NCBI GenBank assembly: GCA_021777555.1
Contig: JAJYDK010000008.1
Coordinates: 48,131-112,130 of the forward strand
DNA length: 64,000 nt
From: Pseudomonadota bacterium
Lineage (GTDB): Bacteria > Pseudomonadota > Gammaproteobacteria > Steroidobacterales > Steroidobacteraceae
Direction of reading: 5' to 3'
Shown: one piece after another, positions 1-64,000 of the stretch
How positions within the stretch are numbered: position 1 is the stretch's first letter
Layout: every line of letters starts with the position of its first letter
Notes under the pieces: generated by a model
What the model was told of the DNA's origin: nothing
Databases searched by the model: none
The model's input: only the letters and a program-made list of their open reading frames with translations
Made by a program: the position numbers and the translations under genes

Positions 1-9
1 GATCAGATC

Positions 10-1119
10 ATGAGAGCGGGGTCACCGGCGAAGCATGCGATGCGCGCATGGCGCGTGCTCCACTCGTGGGCGGCGCGTGCTCTCTCGGGCCTCGGTCGTC
101 TGCCGCCGTTCCGTAACGTCACCCTGGATCCCGGCGCCCCCGGCATGAGCGTCGTCGTGTTCTCCAAAAACGGCGGCTCGCGGGTTCTCAATCTCAATCT
201 GCGTCACCCGCTCATGCTTTCGGGCATGGCCGTGGTGATGCTGTCCATTCTCGGCGGCGCGTTCCTCATGGGGCTGTCGCTCGGGCGCGGGGGTGGAGGC
301 GATCTCGCCCTCGCCGAGACCACTCACTGGATGGACGTCCTGTCACACCAGCGCGAGCAGATCGCGGACCTCAAGAGCCAGATGCGGGCGCGCGCCGATG
401 CGCTCGCCATCCAGGTCGGGGACCTGCAGGCGCACATGCTGCGCCTCGATGCCCTGGGCCGGCGCCTGACGGTCATGGCGCGCCTCCCGTCCGAGGAGTT
501 CGATTTCGGCCAGAATCCTCCCCAGGGCGGGCCGGAGACGGACATCCCGGGCGCGACGCCCGGCATGCCGGGTCTCGCGGCCCTGTTGGGTCACCTGAAG
601 GGCCAGATCGATCTGCGGGCGTCCCAGCTCTCGGCACTCGAGAACGTGATCCTCTCCCGGCAGCTTCGCCAGGAGATCCATCCCGAGGGCCGTCCCGTGC
701 GCACGGGCTGGATATCCTCGCCCTTCGGGGAGCGCATCGACCCCTTCACCGGTGGGGACGAATTTCACGAAGGCATCGACTTCGCCGCGCCCATGGGGAC
801 TCGAATCCATGCGGTGGCCGCGGGCGTCGTGACCTGGGCCGGGCCGCGGGACGGCTACGGCAACATGGTGCAGATCGACCATGGCTATGGCTATGCCACC
901 CGCTACGGACACGCGGAGGAAGTTCTGGTGCACGTGGGCGAGACCGTCAAGCGAGGGGATGTGATCGCGCTCGTCGGCTCGACCGGGCGCTCCACGGGGC
1001 CGCACGTGCACTTCGAAGTCCTGAAGAACGGACACGAGATCAATCCCGCCGCGTTCGTCCGCCTGCACGAGCTCTCCCTCGCCCAGGTGCTGCGCGGCAG
1101 CCATCGGACAGGCTCCTAG
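10..1119 (+). CDS. M23 family metallopeptidase (LytM/peptidoglycan endopeptidase)
   Basis: ORF with N-terminal TM segment and C-terminal HEGIDFAAPMGTRIHAVAAGVV...GPHVHFEVLKNG M23 motifs; upstream of secA. Confidence 0.9.
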   Translation: MRAGSPAKHAMRAWRVLHSWAARALSGLGRLPPFRNVTLDPGAPGMSVVVFSKNGGSRVLNLNLRHPLMLSGMAVVMLSILGGAFLMGLSLGRGGGGDLALAETTHWMDVLSHQREQIADLKSQMRARADALAIQVGDLQAHMLRLDALGRRLTVMARLPSEEFDFGQNPPQGGPETDIPGATPGMPGLAALLGHLKGQIDLRASQLSALENVILSRQLRQEIHPEGRPVRTGWISSPFGERIDPFTGGDEFHEGIDFAAPMGTRIHAVAAGVVTWAGPRDGYGNMVQIDHGYGYATRYGHAEEVLVHVGETVKRGDVIALVGSTGRSTGPHVHFEVLKNGHEINPAAFVRLHELSLAQVLRGSHRTGS

Positions 1120-1313
1120 GGGCGAGTCGCGGCCCCTCTCGTCCGAGACGGAGCGGGCGCGCTTTCCCGGACAATCCGGCGTGAGACGGTGGGCGGGCGC
1201 TTGAATTTCCCGTACCGGCCACCCATTAGGTGCGCGGGCCCCGAATGCGTAGAATACCGGGCTCCGTGCCGTCCCGTTGGGCGGCGCACACCACTTGTAA
1301 AGCGGACCTCAAG

Positions 1314-4084
<2,771 letters not shown>

Positions 4085-4088
<4 letters not shown>

Positions 4089-4498
4089 CTCCCTCGGACA
4101 CGATTCGGGTGGTTGCCGCGGCGCTGATCGCCGACGGCCGCGTGCTGATCGCGGAGCGCCCTGCAGGCAAACACATGGCGGGCCGCTGGGAATTCCCGGG
4201 CGGCAAGTGGACCGAAGGCGAGAGCGAGCGCCAGGCGCTCTCGCGCGAACTGCGCGAGGAGCTGGGCGTGGAGCTCATCGACGGGCATCACTTCATGAGC
4301 CTCACGCACGCTTATCCAGACCGCACGGTGGAGCTGTCGCTGTGGGTGGTCGAGCGTTTCCGGGGCGAGCCGCGCGGCCTCGAGGGCCAGGCCCTCAAAT
4401 GGGTCGAGCCGCGGCGGCTTTCCGAGGAGGACATCCTGGAAGCGGACCGCCCCTTCGTCGCGGCCCTGATAGAATCCGGGTCCACGCCCCAACCCTGA
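4085..4498 (+). CDS. mutT: 8-oxo-dGTP diphosphatase MutT-like Nudix hydrolase
   Basis: Nudix box [24 protein letters not shown]; candidate TTG start overlaps the secA stop. Confidence 0.88.
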
Positions 4499-4508
4499 AA
4501 GGGCCTCC

Positions 4509-4904
4509 ATGGCCGCCAGCAACGACGTTCCGGAGGTTCGGCTCGATTCGGCCAACCTCTACCGGGAAGAGATCTTCACCGACCGCCACGCCGGCACGGT
4601 GCGCCGGCTCACGCCGGTGACCGAGAGCGGCGCGACCGATCCCTCGCGGCCGACTCTGTTTTCCGGCCAGACGCAGCTGTTGACGCCCGCCGGCATTCTC
4701 CCGCTGTCGTTCGAGATCCCGGCGGCCACCCTGGAAGAGGCGCTCAAGAAGTTCCCAGAGGGCGTCAGGGAGGCGATCGAGCAGGCGATCGACGAGGCCC
4801 GAGAGATGCGGCGTGAGGCCGCCTCGCGCATCGTGGTGCCGGAGGCGGGGGCTCTTGGCGCAGGGCCCGCAGGACCCGGCGGCGGCAAGATCAAGTTTCC
4901 GTAA
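4509..4904 (+). CDS. Conserved hypothetical protein
   Basis: ORF with ATG directly after mutT; no recognised domain. Confidence 0.6.
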
Positions 4905-5067
4905 TCCGCTCCTCGGGGGTATCGCCGGCGGCCTCGCCCGCAATGGCGTGCCGCTCGGCGAGCCAGCCCCCGAGATCGATCAGACGGCAGCGCTCGCTGC
5001 AGAAGGGCCGGTACTGAGCCTCGGCCCATTCGATCTCGCGCTGGCAGGTGGGGCATTTGATCCGCAC
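4891..5067 (-). CDS. yacG: DNA gyrase inhibitor YacG (zinc-binding), GTG start
   Basis: Own translation of minus strand: [58 protein letters not shown]; CxxC/CxxxC YacG motif; absent from the supplied ORF track. Confidence 0.93.
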
Positions 5068-5083
5068 GCGGGCGCCTCGGACC

Positions 5084-5911
5084 CTACCGGCAGGTGGTCA
5101 GCAGAAATGGCACGTCCTCGCCCGCCTGGGCGGCGCGCTCGGACACGCTCTTCCAGTGGAGGAAGCGCACGCTGCAGCGGTGATGGCTGCCGCTGATCTC
5201 CGGGAAGAGGCCCGCCTCGGCGGGCAGCGTGATGCGCAGCAGCTGCAGCGGATTGTCACGATCGAAGGTGATGGTGAAGCTTCCCGACGGCGCGCATTCC
5301 TTGCGGGTGCGGCCGAACTGCCGCGTGAGCCACAGCAGCTCCGCCACGGCATCGCAGAGCGGGCGCAGCAAGCCCATCCACTGGCCGAATGCGCGCATGC
5401 GCGACTCCTCGGGCTCGGACAGCCAGTACAGATAGTCCGGCAGGTCGAACTCGCAGGTGCCGCCCGGGATGCTGCTCCTGTGCTTGATGGCGTTCAGGAA
5501 TTCCGAGTCCCTGAGGGGCTGCTGGCAGGCGATGCCCGCGTTCATCAGGTCCGCGCGCAAGCGGCTCAGGTTGTTGACGAAGTTCTCGAGCCGTTTGGGA
5601 TCGACGCCGGGCTTCGCCTGGTATTCCCCGAGCAGCACGAGCTGGCGCTCGATCTCCTTCAGCGCATCCGAGCGCAGATCGCTGCGCGTGATGATGGCGA
5701 GGATATCGATCAGGCTCTCCACGGCCGCACGGCTCCCCCACGGGCTGCCGCTCTCGTTGTGGTAGAGCGCCTGGTTGTAGAGGAAATCGAGGCGCAGGAA
5801 GGTGCGCATCCGCTCATTGAGCGGCTGCTCGAACACCACGGTGCGTCCGCTCTCGATGGGGGCGGGCGGGGCTTGGGGGGGCGCCGCGGTATCGGCGGTA
5901 TCGGTGGTCAT
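5084..5911 (-). CDS. zapD: Cell division protein ZapD
   Basis: [22 protein letters not shown]... ZapD signature; next to coaE and yacG as in other gammaproteobacteria. Confidence 0.93.
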
Positions 5912-6005
5912 GATGGCCGGGTATTGTGCGCGACGAATGCACGCCGCGTAAACGTCCGAATGGAGCGACGCCTGAGATTCCGGTGCTTCGGCGTGGTGGC
6001 GCCCT

Positions 6006-6605
6006 TCAGGATTTCCCGGCGAGCTCCAGATAACGCCGATGCAGCGCGGAGACCTGATCGCGCAGTGAGCCGAGGTCGGATTCGTTGAGAATGACGTCAT
6101 GCGCGGCCTTGAGTCGCGCGGTCCTCGATGTCTGCGCGTTGAGGATGGCCTGGGCCTGCTCCAGCGTCGAGCCGTCTCGCGCCTGAAGCCGGCGGATCTG
6201 CAGCTCCTCCGGGCAGTCGACCACGAGCACGCGGTCGAGCCGTGCGCCAAGCCCCTTCTCGACGAGCAACGGAATGACGAGGATCTGGTACGGGCCGCCC
6301 GCCGCGGCCGACAGGACCTCCACCGCGGTACCGATGGCCGGGTGCGTGAGCGCTTCGAGGTCTGCACGGGCCTTGGGGTCGGAGAAGACGATCTCGCGCA
6401 GCTTCGGGCGGTCGAGGTGCCCATCGGGCGTGAGGATGCCCGTGCCGAAGCGCTCCACGAGGCGCTCGAGCGGCGGCTGGCCGGGCTCGACCACCTCGCG
6501 GGCGATCTGGTCCGTGTCGATGATGGGTACGCCGAGGGCGGCGAAGAGCTTCGCCACGGTGGACTTGCCGCTGGCGATGCCCCCGGTGAGGCCGATCTTC
6601 ACCAT
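6006..6605 (-). CDS. coaE: Dephospho-CoA kinase
   Basis: MVKIGLTGGIASGKSTVAKLFAALGVPIIDTD. Confidence 0.95.
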   Translation of the reverse strand: MVKIGLTGGIASGKSTVAKLFAALGVPIIDTDQIAREVVEPGQPPLERLVERFGTGILTPDGHLDRPKLREIVFSDPKARADLEALTHPAIGTAVEVLSAAAGGPYQILVIPLLVEKGLGARLDRVLVVDCPEELQIRRLQARDGSTLEQAQAILNAQTSRTARLKAAHDVILNESDLGSLRDQVSALHRRYLELAGKS

Positions 6606-6678
6606 GCGCTGCGCGCAGGACTTACGGGGTTCGCCCAAGCGCGAATCCCGTGCATGAAAGCGTAATGGGTCATCACGA

Positions 6679-7590
6679 TTACCTCGAAAAGAGCCCCAGA
6701 TAACCGCTCACCAGCTGGTGGCCGAACATCAGCATCAGCCACCCGGCCGCCGCCAGGAAGGGGCCGAAGGCGATGGGAGCGGCGCGGCTGCGGCCCCGGA
6801 TGACCATCAGCGCGATACCACAGACGGCACCGACCGCGGCGGCCATCAGCACGATGGGCAGCAGCATACGCCAGCCCAGCCAGGCACCGAGCGCCGCGAG
6901 CAGCTTGAAGTCTCCGTACCCCATCCCTTCCTTGGCGGTGAGCGTCCGGAAGAGATGATAGACGCTCCAGAGGCTCACGTAACCTGCGGCCGCCCCGATG
7001 AGGCTCGCGCGGGGGTCCATCGGGACCGGCCAGCTGCCCCCCGCCGGGGCGAAGAGGCTGAGGATGAGCCCGATCCACATCAGGGGCAGGGTGAGGCTGT
7101 CGGGCAGCAGCTGGTGGTCGATGTCGATGCCCGCGAGCGCCACCAGGAACCAGGTGAGGACCAGGGCGGCGAGCGCCGGCCAGCCGAATCCGAGCTTCCA
7201 GGCCACCAGCGCGGACAGCAGCCCCGTGAACGCCTCGATCAGCGGATATCGCGGACTGATGCGCGCCGCGCACCGCGCGCAGCGGCCGCGGAGGAAGAGG
7301 TAACTCAGGACGGGGATGTTCTGCAGCGCGCCGATCGGCGCCTTGCAGGCCGGACACGCCGAGCGGGGGACGATCAGGTTGTAGCGCTCTGCCGTCCCCT
7401 TCGCGGCCCCCGCGTCCCTCGCCTCGCCAGAGTGCAGCTCCGCGCACTGCTCGCGCCATTGGCGCTCGAGCATGATGGGCAGCCGGTGGATGACCACGTT
7501 GAGGAAGCTGCCCACGATGAGGCCGAGCACCAGACAGGTGCCGACGTAGAGCGCGGGGGAGCCCGCGAGCAGGTCGATGAGCGACGTCAA
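6679..7590 (-). CDS. pilD: Prepilin peptidase / leader methyltransferase
   Basis: GSFLNVVIHRLP, paired CxxC motifs, GYGDFKLLAALGAWLG (GxGD peptidase). Confidence 0.95.
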   Translation of the reverse strand: MTSLIDLLAGSPALYVGTCLVLGLIVGSFLNVVIHRLPIMLERQWREQCAELHSGEARDAGAAKGTAERYNLIVPRSACPACKAPIGALQNIPVLSYLFLRGRCARCAARISPRYPLIEAFTGLLSALVAWKLGFGWPALAALVLTWFLVALAGIDIDHQLLPDSLTLPLMWIGLILSLFAPAGGSWPVPMDPRASLIGAAAGYVSLWSVYHLFRTLTAKEGMGYGDFKLLAALGAWLGWRMLLPIVLMAAAVGAVCGIALMVIRGRSRAAPIAFGPFLAAAGWLMLMFGHQLVSGYLGLFSR

Positions 7591-7602
7591 TGGATCAGCC
7601 GG

Positions 7603-8838
7603 TCAACCGACAACCTGTCCGAGGTGGAAGATCGGCAGGTACATGGCGATCACCAGGCCGCCGACGATCACGCCGAGGATCACCATGATGAGCGGCTCGA
7701 GCAGGCTCGACATCGAGTCCACCGCGTTGTCGACCTCGGCCTCGTAGAAGGTGGCGACCTTGCTGGCCATGGTATCGAGCGAGCCGGCTTCCTCGCCCAC
7801 GGCGATCATCTGCACCACCATGTTGGGGAAGACATTGCGGGCTTCCATGGCGCGCTGCAATCGCTGCCCGGTGGCGACTTCGTCCCGCATCTTGAGGACC
7901 GCGTCCTCATAGACGATGTTGCCGCAGGCGCCGGCCACCGACTCCAGCGCTTCGACGAGCGGCACGCCGGCGGCGAACATGGTGGCGAGCGTGCGCGCAT
8001 AGCGCGCAATGGCCGCCTTGTTGAGGATGGGACCGATGATGGGTACCTTCAGCGACACCCGGTCGAGCACTTCGCGCATCTTGCGGGAGCGCCTGTAGAA
8101 ATGCATGAACACCCACGCGGCGATGCCGATGACGATCCCGATCCAGATGCCCTGGTGCTGCACGGCATTCGAGATGTTGATGACGAACATCGTGAAGGCC
8201 GGGAGATTGGCGCCGAAGCCCTTGAACAGCCCCTGGAACTCCGGGATCACGTAGATCATCAGGATCAGGGTGACGATGAAGGCGACGATCAGCACCGAGG
8301 CCGGATAGAAGAGCGCCTTCTTGACCTTCTTCTTGATGGCCTCCGATTTTTCCTTGTACGTGGCGATCTTGTCGAGCAGGGTGTCGAGTGCGCCCGCCTG
8401 CTCGCCGGCCCGCACCAGGTTCACGTACAGGTCATCGAAGTAGAGCGGATGCTTGGCGAGCGCCTCATGGAGCGACGTGCCGGACTCGACGTCGGCCTTG
8501 ACGGCGAGAATGAGCTTGCGCACCGATGGCTTGTCGACACCGCCCGCGACGATCTCGAAGGCCTGCACCATGGGAATGCCGGAGATGAGCATGGTGGAGA
8601 GCTGGCGGCTGAATATCGCGATGTCCGCGGGCTTCACGCCCCCGCCCTTCATGCTCTCGCGCTGCTTGCGGACCCGCGACGGGGCGATGCCCTGGCGGCG
8701 CAGCTCCGCGCGCAGCGACGTCTCATCGGTCGCCGTGGTGGTGCCCTTGACGCGCTGACCGCGCTTGTCGCGGCCTTCCCAGGCGTAGAGGGCTTCGACT
8801 CTCTGGGTCTTTAGAGTGGCGGTCGCTGCTGTGGCCAT
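7603..8838 (-). CDS. pilC: Type IV pilus inner membrane protein PilC (GspF family)
   Basis: FSRQLSTMLISGIPMVQAFEIV and GspF repeat architecture. Confidence 0.95.
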   Translation of the reverse strand: MATAATATLKTQRVEALYAWEGRDKRGQRVKGTTTATDETSLRAELRRQGIAPSRVRKQRESMKGGGVKPADIAIFSRQLSTMLISGIPMVQAFEIVAGGVDKPSVRKLILAVKADVESGTSLHEALAKHPLYFDDLYVNLVRAGEQAGALDTLLDKIATYKEKSEAIKKKVKKALFYPASVLIVAFIVTLILMIYVIPEFQGLFKGFGANLPAFTMFVINISNAVQHQGIWIGIVIGIAAWVFMHFYRRSRKMREVLDRVSLKVPIIGPILNKAAIARYARTLATMFAAGVPLVEALESVAGACGNIVYEDAVLKMRDEVATGQRLQRAMEARNVFPNMVVQMIAVGEEAGSLDTMASKVATFYEAEVDNAVDSMSSLLEPLIMVILGVIVGGLVIAMYLPIFHLGQVVG

Positions 8839-8852
8839 GAATTCGTCCCGCG

Positions 8853-10592
8853 TCAGTCGATGGTGACGCTGTTGACTTCCTCGAGACTGGTGATGCCCGC
8901 TCTGACCTTCTCGAGGCCCGCGCGGCGCAAGTCCCAGACGCCCTCGCGGGCGGCCTGCTCACCGATCTCCATGGCGTTGCCGCCGGCGAGAATGATGCGG
9001 GCGATGGCGGGGGTGACCGGCATCACCTGGTAGAGGCCCGTGCGCCCCTTGTAGCCGTCGGTGCAGTTGGAGCAGCCCACGGGCCCGTAGAGCTTGAGGT
9101 TGCCGCGCACGTCCTGCTCGGAGAAGCCTTCCTTGAGCAGCGCTTCCGCCGGCACATCGATCGGCTGCTTGCACTGGCTGCAGAGCTTGCGCGCGAGGCG
9201 CTGGGCGATGATGAGGCTGACCGAGGTGGCGATCGCATAGGGCTTCACCCCCATGTCGACCATGCGCGTCAGGGTCTGAGGCGCATCGTTGGTGTGCAGC
9301 GTCGAGAGCACCAGATGTCCGGTCTGGGCGGCCTTGATGGCGATCTCCGCCGTCTCGAGGTCGCGGATCTCGCCGACCATGATGACATCGGGATCCTGGC
9401 GCAGGAAGGCGCGCATCGCGGCCGCGAAGGTGAGGCCCACCTTGGGGTTGACGTTGACCTGGTTGACGCCCGGCAGATTGATTTCCGCCGGATCCTCGGC
9501 GGTGGAGATGTTGGTGTTTTCGCGGTTGAGGATGTTGAGCCCGGTGTAGAGCGAGACGGTCTTGCCGCTGCCCGTGGGGCCGGTCACCAGGATCATGCCC
9601 TGGGGCTTCTCCAGGTACTCCTCGTAGAGGTCCCGCTGGAAGGGCTCGTAGCCGAGCGAGTCGATCCCCAGCATGGCCTGCGAGGGATCGAGGATACGCA
9701 TGACGATCTTCTCGCCGAAGAGCGTCGGGCAGGTGCTGACGCGAAAGTCGATGGCGCGCGTCTTGGACAGCTTCATCTTGATGCGCCCGTCCTGGGGCAC
9801 GCGGCGCTCCGCGATGTCGAGTCGGGCCATGACCTTCAGGCGCGCCGCGAGCTTGCCACCGAGCTGGACCGGAGGCTGGGCGAGTTCCTTCAGCACCCCG
9901 TCCATGCGCAAGCGCACCCGGTACATCTTCTCGAACGGCTCGAAATGGATGTCCGAGGCGCCGCGGCGCACCGCATCCAGCATGACCTTGTTCACGAAGC
10001 GGACGATGGGCGCATCTTCAATGTCCTGACTGTCCTTGTCGTCGATCTCCTCATCCCCGCCGCTGACCTCGAGCGATTCGAGGCCGACGTCGGTATCGGA
10101 GGTGAGCGCGCCGATCCGGCTGTCGACCTGCTCGATGGCCTGGTCGATGGCCTTCTGCAGCTTGTCGTCCTCGACGACGATGACATCGACGCCGAGGCCG
10201 GTCTGGAACTTGATCTCGTCTACGGCATGCAGGTGGGTGGGATCGGCGACCCCGAGGAAGAGCTTCTTGCCGCGCCGAAAGAGCGGGAGCATCCGGTGCT
10301 TGGCGAGCAGCTTGTCGCTCACCAGCTTCAGCGTGTCCAGGTCCGGGGTGACCGCGTCCAGGTCGAACAGCGGCACGCCGAATTCGTTCGAGGCCGCCAC
10401 GGCGATATCGCGCGCGCTGGCGGCGCCGCTCTCGATGAGCTGGCTGACCAAGCTGACCTTGCGCTCCTGAGCGGTGCTCATCGCCTCGAGCACGGCCGAT
10501 TCTTCGACGATGCCATCGAGGACGAGGCGCTGGGGCAGTCCCCCGAGTCCCGAGCGCGGGGCGCCTGCCACAAGAGTGAGCGGTTCGTTCAT
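8853..10592 (-). CDS. pilB: Type IV pilus assembly ATPase PilB
   Basis: Walker A GPTGSGKTVSLYTGL, Asp/His boxes, CxxC tetracysteine. Confidence 0.95.
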   Translation of the reverse strand: MNEPLTLVAGAPRSGLGGLPQRLVLDGIVEESAVLEAMSTAQERKVSLVSQLIESGAASARDIAVAASNEFGVPLFDLDAVTPDLDTLKLVSDKLLAKHRMLPLFRRGKKLFLGVADPTHLHAVDEIKFQTGLGVDVIVVEDDKLQKAIDQAIEQVDSRIGALTSDTDVGLESLEVSGGDEEIDDKDSQDIEDAPIVRFVNKVMLDAVRRGASDIHFEPFEKMYRVRLRMDGVLKELAQPPVQLGGKLAARLKVMARLDIAERRVPQDGRIKMKLSKTRAIDFRVSTCPTLFGEKIVMRILDPSQAMLGIDSLGYEPFQRDLYEEYLEKPQGMILVTGPTGSGKTVSLYTGLNILNRENTNISTAEDPAEINLPGVNQVNVNPKVGLTFAAAMRAFLRQDPDVIMVGEIRDLETAEIAIKAAQTGHLVLSTLHTNDAPQTLTRMVDMGVKPYAIATSVSLIIAQRLARKLCSQCKQPIDVPAEALLKEGFSEQDVRGNLKLYGPVGCSNCTDGYKGRTGLYQVMPVTPAIARIILAGGNAMEIGEQAAREGVWDLRRAGLEKVRAGITSLEEVNSVTID

Positions 10593-10787
10593 GAAAGTGC
10601 GGTGAGCGAGGCCAGATCCCCTGGGGGCAAGTGTACCCAAGCCGGTGCAGCCGGCAATCACAAAATCCCGCTTGATGCTCGCACAGCGGGTGTGGCGCCA
10701 CCGTGACTTTGCTCCCAGAACGCGATGGGGCGCTCACCCGGACACCGGAGGCCGGGCGAGGGAGGCGCGTGGTTCGGCGGCGCGAGC

Positions 10788-11297
10788 TTACCGGCAGATG
10801 GGGGGCAGGTACCCGCCGTCGCCGGCGGCGCTCGAGAGCGTGCCATCCACTGCCGCGGCACCCACCGGGGTGAGCGCGGGAGGCCCGGAGATCGCGCTGG
10901 TGGTCGATGTGCCGTCGTTGCACACCCAGCTGATATCTCCGTTGGCGGATTGATAGGCCGTCCAAACCACCGTGCCGCCGGTGATATGGGAGTCGGCCTT
11001 GCCGCCATAGGCCACGGTGATCTGCCCCGGGGCGCTGAGCGCGACCGAGGTGACATACTCGCCGGCGATCGTCTGGGTGATCTGCAGCGCCGCATTGGTT
11101 TTCGCGACCACGCTCGATTCGTCGTAATAGTCCGTGAACACGGTCTCGAGGCCGGTGGCGAGCGAGGTGCCCTCGGAGACTTCGGCCTGGATGGTATAGC
11201 CCTGGTACACCGGGATGGCGATCATCGCGAGGATGCCGATGATCGCGATCACGATCATCAGCTCGATCAGTGTGAAACCCTCTGCGGTGGAGTGCAT
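10788..11297 (-). CDS. Type IV pilin, major-pilin type (copy 1)
   Basis: [35 protein letters not shown] class III signal; C-terminal Cys pair. Confidence 0.93.
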
Positions 11298-11457
11298 GTC
11301 CGGTCCTCTCCCGAGCGCGCCCATGGTTCTTGGACTTGCGGCTGGGTATGGGCCGGAGCGATGTTCTTAGGGTTCAGCGATGCGCCGGCGGACCCAATGT
11401 CGCAAATTGGAGACGGGAACGCAAGTCAAGCTCGGGCTGTTCGGATACCTGAGAGAA

Positions 11458-11483
11458 GGAAGCCCCTCCGGAGAGGGGCTTCC
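11458..11483 (-). terminator. Hairpin between tandem pilin genes (candidate terminator/attenuator)
   Basis: 11-bp perfect stem GGAAGCCCCTC-CGGA-GAGGGGCTTCC; pyrimidine-rich CTTCCTTCTCTC follows on minus strand. Confidence 0.6.
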
Positions 11484-11509
11484 TGATGACTGCTTGAAGG
11501 ACAAACCTC

Positions 11510-12007
11510 TTAGGTCGTGCAGTTCGACGGCAGGTAGGTCGGACTCACACTGGTCGCGCCACTTGCAGCGGTAGAGGCGGTGCCCGATCCATCGGTATTC
11601 TTCGTGAGGGTCGTGGTCGACGTGCCGCACACCCAGACGATGTCATTGTTGCTGTCCAGGTACGGCTGGATGGCCAGCTTCTTAGTACCAATGTAACTGC
11701 TGGCGCTGTTGCCGTACGTGACTTCGATGGTGCCGTTGGAGACGGACAGGGCGCTGACGTATTTGCCACTGACAGCGCTCACGCCCATGGTCGACATGGC
11801 CGTGAGGGTGCTGGGCCAATTGCCCGTGTTGGAATAATACTGCTCGACGTCCGTCTCGATGCCGCTGGCGAGCGACAGACCCTCGGTCACCTGCGCACGG
11901 ATGGTGTAGTTCTGGTAGGCGGGGATGGCGATCGCCGCCAGGATGCCGATGATCGCGATGACGATCATCAACTCGATCAGGGTGAAGCCCTTTTGCACCG
12001 ATTTCAT
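11510..12007 (-). CDS. pilA: Type IV pilin, major-pilin type (copy 2)
   Basis: [43 protein letters not shown]; Thr/Ser-rich loop bounded by WVC...SNC. Confidence 0.95.
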
Positions 12008-12069
12008 TTTGAACTCCTCGAGGAAGTGAGATTGCCAAGAGGCGCAAAAGGCGCCTACTGACCCCTTGG

Positions 12070-12085
12070 AGCAAGACTCGTGCCA
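12070..12085 (-). promoter_or_regulatory. Sigma-54 (RpoN) -24/-12 promoter of pilin copy 2
   Basis: Minus strand reads TGGCACGAGTCTTGCT, matching TGGCACG-N4-TTGCW; about 65 nt upstream of the pilin ATG. Confidence 0.87.
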
Positions 12086-12204
12086 GCGTCCGGTCCTTGC
12101 GCTAACTCGTTGATTTGCAACCCAAGGACTCTTCGCGTGCACAGGTGAATTTTACTAAAAAGCGATCAAACTGACTCGCGGTGAACTTCAGGCAGGTCTG
12201 AAAA

Positions 12205-12219
12205 TGACAAAATTTGTCA
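12205..12219. promoter_or_regulatory. Palindrome TGACAAAATTTGTCA, candidate activator (PilR) site
   Basis: 7+1+7 perfect palindrome about 120 nt upstream of the sigma-54 promoter; TGTC/GACA half sites. Confidence 0.45.
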
Positions 12220-12432
12220 CCTTTCTGGCGCGACTGTCGCCAACCATGGGACGGCATCGGGCGCTGGTATTGCCAGGCCGCAGCCTCGGCCGGGCTCTCC
12301 ACTCCGGTGGGGCGCCGCCGTCCAGCCACTCTAGTGATCGTGCAAGACGTCGTTCGCGAGTTGCTCACGCCGTACCTGACCGGAGCGCGATTATGCGCTA
12401 TGTTGATCAAACTCCACTACCGCACGGTCATC

Positions 12433-14328
12433 ATGATTCTGAATTGGTTCAATGTCCGCGAGGCCGTCGAGTTCGGAGCCTCGTTGGCTGAATCCCTTGC
12501 GCCGGACAGCTCAGGCGCCACGCGACGCGGTGGCGCCACCAAGGCCCGGCCCGATGTTCAGAAGATGCTGCAGCAGGCGGCCAGCGAGGCGGCGCCGCTC
12601 AAGCTCAACGTGCTCAAACGGGCGAAGCTCCTCGAGACCTTCAAGTCGACGCTGCTGGCGCAAGGAGTCGCTCAAGGGCTCGCCGAGGAGCTGACGCATC
12701 TGTTGCTGCTGCAGCTTTCCGGCGGCAGGAAGACCCTGGCTCGGAGGTCCGTCATGGCTCCCGCTCCCCCCGCGGGCGGGTCCTCCAGGCGCGTTGCCAC
12801 CTTGCTGGCAGAAGCCGATGCACGTTTCGCCGAAGGCCGGTACGCGGAAGCGGCCGCGAAGCTCGGGGAGGTGCTCGACATCGCGCCCCGTCACGCTGTC
12901 GCGCATGCCAACCTGGGAACGACGCTCTGTCGCCTGGGCCGATATCGCGAGGCGGAGCAGGCCTTGCGTCGCGCAATCGAGCTCAAGGGCACGTGCCCCG
13001 GCGCACATCTGACTTTGGGGAAGCTGCTACGCGACAAGGGAGAGTTCTGGGCCGCCGAGACCGCGCTGCGCCGAGCGGTCAAGCAGGACCCGCGGGATCC
13101 GCAAGCCCTGGTCGAGCTCGGGTTCACCCTCAGCATGCAGGCGCGGCTTGGTGAGGCCCGGGTCTGTGCCGAGAAGGCGCTGCGCCTCAGTCCGCGGGAT
13201 GCGGGTGCGCTTGGCGCGCTCGGCTGGCTGGCGTTGCTGGAGGGCCGATTCGACGAAGCCGAGCAACGTTACCGCGCTGCACTCGAAGCCGATCCGAAAC
13301 AGGCCACCGCGCGTGCCGCGTTCGTATTTCTGCGCCGCATGACCGCGGCCGACCAGGAATGGCTCGATGGCGTCGAGCGGGCCTTGGCGGACGGTGTATC
13401 TGTATTCGAAGAGGCGAAGCTGCGCTTCGCGATGGGCAAGTACTTCGATGACGTGGGGAGGTTTTCGAGGGCGTTCAACGAGTACAAGCGGGCAAACGAA
13501 CTGCAGCAGGGGCTCGCAGCGCGCTACGATCGCATCGAGCGCACGAAGTTCGTGGATGACATGATGCGCGTCTACTCGCAAGACCAGGTTGACCGGGCTG
13601 CCGATGGTGCGAGTGTCTCGGATATGCCGGTGCTGGTGGTTGGCATGATGCGCTCGGGGACCTCCCTGGTGGAGCAGATCATCGCCAGTCATCCGGATGC
13701 GGCGGGTGCCGGCGAGCTGGAGTTCTGGGGATTGACGGCACACAAACATCAGCAGACGTTGCGGATCGCGCCGCCGGATGCGGCCATGACCCGGAAGCTG
13801 GCCGACGCATATCTCAAGATTCTGAGGCAGCACTCATCCGATGCGCTGCGTGTAGTCGACAAGGCCCCGTTCAATTCAGACCACCTGGGCCTCATCCACA
13901 CGGTGTTTCCCAAGGCGCGCATCCTCTACTTGCGGCGCGACCCGGTCGATACCTGTCTGTCCTGCTATTTCCAGGACTTCGCCAACATGGCGAGCTTCAC
14001 CATGGACCTTTCGGACCTGGCGCACTACTACCGCGAGCACCATCGCCTGATTCACCACTGGCGCTCGGTACTGCCCAAGGAGGTCTTCCTGGAGGTGCCC
14101 TACGCGGAGCTGGTGGCCGACCAGGAGGGTTGGAGTCGCCGGATCATCGAGTTCATCGGCTTGCCATGGGATGAGCACTGCCTCGAGTTTCACAAGACGG
14201 AAAGAGCGGTAATCACCGCGAGCCATTGGCAGGTGCGCCAGAAGATCTACTCGAGCTCGGTCGGGCGCTGGAAGAACTACGAGAAGTTCATCGGTCCGCT
14301 GCTGAAGTTGCGTGATCTCTCGCCTTGA
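12433..14328 (+). CDS. TPR-repeat protein with C-terminal sulfotransferase domain
   Basis: TPR repeats (EAAAKLGEVLDIAPRHAVAHANLGTTLCRLGRYREAEQALRRAIEL) then 5'-PSB-type VLVVGMMRSGTSLVEQIIASHP and KARILYLRRDPVDTCLSCYFQ. Confidence 0.88.
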   Translation: MILNWFNVREAVEFGASLAESLAPDSSGATRRGGATKARPDVQKMLQQAASEAAPLKLNVLKRAKLLETFKSTLLAQGVAQGLAEELTHLLLLQLSGGRKTLARRSVMAPAPPAGGSSRRVATLLAEADARFAEGRYAEAAAKLGEVLDIAPRHAVAHANLGTTLCRLGRYREAEQALRRAIELKGTCPGAHLTLGKLLRDKGEFWAAETALRRAVKQDPRDPQALVELGFTLSMQARLGEARVCAEKALRLSPRDAGALGALGWLALLEGRFDEAEQRYRAALEADPKQATARAAFVFLRRMTAADQEWLDGVERALADGVSVFEEAKLRFAMGKYFDDVGRFSRAFNEYKRANELQQGLAARYDRIERTKFVDDMMRVYSQDQVDRAADGASVSDMPVLVVGMMRSGTSLVEQIIASHPDAAGAGELEFWGLTAHKHQQTLRIAPPDAAMTRKLADAYLKILRQHSSDALRVVDKAPFNSDHLGLIHTVFPKARILYLRRDPVDTCLSCYFQDFANMASFTMDLSDLAHYYREHHRLIHHWRSVLPKEVFLEVPYAELVADQEGWSRRIIEFIGLPWDEHCLEFHKTERAVITASHWQVRQKIYSSSVGRWKNYEKFIGPLLKLRDLSP

Positions 14329-14497
14329 CGCGAAGTGCATTCATCAAGCGCGGCAGAAACTGCCGAGCCAGTCACGCCCAGGGGCGGGCGCGCAACGGGA
14401 TAATCGGCTCGGTTTGACCCAGCCTTCTGGAGTGAACCCTGTTCGCGTTCCTGCTACTCCGCCAGATCGACGTGCGCCCGGGTGAAGGGACCGGCAT

Positions 14498-16576
14498 GTG
14501 ATATCCGCTGACGGACCGCTCGCGCTGCCGCGGTCGCGGCCCCCATTTCTTGCTGCGTTGTCGCGCGTGGCGAAATCGCCGCGACTGCTCGTCTATGTGT
14601 CGTGCACGCTCCTTGTGGTGCTCACGAGCTATTGGCTCGGCAAGGAGATGGGGTGGGACACGATGGACTACCACGTTTACGCGGGGTTCAGCGCGCTCCA
14701 TGACCGTTTCCGCCAGGATTACTTTGCTGGGGGACCGCAGGGCTACTTCAACCCGTACGCCTACGTACCGTTCTATCTATTGCTGCGCTCACCGCTTACT
14801 GCCCTGGAAGACGCGTCGATCCTGGCGGTGCTGCAAAGCATCATACTGTGGTTGACTTACGAGCTGGCGATCCGGGTTGCCCCGCCGGGCTCGCCACGAA
14901 CCCGCGTGGCCGTCGGGATCCTGGCGGCCGTGTTCGCATTCGCCAACCCCGTACTCATCAACCAGTTCGGCTCCAGCTACATCGACGTCACCACGGGTGA
15001 AATCGCTCTCGCCGGGTGGTTGGTACTTCTGGGTGCCGTAAGGAAACCCGGTGCGACGCGGGTCATGTGGGCGGCGCTGCTGCTCGGGGCGGCCAGCGCG
15101 TTGAAACCAACCAATTCCGTGCATGCGGTCGCGGCGGCGGTCATGCTGCTGTTCATCCCGGGAAGCTGGGGAAGAAGGTTTCGCCACGCTGCTCAGTACG
15201 CCTTGGCCCTGGCCGCGGGCTTTGCGCTCATCAGTGCTCCGTGGTCGATACACCTCGAGAAGCACTTCGGAAATCCGGTTTTCCCCCTGCTGAACGGCCT
15301 GTTCCGCTCGCCCCAGTACCCGACAGGATCGATGCTGGACCACCGTTTCATGCCCACCTCGGTCAGTGCCGCGCTGTCGCGCCCGTTTGCGATGGTCTTG
15401 CCGGTCGGCGGGGTGCATTTCGAACTGGCCGCGCCGGACGCGCGCTATGCCGTGCTGCTAGTGCTGGCGCTGCTGTTGCTGCTGAGGCTGCTCTGGGGGC
15501 GGATACGCGGGGTCGCGAATCCTGCCTCCTCGCCGGAGCAGTCGGCGGCGAGCCGCGCGCTGAGCGCGCTCGGGTTGGCGTTCCTGGTGGACTGGGTGCT
15601 CTGGCTGACCGCGTCGGGCAACAGCCGCTACTTCATCCCCGCGGCCTGCGCCGCCGCGGTGCTGTGCATGGTCCTGGTATTCCGCCTGTTTGACGGGCAG
15701 CCCGCGGCGCGCAACTACGCGCTCGTGGCGGTGCTCGGCGTGCAATTCTTTCAGCTGTACGCCGGGGCCGACTATCGGAATGACCTCCCATGGGTGAAGG
15801 GGCCTTGGTACAGCGTCTCGGTGCCGGCCAGCCTCGCCTCGAGGGCGGAACTCTATTTGATGGTCGGATTGCAGAGCAATTCGTACCTCATCCCCGACCT
15901 GCCCGCGCACTCCGGCTTCGTCAATCTCAATGGCGCGTATGTGATCGGGCCGCAGGGACCGGACGGTGCACACGTCGAATCGCTGATTCACCGCTACGCG
16001 CCGCACCTGCGGGTTTTATTGGCCGGCCAGTCAATCGATGAGGGCCGGGAAGCCGTTCCGTTTACCATCGAGAAGGCGGACGATGCGCTCGAGCCCTTCG
16101 GGCTCGAGGCGGATGCCGGTGACTGCACGACGATCGTGACGCACGGAATCGACAATGGTCCAACCGTTACGGTCGTCCTTCATGGGAAGGGTCAGCCGGC
16201 ACCGCGGTCCGCGGATACGGGTCACTTCGTAACTTGCCGGGTCCGCCAGGACGGACGCGCCGGGGCCCAGACTCTTCCCGGACAAAGGTATGCCGATGTC
16301 GCGTTCGATCACATGGAGAACGCATGTCCGGCGCTGTTTCAGCCCTTGCATCCGAACGACATGCTCCTGGGCGACCCGAGTCACGGTTATGTTTTCATAC
16401 GTTATTACCCGGGAACCGGCATCGAGGCCTGGACCAGCCATGGCTCGCTCCTGTTCCAGAAATTGTTCGGCGGAAGGGAGGAGGATGCCGGGCCGGAGAG
16501 CCTGTGGGAAAACTCGCCGCCCAAGGTTGCCTGCGGGCTGCAGGGAGCCGGGTTCCTGAAGCTTCTGTCGCCATGA
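14498..16576 (+). CDS. Multi-pass membrane protein, GT-C-like glycosyltransferase candidate
   Basis: Multiple TM helices, MGWDTMDYHVYAGFSAL loop; overlaps the following GT2 gene by ATGA. Confidence 0.6.
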   Translation: MISADGPLALPRSRPPFLAALSRVAKSPRLLVYVSCTLLVVLTSYWLGKEMGWDTMDYHVYAGFSALHDRFRQDYFAGGPQGYFNPYAYVPFYLLLRSPLTALEDASILAVLQSIILWLTYELAIRVAPPGSPRTRVAVGILAAVFAFANPVLINQFGSSYIDVTTGEIALAGWLVLLGAVRKPGATRVMWAALLLGAASALKPTNSVHAVAAAVMLLFIPGSWGRRFRHAAQYALALAAGFALISAPWSIHLEKHFGNPVFPLLNGLFRSPQYPTGSMLDHRFMPTSVSAALSRPFAMVLPVGGVHFELAAPDARYAVLLVLALLLLLRLLWGRIRGVANPASSPEQSAASRALSALGLAFLVDWVLWLTASGNSRYFIPAACAAAVLCMVLVFRLFDGQPAARNYALVAVLGVQFFQLYAGADYRNDLPWVKGPWYSVSVPASLASRAELYLMVGLQSNSYLIPDLPAHSGFVNLNGAYVIGPQGPDGAHVESLIHRYAPHLRVLLAGQSIDEGREAVPFTIEKADDALEPFGLEADAGDCTTIVTHGIDNGPTVTVVLHGKGQPAPRSADTGHFVTCRVRQDGRAGAQTLPGQRYADVAFDHMENACPALFQPLHPNDMLLGDPSHGYVFIRYYPGTGIEAWTSHGSLLFQKLFGGREEDAGPESLWENSPPKVACGLQGAGFLKLLSP

Positions 16577-17538
16577 TCGTTGCTCCCGAGGCGCGCGATG
16601 GATGCGGCTTGGACCGGGTTCGGATCGTCGTGCCCGTTCGCAACGGAGGAGCCCGATGGCGCGAAGCCGCGCGGGCCCTTCGTGCGGCGGTACCCGATCC
16701 TTCCCTGGTGGCGGTCGTCGATTCCCGGTCGACGGACGGCAGCGATCGCGCGGCAGTGGAGAGCGGATTCGAGCTCGAGCAGATCGATCCCGGGATGTTC
16801 AATCATGGCGGGACCCGTCAATGGGCTATCGAGCAATTTTGCGCGGGCAAGGAATTTGCGGTCTTCCTGACTCATGACGCAATCCTCGAGGGACCCGAGT
16901 CGCTTCGCTCCCTGCTCGCCGCATTTTCCGACCCAGCGGTGGGCGCGGCTTACGGACGGCAGCTGCCTCACCGCGGCGCCGGGCCATTCGAGGCCCACAT
17001 GATTCTGTTCAACTACGGAGCGACAAGCGAGACACGATCGCTCGCGGATGCGCCTCGGCTCGGTATCAAGACCGCATATATCTCGAACTCCTTTGCCGCC
17101 TACCGACTGAGCGCACTGCGCGCGTGCGGCGGGTTTCCAAGTCACCTCATTCTCGGCGAGGATACCTGCGTAGCTGTGAAGATGCTGCTCTCGGGGTGGA
17201 AAGTCAGATATTGCGCGAAATCGCAGGTTCGCCATTCGCACGCGTACACCATCCTGCAGGAGGCGCAGCGGTATTTTGACTTCGGTGTCTTGCACACCCA
17301 GCTATCGGAGCTGATCCGCAACTTTGGCGCGGCGGAAGGAGAGGGCGCGAGGTTCGTCGCTTCGGAGCTGCGATACTTTGCCGCGAATGCGCCACGGTTA
17401 CTGCCCGTCGTTCCTGTGCGCAACGCTGCCAAATACGTCAGTTATCGGCTGGGGAGGAGTTTCGAGCGGCTGCCGCGTGGCCTCTGCCGGCGGTTGAGCA
17501 TGACCAAGGTCTTCTGGGACACTGCGCGGCAAAACTAG
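16573..17538 (+). CDS. GT2 family glycosyltransferase (rhamnosyltransferase-like)
   Basis: RIVVPVRNGG...VVDSRSTDGSDRAA...MFNHGGTRQWAIE. Confidence 0.82.
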   Translation: MIVAPEARDGCGLDRVRIVVPVRNGGARWREAARALRAAVPDPSLVAVVDSRSTDGSDRAAVESGFELEQIDPGMFNHGGTRQWAIEQFCAGKEFAVFLTHDAILEGPESLRSLLAAFSDPAVGAAYGRQLPHRGAGPFEAHMILFNYGATSETRSLADAPRLGIKTAYISNSFAAYRLSALRACGGFPSHLILGEDTCVAVKMLLSGWKVRYCAKSQVRHSHAYTILQEAQRYFDFGVLHTQLSELIRNFGAAEGEGARFVASELRYFAANAPRLLPVVPVRNAAKYVSYRLGRSFERLPRGLCRRLSMTKVFWDTARQN

Positions 17539-17611
17539 CTCAGCGGGAGGTCCGGGCCCGGCGTGCGGCTTCGCGTGACCGAGTCGCTGGAGTTCGCGCC
17601 CTGATTCCCGG

Positions 17612-18736
17612 TCAGTTGGAGAAGGTCTGTTGGCGCGCCGGGGCACGCTCGGTGCGAAGGAGCGTTTTGTCCTCACGCCCCGCGGCCAGATAGAGAAGCC
17701 GCTTGAGTTCCCGGCGGCCGCGGGTGACGGTATCCAGAATGAGACCGCAGACCAGGCTGAGGAAGGCCAGGATCATGAGGCCCGTGGCGAGCACGGCGGT
17801 CGGCAGGCGGCCGACCAGACCCGTCGCGATGAACTGCATCACGACGGGGATGCCCAGCGCGACGGAAGAAGCCGCCAGCACGAGGAATCCCGTAGTGAAG
17901 AACCGCAGAGGCCGTTCTTCCTTGATCAGATGGATGATGAGTCGAAGGATCCTGAGGCCGTCTCGCATCGTGCGCAACTTGCTGGAGGAGCCGCGCGGGC
18001 GGCTGATATACGGGGCGTTGAGCTCGCCGATCGGCGCGCGCAGTTCCAGGGCGTGCACCGTAAGCTCCGTTTCGACCTCGAATCCCGTCGAAAGGGCCGG
18101 AAACGATTTGACGAATCGCCGCGACATCACGCGGTAGCCGGAGAGCATGTCGCTCAGGCGATTGCCGAACACCCTGGCCACCAGGCCCGTGAGCAGACGA
18201 TTCCCGAGCCTATGGCCGGGGCGGTAGGCTTCCGTCTCGGATGAAACCCTCGCGCAGTTCACCATGTCCAACCGATTGGTCACGAGATGCCTGATCAACC
18301 TGGGTGCGCTCGAGGCGTCGTAGGTGCCGTCGCCGTCGACGATCACGTAGATGTCAGCTTCGATATCGGCGAACATGCGCCGCACGACATTGCCCTTGCC
18401 TATCAGTGACTCGCCGTATACCTGGGCGCCCGCGTCCCGGGCGACTTGGGCAGTCTCGTCGGTGGACGCATTGTCGAAGACGTAGATCGTCGCGGCCGGC
18501 AGGTGGTGGCGAAAATCGTGCACGACCCCCGCAATGGCGGCTGCCTCGTTGTGGCATGGGATCAGCACGGCAATTCGTCCGCCAACGTGGCTGAAGGGCT
18601 CTTGATCCACGGTTTGTCCCGGTCTCAGAACTATTGGATCCTGGAATCCGCAAAGCGGGGCGATCAGCACTTCTACCATGCCTGAGACCGCGGTCGCTGT
18701 GAACTGCGCACGAATCCCCAGGCGCGACGAAAGCAC
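17612..18736 (-). CDS. GT2 family glycosyltransferase with C-terminal TM helices (DPM1/polyprenyl-phosphate type)
   Basis: RIAVLIPCHNEAAAIAGVV...VIVDGDGTYDASS...LSGYRVMSRRFVKSFP; start uncertain (alternative ATG at 18679). Confidence 0.85.
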   Translation of the reverse strand: MLSSRLGIRAQFTATAVSGMVEVLIAPLCGFQDPIVLRPGQTVDQEPFSHVGGRIAVLIPCHNEAAAIAGVVHDFRHHLPAATIYVFDNASTDETAQVARDAGAQVYGESLIGKGNVVRRMFADIEADIYVIVDGDGTYDASSAPRLIRHLVTNRLDMVNCARVSSETEAYRPGHRLGNRLLTGLVARVFGNRLSDMLSGYRVMSRRFVKSFPALSTGFEVETELTVHALELRAPIGELNAPYISRPRGSSSKLRTMRDGLRILRLIIHLIKEERPLRFFTTGFLVLAASSVALGIPVVMQFIATGLVGRLPTAVLATGLMILAFLSLVCGLILDTVTRGRRELKRLLYLAAGREDKTLLRTERAPARQQTFSN

Positions 18737-19300
18737 TCAGACCCGCCGGAACACGCCGTATATCGCGTAATAGCGAAAATGACGGTCGAGCAGCCGTGAG
18801 CGTATCGGCTGATGGAACATATGTGACAGCTGAAATCCCGCGCTCTGGACGGTACGAACCAGCGTGCCCTCGGGATAAGGTCGCTTATGGTCCGAATCGC
18901 TGTCGAAACCGCGTTCTCCCGGAACCCCCACGACGAACCTGCCTGGGGCTCTGAGCACCCGCCGGACTTCCGCGAGTAGCGGCTCGGGCTGTTCGAGATG
19001 CTCGAGCACGTTGTCGAGGACCGCCCCGTCGAATTCGCAGTCGGCAAACGGCAGCCGGTCCGGCTGCATCCGCTGCACCCTCAGTCCCTGGTTTTGGCAG
19101 AACGCCACGGACTTCGGATTCACATCCACCCCGATCGTGTGGGGACGATGCCGCACGAAGTCGCCTATGCCGCAACCCACGTCGAGCACGGCGCCGCTCA
19201 GGTGCCGGCAGATCCTCGGATACAGCCAGAGATCACGATACCAGAGACCGGCGCGCTTGCGCCGCCTGAGCTGCTCAAAGTACTCGTCATATCCAGTCAT
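18737..19300 (-). CDS. Class I SAM-dependent methyltransferase
   Basis: GAVLDVGCGIGDFVRHRPHTIGVDVNP...DGAVLDNVLEHLEQP. Confidence 0.88.
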   Translation of the reverse strand: MTGYDEYFEQLRRRKRAGLWYRDLWLYPRICRHLSGAVLDVGCGIGDFVRHRPHTIGVDVNPKSVAFCQNQGLRVQRMQPDRLPFADCEFDGAVLDNVLEHLEQPEPLLAEVRRVLRAPGRFVVGVPGERGFDSDSDHKRPYPEGTLVRTVQSAGFQLSHMFHQPIRSRLLDRHFRYYAIYGVFRRV

Positions 19301-19343
19301 GGGCCAGTCCGGTCATCGCCCCGACCTGATGGCCGTCCAGACA

Positions 19344-19739
19344 TCACAGTCTGACCGTGCTCACGCGATACGTGACGAGACGTTGCGCAAGGAAACTGAC
19401 TGGTGCGTTGATCGCAGCCAGAAGGATCGCCGCCGCGATGTACCACATGTGCAATCGGCTCACGAGCAGCCCCAGGGCCACCGTGTTTGCGCTCAGGAGA
19501 GTCGCGTTGACGAGCATGTAGCGCGCGGCGCCCGTGTGGCTCACTGTTCCGACGAAGAAGGTGAAGCGCGCATTGAGCAGATATCCGGCAATGTTGCCCG
19601 CAATGAACGAACCGACATAAGCGACCAGATAGTTCAGTCCCGCGAGCTCGTGCAGTCCGCTCAGGACGGCCAGGCTCAGGCCGAGGCAGGTCAGCCCGAC
19701 GGCGCAGAATCGTAGCAGCTGTGTGAGTCGTTCGCCCAT
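19344..19739 (-). CDS. GtrA family membrane protein
   Basis: Four-TM protein, LLRFCAVGLTCLGLSLAVL...RFTF. Confidence 0.8.
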   Translation of the reverse strand: MGERLTQLLRFCAVGLTCLGLSLAVLSGLHELAGLNYLVAYVGSFIAGNIAGYLLNARFTFFVGTVSHTGAARYMLVNATLLSANTVALGLLVSRLHMWYIAAAILLAAINAPVSFLAQRLVTYRVSTVRL

Positions 19740-19920
19740 GGGCCTGCTGTCTTCTCCGGTCGTCGTGGCAGTATTTGCGCGCAACTGGTGAAGTGCGCTC
19801 AATAGTGCAGCATGAGCGGCGTGTCAAGGTAGCCCTCGGCGGTTTCATGCTGCGGGCTGGAATTGTGGGAACGATCGACTTCGTTCGGCGCCGCCCGGCG
19901 GGTCCGGATGGCGTGGCCGA

Positions 19921-21366
19921 CTACTCGATCCCGAGTTTCTTGATCCGGTAGCGCAGCGCGCGGAAGGTCATGCCGAGGAGCTTGGCGGCGGCGGTCTTGT
20001 TGTAACGGGTCTTCTCGAGCGCCTGCAGGATGGCGCCGCGCTCGATGCCTTCGAGGTGATCTCCGAGCGCGCCCTGGTTTTCGGCAGCAACGGGGGCGGT
20101 GGCCTGCGGCCGGGCCGAAGCGCGCAGATGGATATGCTCGGCCGTGATCACCCCGCCGACGCTCAGCGTCAGCGCGCGCTCCAATACGTTTTCCAACTCC
20201 CGAACGTTGCCCGGGAAGGGATAGGACTTGAGCAACTCGAGCGCATCCTCGCCGAGGCGCGGCGTTCTTGGCGGCTGGGCGGGCATCTGTCCGGATGTGC
20301 CGCTCAGCCGTCGCGCGAGGCGAAGGAGCACGGCATGGGCGATCTCCGGGATGTCCTCGGGGCGCTCGCGCAAGCTGGGCACGTGCAGCTCGATGACGTT
20401 GACGCGGTAGAAGAGGTCTTCGCGGAAGAGGCCCTGCGCGACGAGATCCGCGAGGTTCTTGTGGGTGGCCGAGAGAATGCGCACATCCACCGGCTCCTCG
20501 CGCGACTCGCCGACCGGACGCACGGTCTTCTCCTGCACCACCCTCAGGAGCTTCACCTGCATGTGCAGCGGCAGGTCGGCGACCTCGTCGAGAAAGAGCG
20601 TTCCCCCCTCGGCGGCCTGGACCAGGCCCTTCTTGTCCGCCACCGCGCCGGTGAAGCTGCCGCGCTTGTGGCCGAAGAACTCGCTCTCCATGAGCTCGGT
20701 GGGGATGGCGCCGCAGTTGACTGCGATGAAGGGACGGCCGTGGCGGGCGCCGGATTCGTGGATGAGGCGCGCGACCAGCTCTTTGCCGGTGCCCGACTCG
20801 CCGTAGATGTGCACCGGCGCCTGGCTGCGCGAGACGCGGCCGATGAGCTCGCGCAGCTGCTCCATGGGCGCAGAGTGCCCGATGAGGCGTGCGCTGCTGG
20901 TCTCCCGGGTCTGCTCCGGAACGTCGGCTCTCAGGCGGATGGCGCTGTCGACGAGCTTGCGCAGCGCACCCAGATCGAGGGGCTTGGAGACGAAGTCGAA
21001 GGCGCCGAGCTTCAAGGCCCGCACCGCCGATTCCACATTGCCGTGCGCGGTGATCACCGCCACCGGGAGCTGCGAGCGGTTCTCCTGGATCCAGGCGACG
21101 AGATCGAGGCCATTGCCGTCCGGCAGGCGCATGTCCGTGAGGCACAGGTCGAAGGGCTCACCCCGGAGCAGCCGCTGCGCCGTGACCACGTCGGGAGCCG
21201 TGCGGGTGCGCAGGTTCATGCGCCGCAGCGTGAGGCTCAGGAGCTCGGCCAGGTCCGGCTCGTCATCGACGATGAGCACCGCCGGCTGGGCCGGGCGCGC
21301 AGGGCTCCCGGCCTCGGCTTGCGCGGCGCTCTGGGGGGTGCTCAATGCTCGGTCTCCGTTGTCCAT
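19921..21366 (-). CDS. pilR: Sigma-54-dependent response regulator PilR
   Basis: Receiver domain, GESGTGKELVARLIH and GAVADKKGLVQAAEGGTLFLDE AAA+ motifs, Fis-type HTH; paired with pilS. Confidence 0.93.
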   Translation of the reverse strand: MDNGDRALSTPQSAAQAEAGSPARPAQPAVLIVDDEPDLAELLSLTLRRMNLRTRTAPDVVTAQRLLRGEPFDLCLTDMRLPDGNGLDLVAWIQENRSQLPVAVITAHGNVESAVRALKLGAFDFVSKPLDLGALRKLVDSAIRLRADVPEQTRETSSARLIGHSAPMEQLRELIGRVSRSQAPVHIYGESGTGKELVARLIHESGARHGRPFIAVNCGAIPTELMESEFFGHKRGSFTGAVADKKGLVQAAEGGTLFLDEVADLPLHMQVKLLRVVQEKTVRPVGESREEPVDVRILSATHKNLADLVAQGLFREDLFYRVNVIELHVPSLRERPEDIPEIAHAVLLRLARRLSGTSGQMPAQPPRTPRLGEDALELLKSYPFPGNVRELENVLERALTLSVGGVITAEHIHLRASARPQATAPVAAENQGALGDHLEGIERGAILQALEKTRYNKTAAAKLLGMTFRALRYRIKKLGIE

Positions 21367-22976
21367 CTGCGGGGATCAGCGAATACCAGCCTAAAAACGC
21401 TGCCGCCGCCGTGACGTGGCTCATAAAGCAGCGTTGCGCCATTGGCCTGGGCCAGCTCGCGGGCCAGGTAAAGCCCGAGTCCGGTGCCCCGGCCGCCGCT
21501 GAAGAAGGGCTCGAAGATACGCTCTACGTGCTCCCGGCGCACCCCGGGTCCCCGGTCGGACACATCGAGGTAGGGCCGGCCGCTCGGGCTCAGGCGCCCG
21601 CAGTGCATCTCGATGACCTGTTCCGGATGCTCGGCCGCACCGTGCTTGAGCGCGTTTTCGCAGAGATTCCATACGATCTGGCGCAGCTGACCCGGATCGA
21701 AGCGGATCTGGATCTCGCTCGAGGGCGCATGCAGGCGGATCCGCGCGTGCGCCAGCTGCATGGTCTCGCAGAACTCCTCGAGGAAAGACTCCCCCCAGCC
21801 CGTGAGCGGCAGCTGCTCGGCGCGGGCCTCTTCGCGCCGGGAGAGCCTGAGCACGCTGTCGATGGTGCGGCTCACCCGGTCGGCGTGATGGCGGATGATT
21901 TCCGTGAGGCGGCGGTCCTCGGCGCCAAGATGGGGCGATTCTCCGAGCAGCTGTCCGGCGTGGCTCATCGCTCCCACGGGATTGCGGATCTCGTGGGCGA
22001 TGCTTGCCGAGAGGCGCCCCAGCGCCGCGAGCTTCGACTGCTGGACCTTCTCGGCGATCAGGCTGGTGTCCTCGAGGAAAACCAGCACCGGGGCGGGGTT
22101 CGCGTCACCGAGCGCCGCGAAATGCGCGCGCATCAACCTGGCGCCATCGGCGCCGATGAACGTCGGATCTTCCATCGCGAAAATGCCGGTGGTTCCGACG
22201 CTTTCGCGCCAGCGCGAGAGCAGCTCCAGCAATCGAGGCGAGACCTCGGCGAGGGGCGCTTCCGGGCGGGCCTGTTCCGCGCCGAGCATCTGCGCGGCCG
22301 AGTCATTGATCAGGCGGATGCGGTCCTCGAGATCGACCACCAGGATGCTCTCGCGCAGGTGGCGCACGATGTACTCGGAGAGCTGCGCGAAGTTCGCCAG
22401 GTCGATTTCCTGGCGGCGCACCGTCGCTTCACTCTCGCGGATGCGATCGGCGAGCGGCCACGCCGCGAGCGATATGGCGAACAGCACCGCTCCCAGCACG
22501 CCGGCGGTCGTGTAATCGGTATGCGGCGTCCGCAGTCCGATCAGGAACTGCGGCACCAGCACCGCAAGTGCCGCAACGGCAGGGATGAGCAGCGCCTCCC
22601 GGCGCTGGGCGAGCAGCGTCAGGGCGAGCACCGGCAGGACCAGCAGGATGCCGAACCCGCTCGAGACGCCTCCGCTCGCGTACAGGATCAGCGCGATGGC
22701 CAAGGAGTCCATCACCCCGTTGGCGAGCGGCGTCAGCACGGTGGCTGTGTGAGTCGCGCGCTGCAGGATGATCAGCGTCACGGCGGCCGTGAAATAGCCC
22801 CCGCAGGTGACCAGGAACAGCACCGGGTGGACCACCGTCTCGCGGCTCGGGCCGGCCAGGAGCAGCGCGCTCACCAGCACCGCCGGCACGAGTACCCGAT
22901 AGACGTTCAACCACCCGGTGACCCGGCGGGCGAGATCGGCTGGAGCGGAATGAGAGTTCGCGGCGATGGCCGGCAT
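21342..22976 (-). CDS. pilS: Sensor histidine kinase PilS
   Basis: N-terminal TM helices, PAS, HEIRNPVGAMSHA H-box, GRGTGLGLYLARELA. Confidence 0.9.
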   Translation of the reverse strand: MPAIAANSHSAPADLARRVTGWLNVYRVLVPAVLVSALLLAGPSRETVVHPVLFLVTCGGYFTAAVTLIILQRATHTATVLTPLANGVMDSLAIALILYASGGVSSGFGILLVLPVLALTLLAQRREALLIPAVAALAVLVPQFLIGLRTPHTDYTTAGVLGAVLFAISLAAWPLADRIRESEATVRRQEIDLANFAQLSEYIVRHLRESILVVDLEDRIRLINDSAAQMLGAEQARPEAPLAEVSPRLLELLSRWRESVGTTGIFAMEDPTFIGADGARLMRAHFAALGDANPAPVLVFLEDTSLIAEKVQQSKLAALGRLSASIAHEIRNPVGAMSHAGQLLGESPHLGAEDRRLTEIIRHHADRVSRTIDSVLRLSRREEARAEQLPLTGWGESFLEEFCETMQLAHARIRLHAPSSEIQIRFDPGQLRQIVWNLCENALKHGAAEHPEQVIEMHCGRLSPSGRPYLDVSDRGPGVRREHVERIFEPFFSGGRGTGLGLYLARELAQANGATLLYEPRHGGGSVFRLVFADPRRWTTETEH

Positions 22977-23183
22977 ATTCAGGCGAAATGGCTCGCGGTC
23001 GGCGCGGCACTGTATCACCTGGAGGCGCGTCCCGAGGCGACCGTCGTCGCAATTCGGCGCGCCATCGTCAGGACATCGTCAGGACTTTCAGTGTATTGAC
23101 GTCTTAAGGTGGAAGTAGCCGCCGTTTTTGGTCAAAATCCCACGTTTCCCCCACGCCTTCGTCCAGGACTCACGAGCACACTA

Positions 23184-24359
23184 ATGAATCTGCACGAATA
23201 TCAAGCGAAAGAGATATTCAGACACTACGGCATCCCCGTACCGCCCGGTCAGGTGGCCGCCAGCGCCGAGGAGGCCGTGGCCGCCGCCAAAGCCCTCGGT
23301 GGCCCGGTCTGGGTGGTCAAGGCCCAGGTGCATGCCGGCGGGCGAGGCAAGGCGGGGGGCGTGAAGCTCGCCCGCGACCTCGATGCCGTGCGCGCGGCCG
23401 CCCAGGGCATGCTTGGCACGCGGCTCGCGACCAAGCAGACCGGTCCCGAAGGACTTCCGGTGGAGAAGGTGTACGTCGAGGCGGGCTCGGAGATCGCCCG
23501 CGAGATTTATCTGTCCCTCACCCTCAATCGGGAAAAGGGCCGCATCGCCATGATCGCCTCGAGCGCCGGCGGCATGGACATCGAGGAGGTCGCGGAGAAG
23601 ACCCCCGAGCAGATCCTCTCCGTCATGGTGCACCCGGCGGCCGGGTTCCAGGCCCACCAGGCGCGCGAACTCGCCTTCGGGCTGGGCCTTCAGGGCGAGC
23701 AGATCAAGCAGTTCCAGTCGATCGCGCTCGCGCTCTACAAGCTCTATCTCGAGCAGGATGCGAGCCTCCTCGAGATCAACCCCCTGATTGTCACCCGGTC
23801 GGGCTCGCTCGTGGCGCTCGATGCGAAGATCAACATCGACCCCAACGCGGTGTTCCGCCATCCGGACCTGGCGAAGCTGCGCGATGCCAGCCAGGAGGAC
23901 CCGATGGAGCGCAAGGCCGCCGAGCACGAGCTGAACTACGTCTCGCTCGATGGCGACATCGCCTGCATGGTCAACGGCGCGGGACTCGCGATGGCCACCA
24001 TGGACCTCATCAAGCTGCACGGCGGCCAGCCGGCCAACTTCCTCGATGTCGGCGGTGGAGCCACGAGCGAGCGGGTAACGCAGGCATTCCAGCTCATCCT
24101 TTCCAACCCCAAGGTGACCGCCGTTCTGGTCAACATCTTCGGCGGCATCGTGCGCTGCGACATGATAGCCGACGGCGTGATCAACGCGGTGAAGCACGTA
24201 GGTGTGAAGGTGCCGGTGGTCGTCCGCCTCGAGGGCACCAATGCCGACAAGGCGCGCGAGGTGCTCTCCGGCAGCGGACTCACCATCACTCCGGCCACTG
24301 ATCTGACCGACGCCGCACGCAAGGTCGTGGCGCTCGCCGCAGGCAAGGTCGCGGCCTGA
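23184..24359 (+). CDS. sucC: Succinyl-CoA ligase [ADP-forming] subunit beta
   Basis: MNLHEYQAKEIFRHYGIPVPPG...VNIFGGIVRCDMIADGVI. Confidence 0.97.
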   Translation: MNLHEYQAKEIFRHYGIPVPPGQVAASAEEAVAAAKALGGPVWVVKAQVHAGGRGKAGGVKLARDLDAVRAAAQGMLGTRLATKQTGPEGLPVEKVYVEAGSEIAREIYLSLTLNREKGRIAMIASSAGGMDIEEVAEKTPEQILSVMVHPAAGFQAHQARELAFGLGLQGEQIKQFQSIALALYKLYLEQDASLLEINPLIVTRSGSLVALDAKINIDPNAVFRHPDLAKLRDASQEDPMERKAAEHELNYVSLDGDIACMVNGAGLAMATMDLIKLHGGQPANFLDVGGGATSERVTQAFQLILSNPKVTAVLVNIFGGIVRCDMIADGVINAVKHVGVKVPVVVRLEGTNADKAREVLSGSGLTITPATDLTDAARKVVALAAGKVAA

Positions 24360-24386
24360 GCCGCACGACAAGCTAAGGGTTAACGC

Positions 24387-25598
24387 ATGAGTATTCTGGT
24401 CAATAAACACACCAAGGTGATCTGCCAGGGCTTCACCGGCAAGCAGGGCACCTTTCATTCCGAACAGGCGCTCGCCTACGGCACTCAGCTCGTGGGCGGC
24501 ATCACGCCGGGCCGCGGCGGGCAGCAGCACCTCGGGCTGCCCGTGTTCGATACCGTCAAGGACGCAGTCCGCGAGACAGGCGCCACCGCCAGCATGATCT
24601 ATGTGCCGGCCGCGGGCGCGGCCGATGCGATCCTGGAGGCCACCGACGCCGGCATCGAGCTCGTCGTGTGCATCACCGAGGGCGTGCCGGTCAACGACAT
24701 GGTGCGCGTGAAGGCGGCGCTCGCCGGCTCCGCGACCCGCCTCGTCGGTCCCAACTGCCCGGGCGTCATTACGCCGGAAGAATGCAAGATCGGCATCATG
24801 CCGGGCTTCATCCACAAAAAGGGCTCGGTGGGCATCGTCTCGCGCTCCGGTACGCTCACGTACGAGGCGGTCTATCAGACCACCCGTATCGGCCTCGGCC
24901 AGAGCACCTGCGTGGGCATCGGCGGCGATCCGGTGCGCGGTTTGAACTTCGTCGACGTGCTGGAGCTCTTCGAGCGCGACCCCGGCACCGAGGGCATCAT
25001 CCTCGTCGGTGAGATCGGCGGCAGTGACGAAGAGGCGGCCGCGCGCTACATCCATCGCTTCGTCAGCAAGCCGGTCGTCGCCTATATCGCCGGCGTGACC
25101 GCGCCTCCGGGCAAGCGCATGGGCCACGCGGGCGCCATCGTGGCCGGCGGCAAGGGCACGGCGGCCGATAAGTACGCGGCGTTCGAAACGGCCGGTGTGC
25201 GCACCGTCAAATCGCCCGCGGAGCTCGGCTCGGCCATGAATGAGCTGCTGCGGCGCCGACGCGCCCGGGCGGCGGCCAGGGTAGTCAGGGCCTCGCTGCC
25301 CGCCAAGGCCGCACCGCGCGCCAAGGTGGCCGCGAAGCCCGCTGCCCAGCCGGTCAAGTCGAAACAGGCCCCTGTGAAGCGCGCCGCAGCCAAGACGGCA
25401 CGGCCCGCCCGCAAGGCAGCCCCGCGCAAGGCGGCCGGCAAAGCCGCCCCCAAGACCCGCGCGAGCGCGGCTCAGGGCGGTAAGGCTCGCGCCGCATCCC
25501 GTGGCAGGGCGCCTCGGAAGGCCGCAGCGCGCACGGGCGGCAAGCCCGTCAAGGCCAAGGGCCGCAAGCCCGTGAAGGCCAAGGGCGGCAAGCGCTGA
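24387..25598 (+). CDS. sucD: Succinyl-CoA ligase subunit alpha with a long basic C-terminal extension
   Basis: [33 protein letters not shown]...GHAGAIV active-site His; 403 aa against about 290 expected; last ~115 aa Ala/Lys/Arg/Pro-rich. Confidence 0.96.
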
Positions 25599-25624
25599 GG
25601 CGCCCAACCCGGAAGTGCGATAAT

Positions 25625-25650
25625 CCCCTCCCGTAAGGGAGGGGTTTCTC
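25625..25650 (+). terminator. Rho-independent terminator after sucD
   Basis: CCCCTCCC-GTAA-GGGAGGGG-TTTCTC. Confidence 0.75.
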
Positions 25651-25675
25651 AACTTGCGGCCGCTCGCGGCCCAGG

Positions 25676-27307
25676 ATGAGTTCCATGAGCGACTCGCTGC
25701 GCATCGCCCTGGCACAGCTCGACCTGCTGGTCGGGGACGTGCACGGCAATCTATCGCGCGTGGTTCAGACCGCACGGGCGCAGCAGGCGCGCGGCGCCGA
25801 TCTCACCGTGTTCCCGGAGCTGACCCTCTCGGGCTATCCGCCCGAGGATCTGCTCTTTCACCGCGGCTTTCGCCACCAGGTCGACTCCGCCCTGGAGGAG
25901 ATCCGCCGCCAGGTGCCCTCCGGGTGCCTGGTGGTCGGCTATCCCGAATACACCCGTTTCGGCATCTACAACTCCGCGGCCCTGATCTCGGGCGGCCTGA
26001 TCGCCGCCGTGCACCGCAAGGCGGAGCTGCCCAACTACAAGGTGTTCGACGAGAAGCGTTACTTCCACGCCGGTGCCCAGCCGACCGTAGTCGAGTGCAA
26101 AGGCTTTCGGGTCGGGCTGCTCGTCTGCGAGGACATCTGGGAGCCGCAACCGGCCGAGCTCGCGCGCGCCGAAGGGGCGGAACTCCTCATCGTCATCAAC
26201 GCCTCTCCCTACGAGCGCCAAAGGCAAAGGGAGCGCGAAGCGAACGTGCGCGCCCGCATCGCAGACATCGGCGTGCCGGTCGTCTACCTCAACCTGGTCG
26301 GCGGGCAGGACGAGTTGATATTCGACGGTAACTCCTTCGTCATGGACGCCCATGGCCACGTGGTCATGCGGGCGCCGCCCTTCCAGGAGGGGGTGCATCA
26401 CATCGAATTCCGCCGCGAGGGCGGTAGGCCAGTTCCCGTGCCCGGGGAGGTGGCGCCCGAGCTGAGCGAGGAGGCCAGTGTCTACAGCGCACTGGTTCTC
26501 GGCGTACGCGACTACGTCCACAAGCACGGATTCCCCGGCGTCGTCATGGGATTGTCGGGCGGCATCGATTCGGCGCTTACGCTGGCCATCGCCGTGGATG
26601 CGCTCGGCGCCGACCGGGTGCACGCCGTGATGATGCCTTCGCGCTATACGTCTGAGATGAGCCTCTCCGATGCGGCCGAGGAGGCGCGCCTGCTCGGCGT
26701 CAAATACAGCGTGCTGTCCATCGAAGGAATGTTCGCAGCCACATTGGCCGCGCTCTCCCCGGAATTCGCGGGCTTGCCCGCCGATGCGACCGAGGAGAAC
26801 ATCCAGTCGCGCTGCCGCATGCTGCTGCTCATGGGCCTGTCCAACAAGACCGGCCGGATGCTGCTCACCACCGGCAACAAGAGCGAGATGGCGGTGGGCT
26901 ATGCCACGCTCTACGGCGACATGGCGGGAGGTTTCGCGCCCATCAAGGACTGCAGCAAGCTGCTGGTGTACCGCCTGGCGGATTACCGCAACGGTCTCGG
27001 CAGAGTGATACCGCAGCGCGTCATCGACCGGCCGCCTTCGGCCGAGCTTCGCGAGGGGCAGAAGGATTCCGACGCGCTGCCGCCCTACGAGGTGCTCGAT
27101 CCCATCCTCGAGGCCTTTATCGAGGAGGATCTGTCGGTCGATGAGCTCGAGGCCCGCGGTTTCGATCGCGCCACCGTCGGCAGGGTCCTTGATCTCGTCA
27201 AACGCAACGAGTACAAGCGCCGCCAGGCGCCGCCCGGCGTACGGGTGAGCCGCCGCGCCTTCGGGCGGGACTGGCGCTACCCGATCACCAACGGCTATCG
27301 GCGCTAA
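25676..27307 (+). CDS. nadE: Glutamine-dependent NAD+ synthetase
   Basis: N-terminal nitrilase domain (LLVCEDIWEP), C-terminal GLSGGIDSALTLAIAVDALG. Confidence 0.96.
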   Translation: MSSMSDSLRIALAQLDLLVGDVHGNLSRVVQTARAQQARGADLTVFPELTLSGYPPEDLLFHRGFRHQVDSALEEIRRQVPSGCLVVGYPEYTRFGIYNSAALISGGLIAAVHRKAELPNYKVFDEKRYFHAGAQPTVVECKGFRVGLLVCEDIWEPQPAELARAEGAELLIVINASPYERQRQREREANVRARIADIGVPVVYLNLVGGQDELIFDGNSFVMDAHGHVVMRAPPFQEGVHHIEFRREGGRPVPVPGEVAPELSEEASVYSALVLGVRDYVHKHGFPGVVMGLSGGIDSALTLAIAVDALGADRVHAVMMPSRYTSEMSLSDAAEEARLLGVKYSVLSIEGMFAATLAALSPEFAGLPADATEENIQSRCRMLLLMGLSNKTGRMLLTTGNKSEMAVGYATLYGDMAGGFAPIKDCSKLLVYRLADYRNGLGRVIPQRVIDRPPSAELREGQKDSDALPPYEVLDPILEAFIEEDLSVDELEARGFDRATVGRVLDLVKRNEYKRRQAPPGVRVSRRAFGRDWRYPITNGYRR

Positions 27308-27341
27308 GTCGGGCGCGCCCGAGGGCAGGCGGCCACTGCGA

Positions 27342-28148
27342 TTACCAGAAGTGCCACCAATGCTGCCGGGCGGCAGCGGCGACCTGGGTCACCTCTCCGT
27401 GGAAATTGGCCGCATATACCTGCCGGGCCTGCGCGGCGAGCGGCTTCAGTCCCAGCCGATCATAGGAGACGATCATGATGGCGAGCGCGTCCTTGGTGGC
27501 GGGCGCGCCCTGGTAATCCTCAAGAATCAGGTCGGCACGCCGCACCGCGGCGACGTAGGCGCCGCGCGCAAGGTAATACCGTGCGACATCGGCGTTGTAC
27601 GAGGCCAGGCGGTCGCGCAGGTAGATCATCCGCTTTCGCGCGTCAAACGCAAACGCGCTATGCGGATATTGCGTGACCACCGTGCGGAACGCCGTGAAGG
27701 ACTTCCTCACATTGTGCGGCGGGCGCTGCGACAGGTGCGCGCCGAAGAGCCGCTCGACGGGGTTGGCCTGCTTGGGGAAGTAGATCAGGCCCTTCATGTA
27801 ATACGCGTAGTCCACCCGCGGGTTGGCGGGGTTCTGCCGGATGAAGGTCTTGATGGCATCCGCGGCGGAATCGGTCTCGCCCGCGCGGTAATATGCGTAG
27901 ATCAGGTCGAGCTGCGCCTGGTGCGCCTGGGACGAGAACGGGTAGATGGCCGTCAACCGCTCGTAGAGCTTGATCGCGCCGCTGTAGTTGTAATCGTCGA
28001 GCTGGTGCCTGGCCTGTGTGTACAGCGCCACGGGACCGGACTGGGCCAGCTTGCGATGCGAGCAGCCGGCGAGGGCGAGCGCGGTAACGCACAGCGCGGC
28101 CGCGACGATGCCGCGCGCGCGGCCACGAGAGGACGGATTGGGAAGCAT
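27342..28148 (-). CDS. bamD: Outer membrane protein assembly factor BamD
   Basis: Lipobox LALAGC, TPR-like YxxAR repeats; divergent from rluD as in other proteobacteria. Confidence 0.92.
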   Translation of the reverse strand: MLPNPSSRGRARGIVAAALCVTALALAGCSHRKLAQSGPVALYTQARHQLDDYNYSGAIKLYERLTAIYPFSSQAHQAQLDLIYAYYRAGETDSAADAIKTFIRQNPANPRVDYAYYMKGLIYFPKQANPVERLFGAHLSQRPPHNVRKSFTAFRTVVTQYPHSAFAFDARKRMIYLRDRLASYNADVARYYLARGAYVAAVRRADLILEDYQGAPATKDALAIMIVSYDRLGLKPLAAQARQVYAANFHGEVTQVAAAARQHWWHFW

Positions 28149-29163
28149 GGGCAAAGAGTATAGCGAAACGGCAGCGGTTGCTCCGGATTCCGACCGGCAG
28201 GAGAGCGGGGAGTTCCGGGCCCATCGGCTCGAGCTGCCCCCCGAGGCCGCGGGGTTGCGCCTGGATCAGGCGCTTGCGCGCGCGCTGCCGCAGTACTCCC
28301 GCGCGCGCCTGCAGCAGTGGATCGAGGCCGGCGCGGTGGAAGTCGACGGGCGGCATCCGCGCGGCAAGGAGAAGATGGCGGGGGGCGAGCAGGTGAGTGT
28401 CATGGCCCGGCTCGAGCCCGATCACCGTGTCGTGGCGGAGCCGTTGCAGCTTTCGGTGGTGTATCAGGACAAGGCGCTCATCGTCATCGACAAGCCGGCG
28501 GGTCTGGTCGTGCATCCCGGCGCGGGCAATCCGAGCCACACGCTGCAGAACGCGCTGCTGGCCCTCGATCCGAGGCTCGCGCTGGTGCCGCGAGCGGGAC
28601 TCGTGCACCGCCTGGACAAGGACACCAGCGGGCTGCTCGTGGTGGCGCGCACTCCCGAGGCCCACGCAGGGCTGGCGGCGGCACTGGCGGCCCGCGAGAT
28701 CGAGCGCACATATCTGGCGATCTGCACCGGCGTCATGACCGGCGGTGGAACGGTGGATGCGCCGATCGGCAGGCACCGGACCCAGCGCACCCGCATGGCG
28801 GTACGCAACGATGGACGCGAGGCGATCACGCATTACCGCATCATCAAGCGCTTTCGCGCCCACACGCTGGCGCGCGTGCAGCTCGAGACGGGCCGCACGC
28901 ACCAGATCCGGGTGCATCTGGCGCACGGCGGCTACCCCATCGTGGGCGATCCGGTCTACGGCGGAAGGCGGCGGCTGCCCGCCGGATGCAGCGCTGCCCT
29001 GGTAGCGGCGCTCACCGCCTTTCCCCGCCAGGCGCTGCACGCGACCCGCCTGGCGCTCGCGCATCCGCTGACCGGCCGTGAGCTCGAATGGGAGTCGCCC
29101 ATGCCGGCGGACATGGCCGGCCTGGTCGCCGCACTGGAGAAGGACGCGCACGATGCCGGTTGA
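28147..29163 (+). CDS. rluD: 23S rRNA pseudouridine synthase RluD
   Basis: S4 domain, LVHRLDKDTSGLLVVARTPEAH, ETGRTHQIRVHLAHGGYPIVGDPVYG. Confidence 0.95.
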   Translation: MGKEYSETAAVAPDSDRQESGEFRAHRLELPPEAAGLRLDQALARALPQYSRARLQQWIEAGAVEVDGRHPRGKEKMAGGEQVSVMARLEPDHRVVAEPLQLSVVYQDKALIVIDKPAGLVVHPGAGNPSHTLQNALLALDPRLALVPRAGLVHRLDKDTSGLLVVARTPEAHAGLAAALAAREIERTYLAICTGVMTGGGTVDAPIGRHRTQRTRMAVRNDGREAITHYRIIKRFRAHTLARVQLETGRTHQIRVHLAHGGYPIVGDPVYGGRRRLPAGCSAALVAALTAFPRQALHATRLALAHPLTGRELEWESPMPADMAGLVAALEKDAHDAG

Positions 29164-29899
29164 GCTGATCCTGCCCGACTGGCCGGCACCATCCGGGGTC
29201 CATGCGGCCTTTACGCTGCGCACCGGCGGGATCAGCGCACCACCCTTCGATGCGCTCAATGTCGCCTCGCACGTGGGGGATGACATCGACGCCGTGGCCG
29301 AAAACCGCTCACGGTTGCGCGAGCGCCTGCAACTGCCTTCGGAGCCGGCATGGCTCGAGCAGACGCACGGCTGCCGAGTCGCCGACCTCGACATCGAGAC
29401 GGATCTGTTGCCGCTCGCCGATGCGGCCGTCACGCGCAGCGCCGGGCGGGTCTGCGTGGTGCAGGTGGCCGACTGCCTGCCGGTGCTGCTGTGCGCGGCG
29501 GACGGCACGGCGGTCGGGGCGGCCCATGCGGGCTGGCGGGGCCTCGCCGGGGGCGTGTTGGAATCCACGGTGCGCGCTTTGCGCACGCCGCCGGCGGATG
29601 TCCTCGCCTGGCTCGGGCCGGCAATCGGGCAGCGGCGCTTCGAGGTCGGTGAGGACGTCCATGCCGCATTCACCTCAGTCGATCCGGGCGCCGCCGTTGC
29701 GATCGTGCAGAACGCGCGGGGGCGCTGGCAGTGCGATCTGTACGCGCTGGCGAGGCGCCGCCTCGCTTCGCTCGGCATCAGCCGCATCCAGGGCGGCGGC
29801 TGGTGCACCTATTCAGATCCGGCGCGGTTCTTCTCCTACCGGCGCGACGGCCGGTGCGGACGCATGGCGGCGCTCATCTGGATGACCCCGCGGGCATAG
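29153..29899 (+). CDS. pgeF: Purine nucleoside phosphorylase / polyphenol oxidase family (PgeF/YfiH)
   Basis: LEQTHGCRV, VQVADCLPVLLCAADGTAVGAAHAGWRGLAGGVLE. Confidence 0.93.
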   Translation: MPVELILPDWPAPSGVHAAFTLRTGGISAPPFDALNVASHVGDDIDAVAENRSRLRERLQLPSEPAWLEQTHGCRVADLDIETDLLPLADAAVTRSAGRVCVVQVADCLPVLLCAADGTAVGAAHAGWRGLAGGVLESTVRALRTPPADVLAWLGPAIGQRRFEVGEDVHAAFTSVDPGAAVAIVQNARGRWQCDLYALARRRLASLGISRIQGGGWCTYSDPARFFSYRRDGRCGRMAALIWMTPRA

Positions 29900-30056
29900 C
29901 GCGGGCGGTGCCCACGATGTTGGCGGGATGCTCAAGGCCAACTGACGCTCCGCCGCGGGTCATTTTTGCGCAAACCACACCATTATTCACGCTATCTGTC
30001 CGCATGTGCACCGCCTACTCTCCTGACTTGCGATTCACTATCGCTCTGGAGCGTCG

Positions 30057-30941
30057 ATGCCCTCGCGGCGGCACGAAGAGCTGTTGCGCCTGTTCCAAAA
30101 TCGCCCGGCGCTCGCCGCCGAGGTGGCGAGTGAGGTTCTGCACGAGAGGTTGCCGGAGTTCAGCGAGGCGCACGTTGAGTCGGCGAATCTAAATGATTTG
30201 AGGCCGGCCGAATACCAGGCGGATCTCGTGGTGGTGCCGGAGCTGGGCCGCGCCGTTCAGGGGATCATTGTGGAAGTGCAACTTTCTCCTGACGAGGACA
30301 AGAAATACACGTGGCCGGCATACGTTTGCAATCTGCGTAATCGCATTCGTTCCCCCGTGGGTCTGTTGGTGGTCGCGGCGGACGATGTTGTTGCACGGTG
30401 GGCCCACCGTACAATCGACCTCGGTGGATTTGGCGTCTGCCAACCGTGGGTGTTGAGCCCCTCCATCGTGCCCAAAATTACCGATGAGTCGCGGGCGAAG
30501 CAGGATCCCGAGTTGGCGGTGCTTTCCGCCATCGCGCACGGGGCTGACTCGGATATCGGGAAGGTCGTGCGGATTGCCCAGGCCGCGCATGCGGCGGTGA
30601 ACGACCTCGATACTGATCGGTCCACCCTATACAGTGATATGCTAATGAGTGCTCTCTCTGCGGCCGCTCGCGAGGGGTTACAAACCGTGATTACCCACAA
30701 ATACGAATACCAGACCGAATTTGCCAGGCGTTACTACGGGCAGGGACTGACCGAGGGGCGAGCCAAAGGCCGAGCGGAAGACCGGGCGGACCTGATTCTG
30801 CGATTGCTGGCCCGCCGCTTCGGCTCGCTGTCGGATTCGATCCAGGCGGCTGTCCGTCAGGCCAGCATCGAGGAACTCGATGTCATCGGTGAGCGGCTGC
30901 TCACCGCCGACACCCTGTCCGAGGCGCTCGCACCGCGGTAA
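30057..30941 (+). CDS. Rpn/PD-(D/E)XK nuclease-like hypothetical protein
   Basis: YQADLVVVPE...GIIVEVQLSPDEDKKYTWPAY (D...ExQ) core; helical C-terminus with RLLARRFGSLSDSIQAAVRQAS. Confidence 0.6.
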   Translation: MPSRRHEELLRLFQNRPALAAEVASEVLHERLPEFSEAHVESANLNDLRPAEYQADLVVVPELGRAVQGIIVEVQLSPDEDKKYTWPAYVCNLRNRIRSPVGLLVVAADDVVARWAHRTIDLGGFGVCQPWVLSPSIVPKITDESRAKQDPELAVLSAIAHGADSDIGKVVRIAQAAHAAVNDLDTDRSTLYSDMLMSALSAAAREGLQTVITHKYEYQTEFARRYYGQGLTEGRAKGRAEDRADLILRLLARRFGSLSDSIQAAVRQASIEELDVIGERLLTADTLSEALAPR

Positions 30942-31030
30942 TCGGATCTCCCGTCCCCCACCGGGCCGTGGGGTTGTGATGTACGGGCGCCGCGGCCAAG
31001 CGAGTCCCCCGGTCCCCGGGGCCCGGCCTG

Positions 31031-31270
31031 CTAGTCCTTCGACTTCAGGCTCGCCTCGTTGGCTTCGATGAAAGCCTTGATCTCATCGGCCATGGCCAGC
31101 AGGCGCAGCCACTGCTCCTTGTACAGCGTGACCGGGAACCGTCCCATCCCGTAGACCGACAGTGCGCCCTTTTCGCTCACCTTCATCGCGAGCTTGCCAC
31201 TTCCGGCCTTCTTCAGGCGCTCGTTCTCGGCTCGCAGTCGCTCGAGCTCGGCTTGCAGGTCGTCGGTCAT
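31031..31270 (-). CDS. Small conserved hypothetical protein
   Basis: [79 protein letters not shown]; coiled-coil N-terminus. Confidence 0.7.
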
Positions 31271-31329
31271 TCGCGCTCTCCGGAGGGCCAGTCGGGGGTG
31301 CGGATTATACCGACCGCGCGGATCGTGGG

Positions 31330-31357
31330 CTTGAACCGGCCGAGCCCCGCCCCCATT
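31330..31357 (+). promoter_or_regulatory. Sigma-32 heat-shock promoter of clpB
   Basis: CTTGAA-N15-CCCCATT 37 nt upstream of the clpB ATG. Confidence 0.8.
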
Positions 31358-31393
31358 GCGGTCGAAGTCCCGATAAGACGCGGATTTTCCCCT

Positions 31394-33976
31394 ATGCGAA
31401 TGGACAAACTGACCAGCCGGTTCCAGCAGGCGCTCGCCGATGCGCAGTCGCTCGCCGTCGGACGCGACCATCAGTTTCTCGAGCCCGCGCATGTGCTGCT
31501 GGCGCTCATCGAGAGCCAGGGCGGAACGGTGCGGCCGCTGCTGGCGAAGGCCGGCGCCGACGTCAACAAGCTGCGCTCGGAGCTCGGTGGGCTGCTCGAC
31601 CGGATGGCGAAAGTGGAGGGCACCCCGGGGGAGGTGCACGTCTCCAACGATCTCAACCGCGTGCTCAACGTCACCGACAAGCTCGCGCAGCAGCGCGGCG
31701 ATGAGTTCATCCCGAGCGAACTGTTCGTGCTGGCGGCCTTCGAGGACCGGGGGCTCGCCAAGCTGTTCCGGGACACCGGCCTGGTGCGCGGTGCGCTGGA
31801 GAAGGCCATCGACGAGGTGCGCGGGGGCGAGAAGGTCACCGACCCGAACGCCGAGGAGAGCCGCCAGGCGCTCGAGAAATACACCATCGATCTGACCGCG
31901 CGGGCCTCCTCTGGCAAGCTCGACCCGGTGATCGGCCGGGACGATGAGATTCGCCGCACCATCCAGGTGCTGCAGCGGCGGACCAAGAACAACCCGGTGC
32001 TGATCGGCGAGCCCGGCGTCGGCAAGACCGCCATCGTGGAGGGTCTCGCGCAGCGCATCATCAACGGCGAGGTGCCCGAAGGCCTCAAGAACAAGCGGAT
32101 CCTCGCGCTCGACATGGGCGCGCTGATCGCGGGCGCGAAGTTCCGCGGCGAGTTCGAGGAGCGCCTGAAGTCGGTGCTCAACGACCTCGCCAAACAGGAA
32201 GGCCAGGTCATCCTGTTCATCGACGAGCTGCACACGATGGTCGGCGCGGGCAAGGCCGAAGGGGCCATGGACGCCGGCAACATGTTGAAGCCCGCCTTGG
32301 CGCGCGGAGAGCTGCATTGCGTCGGCGCGACGACGCTCGATGAGTACCGCAAGTACATCGAGAAGGACGCCGCCCTGGAGCGTCGCTTCCAGAAGGTGCT
32401 GGTGGACGAGCCGTCGGTGGAGGACACGATTGCGATCCTGCGCGGCCTGCAGGAGCGCTACGAGGTCCATCACGGCGTCGATATCACCGATCCCGCGATC
32501 GTTGCCGCCGCGACGCTCTCGCACCGCTACATCACCGACCGTCAGCTGCCCGACAAGGCGATCGATCTCATCGACGAGGCCGCCGCCCGCATCCGCATGG
32601 AGATCGACTCCAAGCCCGAGGCGCTCGATCGGCTCGAGCGGCGCATCATCCAGCTGAAGATCGAGCAGGAGGCGCTCAAGAAGGAACAGGACGAGGCCTC
32701 GCGCAAGCGCCTGGCGACCCTGCAGGAGACGCTGCACGGCCTGGAGAGGGAGTACGCGGACCTCGAGGAGGTCTGGAAGTCGGAGAAGGCGACCCTGCAG
32801 GGAGCGGCGCAGATCCGCGAAGAGCTCGATCGCGCGCGGCTCGAGCTCGATGCGGCTCGCCGCGCCAGCGATCTCGGGCGCATGGCGGAGCTGCAGTACG
32901 GCAGGATTCCGGAGCTCGAGAAGCGCCTCGCCGGGGCGGCGGCCGCGGAGAGCAAGACGCCACAGCTCGTGCGCAACAAGGTGACCGAGGAGGAGATCGC
33001 CGACGTGGTCTCCAAGTGGACCGGGATCCCGGTCTCGAAGATGCTCGAGGGGGAGAAGGAGAAGCTCCTGCGGATGGAGGAGGCTCTCGGTCGGCGCGTC
33101 GTCGGCCAGGACGAGGCGCTCAAGATCGTCTCGAATGCCATCCGCCGCTCGCGCGCGGGACTGGCGGATCCGCGCCGCCCCAACGGCTCGTTCCTCTTCC
33201 TGGGGCCCACCGGCGTCGGCAAGACCGAGCTCTGCAAGGCGCTGGCGCAGTTCCTGTTCGACACCGAGGAGTCCCTCATCCGCATCGACATGTCGGAGTT
33301 CATGGAGAAGCACTCCGTGGCGCGCCTGATCGGCGCGCCCCCGGGATACGTCGGCTACGAGGAGGGCGGATATCTCACCGAGGCGGTGCGCCGCCGGCCC
33401 TATTCGGTGATCCTGCTCGATGAGGTCGAGAAGGCTCATCCCGATGTGTTCAATGTCCTGCTGCAGGTGTTGGACGACGGACGTCTTACCGACGGCCAGG
33501 GGCGCACCGTAGACTTCCGCAACACCGTGATCATCATGACCTCGAACCTCGGTTCGCAGGTGATCCAGGAATACGCCGGTGAGGGCCACTATGCGCGCAT
33601 GAAGAGCGCGGTGATGGAGATCGTGCAGCAGAGTTTCCGTCCGGAGTTCATCAACCGCATCGACGACATCGTGGTGTTCCACCCGCTCGGCTCGCAGCAG
33701 ATCCGCGCCATCGTGGATATCCAGCTGCTCTACCTGCGCGATCGTCTGCAGGAGCGGAACATGGAGCTCACCCTGGATGATGCGGCGCGCGATCGGCTGG
33801 GCGAGGCGGGGTTCGATCCGGTCTATGGTGCCCGGCCGCTCAAGCGCACCCTGCAGCAGCAGATCGAGAACCCCCTGGCGCAGCGGATTCTCAAGGGGGA
33901 GTTCAGCCCCGGCGATCGGATCGCGGTCTCCGTGAGGGACGGCGAGATCCAATTCGCGAAGGGCGAGTCGCGGTAG
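31394..33976 (+). CDS. clpB: ATP-dependent chaperone ClpB
   Basis: [18 protein letters not shown] and [15 protein letters not shown], middle-domain coiled coil. Confidence 0.98.
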
Positions 33977-34078
33977 CGACGAGGGCCCGTGCGCAGCCCC
34001 CCGCACGACCCTTGCGGGCTCATGCGGGGGCTGTGCGTATAATCCGCCTCAGGTCTCGAAACCAGAAACCATCCTGCC

Positions 34079-34570
34079 ATGCCGTTCTACGAATACGAGT
34101 GCCGAAGCTGCAAGTACTACGTCGAAGTGATGCAGAAAATCACGGACGAGCCGCTCACGAAGTGCCCGTCCTGCGGCAAAAAGACGCTCACCAAGCTGAT
34201 CTCCGCCCCGGTGTTCCGCTTCAAGGGCGGCGGCTGGTACGAGACGGACTTCAAGTCCGATAAGGAACGCCAGCGCAATCTGGCGGGCGCCGAGCGGGAA
34301 GAGAGCAAGCCGTCCGAGGGCGCCGAGGGCGCCAAGAGCCCCGAGGCCGAAAAGGGCGCCGCGGGCGCATCCCAGGCCACCGAGAGCAAGCCCAAGACCG
34401 CCGAAAGCAAGCCCGAGCCGAAGACCCCCGCGGCCGTTCGCGCATCCAGCGGGCGCCGCGCCTCTGCTCCGGCACGCAAGAGCGGCCGCTCGGGCACTCG
34501 CGCCGCCGCACACCCGCGCGGCAAGGCCACCCCGGCCAAGGCGGCGACCAAGCGCCGCCCGAAGCGGTGA
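34079..34570 (+). CDS. FmdB-family zinc ribbon protein with Ala/Lys-rich tail
   Basis: MPFYEYECRSCKYYVEVMQKITDEPLTKCPSCG; long low-complexity C-terminus. Confidence 0.9.
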   Translation: MPFYEYECRSCKYYVEVMQKITDEPLTKCPSCGKKTLTKLISAPVFRFKGGGWYETDFKSDKERQRNLAGAEREESKPSEGAEGAKSPEAEKGAAGASQATESKPKTAESKPEPKTPAAVRASSGRRASAPARKSGRSGTRAAAHPRGKATPAKAATKRRPKR

Positions 34571-34574
34571 ACGC

Positions 34575-35279
34575 TTGAATGTCCCGGTGACAGCGCTGCC
34601 GGTGCCGAGCGGCCCGAAGAAGAAGGGCTCGCTGCTGCGGCGCATCATGGTGTCCGGCATCCTCGTGTGGCTGCCGATCGGGGTCACCCTCTGGGTGGTG
34701 ACCTTCCTGGTGCACGTGTTGGACCGGACGCTGCTCCTGCTGCCGCTGCCACCCGGGTATCAGCCCCAGGGCTGGGTGATCATCCTCATGCCCGCGTTGG
34801 GCCTGCTGCTGACGGTGGCGGTGCTCTTTCTGACCGGGCTGATGGTCACCAACCTGATCGGGCGGCGCCTGCTCGTATGGGGCGAGGAGGTGTTGCACCA
34901 CATTCCGATCGTGGGCGCGGTGTATGGTGGGGTGAAGAGCTTTGCCGAGAGCGTCTTCTCCCAATCGAGCGCCTTCCGCAAGGTGGTCATGGTCGAGTAT
35001 CCGCGCACCGGGGTATGGAGCCTGGGGTTTCTCACCGCCGAGGACGTGCCCGAAATCTCGGCCAAAATCGGTGAGCCGCACGCGGCGGTCTACATTTCCG
35101 CCGCGCTGAACGCCACGGCCGGGTGGCTCGCGATCGTGCCTCGGCGAGAGATCATCGAGCTCGAGATGAGCGTCGATGCGGCCATGAAGATGATCATTAC
35201 CTGCGGGGTGGTGGCGCCGCACTCGCCAGAGCCGAAGGCAAAGCTACCGGAGCGGGCGGCCGACCCCTCCGGCATCTGA
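34575..35279 (+). CDS. DUF502 family membrane protein
   Basis: LLRRIMVSGILVWLPIGVTLWVV...IPIVGAVYGGVKSFAESVF; TTG start. Confidence 0.87.
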   Translation: MNVPVTALPVPSGPKKKGSLLRRIMVSGILVWLPIGVTLWVVTFLVHVLDRTLLLLPLPPGYQPQGWVIILMPALGLLLTVAVLFLTGLMVTNLIGRRLLVWGEEVLHHIPIVGAVYGGVKSFAESVFSQSSAFRKVVMVEYPRTGVWSLGFLTAEDVPEISAKIGEPHAAVYISAALNATAGWLAIVPRREIIELEMSVDAAMKMIITCGVVAPHSPEPKAKLPERAADPSGI

Positions 35280-35288
35280 GCGCGCCCC

Positions 35289-36275
35289 ATGCAAGCCATG
35301 CGGCTCCGCGCGCCCGGTCAACCCCTGCGGCTGCAGGAGGTGTCGCTGGCGCCCCCGGGGCCGCATCGGATCCGTATCGCCGTCGAGGCGTGCGGCGTGT
35401 GCCGGACGGATCTGCACCTCCTCGACGGCGAGCTGCCGGGCATCCCCTATCCGGTCACCCCAGGGCACGAGGTCGTCGGCACCATCGCCGAGATCGGCCC
35501 GGGCGTCACCGGATTTCTCATCGGGGAGCGCGTGGGTGTGCCCTGGCTGGGGCATACCTGTGGTGCCTGCCGCTACTGCCGGGAAGGCCGGGAAAACCTG
35601 TGCGAGCACGCGGGTTTCACCGGCTACACCCTCGATGGCGGCTATGCCGAGCAGATCCTGGCCGATGCACGCTACTGCCTGCGGCTGCCGGCCGAGGCGC
35701 CCGCCGCCGGGCTCGCCCCGCTCCTGTGCGCCGGCCTCATCGGCTATCGGGCGTATTGTATGGCCGGGGAGGGGGTGAACCTCGGTCTCTACGGCTTCGG
35801 GGCCGCCGCTCATCTGCTGGCGCAGGTGGCGCAGGCGCAGGGTCGCCGGGTGTTCGCCTTCACCCGGCCTGGCGATGAGGAAGGCCAGGCCTTCGCACGG
35901 CGGCTCGGGGCCTGCTGGGCGGGCGCATCGGATGAGGCGCCGCCCGAGCCGCTCGATGCGGCCATTCTCTTCGCGCCGGTCGGCGCACTGGTGCCCGCGG
36001 CGCTCGCTGCCGTCCGCCGGGGTGGGCGGGTGGTGTGCGCCGGCATCCACATGAGCGATATTCCCGCCTTTCCCTATGCGCTGCTCTGGGGCGAGCGCTC
36101 GCTGCGGTCGGTGGCCAACCTCACCCGTGCAGACGGCGAGGCGTTCATGCGTGTCGCCGGGGAACTCGGCTTGCGTGCCACGGCGCAGTGCTTCAGGCTG
36201 ACCGAGGCCAACGAGGCCTTGGAGAGCCTGCGCCGGGGCACTGTGCAGGGCGCTGCGGTCCTGACGATGGGCTGA
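35289..36275 (+). CDS. Zinc-dependent alcohol dehydrogenase family protein
   Basis: CGVCRTDLHLLDGELPGIPYPVTPGHEVVG; structural Zn Cys cluster. Confidence 0.93.
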   Translation: MQAMRLRAPGQPLRLQEVSLAPPGPHRIRIAVEACGVCRTDLHLLDGELPGIPYPVTPGHEVVGTIAEIGPGVTGFLIGERVGVPWLGHTCGACRYCREGRENLCEHAGFTGYTLDGGYAEQILADARYCLRLPAEAPAAGLAPLLCAGLIGYRAYCMAGEGVNLGLYGFGAAAHLLAQVAQAQGRRVFAFTRPGDEEGQAFARRLGACWAGASDEAPPEPLDAAILFAPVGALVPAALAAVRRGGRVVCAGIHMSDIPAFPYALLWGERSLRSVANLTRADGEAFMRVAGELGLRATAQCFRLTEANEALESLRRGTVQGAAVLTMG

Positions 36276-36423
36276 GAGCGACAGGGTGCCGCACATCGGG
36301 TGCAGGGCCGCTCCCAAGCCAGCGGTCGACGTGTAGGGTCTTGCTGAAAACGGTCCGACGATTCTCCTCCCCCATGGACCAAGGTTGCGGGGGCCGCGCG
36401 GGCTTCGTACCATCGCCGCCCTT

Positions 36424-38196
36424 ATGCGTTCACATTACTGCGGACAAGTCGACGAGCGGCTCATCGGACAGACGGTCGAGGTGGCCGGCTGGGTGCACCG
36501 GCGGCGTGACCACGGGGGCATCATCTTCATCGACCTGCGCGATCGGGAAGGATTGCTGCAGATCGTCTTCGATCCGGACGCCCCGGAGCTGTTCAAGGAT
36601 GCGGAACGGCTGCGCAACGAATTCGTCGTGCGCGTCAAAGGCCGGGTCCGGGAGCGTCCCGAAGGCACCGTGAACGCCCATCTGGCCTCGGGCCGGGTGG
36701 AACTCCTCGCGAGTGAGCTCGAGGTCCTCAACCGCTCCGAGCCCTTGCCGTTTCAGCTCGATGAGACGGTGGGCGAGGAAGTGCGCCTGCGCTACCGCTA
36801 TCTCGACCTGCGCCGTGAGGTGATGAGCCAGCGGTTGCGGCTGCGGCATCGGATCACCCGCGCCATGCGCGCCTATCTCGATGAGCAAGGCTTCATCGAC
36901 ATCGAGACGCCGATGCTCACCAAGGCTACCCCCGAGGGCGCGCGCGACTACCTGGTGCCGAGCCGCACCCATCCCGGCAAGTTTTTCGCGCTGCCGCAAT
37001 CGCCGCAGATCTTCAAGCAGCTGCTGATGGTCGCGGGCTTCGATCGCTACTACCAGATCGTGCGCTGTTTCCGCGACGAGGACCTGCGTGCCGACCGTCA
37101 GCCGGAGTTCACCCAGCTCGACATCGAGACCTCCTTCCTCACCCAGGAGGAGATCATGCGGCTCATGGAAGGGCTGCTGCGGCAATTCTTTGAGGAGGTG
37201 CTGGCTCAGGCGCTGCCGGATCCCATTCCGAGCATGACCTTCGCCGAGGCGATGCGCCGCTACGGCTCGGACAAGCCGGATCTGCGCATTGCGCTCGAGC
37301 TGGTCGATGTCGGCGACCTGGTCCGCGACTGCGACTTCAAGGTGTTCTCCGGCCCCGCCAAGGATCCCAAGGGCCGGGTGGCGGCGCTGCGCGTGCCGGG
37401 CGGTGGCGGGATGGCGCGCTCGCAGATCGATGGCTATACCGAGTACGTGGCGCGCTACGGAGCCAAGGGCCTCGCCTACATCAAGGTCAACGAGCGCGCT
37501 CGTGGTCGGGACGGACTGCAATCCCCGATCGTCAAGTTCCTGAGCGATGCGGCGGTGGCCGGCATCCTCGAGCGCACCGGGGCCGGCGATAACGATCTCA
37601 TTTTCTTCGGCGCCGACTCCTCGAAGGTGGTCTGCGATGCCCTCGGCGCGCTGCGCCTGAAGGTCGGTCAGGACCTCGAGCTCCTCGAGAGCGGCTGGCG
37701 GCCGCTGTGGGTCGTCGACTTCCCGATGTTCGAATGGGACGCCGACGAGCGGCGCTGGGTCGCCATGCATCACCCCTTCACCTCGCCGAAGCTCGACGAT
37801 CCGCAGGCGCTGCGCGCCGACCCGGGCAGCGCGCTCGCCAAGGCCTACGACCTGGTGCTCAACGGCTCGGAGATCGGTGGCGGCTCGGTGCGTATCCATC
37901 GGCAGGAGATGCAGTCGACGGTGTTCGACCTCCTCGGCATCGCACCGGAGGAGGCGCGTAACAAGTTCGGTTTCCTGCTCGATGCGCTGAAGTTTGGCGC
38001 TCCGCCGCACGGGGGCATCGCCTTCGGGCTCGATCGCCTCGCCATGCTCATGGCCGGCGCCGACAGCATCCGCGAGGTGATCGCCTTCCCCAAGACGCAG
38101 ACCGCGGCCGATCCGCTCACGGATGCGCCGACCGAGGTCAGCGAGGCGCAGCTGCGCGAGCTGCACATTCGGGTCCGGACACCGCCGCAGGTGTGA
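36424..38196 (+). CDS. aspS: Aspartate--tRNA ligase
   Basis: [43 protein letters not shown]. Confidence 0.97.
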
Positions 38197-38834
38197 GCGA
38201 CCCCCGGCGGCACGTCATCTATGTCCACGGCCTCTGGATGTCCGGGGGCGAGGGTCTGCTGCTGCGTCACCGGCTGTCACGCGAGCTCGGTTGCGCAGTG
38301 CACGCGTTTTCCTACGCCGCCGTGACACACGGGATGGAGGAAATCGCGGCCCAGCTGCAGGAGTTCGTGCGCGATCTGGACCCCGCGACGGTGGACTTGG
38401 TCGGCCACAGTCTCGGCGGACTCGTCATCTACCGCTTCCTCGAGCGCTATCCGCGCCAGCCCCCAGGCCGGGTGGTGTTTCTCGGCTCGCCCTGCGTGGC
38501 GAGCAAGGCGGCAGTGCAGGCGGGCCATTCGCAGTTCATGACCGCGCTGATGGGCCGCTCGGTCGCCGAAGAGCTGTTGACTCCCCGCGAGCGGCGCTGG
38601 CGCTTCGACCGGCCGCTCGGGGTGATCGCCGGGTCATACTCGTTCGGATTCGGACAGCTGCTGGCCGGGTTCGAGGAGGAGAGTGACGGTACCGTGGCAG
38701 TCAGCGAGACGCGGCTTCCGGGAGCGAGCGACCATATCGTCATTCCCGTCAGTCACATGGGCATGCTCGTGTCGGCGCGCGTGGCGCGTGAGACCGGGCA
38801 TTTCCTCAAGGAGGGGCGGTTCTCGCTGCGTTGA
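38193..38834 (+). CDS. Alpha/beta hydrolase
   Basis: [21 protein letters not shown] nucleophile elbow; overlaps aspS stop. Confidence 0.83.
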
Positions 38835-38878
38835 GCCGTCTCGGCGGTCGAGGACCGGTGCGTGCGGCTCGTCTCCGT

Positions 38879-39316
38879 TCAACGCAGCAATTTCACCATG
38901 CACTCGGCCGAGGCTGGGCAGAGCGAGCGGAACTCCGCGCTCTCCTGAACCGCCTTCGGGACCTGCGTGCGATCCACCGGATGATAGTCCTGATGCTCGA
39001 AGAACCGCCGCGCGGTCTGGGTGAGCAACACCAGCTGAGTGATGCCCGCGGCGCGCGCCTGCAGCTCGAGCGCTTTGACGAGGTGCCGGCCCAGCCCCTG
39101 GCTGTGGCGGGCCGGATCCACCGCCACCGAGCGCAGGAGCGCCGCCTTGCCGAAACGCTCCAACGCCCCGGTGCCGATCACCTGATTGCCCTCACAGGCG
39201 ATCGTGAAGCGCGCGCCCGAGGAGGCGAGATCGCCCGTCGGCAGGCCATTGCGCTCGAGCAGGGCGCGGATGGCCGGCAGGTCCGCGGTCGTGGCGTTGC
39301 GTAAGAAGGGAGTCAT
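38879..39316 (-). CDS. GNAT N-acetyltransferase (ArgA-like)
   Basis: LRSVAVDPARHSQGLGRHLVKALE. Confidence 0.87.
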   Translation of the reverse strand: MTPFLRNATTADLPAIRALLERNGLPTGDLASSGARFTIACEGNQVIGTGALERFGKAALLRSVAVDPARHSQGLGRHLVKALELQARAAGITQLVLLTQTARRFFEHQDYHPVDRTQVPKAVQESAEFRSLCPASAECMVKLLR

Positions 39317-39345
39317 GAGTGACGCTCTCCCGTGTCGGCCGGTGA

Positions 39346-41946
39346 TCAGTCGAGCAGCCGCCTGAGGCGGTAGAGCGCATCCAGCGCTGCCCTGGGGGTC
39401 AACTCGTCGGGATCGAGGGCGGCGAGCGCCTCGCGAAGCGGATCGGCGGGAGGCGGTTCGGGAGGGGCGAACAGCGGCAGCTCCTTCTGCGCATGCCCGG
39501 CGCGGCCGGCGCCTTCAGCGCCCTCGCGCTGGTCGCGTTGGGACTCGAGCGCCTCGAGATACCGGCGGGCTTGTCCGATGACTTCGCGAGGCACGCCGGC
39601 GAGTTGCGCCACCTGGAGCCCATAGCTGCGGTTGGCCGGTCCTTCTTTCACCGCGTGCAGGAATACGATGCCGTCGCCGTGCTCAGTGGCGTCGAGGTGT
39701 ACGTTGGCGCACCCGTCGACTTCCGTCGTCAGAGTCGTTAGTTCGAAGTAGTGTGTGGCGAACAGCGTGAAGGATTTCAGGCGCGTGGCGATGTGGTGGG
39801 CCATGGCCCAGGCGAGCGACAGGCCGTCGAAGGTGCTGGTGCCCCGGCCGATCTCGTCCATCAGGATGAGGCTCTGGGCCGTGGCGTTGTTGAGGATATT
39901 GGCCGCCTCGGTCATTTCCACCATGAACGTGGAGCGTCCCCCGGCGAGGTCGTCGGCGGCGCCGATGCGGGTGAAAATGCGGTCGATGGGGCCGATCGAG
40001 GCGCACTCGGCGGGCACGAAGCTCCCGAGGTGCGCCAGGATCACGATGATGGCGGTCTGGCGCATGTAGGTCGATTTGCCGCCCATGTTGGGGCCGGTGA
40101 TGACGAGCATGCGCCGCGCGGCGTCCAGTTTCAGGTCGTTCGGGACGAAGGCGTCGGCCGCGAAGCGCTCGACCACCGGATGCCGGCCGCCCGTGATGTC
40201 GAGCGCCGGATCCGCGATGAGCTGGGGTTCGCTCCACTGCAGCGTGCAGGCGCGCTCGGACAGCGCGCCCAGGGCATCGAGCTCCGACAACGCGACGGCG
40301 GTGGACTGCAGGGGGCCGAGGTGGTCGGTGAGCTGGGTCAGGATCTCCTCGTAGATCTCCTTTTCCCGCGCGAGCGAGCGTTCCCGGGCGCCGAGCACTC
40401 GGTCCTCGAAGGTCTTGAGCTCGGTCGTGATGAACCGCTCCGCGGATTTCACCGTCTGCCGCCGCAGGTAGTCCTTCGGAACGCGCTCGGCGTCCTTGCG
40501 TGAGATCTCGATGAAAAAGCCCTGCACGCGGTTGTACCCGAGCTTCAGCCCCGCGATGCCGGTGCGCTCGCGCTCGCGCCGCTCGAGATCGAGCAGGAAC
40601 TCGTCCGTGTGGGTGGCGATCTGGCGCAGCTCATCGAGATCCGGATCGAATCCTGGCGCGATGACTCCGCCGTCGCGAAGGAACGTGGAAGGCTCATCGG
40701 CAATGGCGCGCCGCAGCAGCTCGATGACCTCGCCGTGCTCGCCGATCCGCCCACTGAGCGAACTCAACAACGGAGAATCGAGCGTCGCGAGCGTCTCCTT
40801 CAATGCCGGGAGAACAGACAGCGAGGTGCGTAGCTGGGTGAGGTCGCGTGGTCGGGCCGAGCGCAGTGCCACCCGCGAGAGGATGCGCTCGATGTCGCCC
40901 ACGCTGCGCAACTGTTCGCGCAACACCTCGAAGCGGCGCGCCTCGATGAGGGTCGTGAGCGCCTGGTAGCGCTGGCGCAGCCCGTCCTGGTCGGTCAGGG
41001 GACGATTGAGCCAGCGGCGCAGCTGGCGCGAGCCCATGGCGGTGACGCACTGGTCGAGCAGGGCGAACAGCGTCGCATCCTCGCGCCCGGTAAGGCTCTC
41101 ATCGAGCTCCAGGTTGCGCCGGGTGGCGGCATCGATGGCCAGGGCGTCGGAGCGCTCCTCGACGGTGAGGCCGCGGATGTGCGGCAGCGCGGTCTTCTGA
41201 GTGTCCCGCACGTATTGCAGCAGCGCGCCGGCCGCGCCGATCGCGAGCGGCAGCTCATCGGCGCCGAATCCCTTCAGGTCGAGCGTGCCGAGCTGATCGG
41301 TGAGCAGGCGCGAGGCGCTCGCGAGCTCGAAATGCCAGGGCGGACGGGTGCGCAGCGCGGTGCCGCGCCGCGGCTCGGTCAGCCCGTCGCCTTCGGAAAC
41401 CAACAGCTCCGCCGGTTTCAATCGCTCGAGCTCCGCGGCGAGGGCGGCGCGGCCGCGCTCCTCGAGCACCGTGAACCGGCCGGCCGCAAGATCGAGCCAG
41501 GCGAGTCCGAAGCGCTCGCCGTCGCTCGCCACGGCGGCGACCAGAGTGTCGTGCCGCTCATCGAGCAGCGCGGCATCCGTCACGGTGCCCGGCGTGACGA
41601 TGCGCACCACCTCGCGCTCCACGGGTCCCTTGGACTTTGCCGGATCGCCGAGCTGCTCACAGATTGCGACGCTCTCGCCCTTGCGCACCAGGCGCGCGAG
41701 ATAGCTCTCGTAGCTGTGCACGGGCACCCCCGCCATGGGGATGGGCTGGCCCGCGGACTGACCGCGTGTGGTGAGCGTGATGTCGAGCAGCGCCGCGGCG
41801 CGGCGCGCGTCCTCGTAGAACAGCTCGTAGAAATCCCCCATCCGGTAAAAGAGCAGCACGTCGGGATGGCGGCTCTTGATGCGCAGATACTGCTGCATCA
41901 TTGGAGTATGGGAATTTGCTAAATCATTCAAAGACTTGCTGTCCAT
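39346..41946 (-). CDS. mutS: DNA mismatch repair protein MutS
   Basis: [30 protein letters not shown] Walker A. Confidence 0.98.
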
Positions 41947-42312
41947 TTCGGTGGCGGTGAGCAGCGCAGATTAGCCCGGTGTTTGCCGGAGTGCGAGGGC
42001 CTGTAAGTGAAGCGCCCGGTAGAGCGTCTCTGAGGCCCCTGGGTGCCCGATCGCGGGGAGAACGAGACGCGGATCTGCGCGAGCGCGGCATCGTAGGCAA
42101 TGGCCTGTTCGAAATCGACCAGGAGCCGCCGAGCTTACACGAGGCAGGCGTTTCCCAGCACACTTGGCTGAACACGATCACTCCCTGATAAGGGTGCATA
42201 TGAGATTTGAGAACTCTGCTCAGGGTGTTTATCCGATCGATCGGATGGTGGTCTTGTCCGTTGTGTTCGATCATCCGCCGTGCCTGATCACAAGCGCCCG
42301 CGCGAGAGCGAC

Positions 42313-43572
42313 TCAATCGGCGGCGATGCTTGCGGCAGCCGCCGTGCCGCCGGCGCGGCTGGTCTCGCGCTTGAACAGAAACAGCGTGCCGAGGAGCAGC
42401 GTCATCGGGACAAGCGAGAAATAGAACGCGTGGATGCCGCCGAAGCGGGAGAACACGATGGCGGTGATGCGCGAGCCGAGGGTGCCCCCGAGCGCCGAGA
42501 AGACCAGGATGAGGCCGGTCATCGCGGCATGGGCATGTTTCGGCAGCGCGCTGAGCGCCACGGAGTTGACGACCGGATAGATCGGCGCCATGAGCAGGCC
42601 GATGAGCGGGATCAGGTAGGCGGCGGCCGGTGCGTGGAACCAACTGAAATGTGCGCCCGCCACGCCGCGTGCCAGCGGCAGGTCCAGCAGGATGAGCAGA
42701 CCCATGCCGATCACGCACGTATTGAGCAATGGATACCACGCCAGCCGGCGCAGCAGTTGACCCGCCGTGACCCGACCGATGGCGATGGATGCGGCCAGGA
42801 TGCTCGCCATCTGGACGCTGAGCGCGTTCGGGAGTTTGAGGACCTCGTTGTTGAAGGTGGGGAGCCAAGTGCCGAAGCTCTGCTCGATGAGCACGTAGAG
42901 AAAGGTCGACGCCAGGAATACGTAGACCATGGGACGGATGAACAGGCGCGTCGTCTCAGTCAGGGAATTGCGCGCGGGCCGCGAAGGGGGGCCGCGCACG
43001 GCGGACTCATCGAGGCGCGAAGTGGCAAGCAGCAGGATCGCGAGCCCGCAGGCACCCACCAGCACCCAGTACACCCGCAGCCACCCCGTGCCGCCCGATC
43101 CGCCGGGCCGGATGAAGGCGCTGAACAGCCACCCGGAAATCACTACGCCCACCATGTACAGGCCTTCGATGGTATTGGTGAGCCGTCCGTGCTCGGCCTT
43201 GGTCGAGGTCAGCAGGCCGATCGAGGAATAGACCGACACCTTGGTGAGGGCGAAGGAGATGCCGAGACAGCTGAACAGCAGTTCCGTGGTGCGAAATCCC
43301 GGGAACAGCGGCATGAGCGCACAGGCGCACGCCACGATGCCGAGGGCGATCAGGATGGCGCGCCGGTAACCGAGCAGGGGCAGGAAGGAGGCCACCACGA
43401 AGGAGGTGATGACGATCGGCAGGTCCTTGAAGAGCTCGAGCAGGCTCGCCTTAGGCTTGCCGACCCCGAAGGAGTGGATGGACTGCAGGATCACGGTGCC
43501 GACGCTGTTCAGCAGGATGGCGAAGATCATGAAGCTCAGCGCCAGGGCGGCAATCATGCGATAGCGGTTCAA
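42313..43572 (-). CDS. MFS transporter
   Basis: About 12 TM helices, divergent from a LacI regulator. Confidence 0.82.
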   Translation of the reverse strand: MNRYRMIAALALSFMIFAILLNSVGTVILQSIHSFGVGKPKASLLELFKDLPIVITSFVVASFLPLLGYRRAILIALGIVACACALMPLFPGFRTTELLFSCLGISFALTKVSVYSSIGLLTSTKAEHGRLTNTIEGLYMVGVVISGWLFSAFIRPGGSGGTGWLRVYWVLVGACGLAILLLATSRLDESAVRGPPSRPARNSLTETTRLFIRPMVYVFLASTFLYVLIEQSFGTWLPTFNNEVLKLPNALSVQMASILAASIAIGRVTAGQLLRRLAWYPLLNTCVIGMGLLILLDLPLARGVAGAHFSWFHAPAAAYLIPLIGLLMAPIYPVVNSVALSALPKHAHAAMTGLILVFSALGGTLGSRITAIVFSRFGGIHAFYFSLVPMTLLLGTLFLFKRETSRAGGTAAAASIAAD

Positions 43573-43614
43573 GTCGACCTCGCCTCCGGAGCGGCTTTAC
43601 GAGTGGCGCGCGCC

Positions 43615-43640
43615 GGGAGATGATATCGATATCTTCTCCC
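43615..43640. promoter_or_regulatory. LacI-family operator candidate
   Basis: GGGAGATGATATCGATATCTTCTCCC, 26-nt palindrome with one mismatched pair, in the MFS/lacI-type divergent gap. Confidence 0.72.
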
Positions 43641-43652
43641 GCGTGAGCCTTT

Positions 43653-44663
43653 GTGTCGGATCGAAAGAAGAAAACACCCGCCGGCTCGACTCACCTGACC
43701 ATGGCGGACCTGGCGGAACTTGCCGGAGTCTCCACCATTACCGTCTCGAGGGCGCTCGCCGACAGCCCGCTCGTCAATCCCGCCACGCGGGAGCGGGTTC
43801 AGCAGCTTGCGCGCAAGCACGGGTACAAGCTGAACGTCAGTGCGCGCAACCTGCGGCTGCGTCGCAGCCACGCCGTCGCCGTGATCGTCGAGATGACGCC
43901 CTCCGCGGAGCGCACGATGGCGGATCCGTACCCTCTGGCGCTGCTCGGCGGGATTTCGCAGGAACTCACCTCGGCTGGCTACAACGTGCTGCTCACCACC
44001 CGGCAGGGCGCGGTGGACATGGCGGTGCAGGCTGCCGACGGGCTGATCCTGCTCGGCCAGGGCGCGCACCAGGATGCCGTGCACATCTACGACAAGGTGG
44101 GGCTGCCCATGGTGGTCTGGGGCGCCGCAGGGGTGGGGGGCGACCGCCATGTCGTGGTCGGGAGCGACAATCGTCACGGTGGCATGAGTGTCGCCGAGCG
44201 ATTCGTCTCGATCGGTCGCCGTCATCCGGTTTTCATCGGCAACCCCGATCATCCCGAGATGGCGCAGCGCCTGTTCGGGTTCGTCGACGAGCTGGCCCGC
44301 CACAACGTCAAGCCGCTGCTGATGCGACGCGCGGACTTCACATTGGAGGCGGGCATCCAGGCGGTGCGCTCGCTACGGAACCGCAAGGTGCAGTTCGATG
44401 CGATCTTCGCCTGCAGCGACCTGGTGGCGATGGGCGCGATCCGTGCGCTGGTCGAACTCGGCCAGTCGGTCCCGGATGACGTATCGGTGATCGGCTATGA
44501 CGATACGCCCCAGGGCGCGACATTCCTGCCACCGCTTTCGACGGTCCGTCAGAACTGGCAGGAAGGCGGGGTGCTGCTCGCGCGCAAGGTGCTCGGCCTC
44601 ATCCGCGGGGAGACCGTGGATTCGCAGATGCTGCCGACCGCGCTGGTGATCCGCGCGACCTGA
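43653..44663 (+). CDS. LacI family transcriptional regulator (GTG start)
   Basis: LTMADLAELAGVSTITVSRALADSPLVNPATRERVQQLARKHGYKLN. Confidence 0.93.
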   Translation: MSDRKKKTPAGSTHLTMADLAELAGVSTITVSRALADSPLVNPATRERVQQLARKHGYKLNVSARNLRLRRSHAVAVIVEMTPSAERTMADPYPLALLGGISQELTSAGYNVLLTTRQGAVDMAVQAADGLILLGQGAHQDAVHIYDKVGLPMVVWGAAGVGGDRHVVVGSDNRHGGMSVAERFVSIGRRHPVFIGNPDHPEMAQRLFGFVDELARHNVKPLLMRRADFTLEAGIQAVRSLRNRKVQFDAIFACSDLVAMGAIRALVELGQSVPDDVSVIGYDDTPQGATFLPPLSTVRQNWQEGGVLLARKVLGLIRGETVDSQMLPTALVIRAT

Positions 44664-44686
44664 GAGGCCTTGCTAGACTGCGGGGC

Positions 44687-45712
44687 ATGCTGCACATGGG
44701 CGACCGGGACCTGTACCAGCTCGCCGAGCGAGTGGGACAGGGATTGCGGGCGGCGGGCTGGCGCATCGCGACCGCCGAATCGTGCACCGCCGGCTGGATT
44801 GCCAAGGCCCTGACCGATGTGCCTGGCAGCTCGCAGTGGTTCGAGTGCGGATACGTCACGTATTCCAATGCCGCGAAGCTGCGCGACCTCGGCGTCCTTG
44901 AGCGCACCCTGCAGGAGCACGGGGCGGTGAGCGAGGCCACCGTGAGGGAGATGGTCACGGGCGCCTGGCAGAAGTCCCATGCCGAGGTGGCGGTCGCCGT
45001 GAGTGGCATCGCAGGCCCCGATGGTGGTACTGCCGAGAAGCCCGTCGGCACGGTGTGGTTCGCTCTGGCGACGCCCGGGGAGGTGTTCTGCGAGGAGCGC
45101 CGTTTCGAGGGCGACCGTGAGCAGGTCCGCCGCCAATCGGTCTCGCACGCACTGTCCCTGGTGCAGAGGATGCTGGCGCGTCGCAGCCCGAGCCGCAGGC
45201 TCTTTTTCGCGCTCTGGCCCGATGAGGCGATGCGCGGCGCCCTGGCCGAGGCCACGTGCGAGGCGGTCCAGGCCAGCGCCGGCCAGCCCGTGCCCGTGGA
45301 CAACCTGCACCTCACGCTGCTCTTCCTGGGTGGGGTGGCGGAGCGACGTGTCACGGAAGTCGCGGACGCGGCGCACCGGGCGCGGATGTGGCATCGGGGA
45401 ATGACCCTCGAGGTGAGGCTCGATCACCTCGAGCACTGGCCGCGCCCGCGGGTGCTCTGCGCGCTGCCGGCCCAGCCGCCCTCGGCGGCGGAGAGGCTGG
45501 CCCAGGCGCTCCAGGACCAACTCACGGCCGCCGGTTTTTCGCCGGACATCAAGTGTTTCCGCCCGCATGTCACCGTGGCACGCAAGGTGACGCGTCCAAG
45601 CTCCCTGCGGATGCGCCCGGTGGTCTGGCGCTTCAGCGCCTTTGCCCTCATCGAGAGCCGCACGCTCGAATCGGGCTCCGTATACAGTGTTGTCGAAAAT
45701 TACCCACTGTAA
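44687..45712 (+). CDS. Fusion: CinA/PncC-type nicotinamide-nucleotide amidohydrolase plus RNA 2',3'-cyclic phosphodiesterase (ThpR)
   Basis: N-terminal ATAESCTAGWIAKALTDVPGSS...VSGIAGPDGGTAEKPVGTVWFAL; C-terminal 2H motifs HLTLLFLG and HVTVARK in one continuous ORF. Confidence 0.9.
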   Translation: MLHMGDRDLYQLAERVGQGLRAAGWRIATAESCTAGWIAKALTDVPGSSQWFECGYVTYSNAAKLRDLGVLERTLQEHGAVSEATVREMVTGAWQKSHAEVAVAVSGIAGPDGGTAEKPVGTVWFALATPGEVFCEERRFEGDREQVRRQSVSHALSLVQRMLARRSPSRRLFFALWPDEAMRGALAEATCEAVQASAGQPVPVDNLHLTLLFLGGVAERRVTEVADAAHRARMWHRGMTLEVRLDHLEHWPRPRVLCALPAQPPSAAERLAQALQDQLTAAGFSPDIKCFRPHVTVARKVTRPSSLRMRPVVWRFSAFALIESRTLESGSVYSVVENYPL

Positions 45713-45853
45713 AAGACCGCCCGTCGCCGCTCGATCACCCCGATGGTCTTGAAATAACACGTTGCGCGCGCATTTGCGGGCTGCTGCGGGACGCAGCATT
45801 GTGGGATAATTCCGCGTAGCATCCACTTCACACCACCATCCCGAGACAGCCAG

Positions 45854-46882
<1,029 letters not shown>

Positions 46883-46915
46883 GCGGTATGGTCGTGTGCT
46901 GCTTCCAGGGTTCGA

Positions 46916-46941
46916 CGGGGCTCGCCGGGAGGCGAGCCCCG
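46916..46941 (+). terminator. Hairpin between recA and recX (candidate partial terminator)
   Basis: 11-bp stem CGGGGCTCGCC-GGGA-GGCGAGCCCCG; weak T-tract. Confidence 0.6.
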
Positions 46942-46994
46942 TTCCAGTAGCGGCGCGCTTCGCGCCGATTCAAAGATCGCTCGGCGGGGAGCCT

Positions 46995-47465
46995 GTGGGG
47001 GCGCGAAGTCCGTCGGACGATCCGGGGGCGATCCGCGCCGCCGCGGTGGCGGCGCTTGCCCGCCGCGACCACCTCGCCGCCGAACTGCTCGAGATCCTTC
47101 AATCGCGCGGCTTTGATCCGGCCGCCACGGCGGCCGTGATCGCTGAGCTCGCCTCCGAGCGGCTGCTCGATGACGCGCGCGTCGTGGAGCGCTTCGTGGC
47201 TTTCCGGGCGCAGCGGGGACAGGGACCGCTGCGCATCGCCATGGATCTGCGATCCCGGGGAGCGTCACCGGCCCTGATCGAGGCGGCGATCGCGGCCGGA
47301 CCCGACTGGGGCGCCGTGGCGAGAGAGGTCCGGCGGCGCAAATTCGGTGCCGCCCCCCCCGAATCCTGGCCGGAGAGGGCCCGGCAATCGCGATTTTTGC
47401 AGTACCGGGGCTTTTCATCGGATCATATCCGCGCGGCCACTGGCGCCGAATTCGAATTGGACTGA
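46995..47465 (+). CDS. recX: Regulatory protein RecX (probable GTG start)
   Basis: [38 protein letters not shown]; downstream of recA. Confidence 0.88.
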
Positions 47466-47470
47466 CGACC

Positions 47471-50137
47471 TTGACCCAGCCTCACACCCTTGGCGCGGCC
47501 GACGTGCGTCGCGCCTTTCTGGAATTTTTCCGCGAGCGCGGCCATACCCTCGTGGCCTCGAGCCCGCTCGTGCCCGGCAACGATCCGACGCTGCTCTTCA
47601 CCAATGCGGGGATGGTGCAGTTCAAGGACGTCTTCCTGGGCAAGGACAGGCGGGAGTACGTCCGTGCCGCCACCAGCCAGCGTTGCGTGCGCGCCGGCGG
47701 CAAGCACAATGACCTCGAGAACGTGGGGTATACCGCCCGGCACCACACTTTTTTCGAGATGCTGGGCAACTTCTCCTTCGGGGATTACTTCAAGCGCGAG
47801 GCCATCGGATTCGCCTGGGAATTCCTCACCGGCACCCTGAAGCTAGACCCGAAAAGACTCTGGGTCACCGTGTTCCGCGATGACGAGGAAGCCGCGGACA
47901 TCTGGCTGAAGGAGCTCGGGGTATCGGCGCAGCGCTTCTCGCGCATGGGCGAGAAGTCGAATTTCTGGGCCATGGGGGATACCGGCCCGTGCGGTCCGTG
48001 CAGCGAGATCTTTTATGACCACGGACCGGAGGTGGCCGGTGGCCCGCCGGGCTCCCCGGATGAGGACGGCGACCGCTTCGTCGAGATCTGGAACCTGGTG
48101 TTCATGCAGTTCGATCGCGCCGCCGATGGCACGATGACCCCGCTCCCCAAGCCCTCCGTGGACACCGGCATGGGGCTGGAACGGATTTCGGCGGTGATGC
48201 AGGGAGTGCATTCGAACTACGACATCGATCTCTTCCGCACCCTCATCCGCGCGGCGGCCCGGCTCGCCGGCACGGACGATCTCGGGTCGAGCTCCCTGCG
48301 CGTGATCGCCGATCACATCCGCGCCTGCACCTTCCTCATCGTGGACGGGGTGCTGCCCTCCAACGAGGGACGCGGTTATGTGCTGCGGCGCATCATCCGC
48401 CGCGCCATCCGGCACGGCTACAAGCTCGGGATCGTGGAGCCGTTCTTCTACAAGCTGGTGGAGGTCTTGGAGCGGGAGATGAGCGGTGCGTATCCCGAGC
48501 TCACCCGCGGCCGCAAGCTCGCCGAGCAGGTCCTTCGCCAGGAGGAAGAGCGATTCGCGGAGACGCTGGCGAACGGGATGGAGTTGCTCGAAGGGGTGAT
48601 CGCGAACCTCCCCGCGAACGAACGGGCGCCGAGCGATGGCTCGGTCCCCGGCGCATCGATCGCAGTCATTCCGGGCGACATCGTCTTCAAGCTTTATGAC
48701 ACTTACGGTTTCCCCGCTGATCTCACCGCGGACATCGCGCGCGAGCGCGGGCTGAGCATCGATCAGGATGGCTTCGACGCCGCGATGGACGCTCAGCGCC
48801 GCCGATCCCAGGGGGCGAGCAAATTCGGCGTCGATCTGCGCGGCGGGGCTCAGATCAAGGAGCGGACGGAGTTCGAGGGATACGAGGGCCTGGCTGGCGA
48901 GGGGCGAGTCGTGACGCTGGTGAAGGGCGGTGTCCCGGTGGAGGCGCTCGCCGCGGGCGAGCAGGGCGAAGTAGTGCTCGACCGCACGCCCTTCTATGCC
49001 GAATCCGGAGGCCAGGTGGGCGATACCGGCACGCTGACCGGCGCGGGTGTGCGCTTCCAGGTGCAGGACACCTTGAAGCGGGGTGCGGCGTACGCGCATG
49101 TCGGCCGTCTGGCGGAGGGCCATCTTCGAGTCGGGGACGTGCTGCGGGCACAGGTCGACGGCGAGCGCCGCCGCGCGATCATGCTCAACCACACCGCCAC
49201 GCACCTGCTGCATGCGGCCTTGCGCAAGACGCTCGGCACGCACGTGCAGCAAAAGGGCTCGCTGGTCGCTCCTGACCGGCTGCGCTTCGACTTCTCACAT
49301 CTGCAGCCGGTGACGGCCGAACAGCTCGAAGCGATCGAGCGGCTGGTCAATGCGCAGATCCGTCTCAATACCGCGGCCGAAACGAGCCTCATGGGCTACG
49401 AGGATGCGGTGGCGGCCGGCGCGATGGCGCTCTTCGGAGAGAAGTACGAGAAAGACGTGCGGGTGCTGCGGGTGGGGGATTTCTCCATGGAACTCTGTGG
49501 CGGCACGCACGTGCAGCAATCCGGAGATATCGGCCTGTTCAAGATTGTCAGCGAAAGCGGAGTCGCTTCGGGCGTGCGCCGCATCGAGGCAGTCACGGGT
49601 GAGGGCGCGATCAATTACATCGAGGAGAGCGAATCGCTCCTGAAGGATGTCGCCCAGCTGGTGCGAGGCTCGCGGGACGAGGTGAAAGACAAGGTGCGTG
49701 ATGCGCTCGAGCGCATCCGCCAGATGGAGCGCGAAATCCGCGCCCTGAAGGATCGCCTGGCATCGGGCCAGGGCACTGATCTCGCCGAAGGCGCAGTGGA
49801 CGTGCAGGGGGTCAAAGTGGTCGCCACCCAGGTCGCTGGGGCCGACACGGCGGCACTGCGCGCTGCGGTCGACCGGCTCAAGGACAAACTGAAGTCGGCC
49901 GTGGTGGTCCTGGCTTCCGTGGAGGGCCCCGAGAAAGTGGTCCTGGTGGTCGGTGTGACCGCGGATCAGTGCGCCCGCTTGAAGGCGGGGGAGTTGGCCG
50001 GCGCGATCGCCGCCCAAGTGGGCGGTCGCGGCGGCGGACGCGCGGATTTCGCGCAGGCGGGGGGCAGCAATCCCGCAGCGCTCGAGGCCGCGCTCGGCTC
50101 TGTCACGGACTGGGTACGGACTCGCCTGAAGGGCTGA
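47471..50137 (+). CDS. alaS: Alanine--tRNA ligase
   Basis: [46 protein letters not shown]. Confidence 0.98.
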
Positions 50138-50208
50138 GCATCAGCAGGCCCGGCGCCGTCGGCCCGGGACAATGGGTGTACAGTGAGCATGGAGGAGGAG
50201 GTCAAGCC

Positions 50209-50484
50209 ATGCTCATATTGACCAGGCGAGTCGGGGAGACGCTGATGATCGGCGACGAGGTCTCCGTCACCATCCTCGGCGTCAAGGGCAATCAGGTGCG
50301 GGTAGGAATCCAGGCGCCGAAAAGTGTCGCCGTGCATCGCGAGGAGATCTACAAGCGCATTCAGCGGGAACGCGAGCACGGGCAGACGGATCGGCCGCCC
50401 CCGGGCCCGAAGCAGGACACGCCGCCGGAGCAGGAGCAGCCCGAGGCGGAGGGGTCGGCGCCCATGCGTGACGCCGTTCTCTGA
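50209..50484 (+). CDS. csrA: Carbon storage regulator CsrA with extended C-terminus
   Basis: [48 protein letters not shown]; follows alaS. Confidence 0.96.
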
Positions 50485-50578
50485 TCGCATCGGACGTCCC
50501 AAAATTCTCCTGCTTGCAGTATCATGCGGCCCCTTATGAGCGGGGAGGGCGCCAGGCCTGTGCCCGCGGACCGGATCC

Positions 50579-50669
50579 GGAGAGATGGCCGAGTGGTCGA
50601 AGGCGCACCCCTGCTAAGGGTGTAAGGGTCAAAAGCCCTTCGAGGGTTCGAATCCCTCTCTCTCCGCCA
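50579..50669 (+). tRNA. tRNA-Ser (anticodon GCU), encoded CCA
   Basis: GGAGAGATGGCCGAGTGG...CTGCTAA...GGTTCGAATCC...CTCTCTCCGCCA; type II tRNA with long variable arm. Confidence 0.95.
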
Positions 50670-50831
50670 ATCACGCGTCTCAAGCCGTCTCACACGGGCT
50701 CAAAAATAAAAAACTCCCATAAAATCAGGGAGATTGGTTTCTCAAGAGGTCTCACCCGGATTCTTGCTGTCTCGGCCCCGTGCGGGTACATTTGCGGGTA
50801 TCGGTTCTGAAGGACTCTCAGATACCAACGG

Positions 50832-52019
50832 ATGCTCACCGATTCCGCAATCCGGAGTGCGAAACGCGCCGAGCGCCCCCGCAAGCTCAGCGACGGCGGT
50901 GGCCTCTACCTGCTCATAGCGCCCAATGGCGGCCGCTACTGGCGCTTCAACTACCGCTTCGCCGCCAAGCAGAAGACCCTGGCCTTGGGCGTCTATCCCG
51001 ACGTGGGTCTCGCCAAGGCACGGGAACGACATCAGGAGGCCCGGCGGCTTCTGGCGGACGACATCGATCCGAGCGCCGAGCGAAAGACGACCAGCAAGAC
51101 GTTCGAGGAAGTGGCGCGAGCGTGGCACGCACACTGGAAGTCTAATCGCCACGAACGCCATGCCCATTACGTCTTGAAGCGCCTCGAGGCGGACGTCTTC
51201 CCTGAGATCGGATCGCGGCGCCTCGGGGAGATCCCGACCTCGGCGTTTCGCGATGTCGCGCGCAAGATCGAACAGCGCGGCGCCGCGGATATCGCCAAGC
51301 GGGTGTTGCAGACCTGCGGCCAGATCATGCGCTACGCGATGGCCAATGACCTCGCGACGCACAATCCCGTCGCCGGCATCAAGCCCGGCGACGTGCTGAA
51401 ACCGCGCACGCGGCGCAACTATCCGCGCATCGACCAGAACGAGCTCCCAAAGCTGTTGAAGGCCATCGACGCCTATGTGGGCGCCGACCACACACGCCTC
51501 GCGCTGCAGCTCATGGCGCTGACCTTCGTGCGCACCTCGGAATTGATCGGCGCTCGATGGTCGGAATTCGACACGACGGCGGCAAGATGGACCATCCCTG
51601 CCGAGCGCATGAAGATGAAGACCCCACACATCGTGCCGCTCAGTCGCCAGGCACTCGCTGTGCTGCAGCAGTTGCGCGAGCTGTCATTCGACCGCGAGCT
51701 GGTCTTCCCGGGCGACGTGCAGCCAACCAAGCCGATGAGCAACAACACGCTGCTGTTCGCCCTGTATCGGATGGGCTATCGCGGGCGCATGACCGGACAC
51801 GGCTTTCGCGGCGTAGCTTCGACGATCCTCCACGAGCAGGGCTGGCCGCACGACCACATCGAGTTGCAGCTCGCCCACCAGGAGCGAAACAGTGTCAGCG
51901 CAGCCTACAATCACGCCCAGTATCTTCAGCCTCGGGCTCAAATGATGCAGGCCTGGTCCGACTACCTGGACCTACGGCGCAAAGAAAAGACGGACGAGGC
52001 GCAGCAGGAAGCGGCCTGA
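50832..52019 (+). CDS. Tyrosine recombinase, P4-type integrase (DUF4102-like N-terminus)
   Basis: LSDGGGLYLLIAPNGGRYWRFNYRFAAKQKTLALGVYPDV; FVRTSELIGARW, TGHGFRGVAST, Tyr nucleophile region SAAYNHAQYL. Confidence 0.95.
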   Translation: MLTDSAIRSAKRAERPRKLSDGGGLYLLIAPNGGRYWRFNYRFAAKQKTLALGVYPDVGLAKARERHQEARRLLADDIDPSAERKTTSKTFEEVARAWHAHWKSNRHERHAHYVLKRLEADVFPEIGSRRLGEIPTSAFRDVARKIEQRGAADIAKRVLQTCGQIMRYAMANDLATHNPVAGIKPGDVLKPRTRRNYPRIDQNELPKLLKAIDAYVGADHTRLALQLMALTFVRTSELIGARWSEFDTTAARWTIPAERMKMKTPHIVPLSRQALAVLQQLRELSFDRELVFPGDVQPTKPMSNNTLLFALYRMGYRGRMTGHGFRGVASTILHEQGWPHDHIELQLAHQERNSVSAAYNHAQYLQPRAQMMQAWSDYLDLRRKEKTDEAQQEAA

Positions 52020-52032
52020 CCGCCACTGACTC

Positions 52033-52362
52033 CTAGACAGGATACTTGCGTGGCCGCCCTCGCTTCCGGGGAGGAATCTCCGGGCCGAGAGGGACACGGT
52101 AACCCTCCGGATCCATCACCCAGGTCTGCACGGCCTCTGAAGGCCAACCGCAGGCACGTCCACCGAGGTGGACCGGGGGTGGGAAACGGTGCGCGGCGAT
52201 TCGCCGATAAAGCGTCGGGCGGCTTAGTGCCGTGATGCGCACCACATCGCGGATCCGCAGGAACGCGGGTAAGGGAAGTTTCTCAGTGCTGCACTTCGAG
52301 CGCGCGACGTCGTGTCTACGCCCACATCTCGGCGTCTGAAATCCTGACTCGTCGATGGCCAT
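52033..52362 (-). CDS. AlpA family regulator / excisionase-like
   Basis: FLRIRDVVRITALSRPTLYRRIAAHRFPPPVHLGGRACGWPSEAVQTWV. Confidence 0.87.
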   Translation of the reverse strand: MAIDESGFQTPRCGRRHDVARSKCSTEKLPLPAFLRIRDVVRITALSRPTLYRRIAAHRFPPPVHLGGRACGWPSEAVQTWVMDPEGYRVPLGPEIPPRKRGRPRKYPV

Positions 52363-52578
52363 GGTGGATTCGGCTCATGTGTGGTTCCGGCCGTTCAGAG
52401 ACGAGTTGTCACTCAGGCGCCATGATGACACGGTCGCGCAAATTGGGAAAGGAGGGTATTGGTCGAAATCTCGCCGAAACGGCCTCCGCCTTCAATCCTG
52501 TCTGCCCATCCGCAGCGGTGAGGAGACACTGACGTCTGTGCCCGACCCGGAATCTGTTGCCGTAAGGCGAGGCACCCT

Positions 52579-52851
52579 CTAGCGCGAGAAGAGGCGAATC
52601 AGCAGGTGATAGATCATCAATAGAACAACGGCGCCGACCGAGGCCGCCATCATGCCCCAGAACGGAAAGTGGGGGAGGTCACCGCTGCCTTTCAGGACCA
52701 GAGCGGACATCATGCCCAGAAAGCCGGCCGCCGACAAAATGAGACTCACGAACGGCTCGAAAACCAGAAGCACTGCGAGCGCCGGCAATCGGATGATCTG
52801 CCAGACCAGCCAAATAGCACTCCGACACAGAGTTCGTGCGCGGTAGATCAT
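52579..52851 (-). CDS. Small two-TM membrane protein of unknown function
   Basis: Hydrophobic segments LALVLLVFEPFVSLILSAAGFLGMM-type and MMAASVGAVVLLMIYHLLI. Confidence 0.55.
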   Translation of the reverse strand: MIYRARTLCRSAIWLVWQIIRLPALAVLLVFEPFVSLILSAAGFLGMMSALVLKGSGDLPHFPFWGMMAASVGAVVLLMIYHLLIRLFSR

Positions 52852-52950
52852 GGACAGCGGTGATTTGCCGATGGGCGTCCAGGCCAGCCGTGGGGTGAAC
52901 GATGGTAGAACGCAGTTGACGCAGCTCCAGCCGGGTCTCTGCGCTATGCA

Positions 52951-53328
52951 TCACTCTGGAGAGGGAAATCCTCCGTGAGTTGTCCGTTCCTCCGCCGGCA
53001 GCAACCCGATTCTTTGCAGTCGTGCCTCGACCGCGCGCAACGTGCGGCGGTGATTTCGCGCGATGAATTCCGCAGACTCGCCGGCCTTGAACGCCTGGAC
53101 CAATCTGCGTTCTTCGTCAGTGGTCCACGGTTGCCCTACATTGTCGGGCAGCAAAGCGCGCCGTTGAACACGTGCCGCCGCCCGCTCGAGAGCCGTGACG
53201 GCGGTGAGCAGCGCACGCAGTACATCTACACGATGCACCACCGACCCCGCCGGCAGCTTCTCCGCCGATCCAGGCTCGCGGCCTTCGATCAGAGACTTCA
53301 GAACCAGCATCGCCTCAAAGTTGTCCAT
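52951..53328 (-). CDS. Hypothetical protein with C-terminal Myb/SANT-like helical segment
   Basis: PWTTDEERRLVQAFKAGESAEFIARNHRRTLRAVEARLQRIGLL. Confidence 0.62.
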   Translation of the reverse strand: MDNFEAMLVLKSLIEGREPGSAEKLPAGSVVHRVDVLRALLTAVTALERAAARVQRRALLPDNVGQPWTTDEERRLVQAFKAGESAEFIARNHRRTLRAVEARLQRIGLLPAEERTTHGGFPSPE

Positions 53329-53470
53329 AGGTATGCTCCAGATGGCGAGAATGCGTAACGGCCGGCGCCGTGCTCGTACCCAGGACCAAAGCCGCCTGCA
53401 AATGCGCACTGCGGTCGATCCACCCTGAATCCGGCGCCTCCGTGCCCGCACCGATGGCCTTTGCTCAGAG

Positions 53471-53547
53471 TGATACGAAAATCGTATCGACTCGGCTGCA
53501 CCATACGCTGATACGAATTTCGTATCAATAGGGGTGATACGGTATTA
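53471..53547. promoter_or_regulatory. Operator cluster: two palindromes plus a variant site
   Basis: TGATACGAAAATCGTATCG (53471-53489), TGATACGAATTTCGTATCA (53509-53527), TGATACGGTATTA (53535-53547). Confidence 0.82.
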
Positions 53548-53578
53548 GGAGCACCTCAGCCAATGACCCTGGGGTGCC

Positions 53579-53806
53579 ATGAAGTATTCCGCTCGCCAGC
53601 GTGCCGTCGCCGCCGCCCTAAGAAAAGCACGCGAGGCGGCCGGCCTTTCCCAGCGCCAGCTTTCCGAGAGGCTCAAGCAGCCGCCGAACTGGATCCAGCG
53701 GATCGAGTCTCTGGAACGGAGGGTGGATGTGGCGGAGTTCATCACCATCGCCAAGGCTGTCGGGGCAGACCCCGCTGAACTCTTTCGGGAGGCGCTGAGC
53801 GGCTGA
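53579..53806 (+). CDS. XRE-family HTH regulator
   Basis: LRKAREAAGLSQRQLSERLKQPPNWIQRIESLERRVDVAEFITIAKAVGAD. Confidence 0.87.
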   Translation: MKYSARQRAVAAALRKAREAAGLSQRQLSERLKQPPNWIQRIESLERRVDVAEFITIAKAVGADPAELFREALSG

Positions 53807-54232
53807 TCGTCCCCGGGCGCATGTCGTGTGGGAGAGATGCTCTGCAGGGGCCTGGTAGGGGAATACAGGCGCCCTGGACGTGAAGATCCGAGACGGAGGG
53901 GCTGGACCGGCACGTGTGGCCCCCGAACTGCCAGGCGGCTCGTGAGCGGAGCGTCGGGCGGCGGTGCGATTGGCGGGCATCCCGTGAGCGGTGGCGATCA
54001 AAGGGCCGGGTGACCGGTCAAGGGCATCGCGGCCGAACTACCGGAACTTCCGCAATGAGATTCGGCGGAGCTATGCCTTGTCCGGCTGGTGGCCCTGGGA
54101 TTGACGCGCCGGCGGCAGTTTTTCAATAGGTCCTCGGCCGGCAGCCGCAGCTCCCAGGTTGCGCAATATCGACCGAATTATCGGTGAAATGCAGGATAGC
54201 TTTACAGCGAGTTTTGTCTAACATTGTGAGCT

Positions 54233-54817
54233 GTGGGTGCAACAGAAATTCTGGCGACACGAGTAACACCTGATGTCAAGGCGCGGGTGACTGATGTCGT
54301 TCGCGAGGAGTTTTTGAGGGAGTCGATATGGCTTCGGCGCTTGGTTTTACGCGAACTCCAGGCAATTTCGTCACAGGGCTCGACACCGCGACAATGCGAT
54401 AACGGATCCACAGCGGTCCGTGGGCGATGCTCCAGGCGCCGTGAGCCGATTTCGGGCCTGTACGTTCGAATGCGCAGGGAGGACCGGCTGCTGCTGCACG
54501 AGCGAGCGGCGGCGCGGGGAATGGCCTCGGCTACGTACGCGTCAGTGCTCGTCCGAGCCCACCTGCGATTCCTGGCACCGCTGCCGAAGGACGAGCTGGT
54601 CACCCTGAAGCAGGTCGTGAGCGAGCTGAGTGCGATTGGGAGCAACCTCAATCAGATCGCCCGCGCAGTGAGCAGCGGCGCTCGCATCGCGGGTGTCGGC
54701 CATGAAGAGTTCCGGGCCATCCTCAAGATCTGCGAAGCGCTGCGTGACCATACCAAGAGCCTGATCAAGGCGAACGCGGCGAGCTGGGCGTCGGGACATG
54801 CCGAAACTCAGGATTAG
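54233..54817 (+). CDS. MobC-like relaxosome accessory protein (GTG start)
   Basis: LVTLKQVVSELSAIGSNLNQIARAVSSG, MobC hallmark; overlaps the relaxase gene. Confidence 0.8.
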   Translation: MGATEILATRVTPDVKARVTDVVREEFLRESIWLRRLVLRELQAISSQGSTPRQCDNGSTAVRGRCSRRREPISGLYVRMRREDRLLLHERAAARGMASATYASVLVRAHLRFLAPLPKDELVTLKQVVSELSAIGSNLNQIARAVSSGARIAGVGHEEFRAILKICEALRDHTKSLIKANAASWASGHAETQD

Positions 54818-55799
54818 TGCCCTCGAGGGGCGCGCCTTACTAGACGTCGCGAGTTACGCTCGGCGCGGCCCTGGGCGGCGGGATCGGTTGTCGCCGCAGG
54901 AAGTGGCCCTCGTCGGTCGCACGGTGAGGCGGACACCGGAAGTTATGGTCAAGGTGCTCGCGAAGGACAGCAACAACCTGCGATCCGTAGCGCGGCATCT
55001 CAACTACATCGGCCGGTATGGCCGGCTGGCGCTCGAAACCGACGACGGCGAGCACATTCAAGGGCAGCACGCCGGTCACCGCTTAGTCGAGGACTGGGAT
55101 CTCGACCTGGATCAGGATCGGCGGGACTCAAGTCTGGCCGCTGGCACGGGACGAGCTCCGAAGCTGGTCCATAAGATTATGCTTTCCATGCCACCGGGCA
55201 CTCCAGCGAAGGGGGTATTCGAGGCGGCAGGAAATTTCGCACGGGAGGAATTTGGGCTGAAGCATCGCTATGCACTGGTTCTGCATACTGACGAACCCCA
55301 TCCCCACGTGCACCTAGTCGTGAAGGCAGTCAGTGAGCAAGGAGCACGGTTGAACATCAGGAAGGCGACTTTGCGGGAGTGGAGACGGGAATTCGCGCGG
55401 CACCTGCGCGATAAGGGCATCGCGGCAAACGCCACCGACCGCGCGGTGCGGGGAGAGAGTCGGATGCCCAAGAAGGATGGGATCTACAGGGCAGCACAGC
55501 GGGGCAATTCCACTCACTCGCGTAGCCGCGTCGAACTGGTCGCCTCCGAACTCCTCACCGGCAGCCTTCCGAACGATCCTGGAAAATCCACGCTGGCCGC
55601 GACTCGAAAGGAAGTCGAACGCGGCTGGATCGCAGTTGCTGATACATTGGCGAATCAGGGCTACGCTGGATTGGCGACAGAGATAAAGCGATTTGTTGAA
55701 CAAATGCCACCGTCGCAAACTGAAAAGGAGCAGATCGCCGCCGCTGTGCTGAAGCGAAGCCGCGAGCGGGCGCTTTCGGACCGCCCGCATGCGCGGTAA
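54798..55799 (+). CDS. HUH relaxase / mobilization nuclease
   Basis: VARHLNYIGRYGRLALE, HPHVHLVVKAVSEQGARLNIRKATLREWRREFARHLRDKGI. Confidence 0.9.
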   Translation: MPKLRISALEGRALLDVASYARRGPGRRDRLSPQEVALVGRTVRRTPEVMVKVLAKDSNNLRSVARHLNYIGRYGRLALETDDGEHIQGQHAGHRLVEDWDLDLDQDRRDSSLAAGTGRAPKLVHKIMLSMPPGTPAKGVFEAAGNFAREEFGLKHRYALVLHTDEPHPHVHLVVKAVSEQGARLNIRKATLREWRREFARHLRDKGIAANATDRAVRGESRMPKKDGIYRAAQRGNSTHSRSRVELVASELLTGSLPNDPGKSTLAATRKEVERGWIAVADTLANQGYAGLATEIKRFVEQMPPSQTEKEQIAAAVLKRSRERALSDRPHAR

Positions 55800-55817
55800 C
55801 CGGACTCCGACTCAGAT

Positions 55818-56942
55818 TTACGTAACTTGCTTCTTCCGCGGCGGTAGCTCCGGCTGGGACGATAACGGATTTGCCACTGACTCATCGGGAAGTATGTGGG
55901 GACGGTAATGAGGCCACCATGCTTGAGTCGCGGACAGGAGCAACATCCTCGCCAATCCCTGAACATTGGCGACTTCATATGGAGACAGTGACCGCGCGGT
56001 CGTTCCGATTCGGTGACCCGTCAGCTGATTTCGGATCCACCGGGCATGGTCCAGCGCATCGGGAATCAGAACCTCCACGTCACGTATGGGGCCTCCAGAC
56101 CACCGCCCGGTACGGGCGATCGCGAACGGCTTTTTGCGCTCGTGCCGCTTTTCGGGTCCTCTCCGGTACCAATACATGATTTCCCTTGGAGCCACGTGAG
56201 CAGTCGCCAGGCGTCTCGTGATGTCAGCGAGGGCGGCCGGGACCCATTTGCCATCGTTGTACTTCGCTCGAACGTCATTCTGGCCTACCTTCACCGCCCG
56301 CACCGTCAGGTCCAATTCCTCGATTGCACCGTAGGCAAGCGTGATCGCTTGCGCAAAGCGCACGTGATCGATGGCATGCCGCGATGGTCTGAAGTCCTTG
56401 GAACTGTATGTGGCCGGGTCAGTGTCCCTCCAGGCGACACTGATAAGCTTGAGCGACTCAAACAGCTTCAACAGCGCGCATTGCCAACGGCGTTTAGAGC
56501 TGCATCGTGCCAGCAATCGCATGCCGCCCTCGATACCTCCCGATTGTCGCCGTTGTCTGCGAGCGTTTCCCACGGTCTCTGCGTCTAACGGGCAACTTGG
56601 GTCGCCGTCCTTTCGTGGTGCAGCTAGCGGCGAAATGTCCGGAGTAAGCCCCAAAATTGTTTCGAAGTGCATCCCGTCATAGACGCTGTGGGCTGCCCAG
56701 AGCATGTACGCCAGAGCTTGCGCGTGCTCCCAATCCTTCGCCCTTACCAGGACGTCGTATTCTCTCCACTTTCGCGGAGAGGGAGATCCGCCCGGCGGCA
56801 ACCGGAGTTTGTGAAGGTCGAGACACTGTGCCACCTCAATCTCGAACCCGCGGGCGCGGAAGATGCCGCCCGACGGAAGCGGGGGAGCGGGGTTAGATAT
56901 CTGCCAGCCGATCGAGTACTCGCGCAGTCGCGGGCGACTCAA
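55818..56942 (-). CDS. Uncharacterised protein, partner of the DUF4209-like protein; HEPN-like Rx5H motif
   Basis: Start overlaps the stop of 56939..58750 (4 nt); DALDHARWIRNQLTGHRI. Confidence 0.7.
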   Translation of the reverse strand: MSRPRLREYSIGWQISNPAPPLPSGGIFRARGFEIEVAQCLDLHKLRLPPGGSPSPRKWREYDVLVRAKDWEHAQALAYMLWAAHSVYDGMHFETILGLTPDISPLAAPRKDGDPSCPLDAETVGNARRQRRQSGGIEGGMRLLARCSSKRRWQCALLKLFESLKLISVAWRDTDPATYSSKDFRPSRHAIDHVRFAQAITLAYGAIEELDLTVRAVKVGQNDVRAKYNDGKWVPAALADITRRLATAHVAPREIMYWYRRGPEKRHERKKPFAIARTGRWSGGPIRDVEVLIPDALDHARWIRNQLTGHRIGTTARSLSPYEVANVQGLARMLLLSATQAWWPHYRPHILPDESVANPLSSQPELPPRKKQVT

Positions 56943-58750
56943 TTCGCGCCTCCATTTGGCGCAGCCCGAAAGGTCCCGATCAGGATCACTGAGTGCACGA
57001 CTGTGTTCGCCAGCCCCAGACCGAAGAGTTCGTAGGCCGCAATGCCGTGCGCGATCTCGTTGCGCACGTTGAGACCGCGTGGATCTTGATACAACACCTG
57101 GAAGTGAAACCGGATGTAGTCGGGTACTTTTCCCCTAAATATCTCGTGGCTGAGAACGTCTCCTAGGGAGATCATCTGGACTCCACCCGAGACGGGGTGT
57201 GGCTTCGATATTGTGCCGCCAAGCGCGGCCAGGACATCCCGTAGGGCCGACTCGACCTGTGGTACGAGGATATGAATGGCCTTGACGGCATCGCCGGCAA
57301 ACCAGGCTGCGAGTCCTTCCCGCACGAAGCGCAGCCGAGCGGGGGGGAAAAACGGAGACTGCGAGAGCCATTCGAGCAGGCGCTCGAGATCGACTGCGTG
57401 CTTCTCCTGAAGGCGCTTCCATGCCACGTTGAGGAAAGGCGGTTTCTGCGACAAGAGTTGCGCCGCATGGTGCACCGTGCGTCCGTCGAGGTCGTCCTTG
57501 ACGGAGCCGATCGTTGCCTTGGTGAAGCCCTCAGGCCCGGTGATGGCGATCGGTATATGGGCGCTGAGCGGCGACTGCGCTGCGATCTCGAGCACGGCGC
57601 GCTCGCTTGAGTCCCGCTTGACGAGGCCGCACGCTGCAAACCCCACCATTCCTTGCTCGAGGCTCTCTCCCGCGACCTGATCAGCCCATGTAGCAAGTTT
57701 CTCAGGGTCCACCTCAAGAGGGACCGAAATCCGCTTCATTTCGGATTGGGCATCCTTGGCGCGGTCTCTGATTGCCTGCTCGACTCGAGCAACGCCTGCC
57801 TGCTCCCCCATTTGTTGGTAGCGCGCCGCCTGCTCGCTCAGCCAAAAAATCGCCGTGAGTCCCGAAGCCTTGGCTGCGGCCGCTTCAAACGCTGCACCGG
57901 CGGTGAGAGCTGCCCGACGGGCCTCCTGCCTTTCACCGGCGAATTCGCGCCACGGACGGAGGCAGTCCGCCGCGGTGCGCGCCAGATGCGGTTCGAAGAG
58001 CTTCGGGTCAGCGATATTGGAGCGGATTGTGAGCTGGTGCTCCAGTGCCTGCACGATCACCCCTCTTTCCTCATCGGAGAGGACGAGGGCCCGGGCGTGG
58101 CTCCATGCAATCTCATGGAAAAGCCAGAACGGATACGGACCCCGTGCCTCGCACTGCGCCCGGAATCGAAAGAGAACCGCCTTCGCGTGCTGCGCGCGCG
58201 CCGGGTCGTTTATCGAAACCGCGAGCTCGAGCGCACGCTCGATGTAGAACCAGGCGTACAGGTCTTCGGTCGTGAGACTTCCCTCGACTGCCTCGAGATA
58301 CCCATCGACGGCAATGCGCGCCTGGGCGACATCTGGCCGGCGCATCAGCTCATTTTTGCGAAAACTGGCGATTTCCCAGGCGAGGTCCGCGTAGCGCGCC
58401 CTCAACAGCGGGTGTCTCGCCTTGACGGCTCGGTCAGACCACGCTTGGATCACCTCGCCGTCTGCCTCGGTGACCTCCGGTGAGTGATGCTCTCTTCCGG
58501 CCTTATCGGTGACGCTGCTCACAGGCTGCCAGTGCATCTGCCAGACCGGGCCCCCAGAGAGTCGCGGGTGCTGGAAATTCAAAGCTTCGACGAGGGCGAA
58601 GTTGCCCTTGTGCTGAGCGGCTGTGAGCTCTCCGAGACCTACCATGACCGGTACAAGACGACCACGCACGACAAGTTCGTCTAGCCGCTGGTCGGCCTTG
58701 TCCGCCTCTTGGAAGGCCGACTCCAATGCTGGGTGAATCTCCAGGACCAT
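56939..58750 (-). CDS. DUF4209-like large helical protein with C-terminal HEPN-like Rx4H motif
   Basis: C-terminal YQDPRGLNVRNEIAHGIAAYELFGLGLANTVVHSVILIG; helical N-terminal region RARYADLAWEIASFRK. Confidence 0.75.
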   Translation of the reverse strand: MVLEIHPALESAFQEADKADQRLDELVVRGRLVPVMVGLGELTAAQHKGNFALVEALNFQHPRLSGGPVWQMHWQPVSSVTDKAGREHHSPEVTEADGEVIQAWSDRAVKARHPLLRARYADLAWEIASFRKNELMRRPDVAQARIAVDGYLEAVEGSLTTEDLYAWFYIERALELAVSINDPARAQHAKAVLFRFRAQCEARGPYPFWLFHEIAWSHARALVLSDEERGVIVQALEHQLTIRSNIADPKLFEPHLARTAADCLRPWREFAGERQEARRAALTAGAAFEAAAAKASGLTAIFWLSEQAARYQQMGEQAGVARVEQAIRDRAKDAQSEMKRISVPLEVDPEKLATWADQVAGESLEQGMVGFAACGLVKRDSSERAVLEIAAQSPLSAHIPIAITGPEGFTKATIGSVKDDLDGRTVHHAAQLLSQKPPFLNVAWKRLQEKHAVDLERLLEWLSQSPFFPPARLRFVREGLAAWFAGDAVKAIHILVPQVESALRDVLAALGGTISKPHPVSGGVQMISLGDVLSHEIFRGKVPDYIRFHFQVLYQDPRGLNVRNEIAHGIAAYELFGLGLANTVVHSVILIGTFRAAPNGGAN

Positions 58751-58884
58751 CAGGGAAGCACCATCATTTGGATCAGATTGGCCGTTGCTTCCAACGCATA
58801 CTTGCGGCCACCTCGCAAATGAGAGTGCTCAAGGGCATATCGGCCTCGCTTGCCGCTTTTGGGCTGATTGACCGCCAACCCTGG

Positions 58885-59346
58885 TCATCGCACTTCTCTC
58901 GACCACCATTCCTTGATCTTCGTAAGGAGGCTTCGGGCTTTAGGCGTCGATACCGGTCTGGCCGCAGGCGAGGGCGACGGCGAGCGCTCCCTTGACGTCT
59001 GGGTATCGTAGTAGTCCTGCTTTGCCTGGCGATCGCGCGCGAACCCTGCCTCGATCATTTCTCTCGACCATCGGCCCCCCCAGTGTACCCGGTTGCCGGA
59101 GATCACGTAGTGGGATCTACAGTCCAAGTTCCAATTGCCAACCGATGGGGAGATCGATACGGTTTTGCCGTCGTAGGTGAGCTGCCAGCCGGTGGGCGAG
59201 ATCGGCGTGACGACCTTCTTGCCACATCCGCAGCAACATAGATGCGCCATGGTCTTATATTGAACCGAGATGTACAGGACCCCTGGCTCGAGTCGCTCGG
59301 GCACGAACTCCACAAACTCGTAGCTGATCTCATGGAGCCTCGACAT
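58885..59346 (-). CDS. DUF6527-like Cys-rich protein of a ubiquitin-like operon
   Basis: MAHLCCCGCGKKVVTPISPTGWQLTYDGKTVSISPSVGNWNLDCRSHYVISGNRVHW; ATGA overlap with the E1 gene. Confidence 0.82.
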   Translation of the reverse strand: MSRLHEISYEFVEFVPERLEPGVLYISVQYKTMAHLCCCGCGKKVVTPISPTGWQLTYDGKTVSISPSVGNWNLDCRSHYVISGNRVHWGGRWSREMIEAGFARDRQAKQDYYDTQTSRERSPSPSPAARPVSTPKARSLLTKIKEWWSREVR

Positions 59347-60530
59347 CAGAAGTCCTCTCGCCCCATCTTGCCTGTATCGAGCACGTATGTGGTGTGGTGC
59401 TCCTGGGTAAGATCGTGATAGAAGCTGCAAAGCTTCTTCCACTTGACCACCGCGAGCGCAGCATTGAATGCGTTGAGCTCCGCCACTTGAATGTTGCGCG
59501 AGTAGTCGTTGGGGCCGAGTGCCGGGGCAAATGAGACGCGATGATTGTCGCGCACGTGGTCACGTTTTCTCGGCGTGCTGGTAGTCGCCCGTAGAATGCC
59601 GCTCAGAGCGGCATCTCGTATCTGAAGGCCCATACCCACATCGATAAACGGGATGTTCGCATCCTCTAATGTGCGCATGATCGGGTCCTTGAGCTCGCCG
59701 CTATCAAGACACAGAAATACAAACTGCATCTGACGCAGTTCGTCCATATTGGCAATGTCGATCCGGTAGGAATGAGGGACGACGCCATTGCGGAGCTTGG
59801 AGTAGAGGGCGCTGTAGTACTGAACCTTCTTCATTTCAGGCTTCAGCTCTTCGATGCCGAGCGCACCGGGGCAGCGGAAGGCGTTGTGTTGGCTGAACTC
59901 ATCATCATCGAAGAGGTGGATCTCGCGAACAGGTGTCTTGGCAACGAAGTCGAGCACGTAGGATCCAGTGCCGCCGAGGCCGACGATGGCGATCTTCGCC
60001 ATAGCGAGCTTAGGCGAAAGGGCATCTATCCCCGCGCGGCTCGAGGATGTGTCGTAGTAATTGAACGGCGATTCGTCTTCGGAGTCCGTCGGGATAACGG
60101 GAAACACGCACGCTGTGACACCCGCCTCGATGGCTTGCGCCTCGTGCATTAGGATCTTCGCGTAGGTCGTCATCTTCGCGTAGTAATCTGGGTATCCTTT
60201 CCCATCCCGCGGCTTAGTGGAAAAGAGGAAATTGACGTCCACACCAGTTGCAGGCGTCTTACGTTCCTCGCTGTGGATGATCGCGAGGGGGGTTCCGTTC
60301 TTGTCGCATGGACGCTCTCCTGCGAACGAGACTGTGTGCTCGTCGGGCTTCTTGAGATCGTTCTGGGCAAACTCGAGCGTCGAGACCAGAGTCCCGCGCT
60401 TTACTTCCTTGTTGCCGTTCACGTAGGGAACGCTCTTCAGCACCAGGTGGGTGCCTACCACCTGCAGCTCGAAGCCCTCATCCCGTAGCCGCTTAAGGTC
60501 GGGGCTACGATCGACCAGTTTCTGTGACAA
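59346..60530 (-). CDS. ThiF/E1-like adenylyltransferase with N-terminal DUF6791-like (possible E2-like) domain; TTG start
   Basis: KIAIVGLGGTGSYVLDFVAKTPVREIHLFDDDEFSQHNAFRCPGA E1 motif; FVFLCLDSGELKDPIM; ~165-aa N-terminal domain. Confidence 0.9.
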   Translation of the reverse strand: MSQKLVDRSPDLKRLRDEGFELQVVGTHLVLKSVPYVNGNKEVKRGTLVSTLEFAQNDLKKPDEHTVSFAGERPCDKNGTPLAIIHSEERKTPATGVDVNFLFSTKPRDGKGYPDYYAKMTTYAKILMHEAQAIEAGVTACVFPVIPTDSEDESPFNYYDTSSSRAGIDALSPKLAMAKIAIVGLGGTGSYVLDFVAKTPVREIHLFDDDEFSQHNAFRCPGALGIEELKPEMKKVQYYSALYSKLRNGVVPHSYRIDIANMDELRQMQFVFLCLDSGELKDPIMRTLEDANIPFIDVGMGLQIRDAALSGILRATTSTPRKRDHVRDNHRVSFAPALGPNDYSRNIQVAELNAFNAALAVVKWKKLCSFYHDLTQEHHTTYVLDTGKMGREDF

Positions 60531-60969
60531 CGAAGATCATCCCGTTCTTGACGTAGACCGAACGCCCCACGGTGAGCGAGCCCTCGCGGTTTCGGTGCGG
60601 GCCACGCTCGTATTCGACGGTGTAAGTAATGATCACCCCGGGCGGGGGCGGCTCCGGGTAAGCCAAGTGAGTGACTTGCTCGTAGGAGATGGTTGTCTGC
60701 GCCCAGGGCTTCTTCTGCGCGTTGACGATCAGGAAGATATCCTTCTCGCAGTAGAAGTGCTCGTCCTCGTGAAGCCGGATTGCACCAGCGTCCCGCGGAA
60801 CCGGCTCATCCTCTCGGTCGCCCCCGACCTCCCGAAAGAGCTCGCGATGCTGGGGGATTCCTGCCAGTGCGTAGAGCTGCGCGGCGGTGGTCGAAGAAGG
60901 TGAAGCGAACGGCTTGCGGTCGATGTGGATCCGAACCTGGGTGTTCGGCGCGTCGTCATGGCTAGTCAT
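60505..60969 (-). CDS. Tandem ubiquitin-like (multiubiquitin family) protein
   Basis: Two related segments: VRIHIDRKPFASPSSTTAAQLYALAGIP... and IFLIVNAQKKPWAQTTISYEQVTHLAYPEPPPPGVIITYTVEY...; upstream of the E1 gene. Confidence 0.85.
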   Translation of the reverse strand: MTSHDDAPNTQVRIHIDRKPFASPSSTTAAQLYALAGIPQHRELFREVGGDREDEPVPRDAGAIRLHEDEHFYCEKDIFLIVNAQKKPWAQTTISYEQVTHLAYPEPPPPGVIITYTVEYERGPHRNREGSLTVGRSVYVKNGMIFVVTETGRS

Positions 60970-60997
60970 GGGGAAGATTCCTGGCGAATATTGTCCG

Positions 60998-61087
60998 AAT
61001 GTCAATCACACTAACCTGTTCCTACAATTGGCATAGCCTAGCCGAGATCACGGTGGTTTTCAATAACCTGTTAGTGACGTTGACATT
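60998..61087. promoter_or_regulatory. Divergent promoter/operator region between Ubl and XRE-DarTG operons
   Basis: AATGTCAATCACACTAAC (60998-61015) and GTTAGTGACGTTGACATT (61070-61087), 15/18 inverted match; TTGACA in each outward orientation; TAGATT 17 nt downstream on plus. Confidence 0.72.
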
Positions 61088-61135
61088 TGTTCCCGCTTCC
61101 ATTAGATTTCAGTTGCTTACAGCCGGGGTGGGCGG

Positions 61136-61480
61136 ATGCTGGACAGCGACAAGCTGTATGAACTGATCGGTGATCGAATTCGCCAGATACGCGAGGCCCA
61201 GACGCCCCGCATGAGCCAGGGCGATCTCGCACGGATTCTTGGCCTACAGCGCACCTCCGTAACCAACATCGAGCGGGGCAAGCAGAAGCCCACGCTCGAC
61301 ACCCTGCTCCGTCTATGCGAGCACTTCGCACTCGAGATTGACGCACTCGTTCCCAAGTTGCGGGAAGTCTCAGTCATCGACGCACGTTCCGTGGTCGTCG
61401 GTGGTAAGAGGCAGGAGGTGGGTGCAAAAACCGCTAGTTTATTGAGCAGCTTGCGCCCGGGCGCACGCGCGCGAGGGTAG
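61136..61480 (+). CDS. XRE-family HTH regulator
   Basis: RIRQIREAQTPRMSQGDLARILGLQRTSVTNIERGKQKPTLDTLLRLCEHF. Confidence 0.92.
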   Translation: MLDSDKLYELIGDRIRQIREAQTPRMSQGDLARILGLQRTSVTNIERGKQKPTLDTLLRLCEHFALEIDALVPKLREVSVIDARSVVVGGKRQEVGAKTASLLSSLRPGARARG

Positions 61481-61502
61481 CGAACTACTTCTTCGGAGTT
61501 GT

Positions 61503-62030
61503 ATGAGAAACCGATACGCCAAGGCCATAGATCAAAAAGCAACCGAGCTGCTGCGCGAACTCGATCTGTTGACCGTTCCCGTTAACGTGGAGGAGGTGGC
61601 GCAGAAGCTTGGCGCGGAACTCGTGTATGGCGATCTTGAAGACGATATGTCTGGATTTCTGCTGCGCGAAAAGGGAGTCGTGACCATTGCCGTTAACAAG
61701 CTGCATCATCCGAATCGCCAGCGGTTTACGATTGCCCACGAGTGTGGGCACCTTCACTTGCACGGCGAACAAGGCGATCGTCTCTGGGTGGACAAAGCTT
61801 ATTCTACGATCTTCTATCGCGACGCCAGCTCGAGTAGCGGCGATAAGCTCGCGGAAATTCAAGCTAATCAGTTTGCTGCTGGTTTGTTGATGCCCGAAGC
61901 GCTTCTGACGGAGCAACTACCTCCTGAGCTTAGCGACGTCGATATATTTCGTTTGGCGCTACGCTTTCAGGTCAGTGAACAGGCCATGACTTTACGCTTG
62001 GTTTCGCTCGGCGTGCTCACCGAGTCCTAG
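61503..62030 (+). CDS. ImmA/IrrE family metallopeptidase
   Basis: RQRFTIAHECGHLHLHG HExxH motif; EIQANQFAAGLLMPEALL. Confidence 0.93.
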   Translation: MRNRYAKAIDQKATELLRELDLLTVPVNVEEVAQKLGAELVYGDLEDDMSGFLLREKGVVTIAVNKLHHPNRQRFTIAHECGHLHLHGEQGDRLWVDKAYSTIFYRDASSSSGDKLAEIQANQFAAGLLMPEALLTEQLPPELSDVDIFRLALRFQVSEQAMTLRLVSLGVLTES

Positions 62031-62065
62031 ATTCAATCGCGACGTGAATAGAACGTCAACAAATC

Positions 62066-62710
62066 GTGTCCACCAATCTGAACGCCGAGAAGGCACTAAT
62101 ATTTCGCATCGTGCATCGCGACAATGTTTCATGGATGTTAGATCACGGCGTGCATTGTGGGAGTTCTCAAGCGCGCGATCCAAACTACGTCACAATCGGC
62201 AACTTGGAGTTAATCGCCAAGCGCACGAGTCGGAGTGTTCCTATTCACCCGCACGGAACCTTAGAAGACTATGTGCCGTTCTACTTCACGCCCTACTCGC
62301 CAATGTTGTACAACATCAAAACGGGCTACAACGGCATCACTCCCAGGCCGAATGAGCAAATCGTGATTCTGGTGTCGTCATTGCATCGCCTGAATCAGCT
62401 AAAGGTGCCATTTGTGTTCTCGGATCGGCACGCATTCCTTAAGACCGCCCGCTTTTCTTCTGAGCTCGCTGAGCTTGATCGCATAGACTGGAAGATACTT
62501 CAAGAGAGAGATTTCAAGCGTGACCCGAACGACTTGGAAAAGATGGACCGCTATCAGGCGGAAGCGCTGGTGCATCAGCGTGTACCGGTCGAGGCGCTTG
62601 TTGGAGCGGTTTGCTATAACCAGGCATCCGGTACTCAGTTAGAGACGGCTATCAAGCAGCGCCACATCAATCTTCGCGTCCTTGTGCAGCCGAAGTGGTA
62701 CTTCTCATGA
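62066..62710 (+). CDS. darT: DarT, DNA thymidine ADP-ribosyltransferase toxin (GTG start)
   Basis: [42 protein letters not shown] (catalytic Glu region). Confidence 0.9.
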
Positions 62711-63783
62711 TTTCTTACAAGCAAGGAAATTTGCTCGAGTCTCGCGCTCAGGCTCTGGTGAACACGGTCAACACGGTGGGCGTCATGGGAAAGGGCATCG
62801 CTCTGATGTTCAAGGATCGCTTTAAGGAGAATTTCCGGCGCTATGCTGTGGCCTGCAAGAACGAGGAAGTGCAGATCGGCAAGATGTTCATAACCTCGGC
62901 CAATGAGCTGGATGGTCCGAAGTGGATCGTAAATTTTCCGACGAAGAGAAACTGGCGCGCCCCCTCCAAACTGGAATGGATCACTGAGGGCCTTGAAGAT
63001 CTTCGCCGTTTTATTGTCCGTGAGCACGTGGCATCGATCGCGATCCCGCCGCTCGGTGCCGGAAATGGGGGGCTTAACTGGCCGGATGTGAAAGCCGAGA
63101 TCGAACGTGTACTTGGGGACTTGACCGATGTCGCGATCGAGGTCTTTGAGCCGACAAAGCAATATCAAAACGTCGCAAAGCGAATGGGTGTGGAGAAGCT
63201 TACCCCAGCACGGGCTCTCATCGCCGAGATCGTGCGGCGCTACGAAGTTCTGGGTATGGAGTGCACGCTACTCGAAGTGCAGAAGCTAGCGTGGTTTCTC
63301 GAGCGAGCGCTGCAGCGATTCTCGACTGATAACCCGATGGATCTTCGCTTCAAAGCGCATTACTACGGACCCTATGCCGACCGGCTTCGCCACCTGCTGG
63401 AAGGTTTGGATGGCAGTTACCTACATTGTGACAAGCGGTTGAGTGATGCTGATCCTCTTGACACAATTCGGTTCGATGACAGTCGCAAGGACTACCTGGC
63501 TGCGTATCTTAAGAGCTCCGAATTTCGGCCGTATCGGCCTGCGCTCGATTTCGCGATCCAGCTCATCGATGGGTTCGAGTCGCCGTACGGTATGGAGCTT
63601 CTATCCACCGTCGATTGGCTCTTGCAGCGAGAAGGATGCGAACCGACTGTGATGAGTATTCAAGAGGGACTTCGGAGATGGCCAGCCTCGGAGTCGAACG
63701 CTGCCCAACGGAAGTCAGAGCTCTTCGATGAGCGCACCATTGGCATCGCGCTCGATCGACTCACGCACGAGCTAGCCTCGTAA
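62707..63783 (+). CDS. darG: DarG, macrodomain ADP-ribosylglycohydrolase antitoxin
   Basis: [53 protein letters not shown] overlap with darT. Confidence 0.93.
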
Positions 63784-63925
63784 GTCTGATGGAGAGGCAA
63801 TTGGGCCGAGCACATGGCTCGATAAATCCTCTATTGATCGTCCGCAATCCGCTAGAGCGCTAGTTCAGTCAGTCGTAAGCGTCCGGGCAACACACCTGCC
63901 TTCTGAGGCGGGGAGATAAGAGGAT

Positions 63926-63955
63926 ACGTGTCCACCTAAATTGGAGTGGACACGT
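63926..63955 (+). promoter_or_regulatory. Hairpin overlapping the IS ORF start codon
   Basis: ACGTGTCCAC-CTAAATTGGA-GTGGACACGT, 10-bp perfect stem including the GTG. Confidence 0.6.
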
Positions 63956-64000
63956 GAACACTACGGTCTTAGAGCGGCGCCGCCGGCGCCGGCACAGCGC
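63954..64000 (+). CDS. IS66-like TnpA N-terminus (partial)
   Basis: GTG AAC ACT ACG GTC TTA GAG CGG CGC CGC... = [16 protein letters not shown]. Confidence 0.6.
   Translation, partial: MNTTVLERRRRRRHS

Follow-up and report, generated by a model that had tools for sequence, protein, structure and literature searches.

In its textbook form, ubiquitin-type conjugation is a relay of cysteine thioesters passed from E1 to E2. Type 6e polyUbl operons were predicted in bacteria by comparative genomics (Iyer, Burroughs and Aravind 2006, PMC1779556), and row 6e of that paper comprises a polyUbl (a multi-domain ubiquitin-like protein, Ubl), an E1, an E2-like domain described as inactive, and a protein Y that binds metal. 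According to the same paper, the type 6e E1 is usually fused to JAB, with an unrelated “domain X” instead in some bacteria. For the Bub operons (BubA, BubB, BubCD, and BubE; Citrobacter 9ea4-9eav), the excerpted descriptions give a JAB domain on the E1 (BubCD), an E2-like BubB, CapH/CapP-type regulators and, in JAB-type loci, a DUF6527 protein. CapW or CapH plus CapP is present in 219 of 544 Bub operons, for which phage defense was not demonstrated (PMC13373217). Bil and CBASS Cap2/Cap3 are further cases of bacterial E1-driven conjugation, found in defense settings, and use an E2 (or E2-E1) with a catalytic cysteine together with a JAB enzyme.

The operon described here lies in a 64-kb stretch of Steroidobacteraceae DNA, which was analyzed whole and is referred to as the window. 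It is typical of the domain-X subset of type 6e, with the same genes (Ubl, domain-X E1, and protein Y) and no essential difference; the first-pass annotation had recognized a multiubiquitin/E1 operon of a kind predicted by comparative genomics, and this is the kind predicted in 2006. Judged by sequence, it is also a sister of the Bub operons, with which it shares a homologous multi-domain Ubl and E1 domain, the CapH/CapP-type regulators, and the DUF6527 protein, but its E1 carries domain X and no JAB, and an E2-like BubB is missing. It resembles Bil and CBASS Cap2/Cap3 but has neither their E2 with a catalytic cysteine, separate in Bil, nor their JAB peptidase.

Gene content and distribution of the operon

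The operon and its parts are as follows.

60505..60969, minus strand: tandem ubiquitin-like protein (Ubl), 154 aa, ATG start, C terminus ...TETGRS
Residues about 12-77 of the 60505..60969 product, minus strand: Ubl domain 1 (hhalign, shuffle test)
Residues about 79-154 of the 60505..60969 product, minus strand: Ubl domain 2 (Pfam Multi_ubiq, 9cd2 match)
60505..60530, minus strand: Ubl/E1 overlap, 26 nt, with the last Ubl residues including the invariant C-terminal Ser and the E1 start
59346..60530, minus strand: E1-like enzyme, 394 aa, TTG start, 26-nt overlap with the Ubl gene
60111..60530, minus strand: domain X (DUF6791), E1 residues 1-140; H65, S104, K106, and Y123 invariant, C75 not
59346..60030, minus strand: ThiF/E1 adenylation domain, residues about 167-394; GLGGTG, DDD, HNAFR, K235
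58885..59346, minus strand: DUF6527 protein, 153 aa, ATG start

ORF calls, together with family and structure searches, returned three overlapping minus-strand genes in 58885-60969, encoding the Ubl, a DUF6791-ThiF E1, and a DUF6527 protein, exactly where the first-pass annotation had placed them. The ATG of the DUF6527 gene and the stop codon of the E1 gene have one base in common (TGATG). The NCBI product names are “multiubiquitin domain-containing protein,” “ThiF family adenylyltransferase,” and “DUF6527 family protein.”

Pfam assigns the C-terminal half of the Ubl to Multi_ubiq (E=1.3e-13), and this half also matches a solved structure, 9cd2, with 46 bits. The protein in that structure, the ZDHYS365 multi-ubiquitin domain protein, matches the X-type Ubl profile over its full length (E=3e-61) and has TDKS as its last residues, but it is longer, with three Ubl-like segments where the window Ubl has two. 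The N-terminal half stays under the Pfam threshold. A profile of three N-terminal halves matches domain 2 of the three-domain Ubls of the family (hhalign E=7e-9, probability 96%). Compared one sequence at a time, the scores are 14-19 bits, whereas the top score among 2000 shuffles is 6.9; by these comparisons, this half is a diverged second Ubl domain. Both beta-grasp-like segments read from the letters in the first-pass annotation were thus recovered, and with them the fold on which that reading depended. Type 6e Ubls have one to three such repeats.

No E2 or JAB gene was found inside the window operon by ORF calling and family search, and the overlapping genes leave no room for an E2-like BubB, which is absent from all X-type loci examined. 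In the host genome, profile searches gave no match to Prok-E2_A or Prok-E2_B and none to Prok-JAB, the latter with positive controls in the same search; a UQ_con search matched nothing anywhere and thus carries no information on the E2 content of the host. The first-pass observation of a version without separate E2 and without JAB therefore holds for the operon, and it describes a rule of the whole domain-X subset rather than a peculiarity of this locus.

The X-type operon was found in 38 other loci from at least six phyla, all of which encode DUF6527 and none of which has an E2 or JAB gene. Its genomes include Acidobacteria, Actinomycetota, alpha-, beta-, and gammaproteobacteria, and Anaeromyxobacter, and its plasmids those of Rhizobium, Acidiphilium, Klebsiella, Adhaeribacter, Leptolyngbya, Acinetobacter, Cytobacillus, and others. 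The operon occurs in 119 plasmid records, a few of which are JAB-type or partial, and the X-type form is present in three Escherichia coli chromosomes. In E. coli ES2 (L102:7001-9361), it sits in a chromosomal island adjoining tRNA-Leu. Among 399 Pseudomonadota genomes, and besides the genome of the window itself, DUF6527 was detected in 19 and DUF6791 in 7; several of the other DUF6527 loci have a JAB-E1, and some weak DUF6527 matches lie in unrelated contexts. No E1 relative was found in phage records; in IMG/VR, one contig (L067) has one.

The JAB-type relatives were compared with this set. BubCD aligns with the JAB-E1 proteins, and the alignment takes in the JAB motif that carries the Asp mutated in D104A. 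Homology also links the E1 domains of the X and JAB types (hhalign 98.5%, E=1.7e-15). Two JAB-type loci encode a Ubl with a fused E2-like domain that has a YPxxP-type motif without an equivalent catalytic Cys. These JAB and E2-like fusion features are absent from X-type loci.

The Ubl/E1 overlap and the Ubl C terminus

The overlap of the Ubl and E1 genes has a nearly fixed length. Of 41 starts, 38 give an overlap of 26 nt, in a sample that amounts to about 39 independent cases, given that L051 is the same locus as L024 and that L100 and L021 are perhaps close relatives. In the first 26 distinct loci, the window included, every overlap measures exactly 26 nt and every Ubl has Ser as its last residue (26/26). 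In 15 further loci (12 divergent plasmid loci, L017, L031, and L051), the C-terminal residue is again Ser throughout, and a start codon stands at the 26-nt position in 12; in L095-L097, the nearest E1 start lies 15 nt upstream and gives a 41-nt overlap. Several of the E1 starts are non-ATG (TTG or GTG). Across the X-type loci surveyed, every intact Ubl has a C-terminal Ser.

The E1 residue that shares bases with the Ser codon is one of four (Arg, Leu, His, or Pro), each with a codon that begins with C, and the third base of the Ser codon itself varies. Because the codon-sharing E1 residue changes in this way, selection looks to act on the terminal Ser of the Ubl rather than on the E1 frame. 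A gene that ends at an invariant serine suggests that the Ubl is made with its final, working C terminus, and a maturation protease would therefore not be needed. JAB-type Ubls with a fused E2-like domain differ in this respect. The 26-nt overlap at 38/41 starts, the Ubl that always ends in Ser, and an E1 without an invariant Cys (see below) are new here; none of the three is mentioned in the excerpted text of PMC1779556.

E1, domain X, and DUF6527

The second gene had been read as an E1 whose nucleotide motif follows an N-terminal domain, and Pfam bears this out with DUF6791 (E=1e-50) followed by ThiF (E=4e-11). Six residues are kept in 37/37 E1 sequences: H65, S104, K106, and Y123 in domain X, and R219 and K235 in the adenylation domain. 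The best fold match of the modeled E1 is Citrobacter BubCD (Foldseek E=2e-8), and ThiF and MccB are also among its matches. Significant matches in a viral fold library are mostly ThiF/E1-like as well. The best of them is a “thiamine biosynthesis protein” from the Bacteroides phage crAss001, with an alignment that spans most of its length.

E1-like proteins also act in sulfur transfer and in MccB-type peptide adenylation, which counts against a conjugation model, and MccB activates a peptide C terminus other than Gly-Gly. With ThiF and MccB as fold neighbors of the E1, the operon could be a metabolic or peptide-adenylating system (a sulfur carrier or microcin C-like) with no protein conjugation. 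We consider this very unlikely, given that no rhodanese, cofactor, siderophore, or export genes adjoin the operon, that stress regulators, toxin-antitoxin genes, and mobility genes make up its neighborhood, and that the partner of the E1 is a multi-domain Ubl and not a small carrier or peptide.

The first-pass annotation had proposed that the N-terminal domain of the E1 supplies an E2-like function. If the E1 were fused to a cryptic E2-like domain, the Ubl would form a thioester on Cys75 and then be passed to lysines, and PMC1779556 states that bacterial E1s often have an N-terminal E2 domain. Cys75 is the sole invariant Cys of the E1 among 25 close homologues (25/25). In the model of domain X, which is confident over residues 20-130 (pLDDT mostly 80-94), it lies behind strand 4 of an alpha/beta domain, with H65 ten residues earlier. 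Once 12 divergent plasmid relatives are added, however, Cys75 is kept in 30/37 E1s and is otherwise His (5), Tyr (1), or Leu (1), so that no Cys is invariant among the 37 aligned sequences; Cys75 was dropped as a thioester site for this reason. Profile-profile comparison of domain X with bacterial E2 and JAB families gave no signal, in a test where the positive control, Prok-E2_A against Prok-E2_B, was itself weak but scored far better than domain X against either. Domain X was accordingly rejected as an E2 or JAB, and, as expected for the domain X of type 6e, it shows no similarity to JAB. A domain-X profile searched against the PDB found a chance-level match only (cystathionine beta-lyase, E=0.16), and no E2 is present among the listed fold and PDB matches of the E1, the fold search having covered the whole E1 model. 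The proposal of an E2-like function was not borne out, and we regard a cryptic E2 with its thioester on Cys75 as a quite improbable reading. Because the E1 has no invariant Cys (Cys75 being lost in 7/37), transfer of the Ubl probably bypasses the classical E1/E2 cysteines.

The third gene product is DUF6527 (Pfam E=7e-24). C37-x3-C41, C76-x2-H79, and P67-S68 are invariant and common to X-type and JAB-type operons. The two Cys/His pairs probably form a metal site, and the order C-x3-C then a Cys/His pair is that of the small metal-binding protein Y, for which the excerpted text of PMC1779556 gives H-x2-C as the second pair. The structure model is poor (pLDDT 65), and a fold search with this low-confidence model as query gave no match; NCBIfam 20.0 holds no model for DUF6527. 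In the same operon of E. coli ES2, the RefSeq name of the homologue is “ubiquitination-like system serine protease family protein,” and from this annotation DUF6527 is probably a serine protease. It had been suggested at first pass that this protein processes or removes the Ubl. The RefSeq name and the invariant P-Ser/His/Cys core give this some support, but C-terminal processing is unneeded for a Ubl whose gene ends at Ser. A processing or deconjugating role of DUF6527 is supported by these features, short of proof.

The place of domain X in the E1 allows a different division of labor, in which domain X would be a hydrolase taking the part of JAB in deconjugation and DUF6527 would have another role, e.g., substrate selection. 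A JAB-substitute role was speculated from position in PMC1779556. X and JAB occupy the same place in otherwise homologous E1s, and the invariant H65, S104, and K106 could make a serine-type hydrolytic site. This arrangement seems rather unlikely to us: DUF6527 is kept in JAB-type operons too, the RefSeq annotation puts the serine protease in DUF6527, and domain X, which has no relative by Pfam or PDB sequence, matched no hydrolase family or fold.

Regulators, genomic neighborhood, and proposed pathway

The surroundings of the operon contain the following features.

61136..61480, plus strand: XRE-family repressor, CapH-like, divergent from the Ubl operon
61503..62030, plus strand: ImmA/IrrE (M78) metallopeptidase, CapP-like (PADLOC capP E=2e-35)
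61069..61085, unstranded: operator-like palindrome TGTYA-N7-TRAC, overlapping the TTGACA of a promoter-like site of the XRE gene
61000..61016, unstranded: second operator-like palindrome, on the Ubl side
62066-63783: DarT/DarG, following the CapP-like gene
56939-58750, minus strand: PDC-S39 candidate defense gene (PADLOC; DUF7380 + DUF4209), downstream of the DUF6527 gene
55818-56942, minus strand: 374-aa ORF, unmatched in Pfam, NCBIfam, and PADLOC, whose start overlaps the end of the PDC-S39 gene
50579-55799: left end of a mobile island, with tRNA-Ser (gct), integrase, and mobilization genes
50832-52019: tyrosine integrase
54233-54817: NikA/MobC-like
54798-55799: MobP1-like relaxase

An XRE repressor and a CapP-type IrrE metallopeptidase thus adjoin the operon. 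In the 64 kb, TGTYA-N7-TRAC occurs twice, with 0.14 matches expected, and both sites are in the 166-bp divergent promoter. The paired palindromes stand about 70 nt apart and are probably the operators of the XRE repressor; both positions are conserved in an Acidobacteria MAG (L001) that has the same regulator and DarTG flank and an E1 identity of 81%. It has been reported that ssDNA triggers the cleavage of CapH by CapP (PMC10904395). By analogy, the divergent CapH/CapP-like pair with two conserved operators suggests induction of the Ubl operon by DNA damage. In 2016, 70% of PF14452 proteins were found to adjoin putative XRE-COG2856 pairs, then taken as toxin-antitoxin (PMC4963859).

Genes for XRE plus ImmA/IrrE, WYL, or a UvrD-type helicase adjoin many X-type loci, the helicase being found at L006, L007, L008, L009, L011, L014, L016, and L018. 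The one helicase scanned, that of L006, has an N-terminal IrrE-type (M78) domain, a fusion that perhaps couples a DNA-damage sensor to the helicase.

The DarT/DarG DNA ADP-ribosylation toxin-antitoxin pair lies next to the X-type operon in four distant bacteria.

Window 62066-63783
L001:2921-4650 (Acidobacteria MAG)
L090:7482-9140 (Bacillota plasmid)
L092:66-1783 (alphaproteobacterial plasmid)

Both a co-regulated partnership with the Ubl operon and ordinary clustering in defense islands are possible.

The PDC-S39 gene is absent from all 38 other X-type loci and was dropped as a component of the system. The Ubl operon looks like part of a mobile island; no att repeat of the tRNA-Ser 3' end is present in the window, which stops at the contig end.

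On balance, we favor the reading of this locus as a ubiquitin-like modification system of the domain-X type 6e, sister of Bub, that is mobile, is probably induced by stress, and would work in five steps. (i) ssDNA arising from DNA damage would activate the CapP-like peptidase, which would cleave the XRE repressor and open the Ubl operon; DarTG would probably be de-repressed too. (ii) The Ubl would be produced with its final C-terminal serine exposed. (iii) The E1 domain would adenylate the carboxylate of this serine. (iv) The E1 itself would pass the Ubl to target proteins by a route that uses no cysteine of an E1 or E2; domain X (H65/S104/K106) would serve as transfer or acceptor module. (v) DUF6527, with its putative metal site and invariant serine, would remove or edit the tag. 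Step iv is a guess, because domain X is without a known fold relative. What the sequences show directly is the gene content with its domains, the nearly fixed overlap, the invariant terminal Ser, the lack of an invariant E1 Cys, and the conserved operators; from these we infer the induction, each catalytic step, and any defensive role of the Ubl operon. A more specific form of this reading, a minimal conjugation in which one enzyme both activates a Ser-ending Ubl and ligates it to targets via domain X, without E2 or a catalytic Cys (through a Ser104 oxyester or direct attack on the adenylate), is put forward tentatively.

X-type operons are widespread, and their Ubl, E1, and probable protease are retained without E2, JAB, or an invariant E1 Cys. 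Since a homologous three-gene operon sits in an E. coli chromosome, the question of mechanism is directly testable. If X-type operons do conjugate, they would define the minimum for ubiquitin-like tagging and the role of domain X, a question that dates from 2006.
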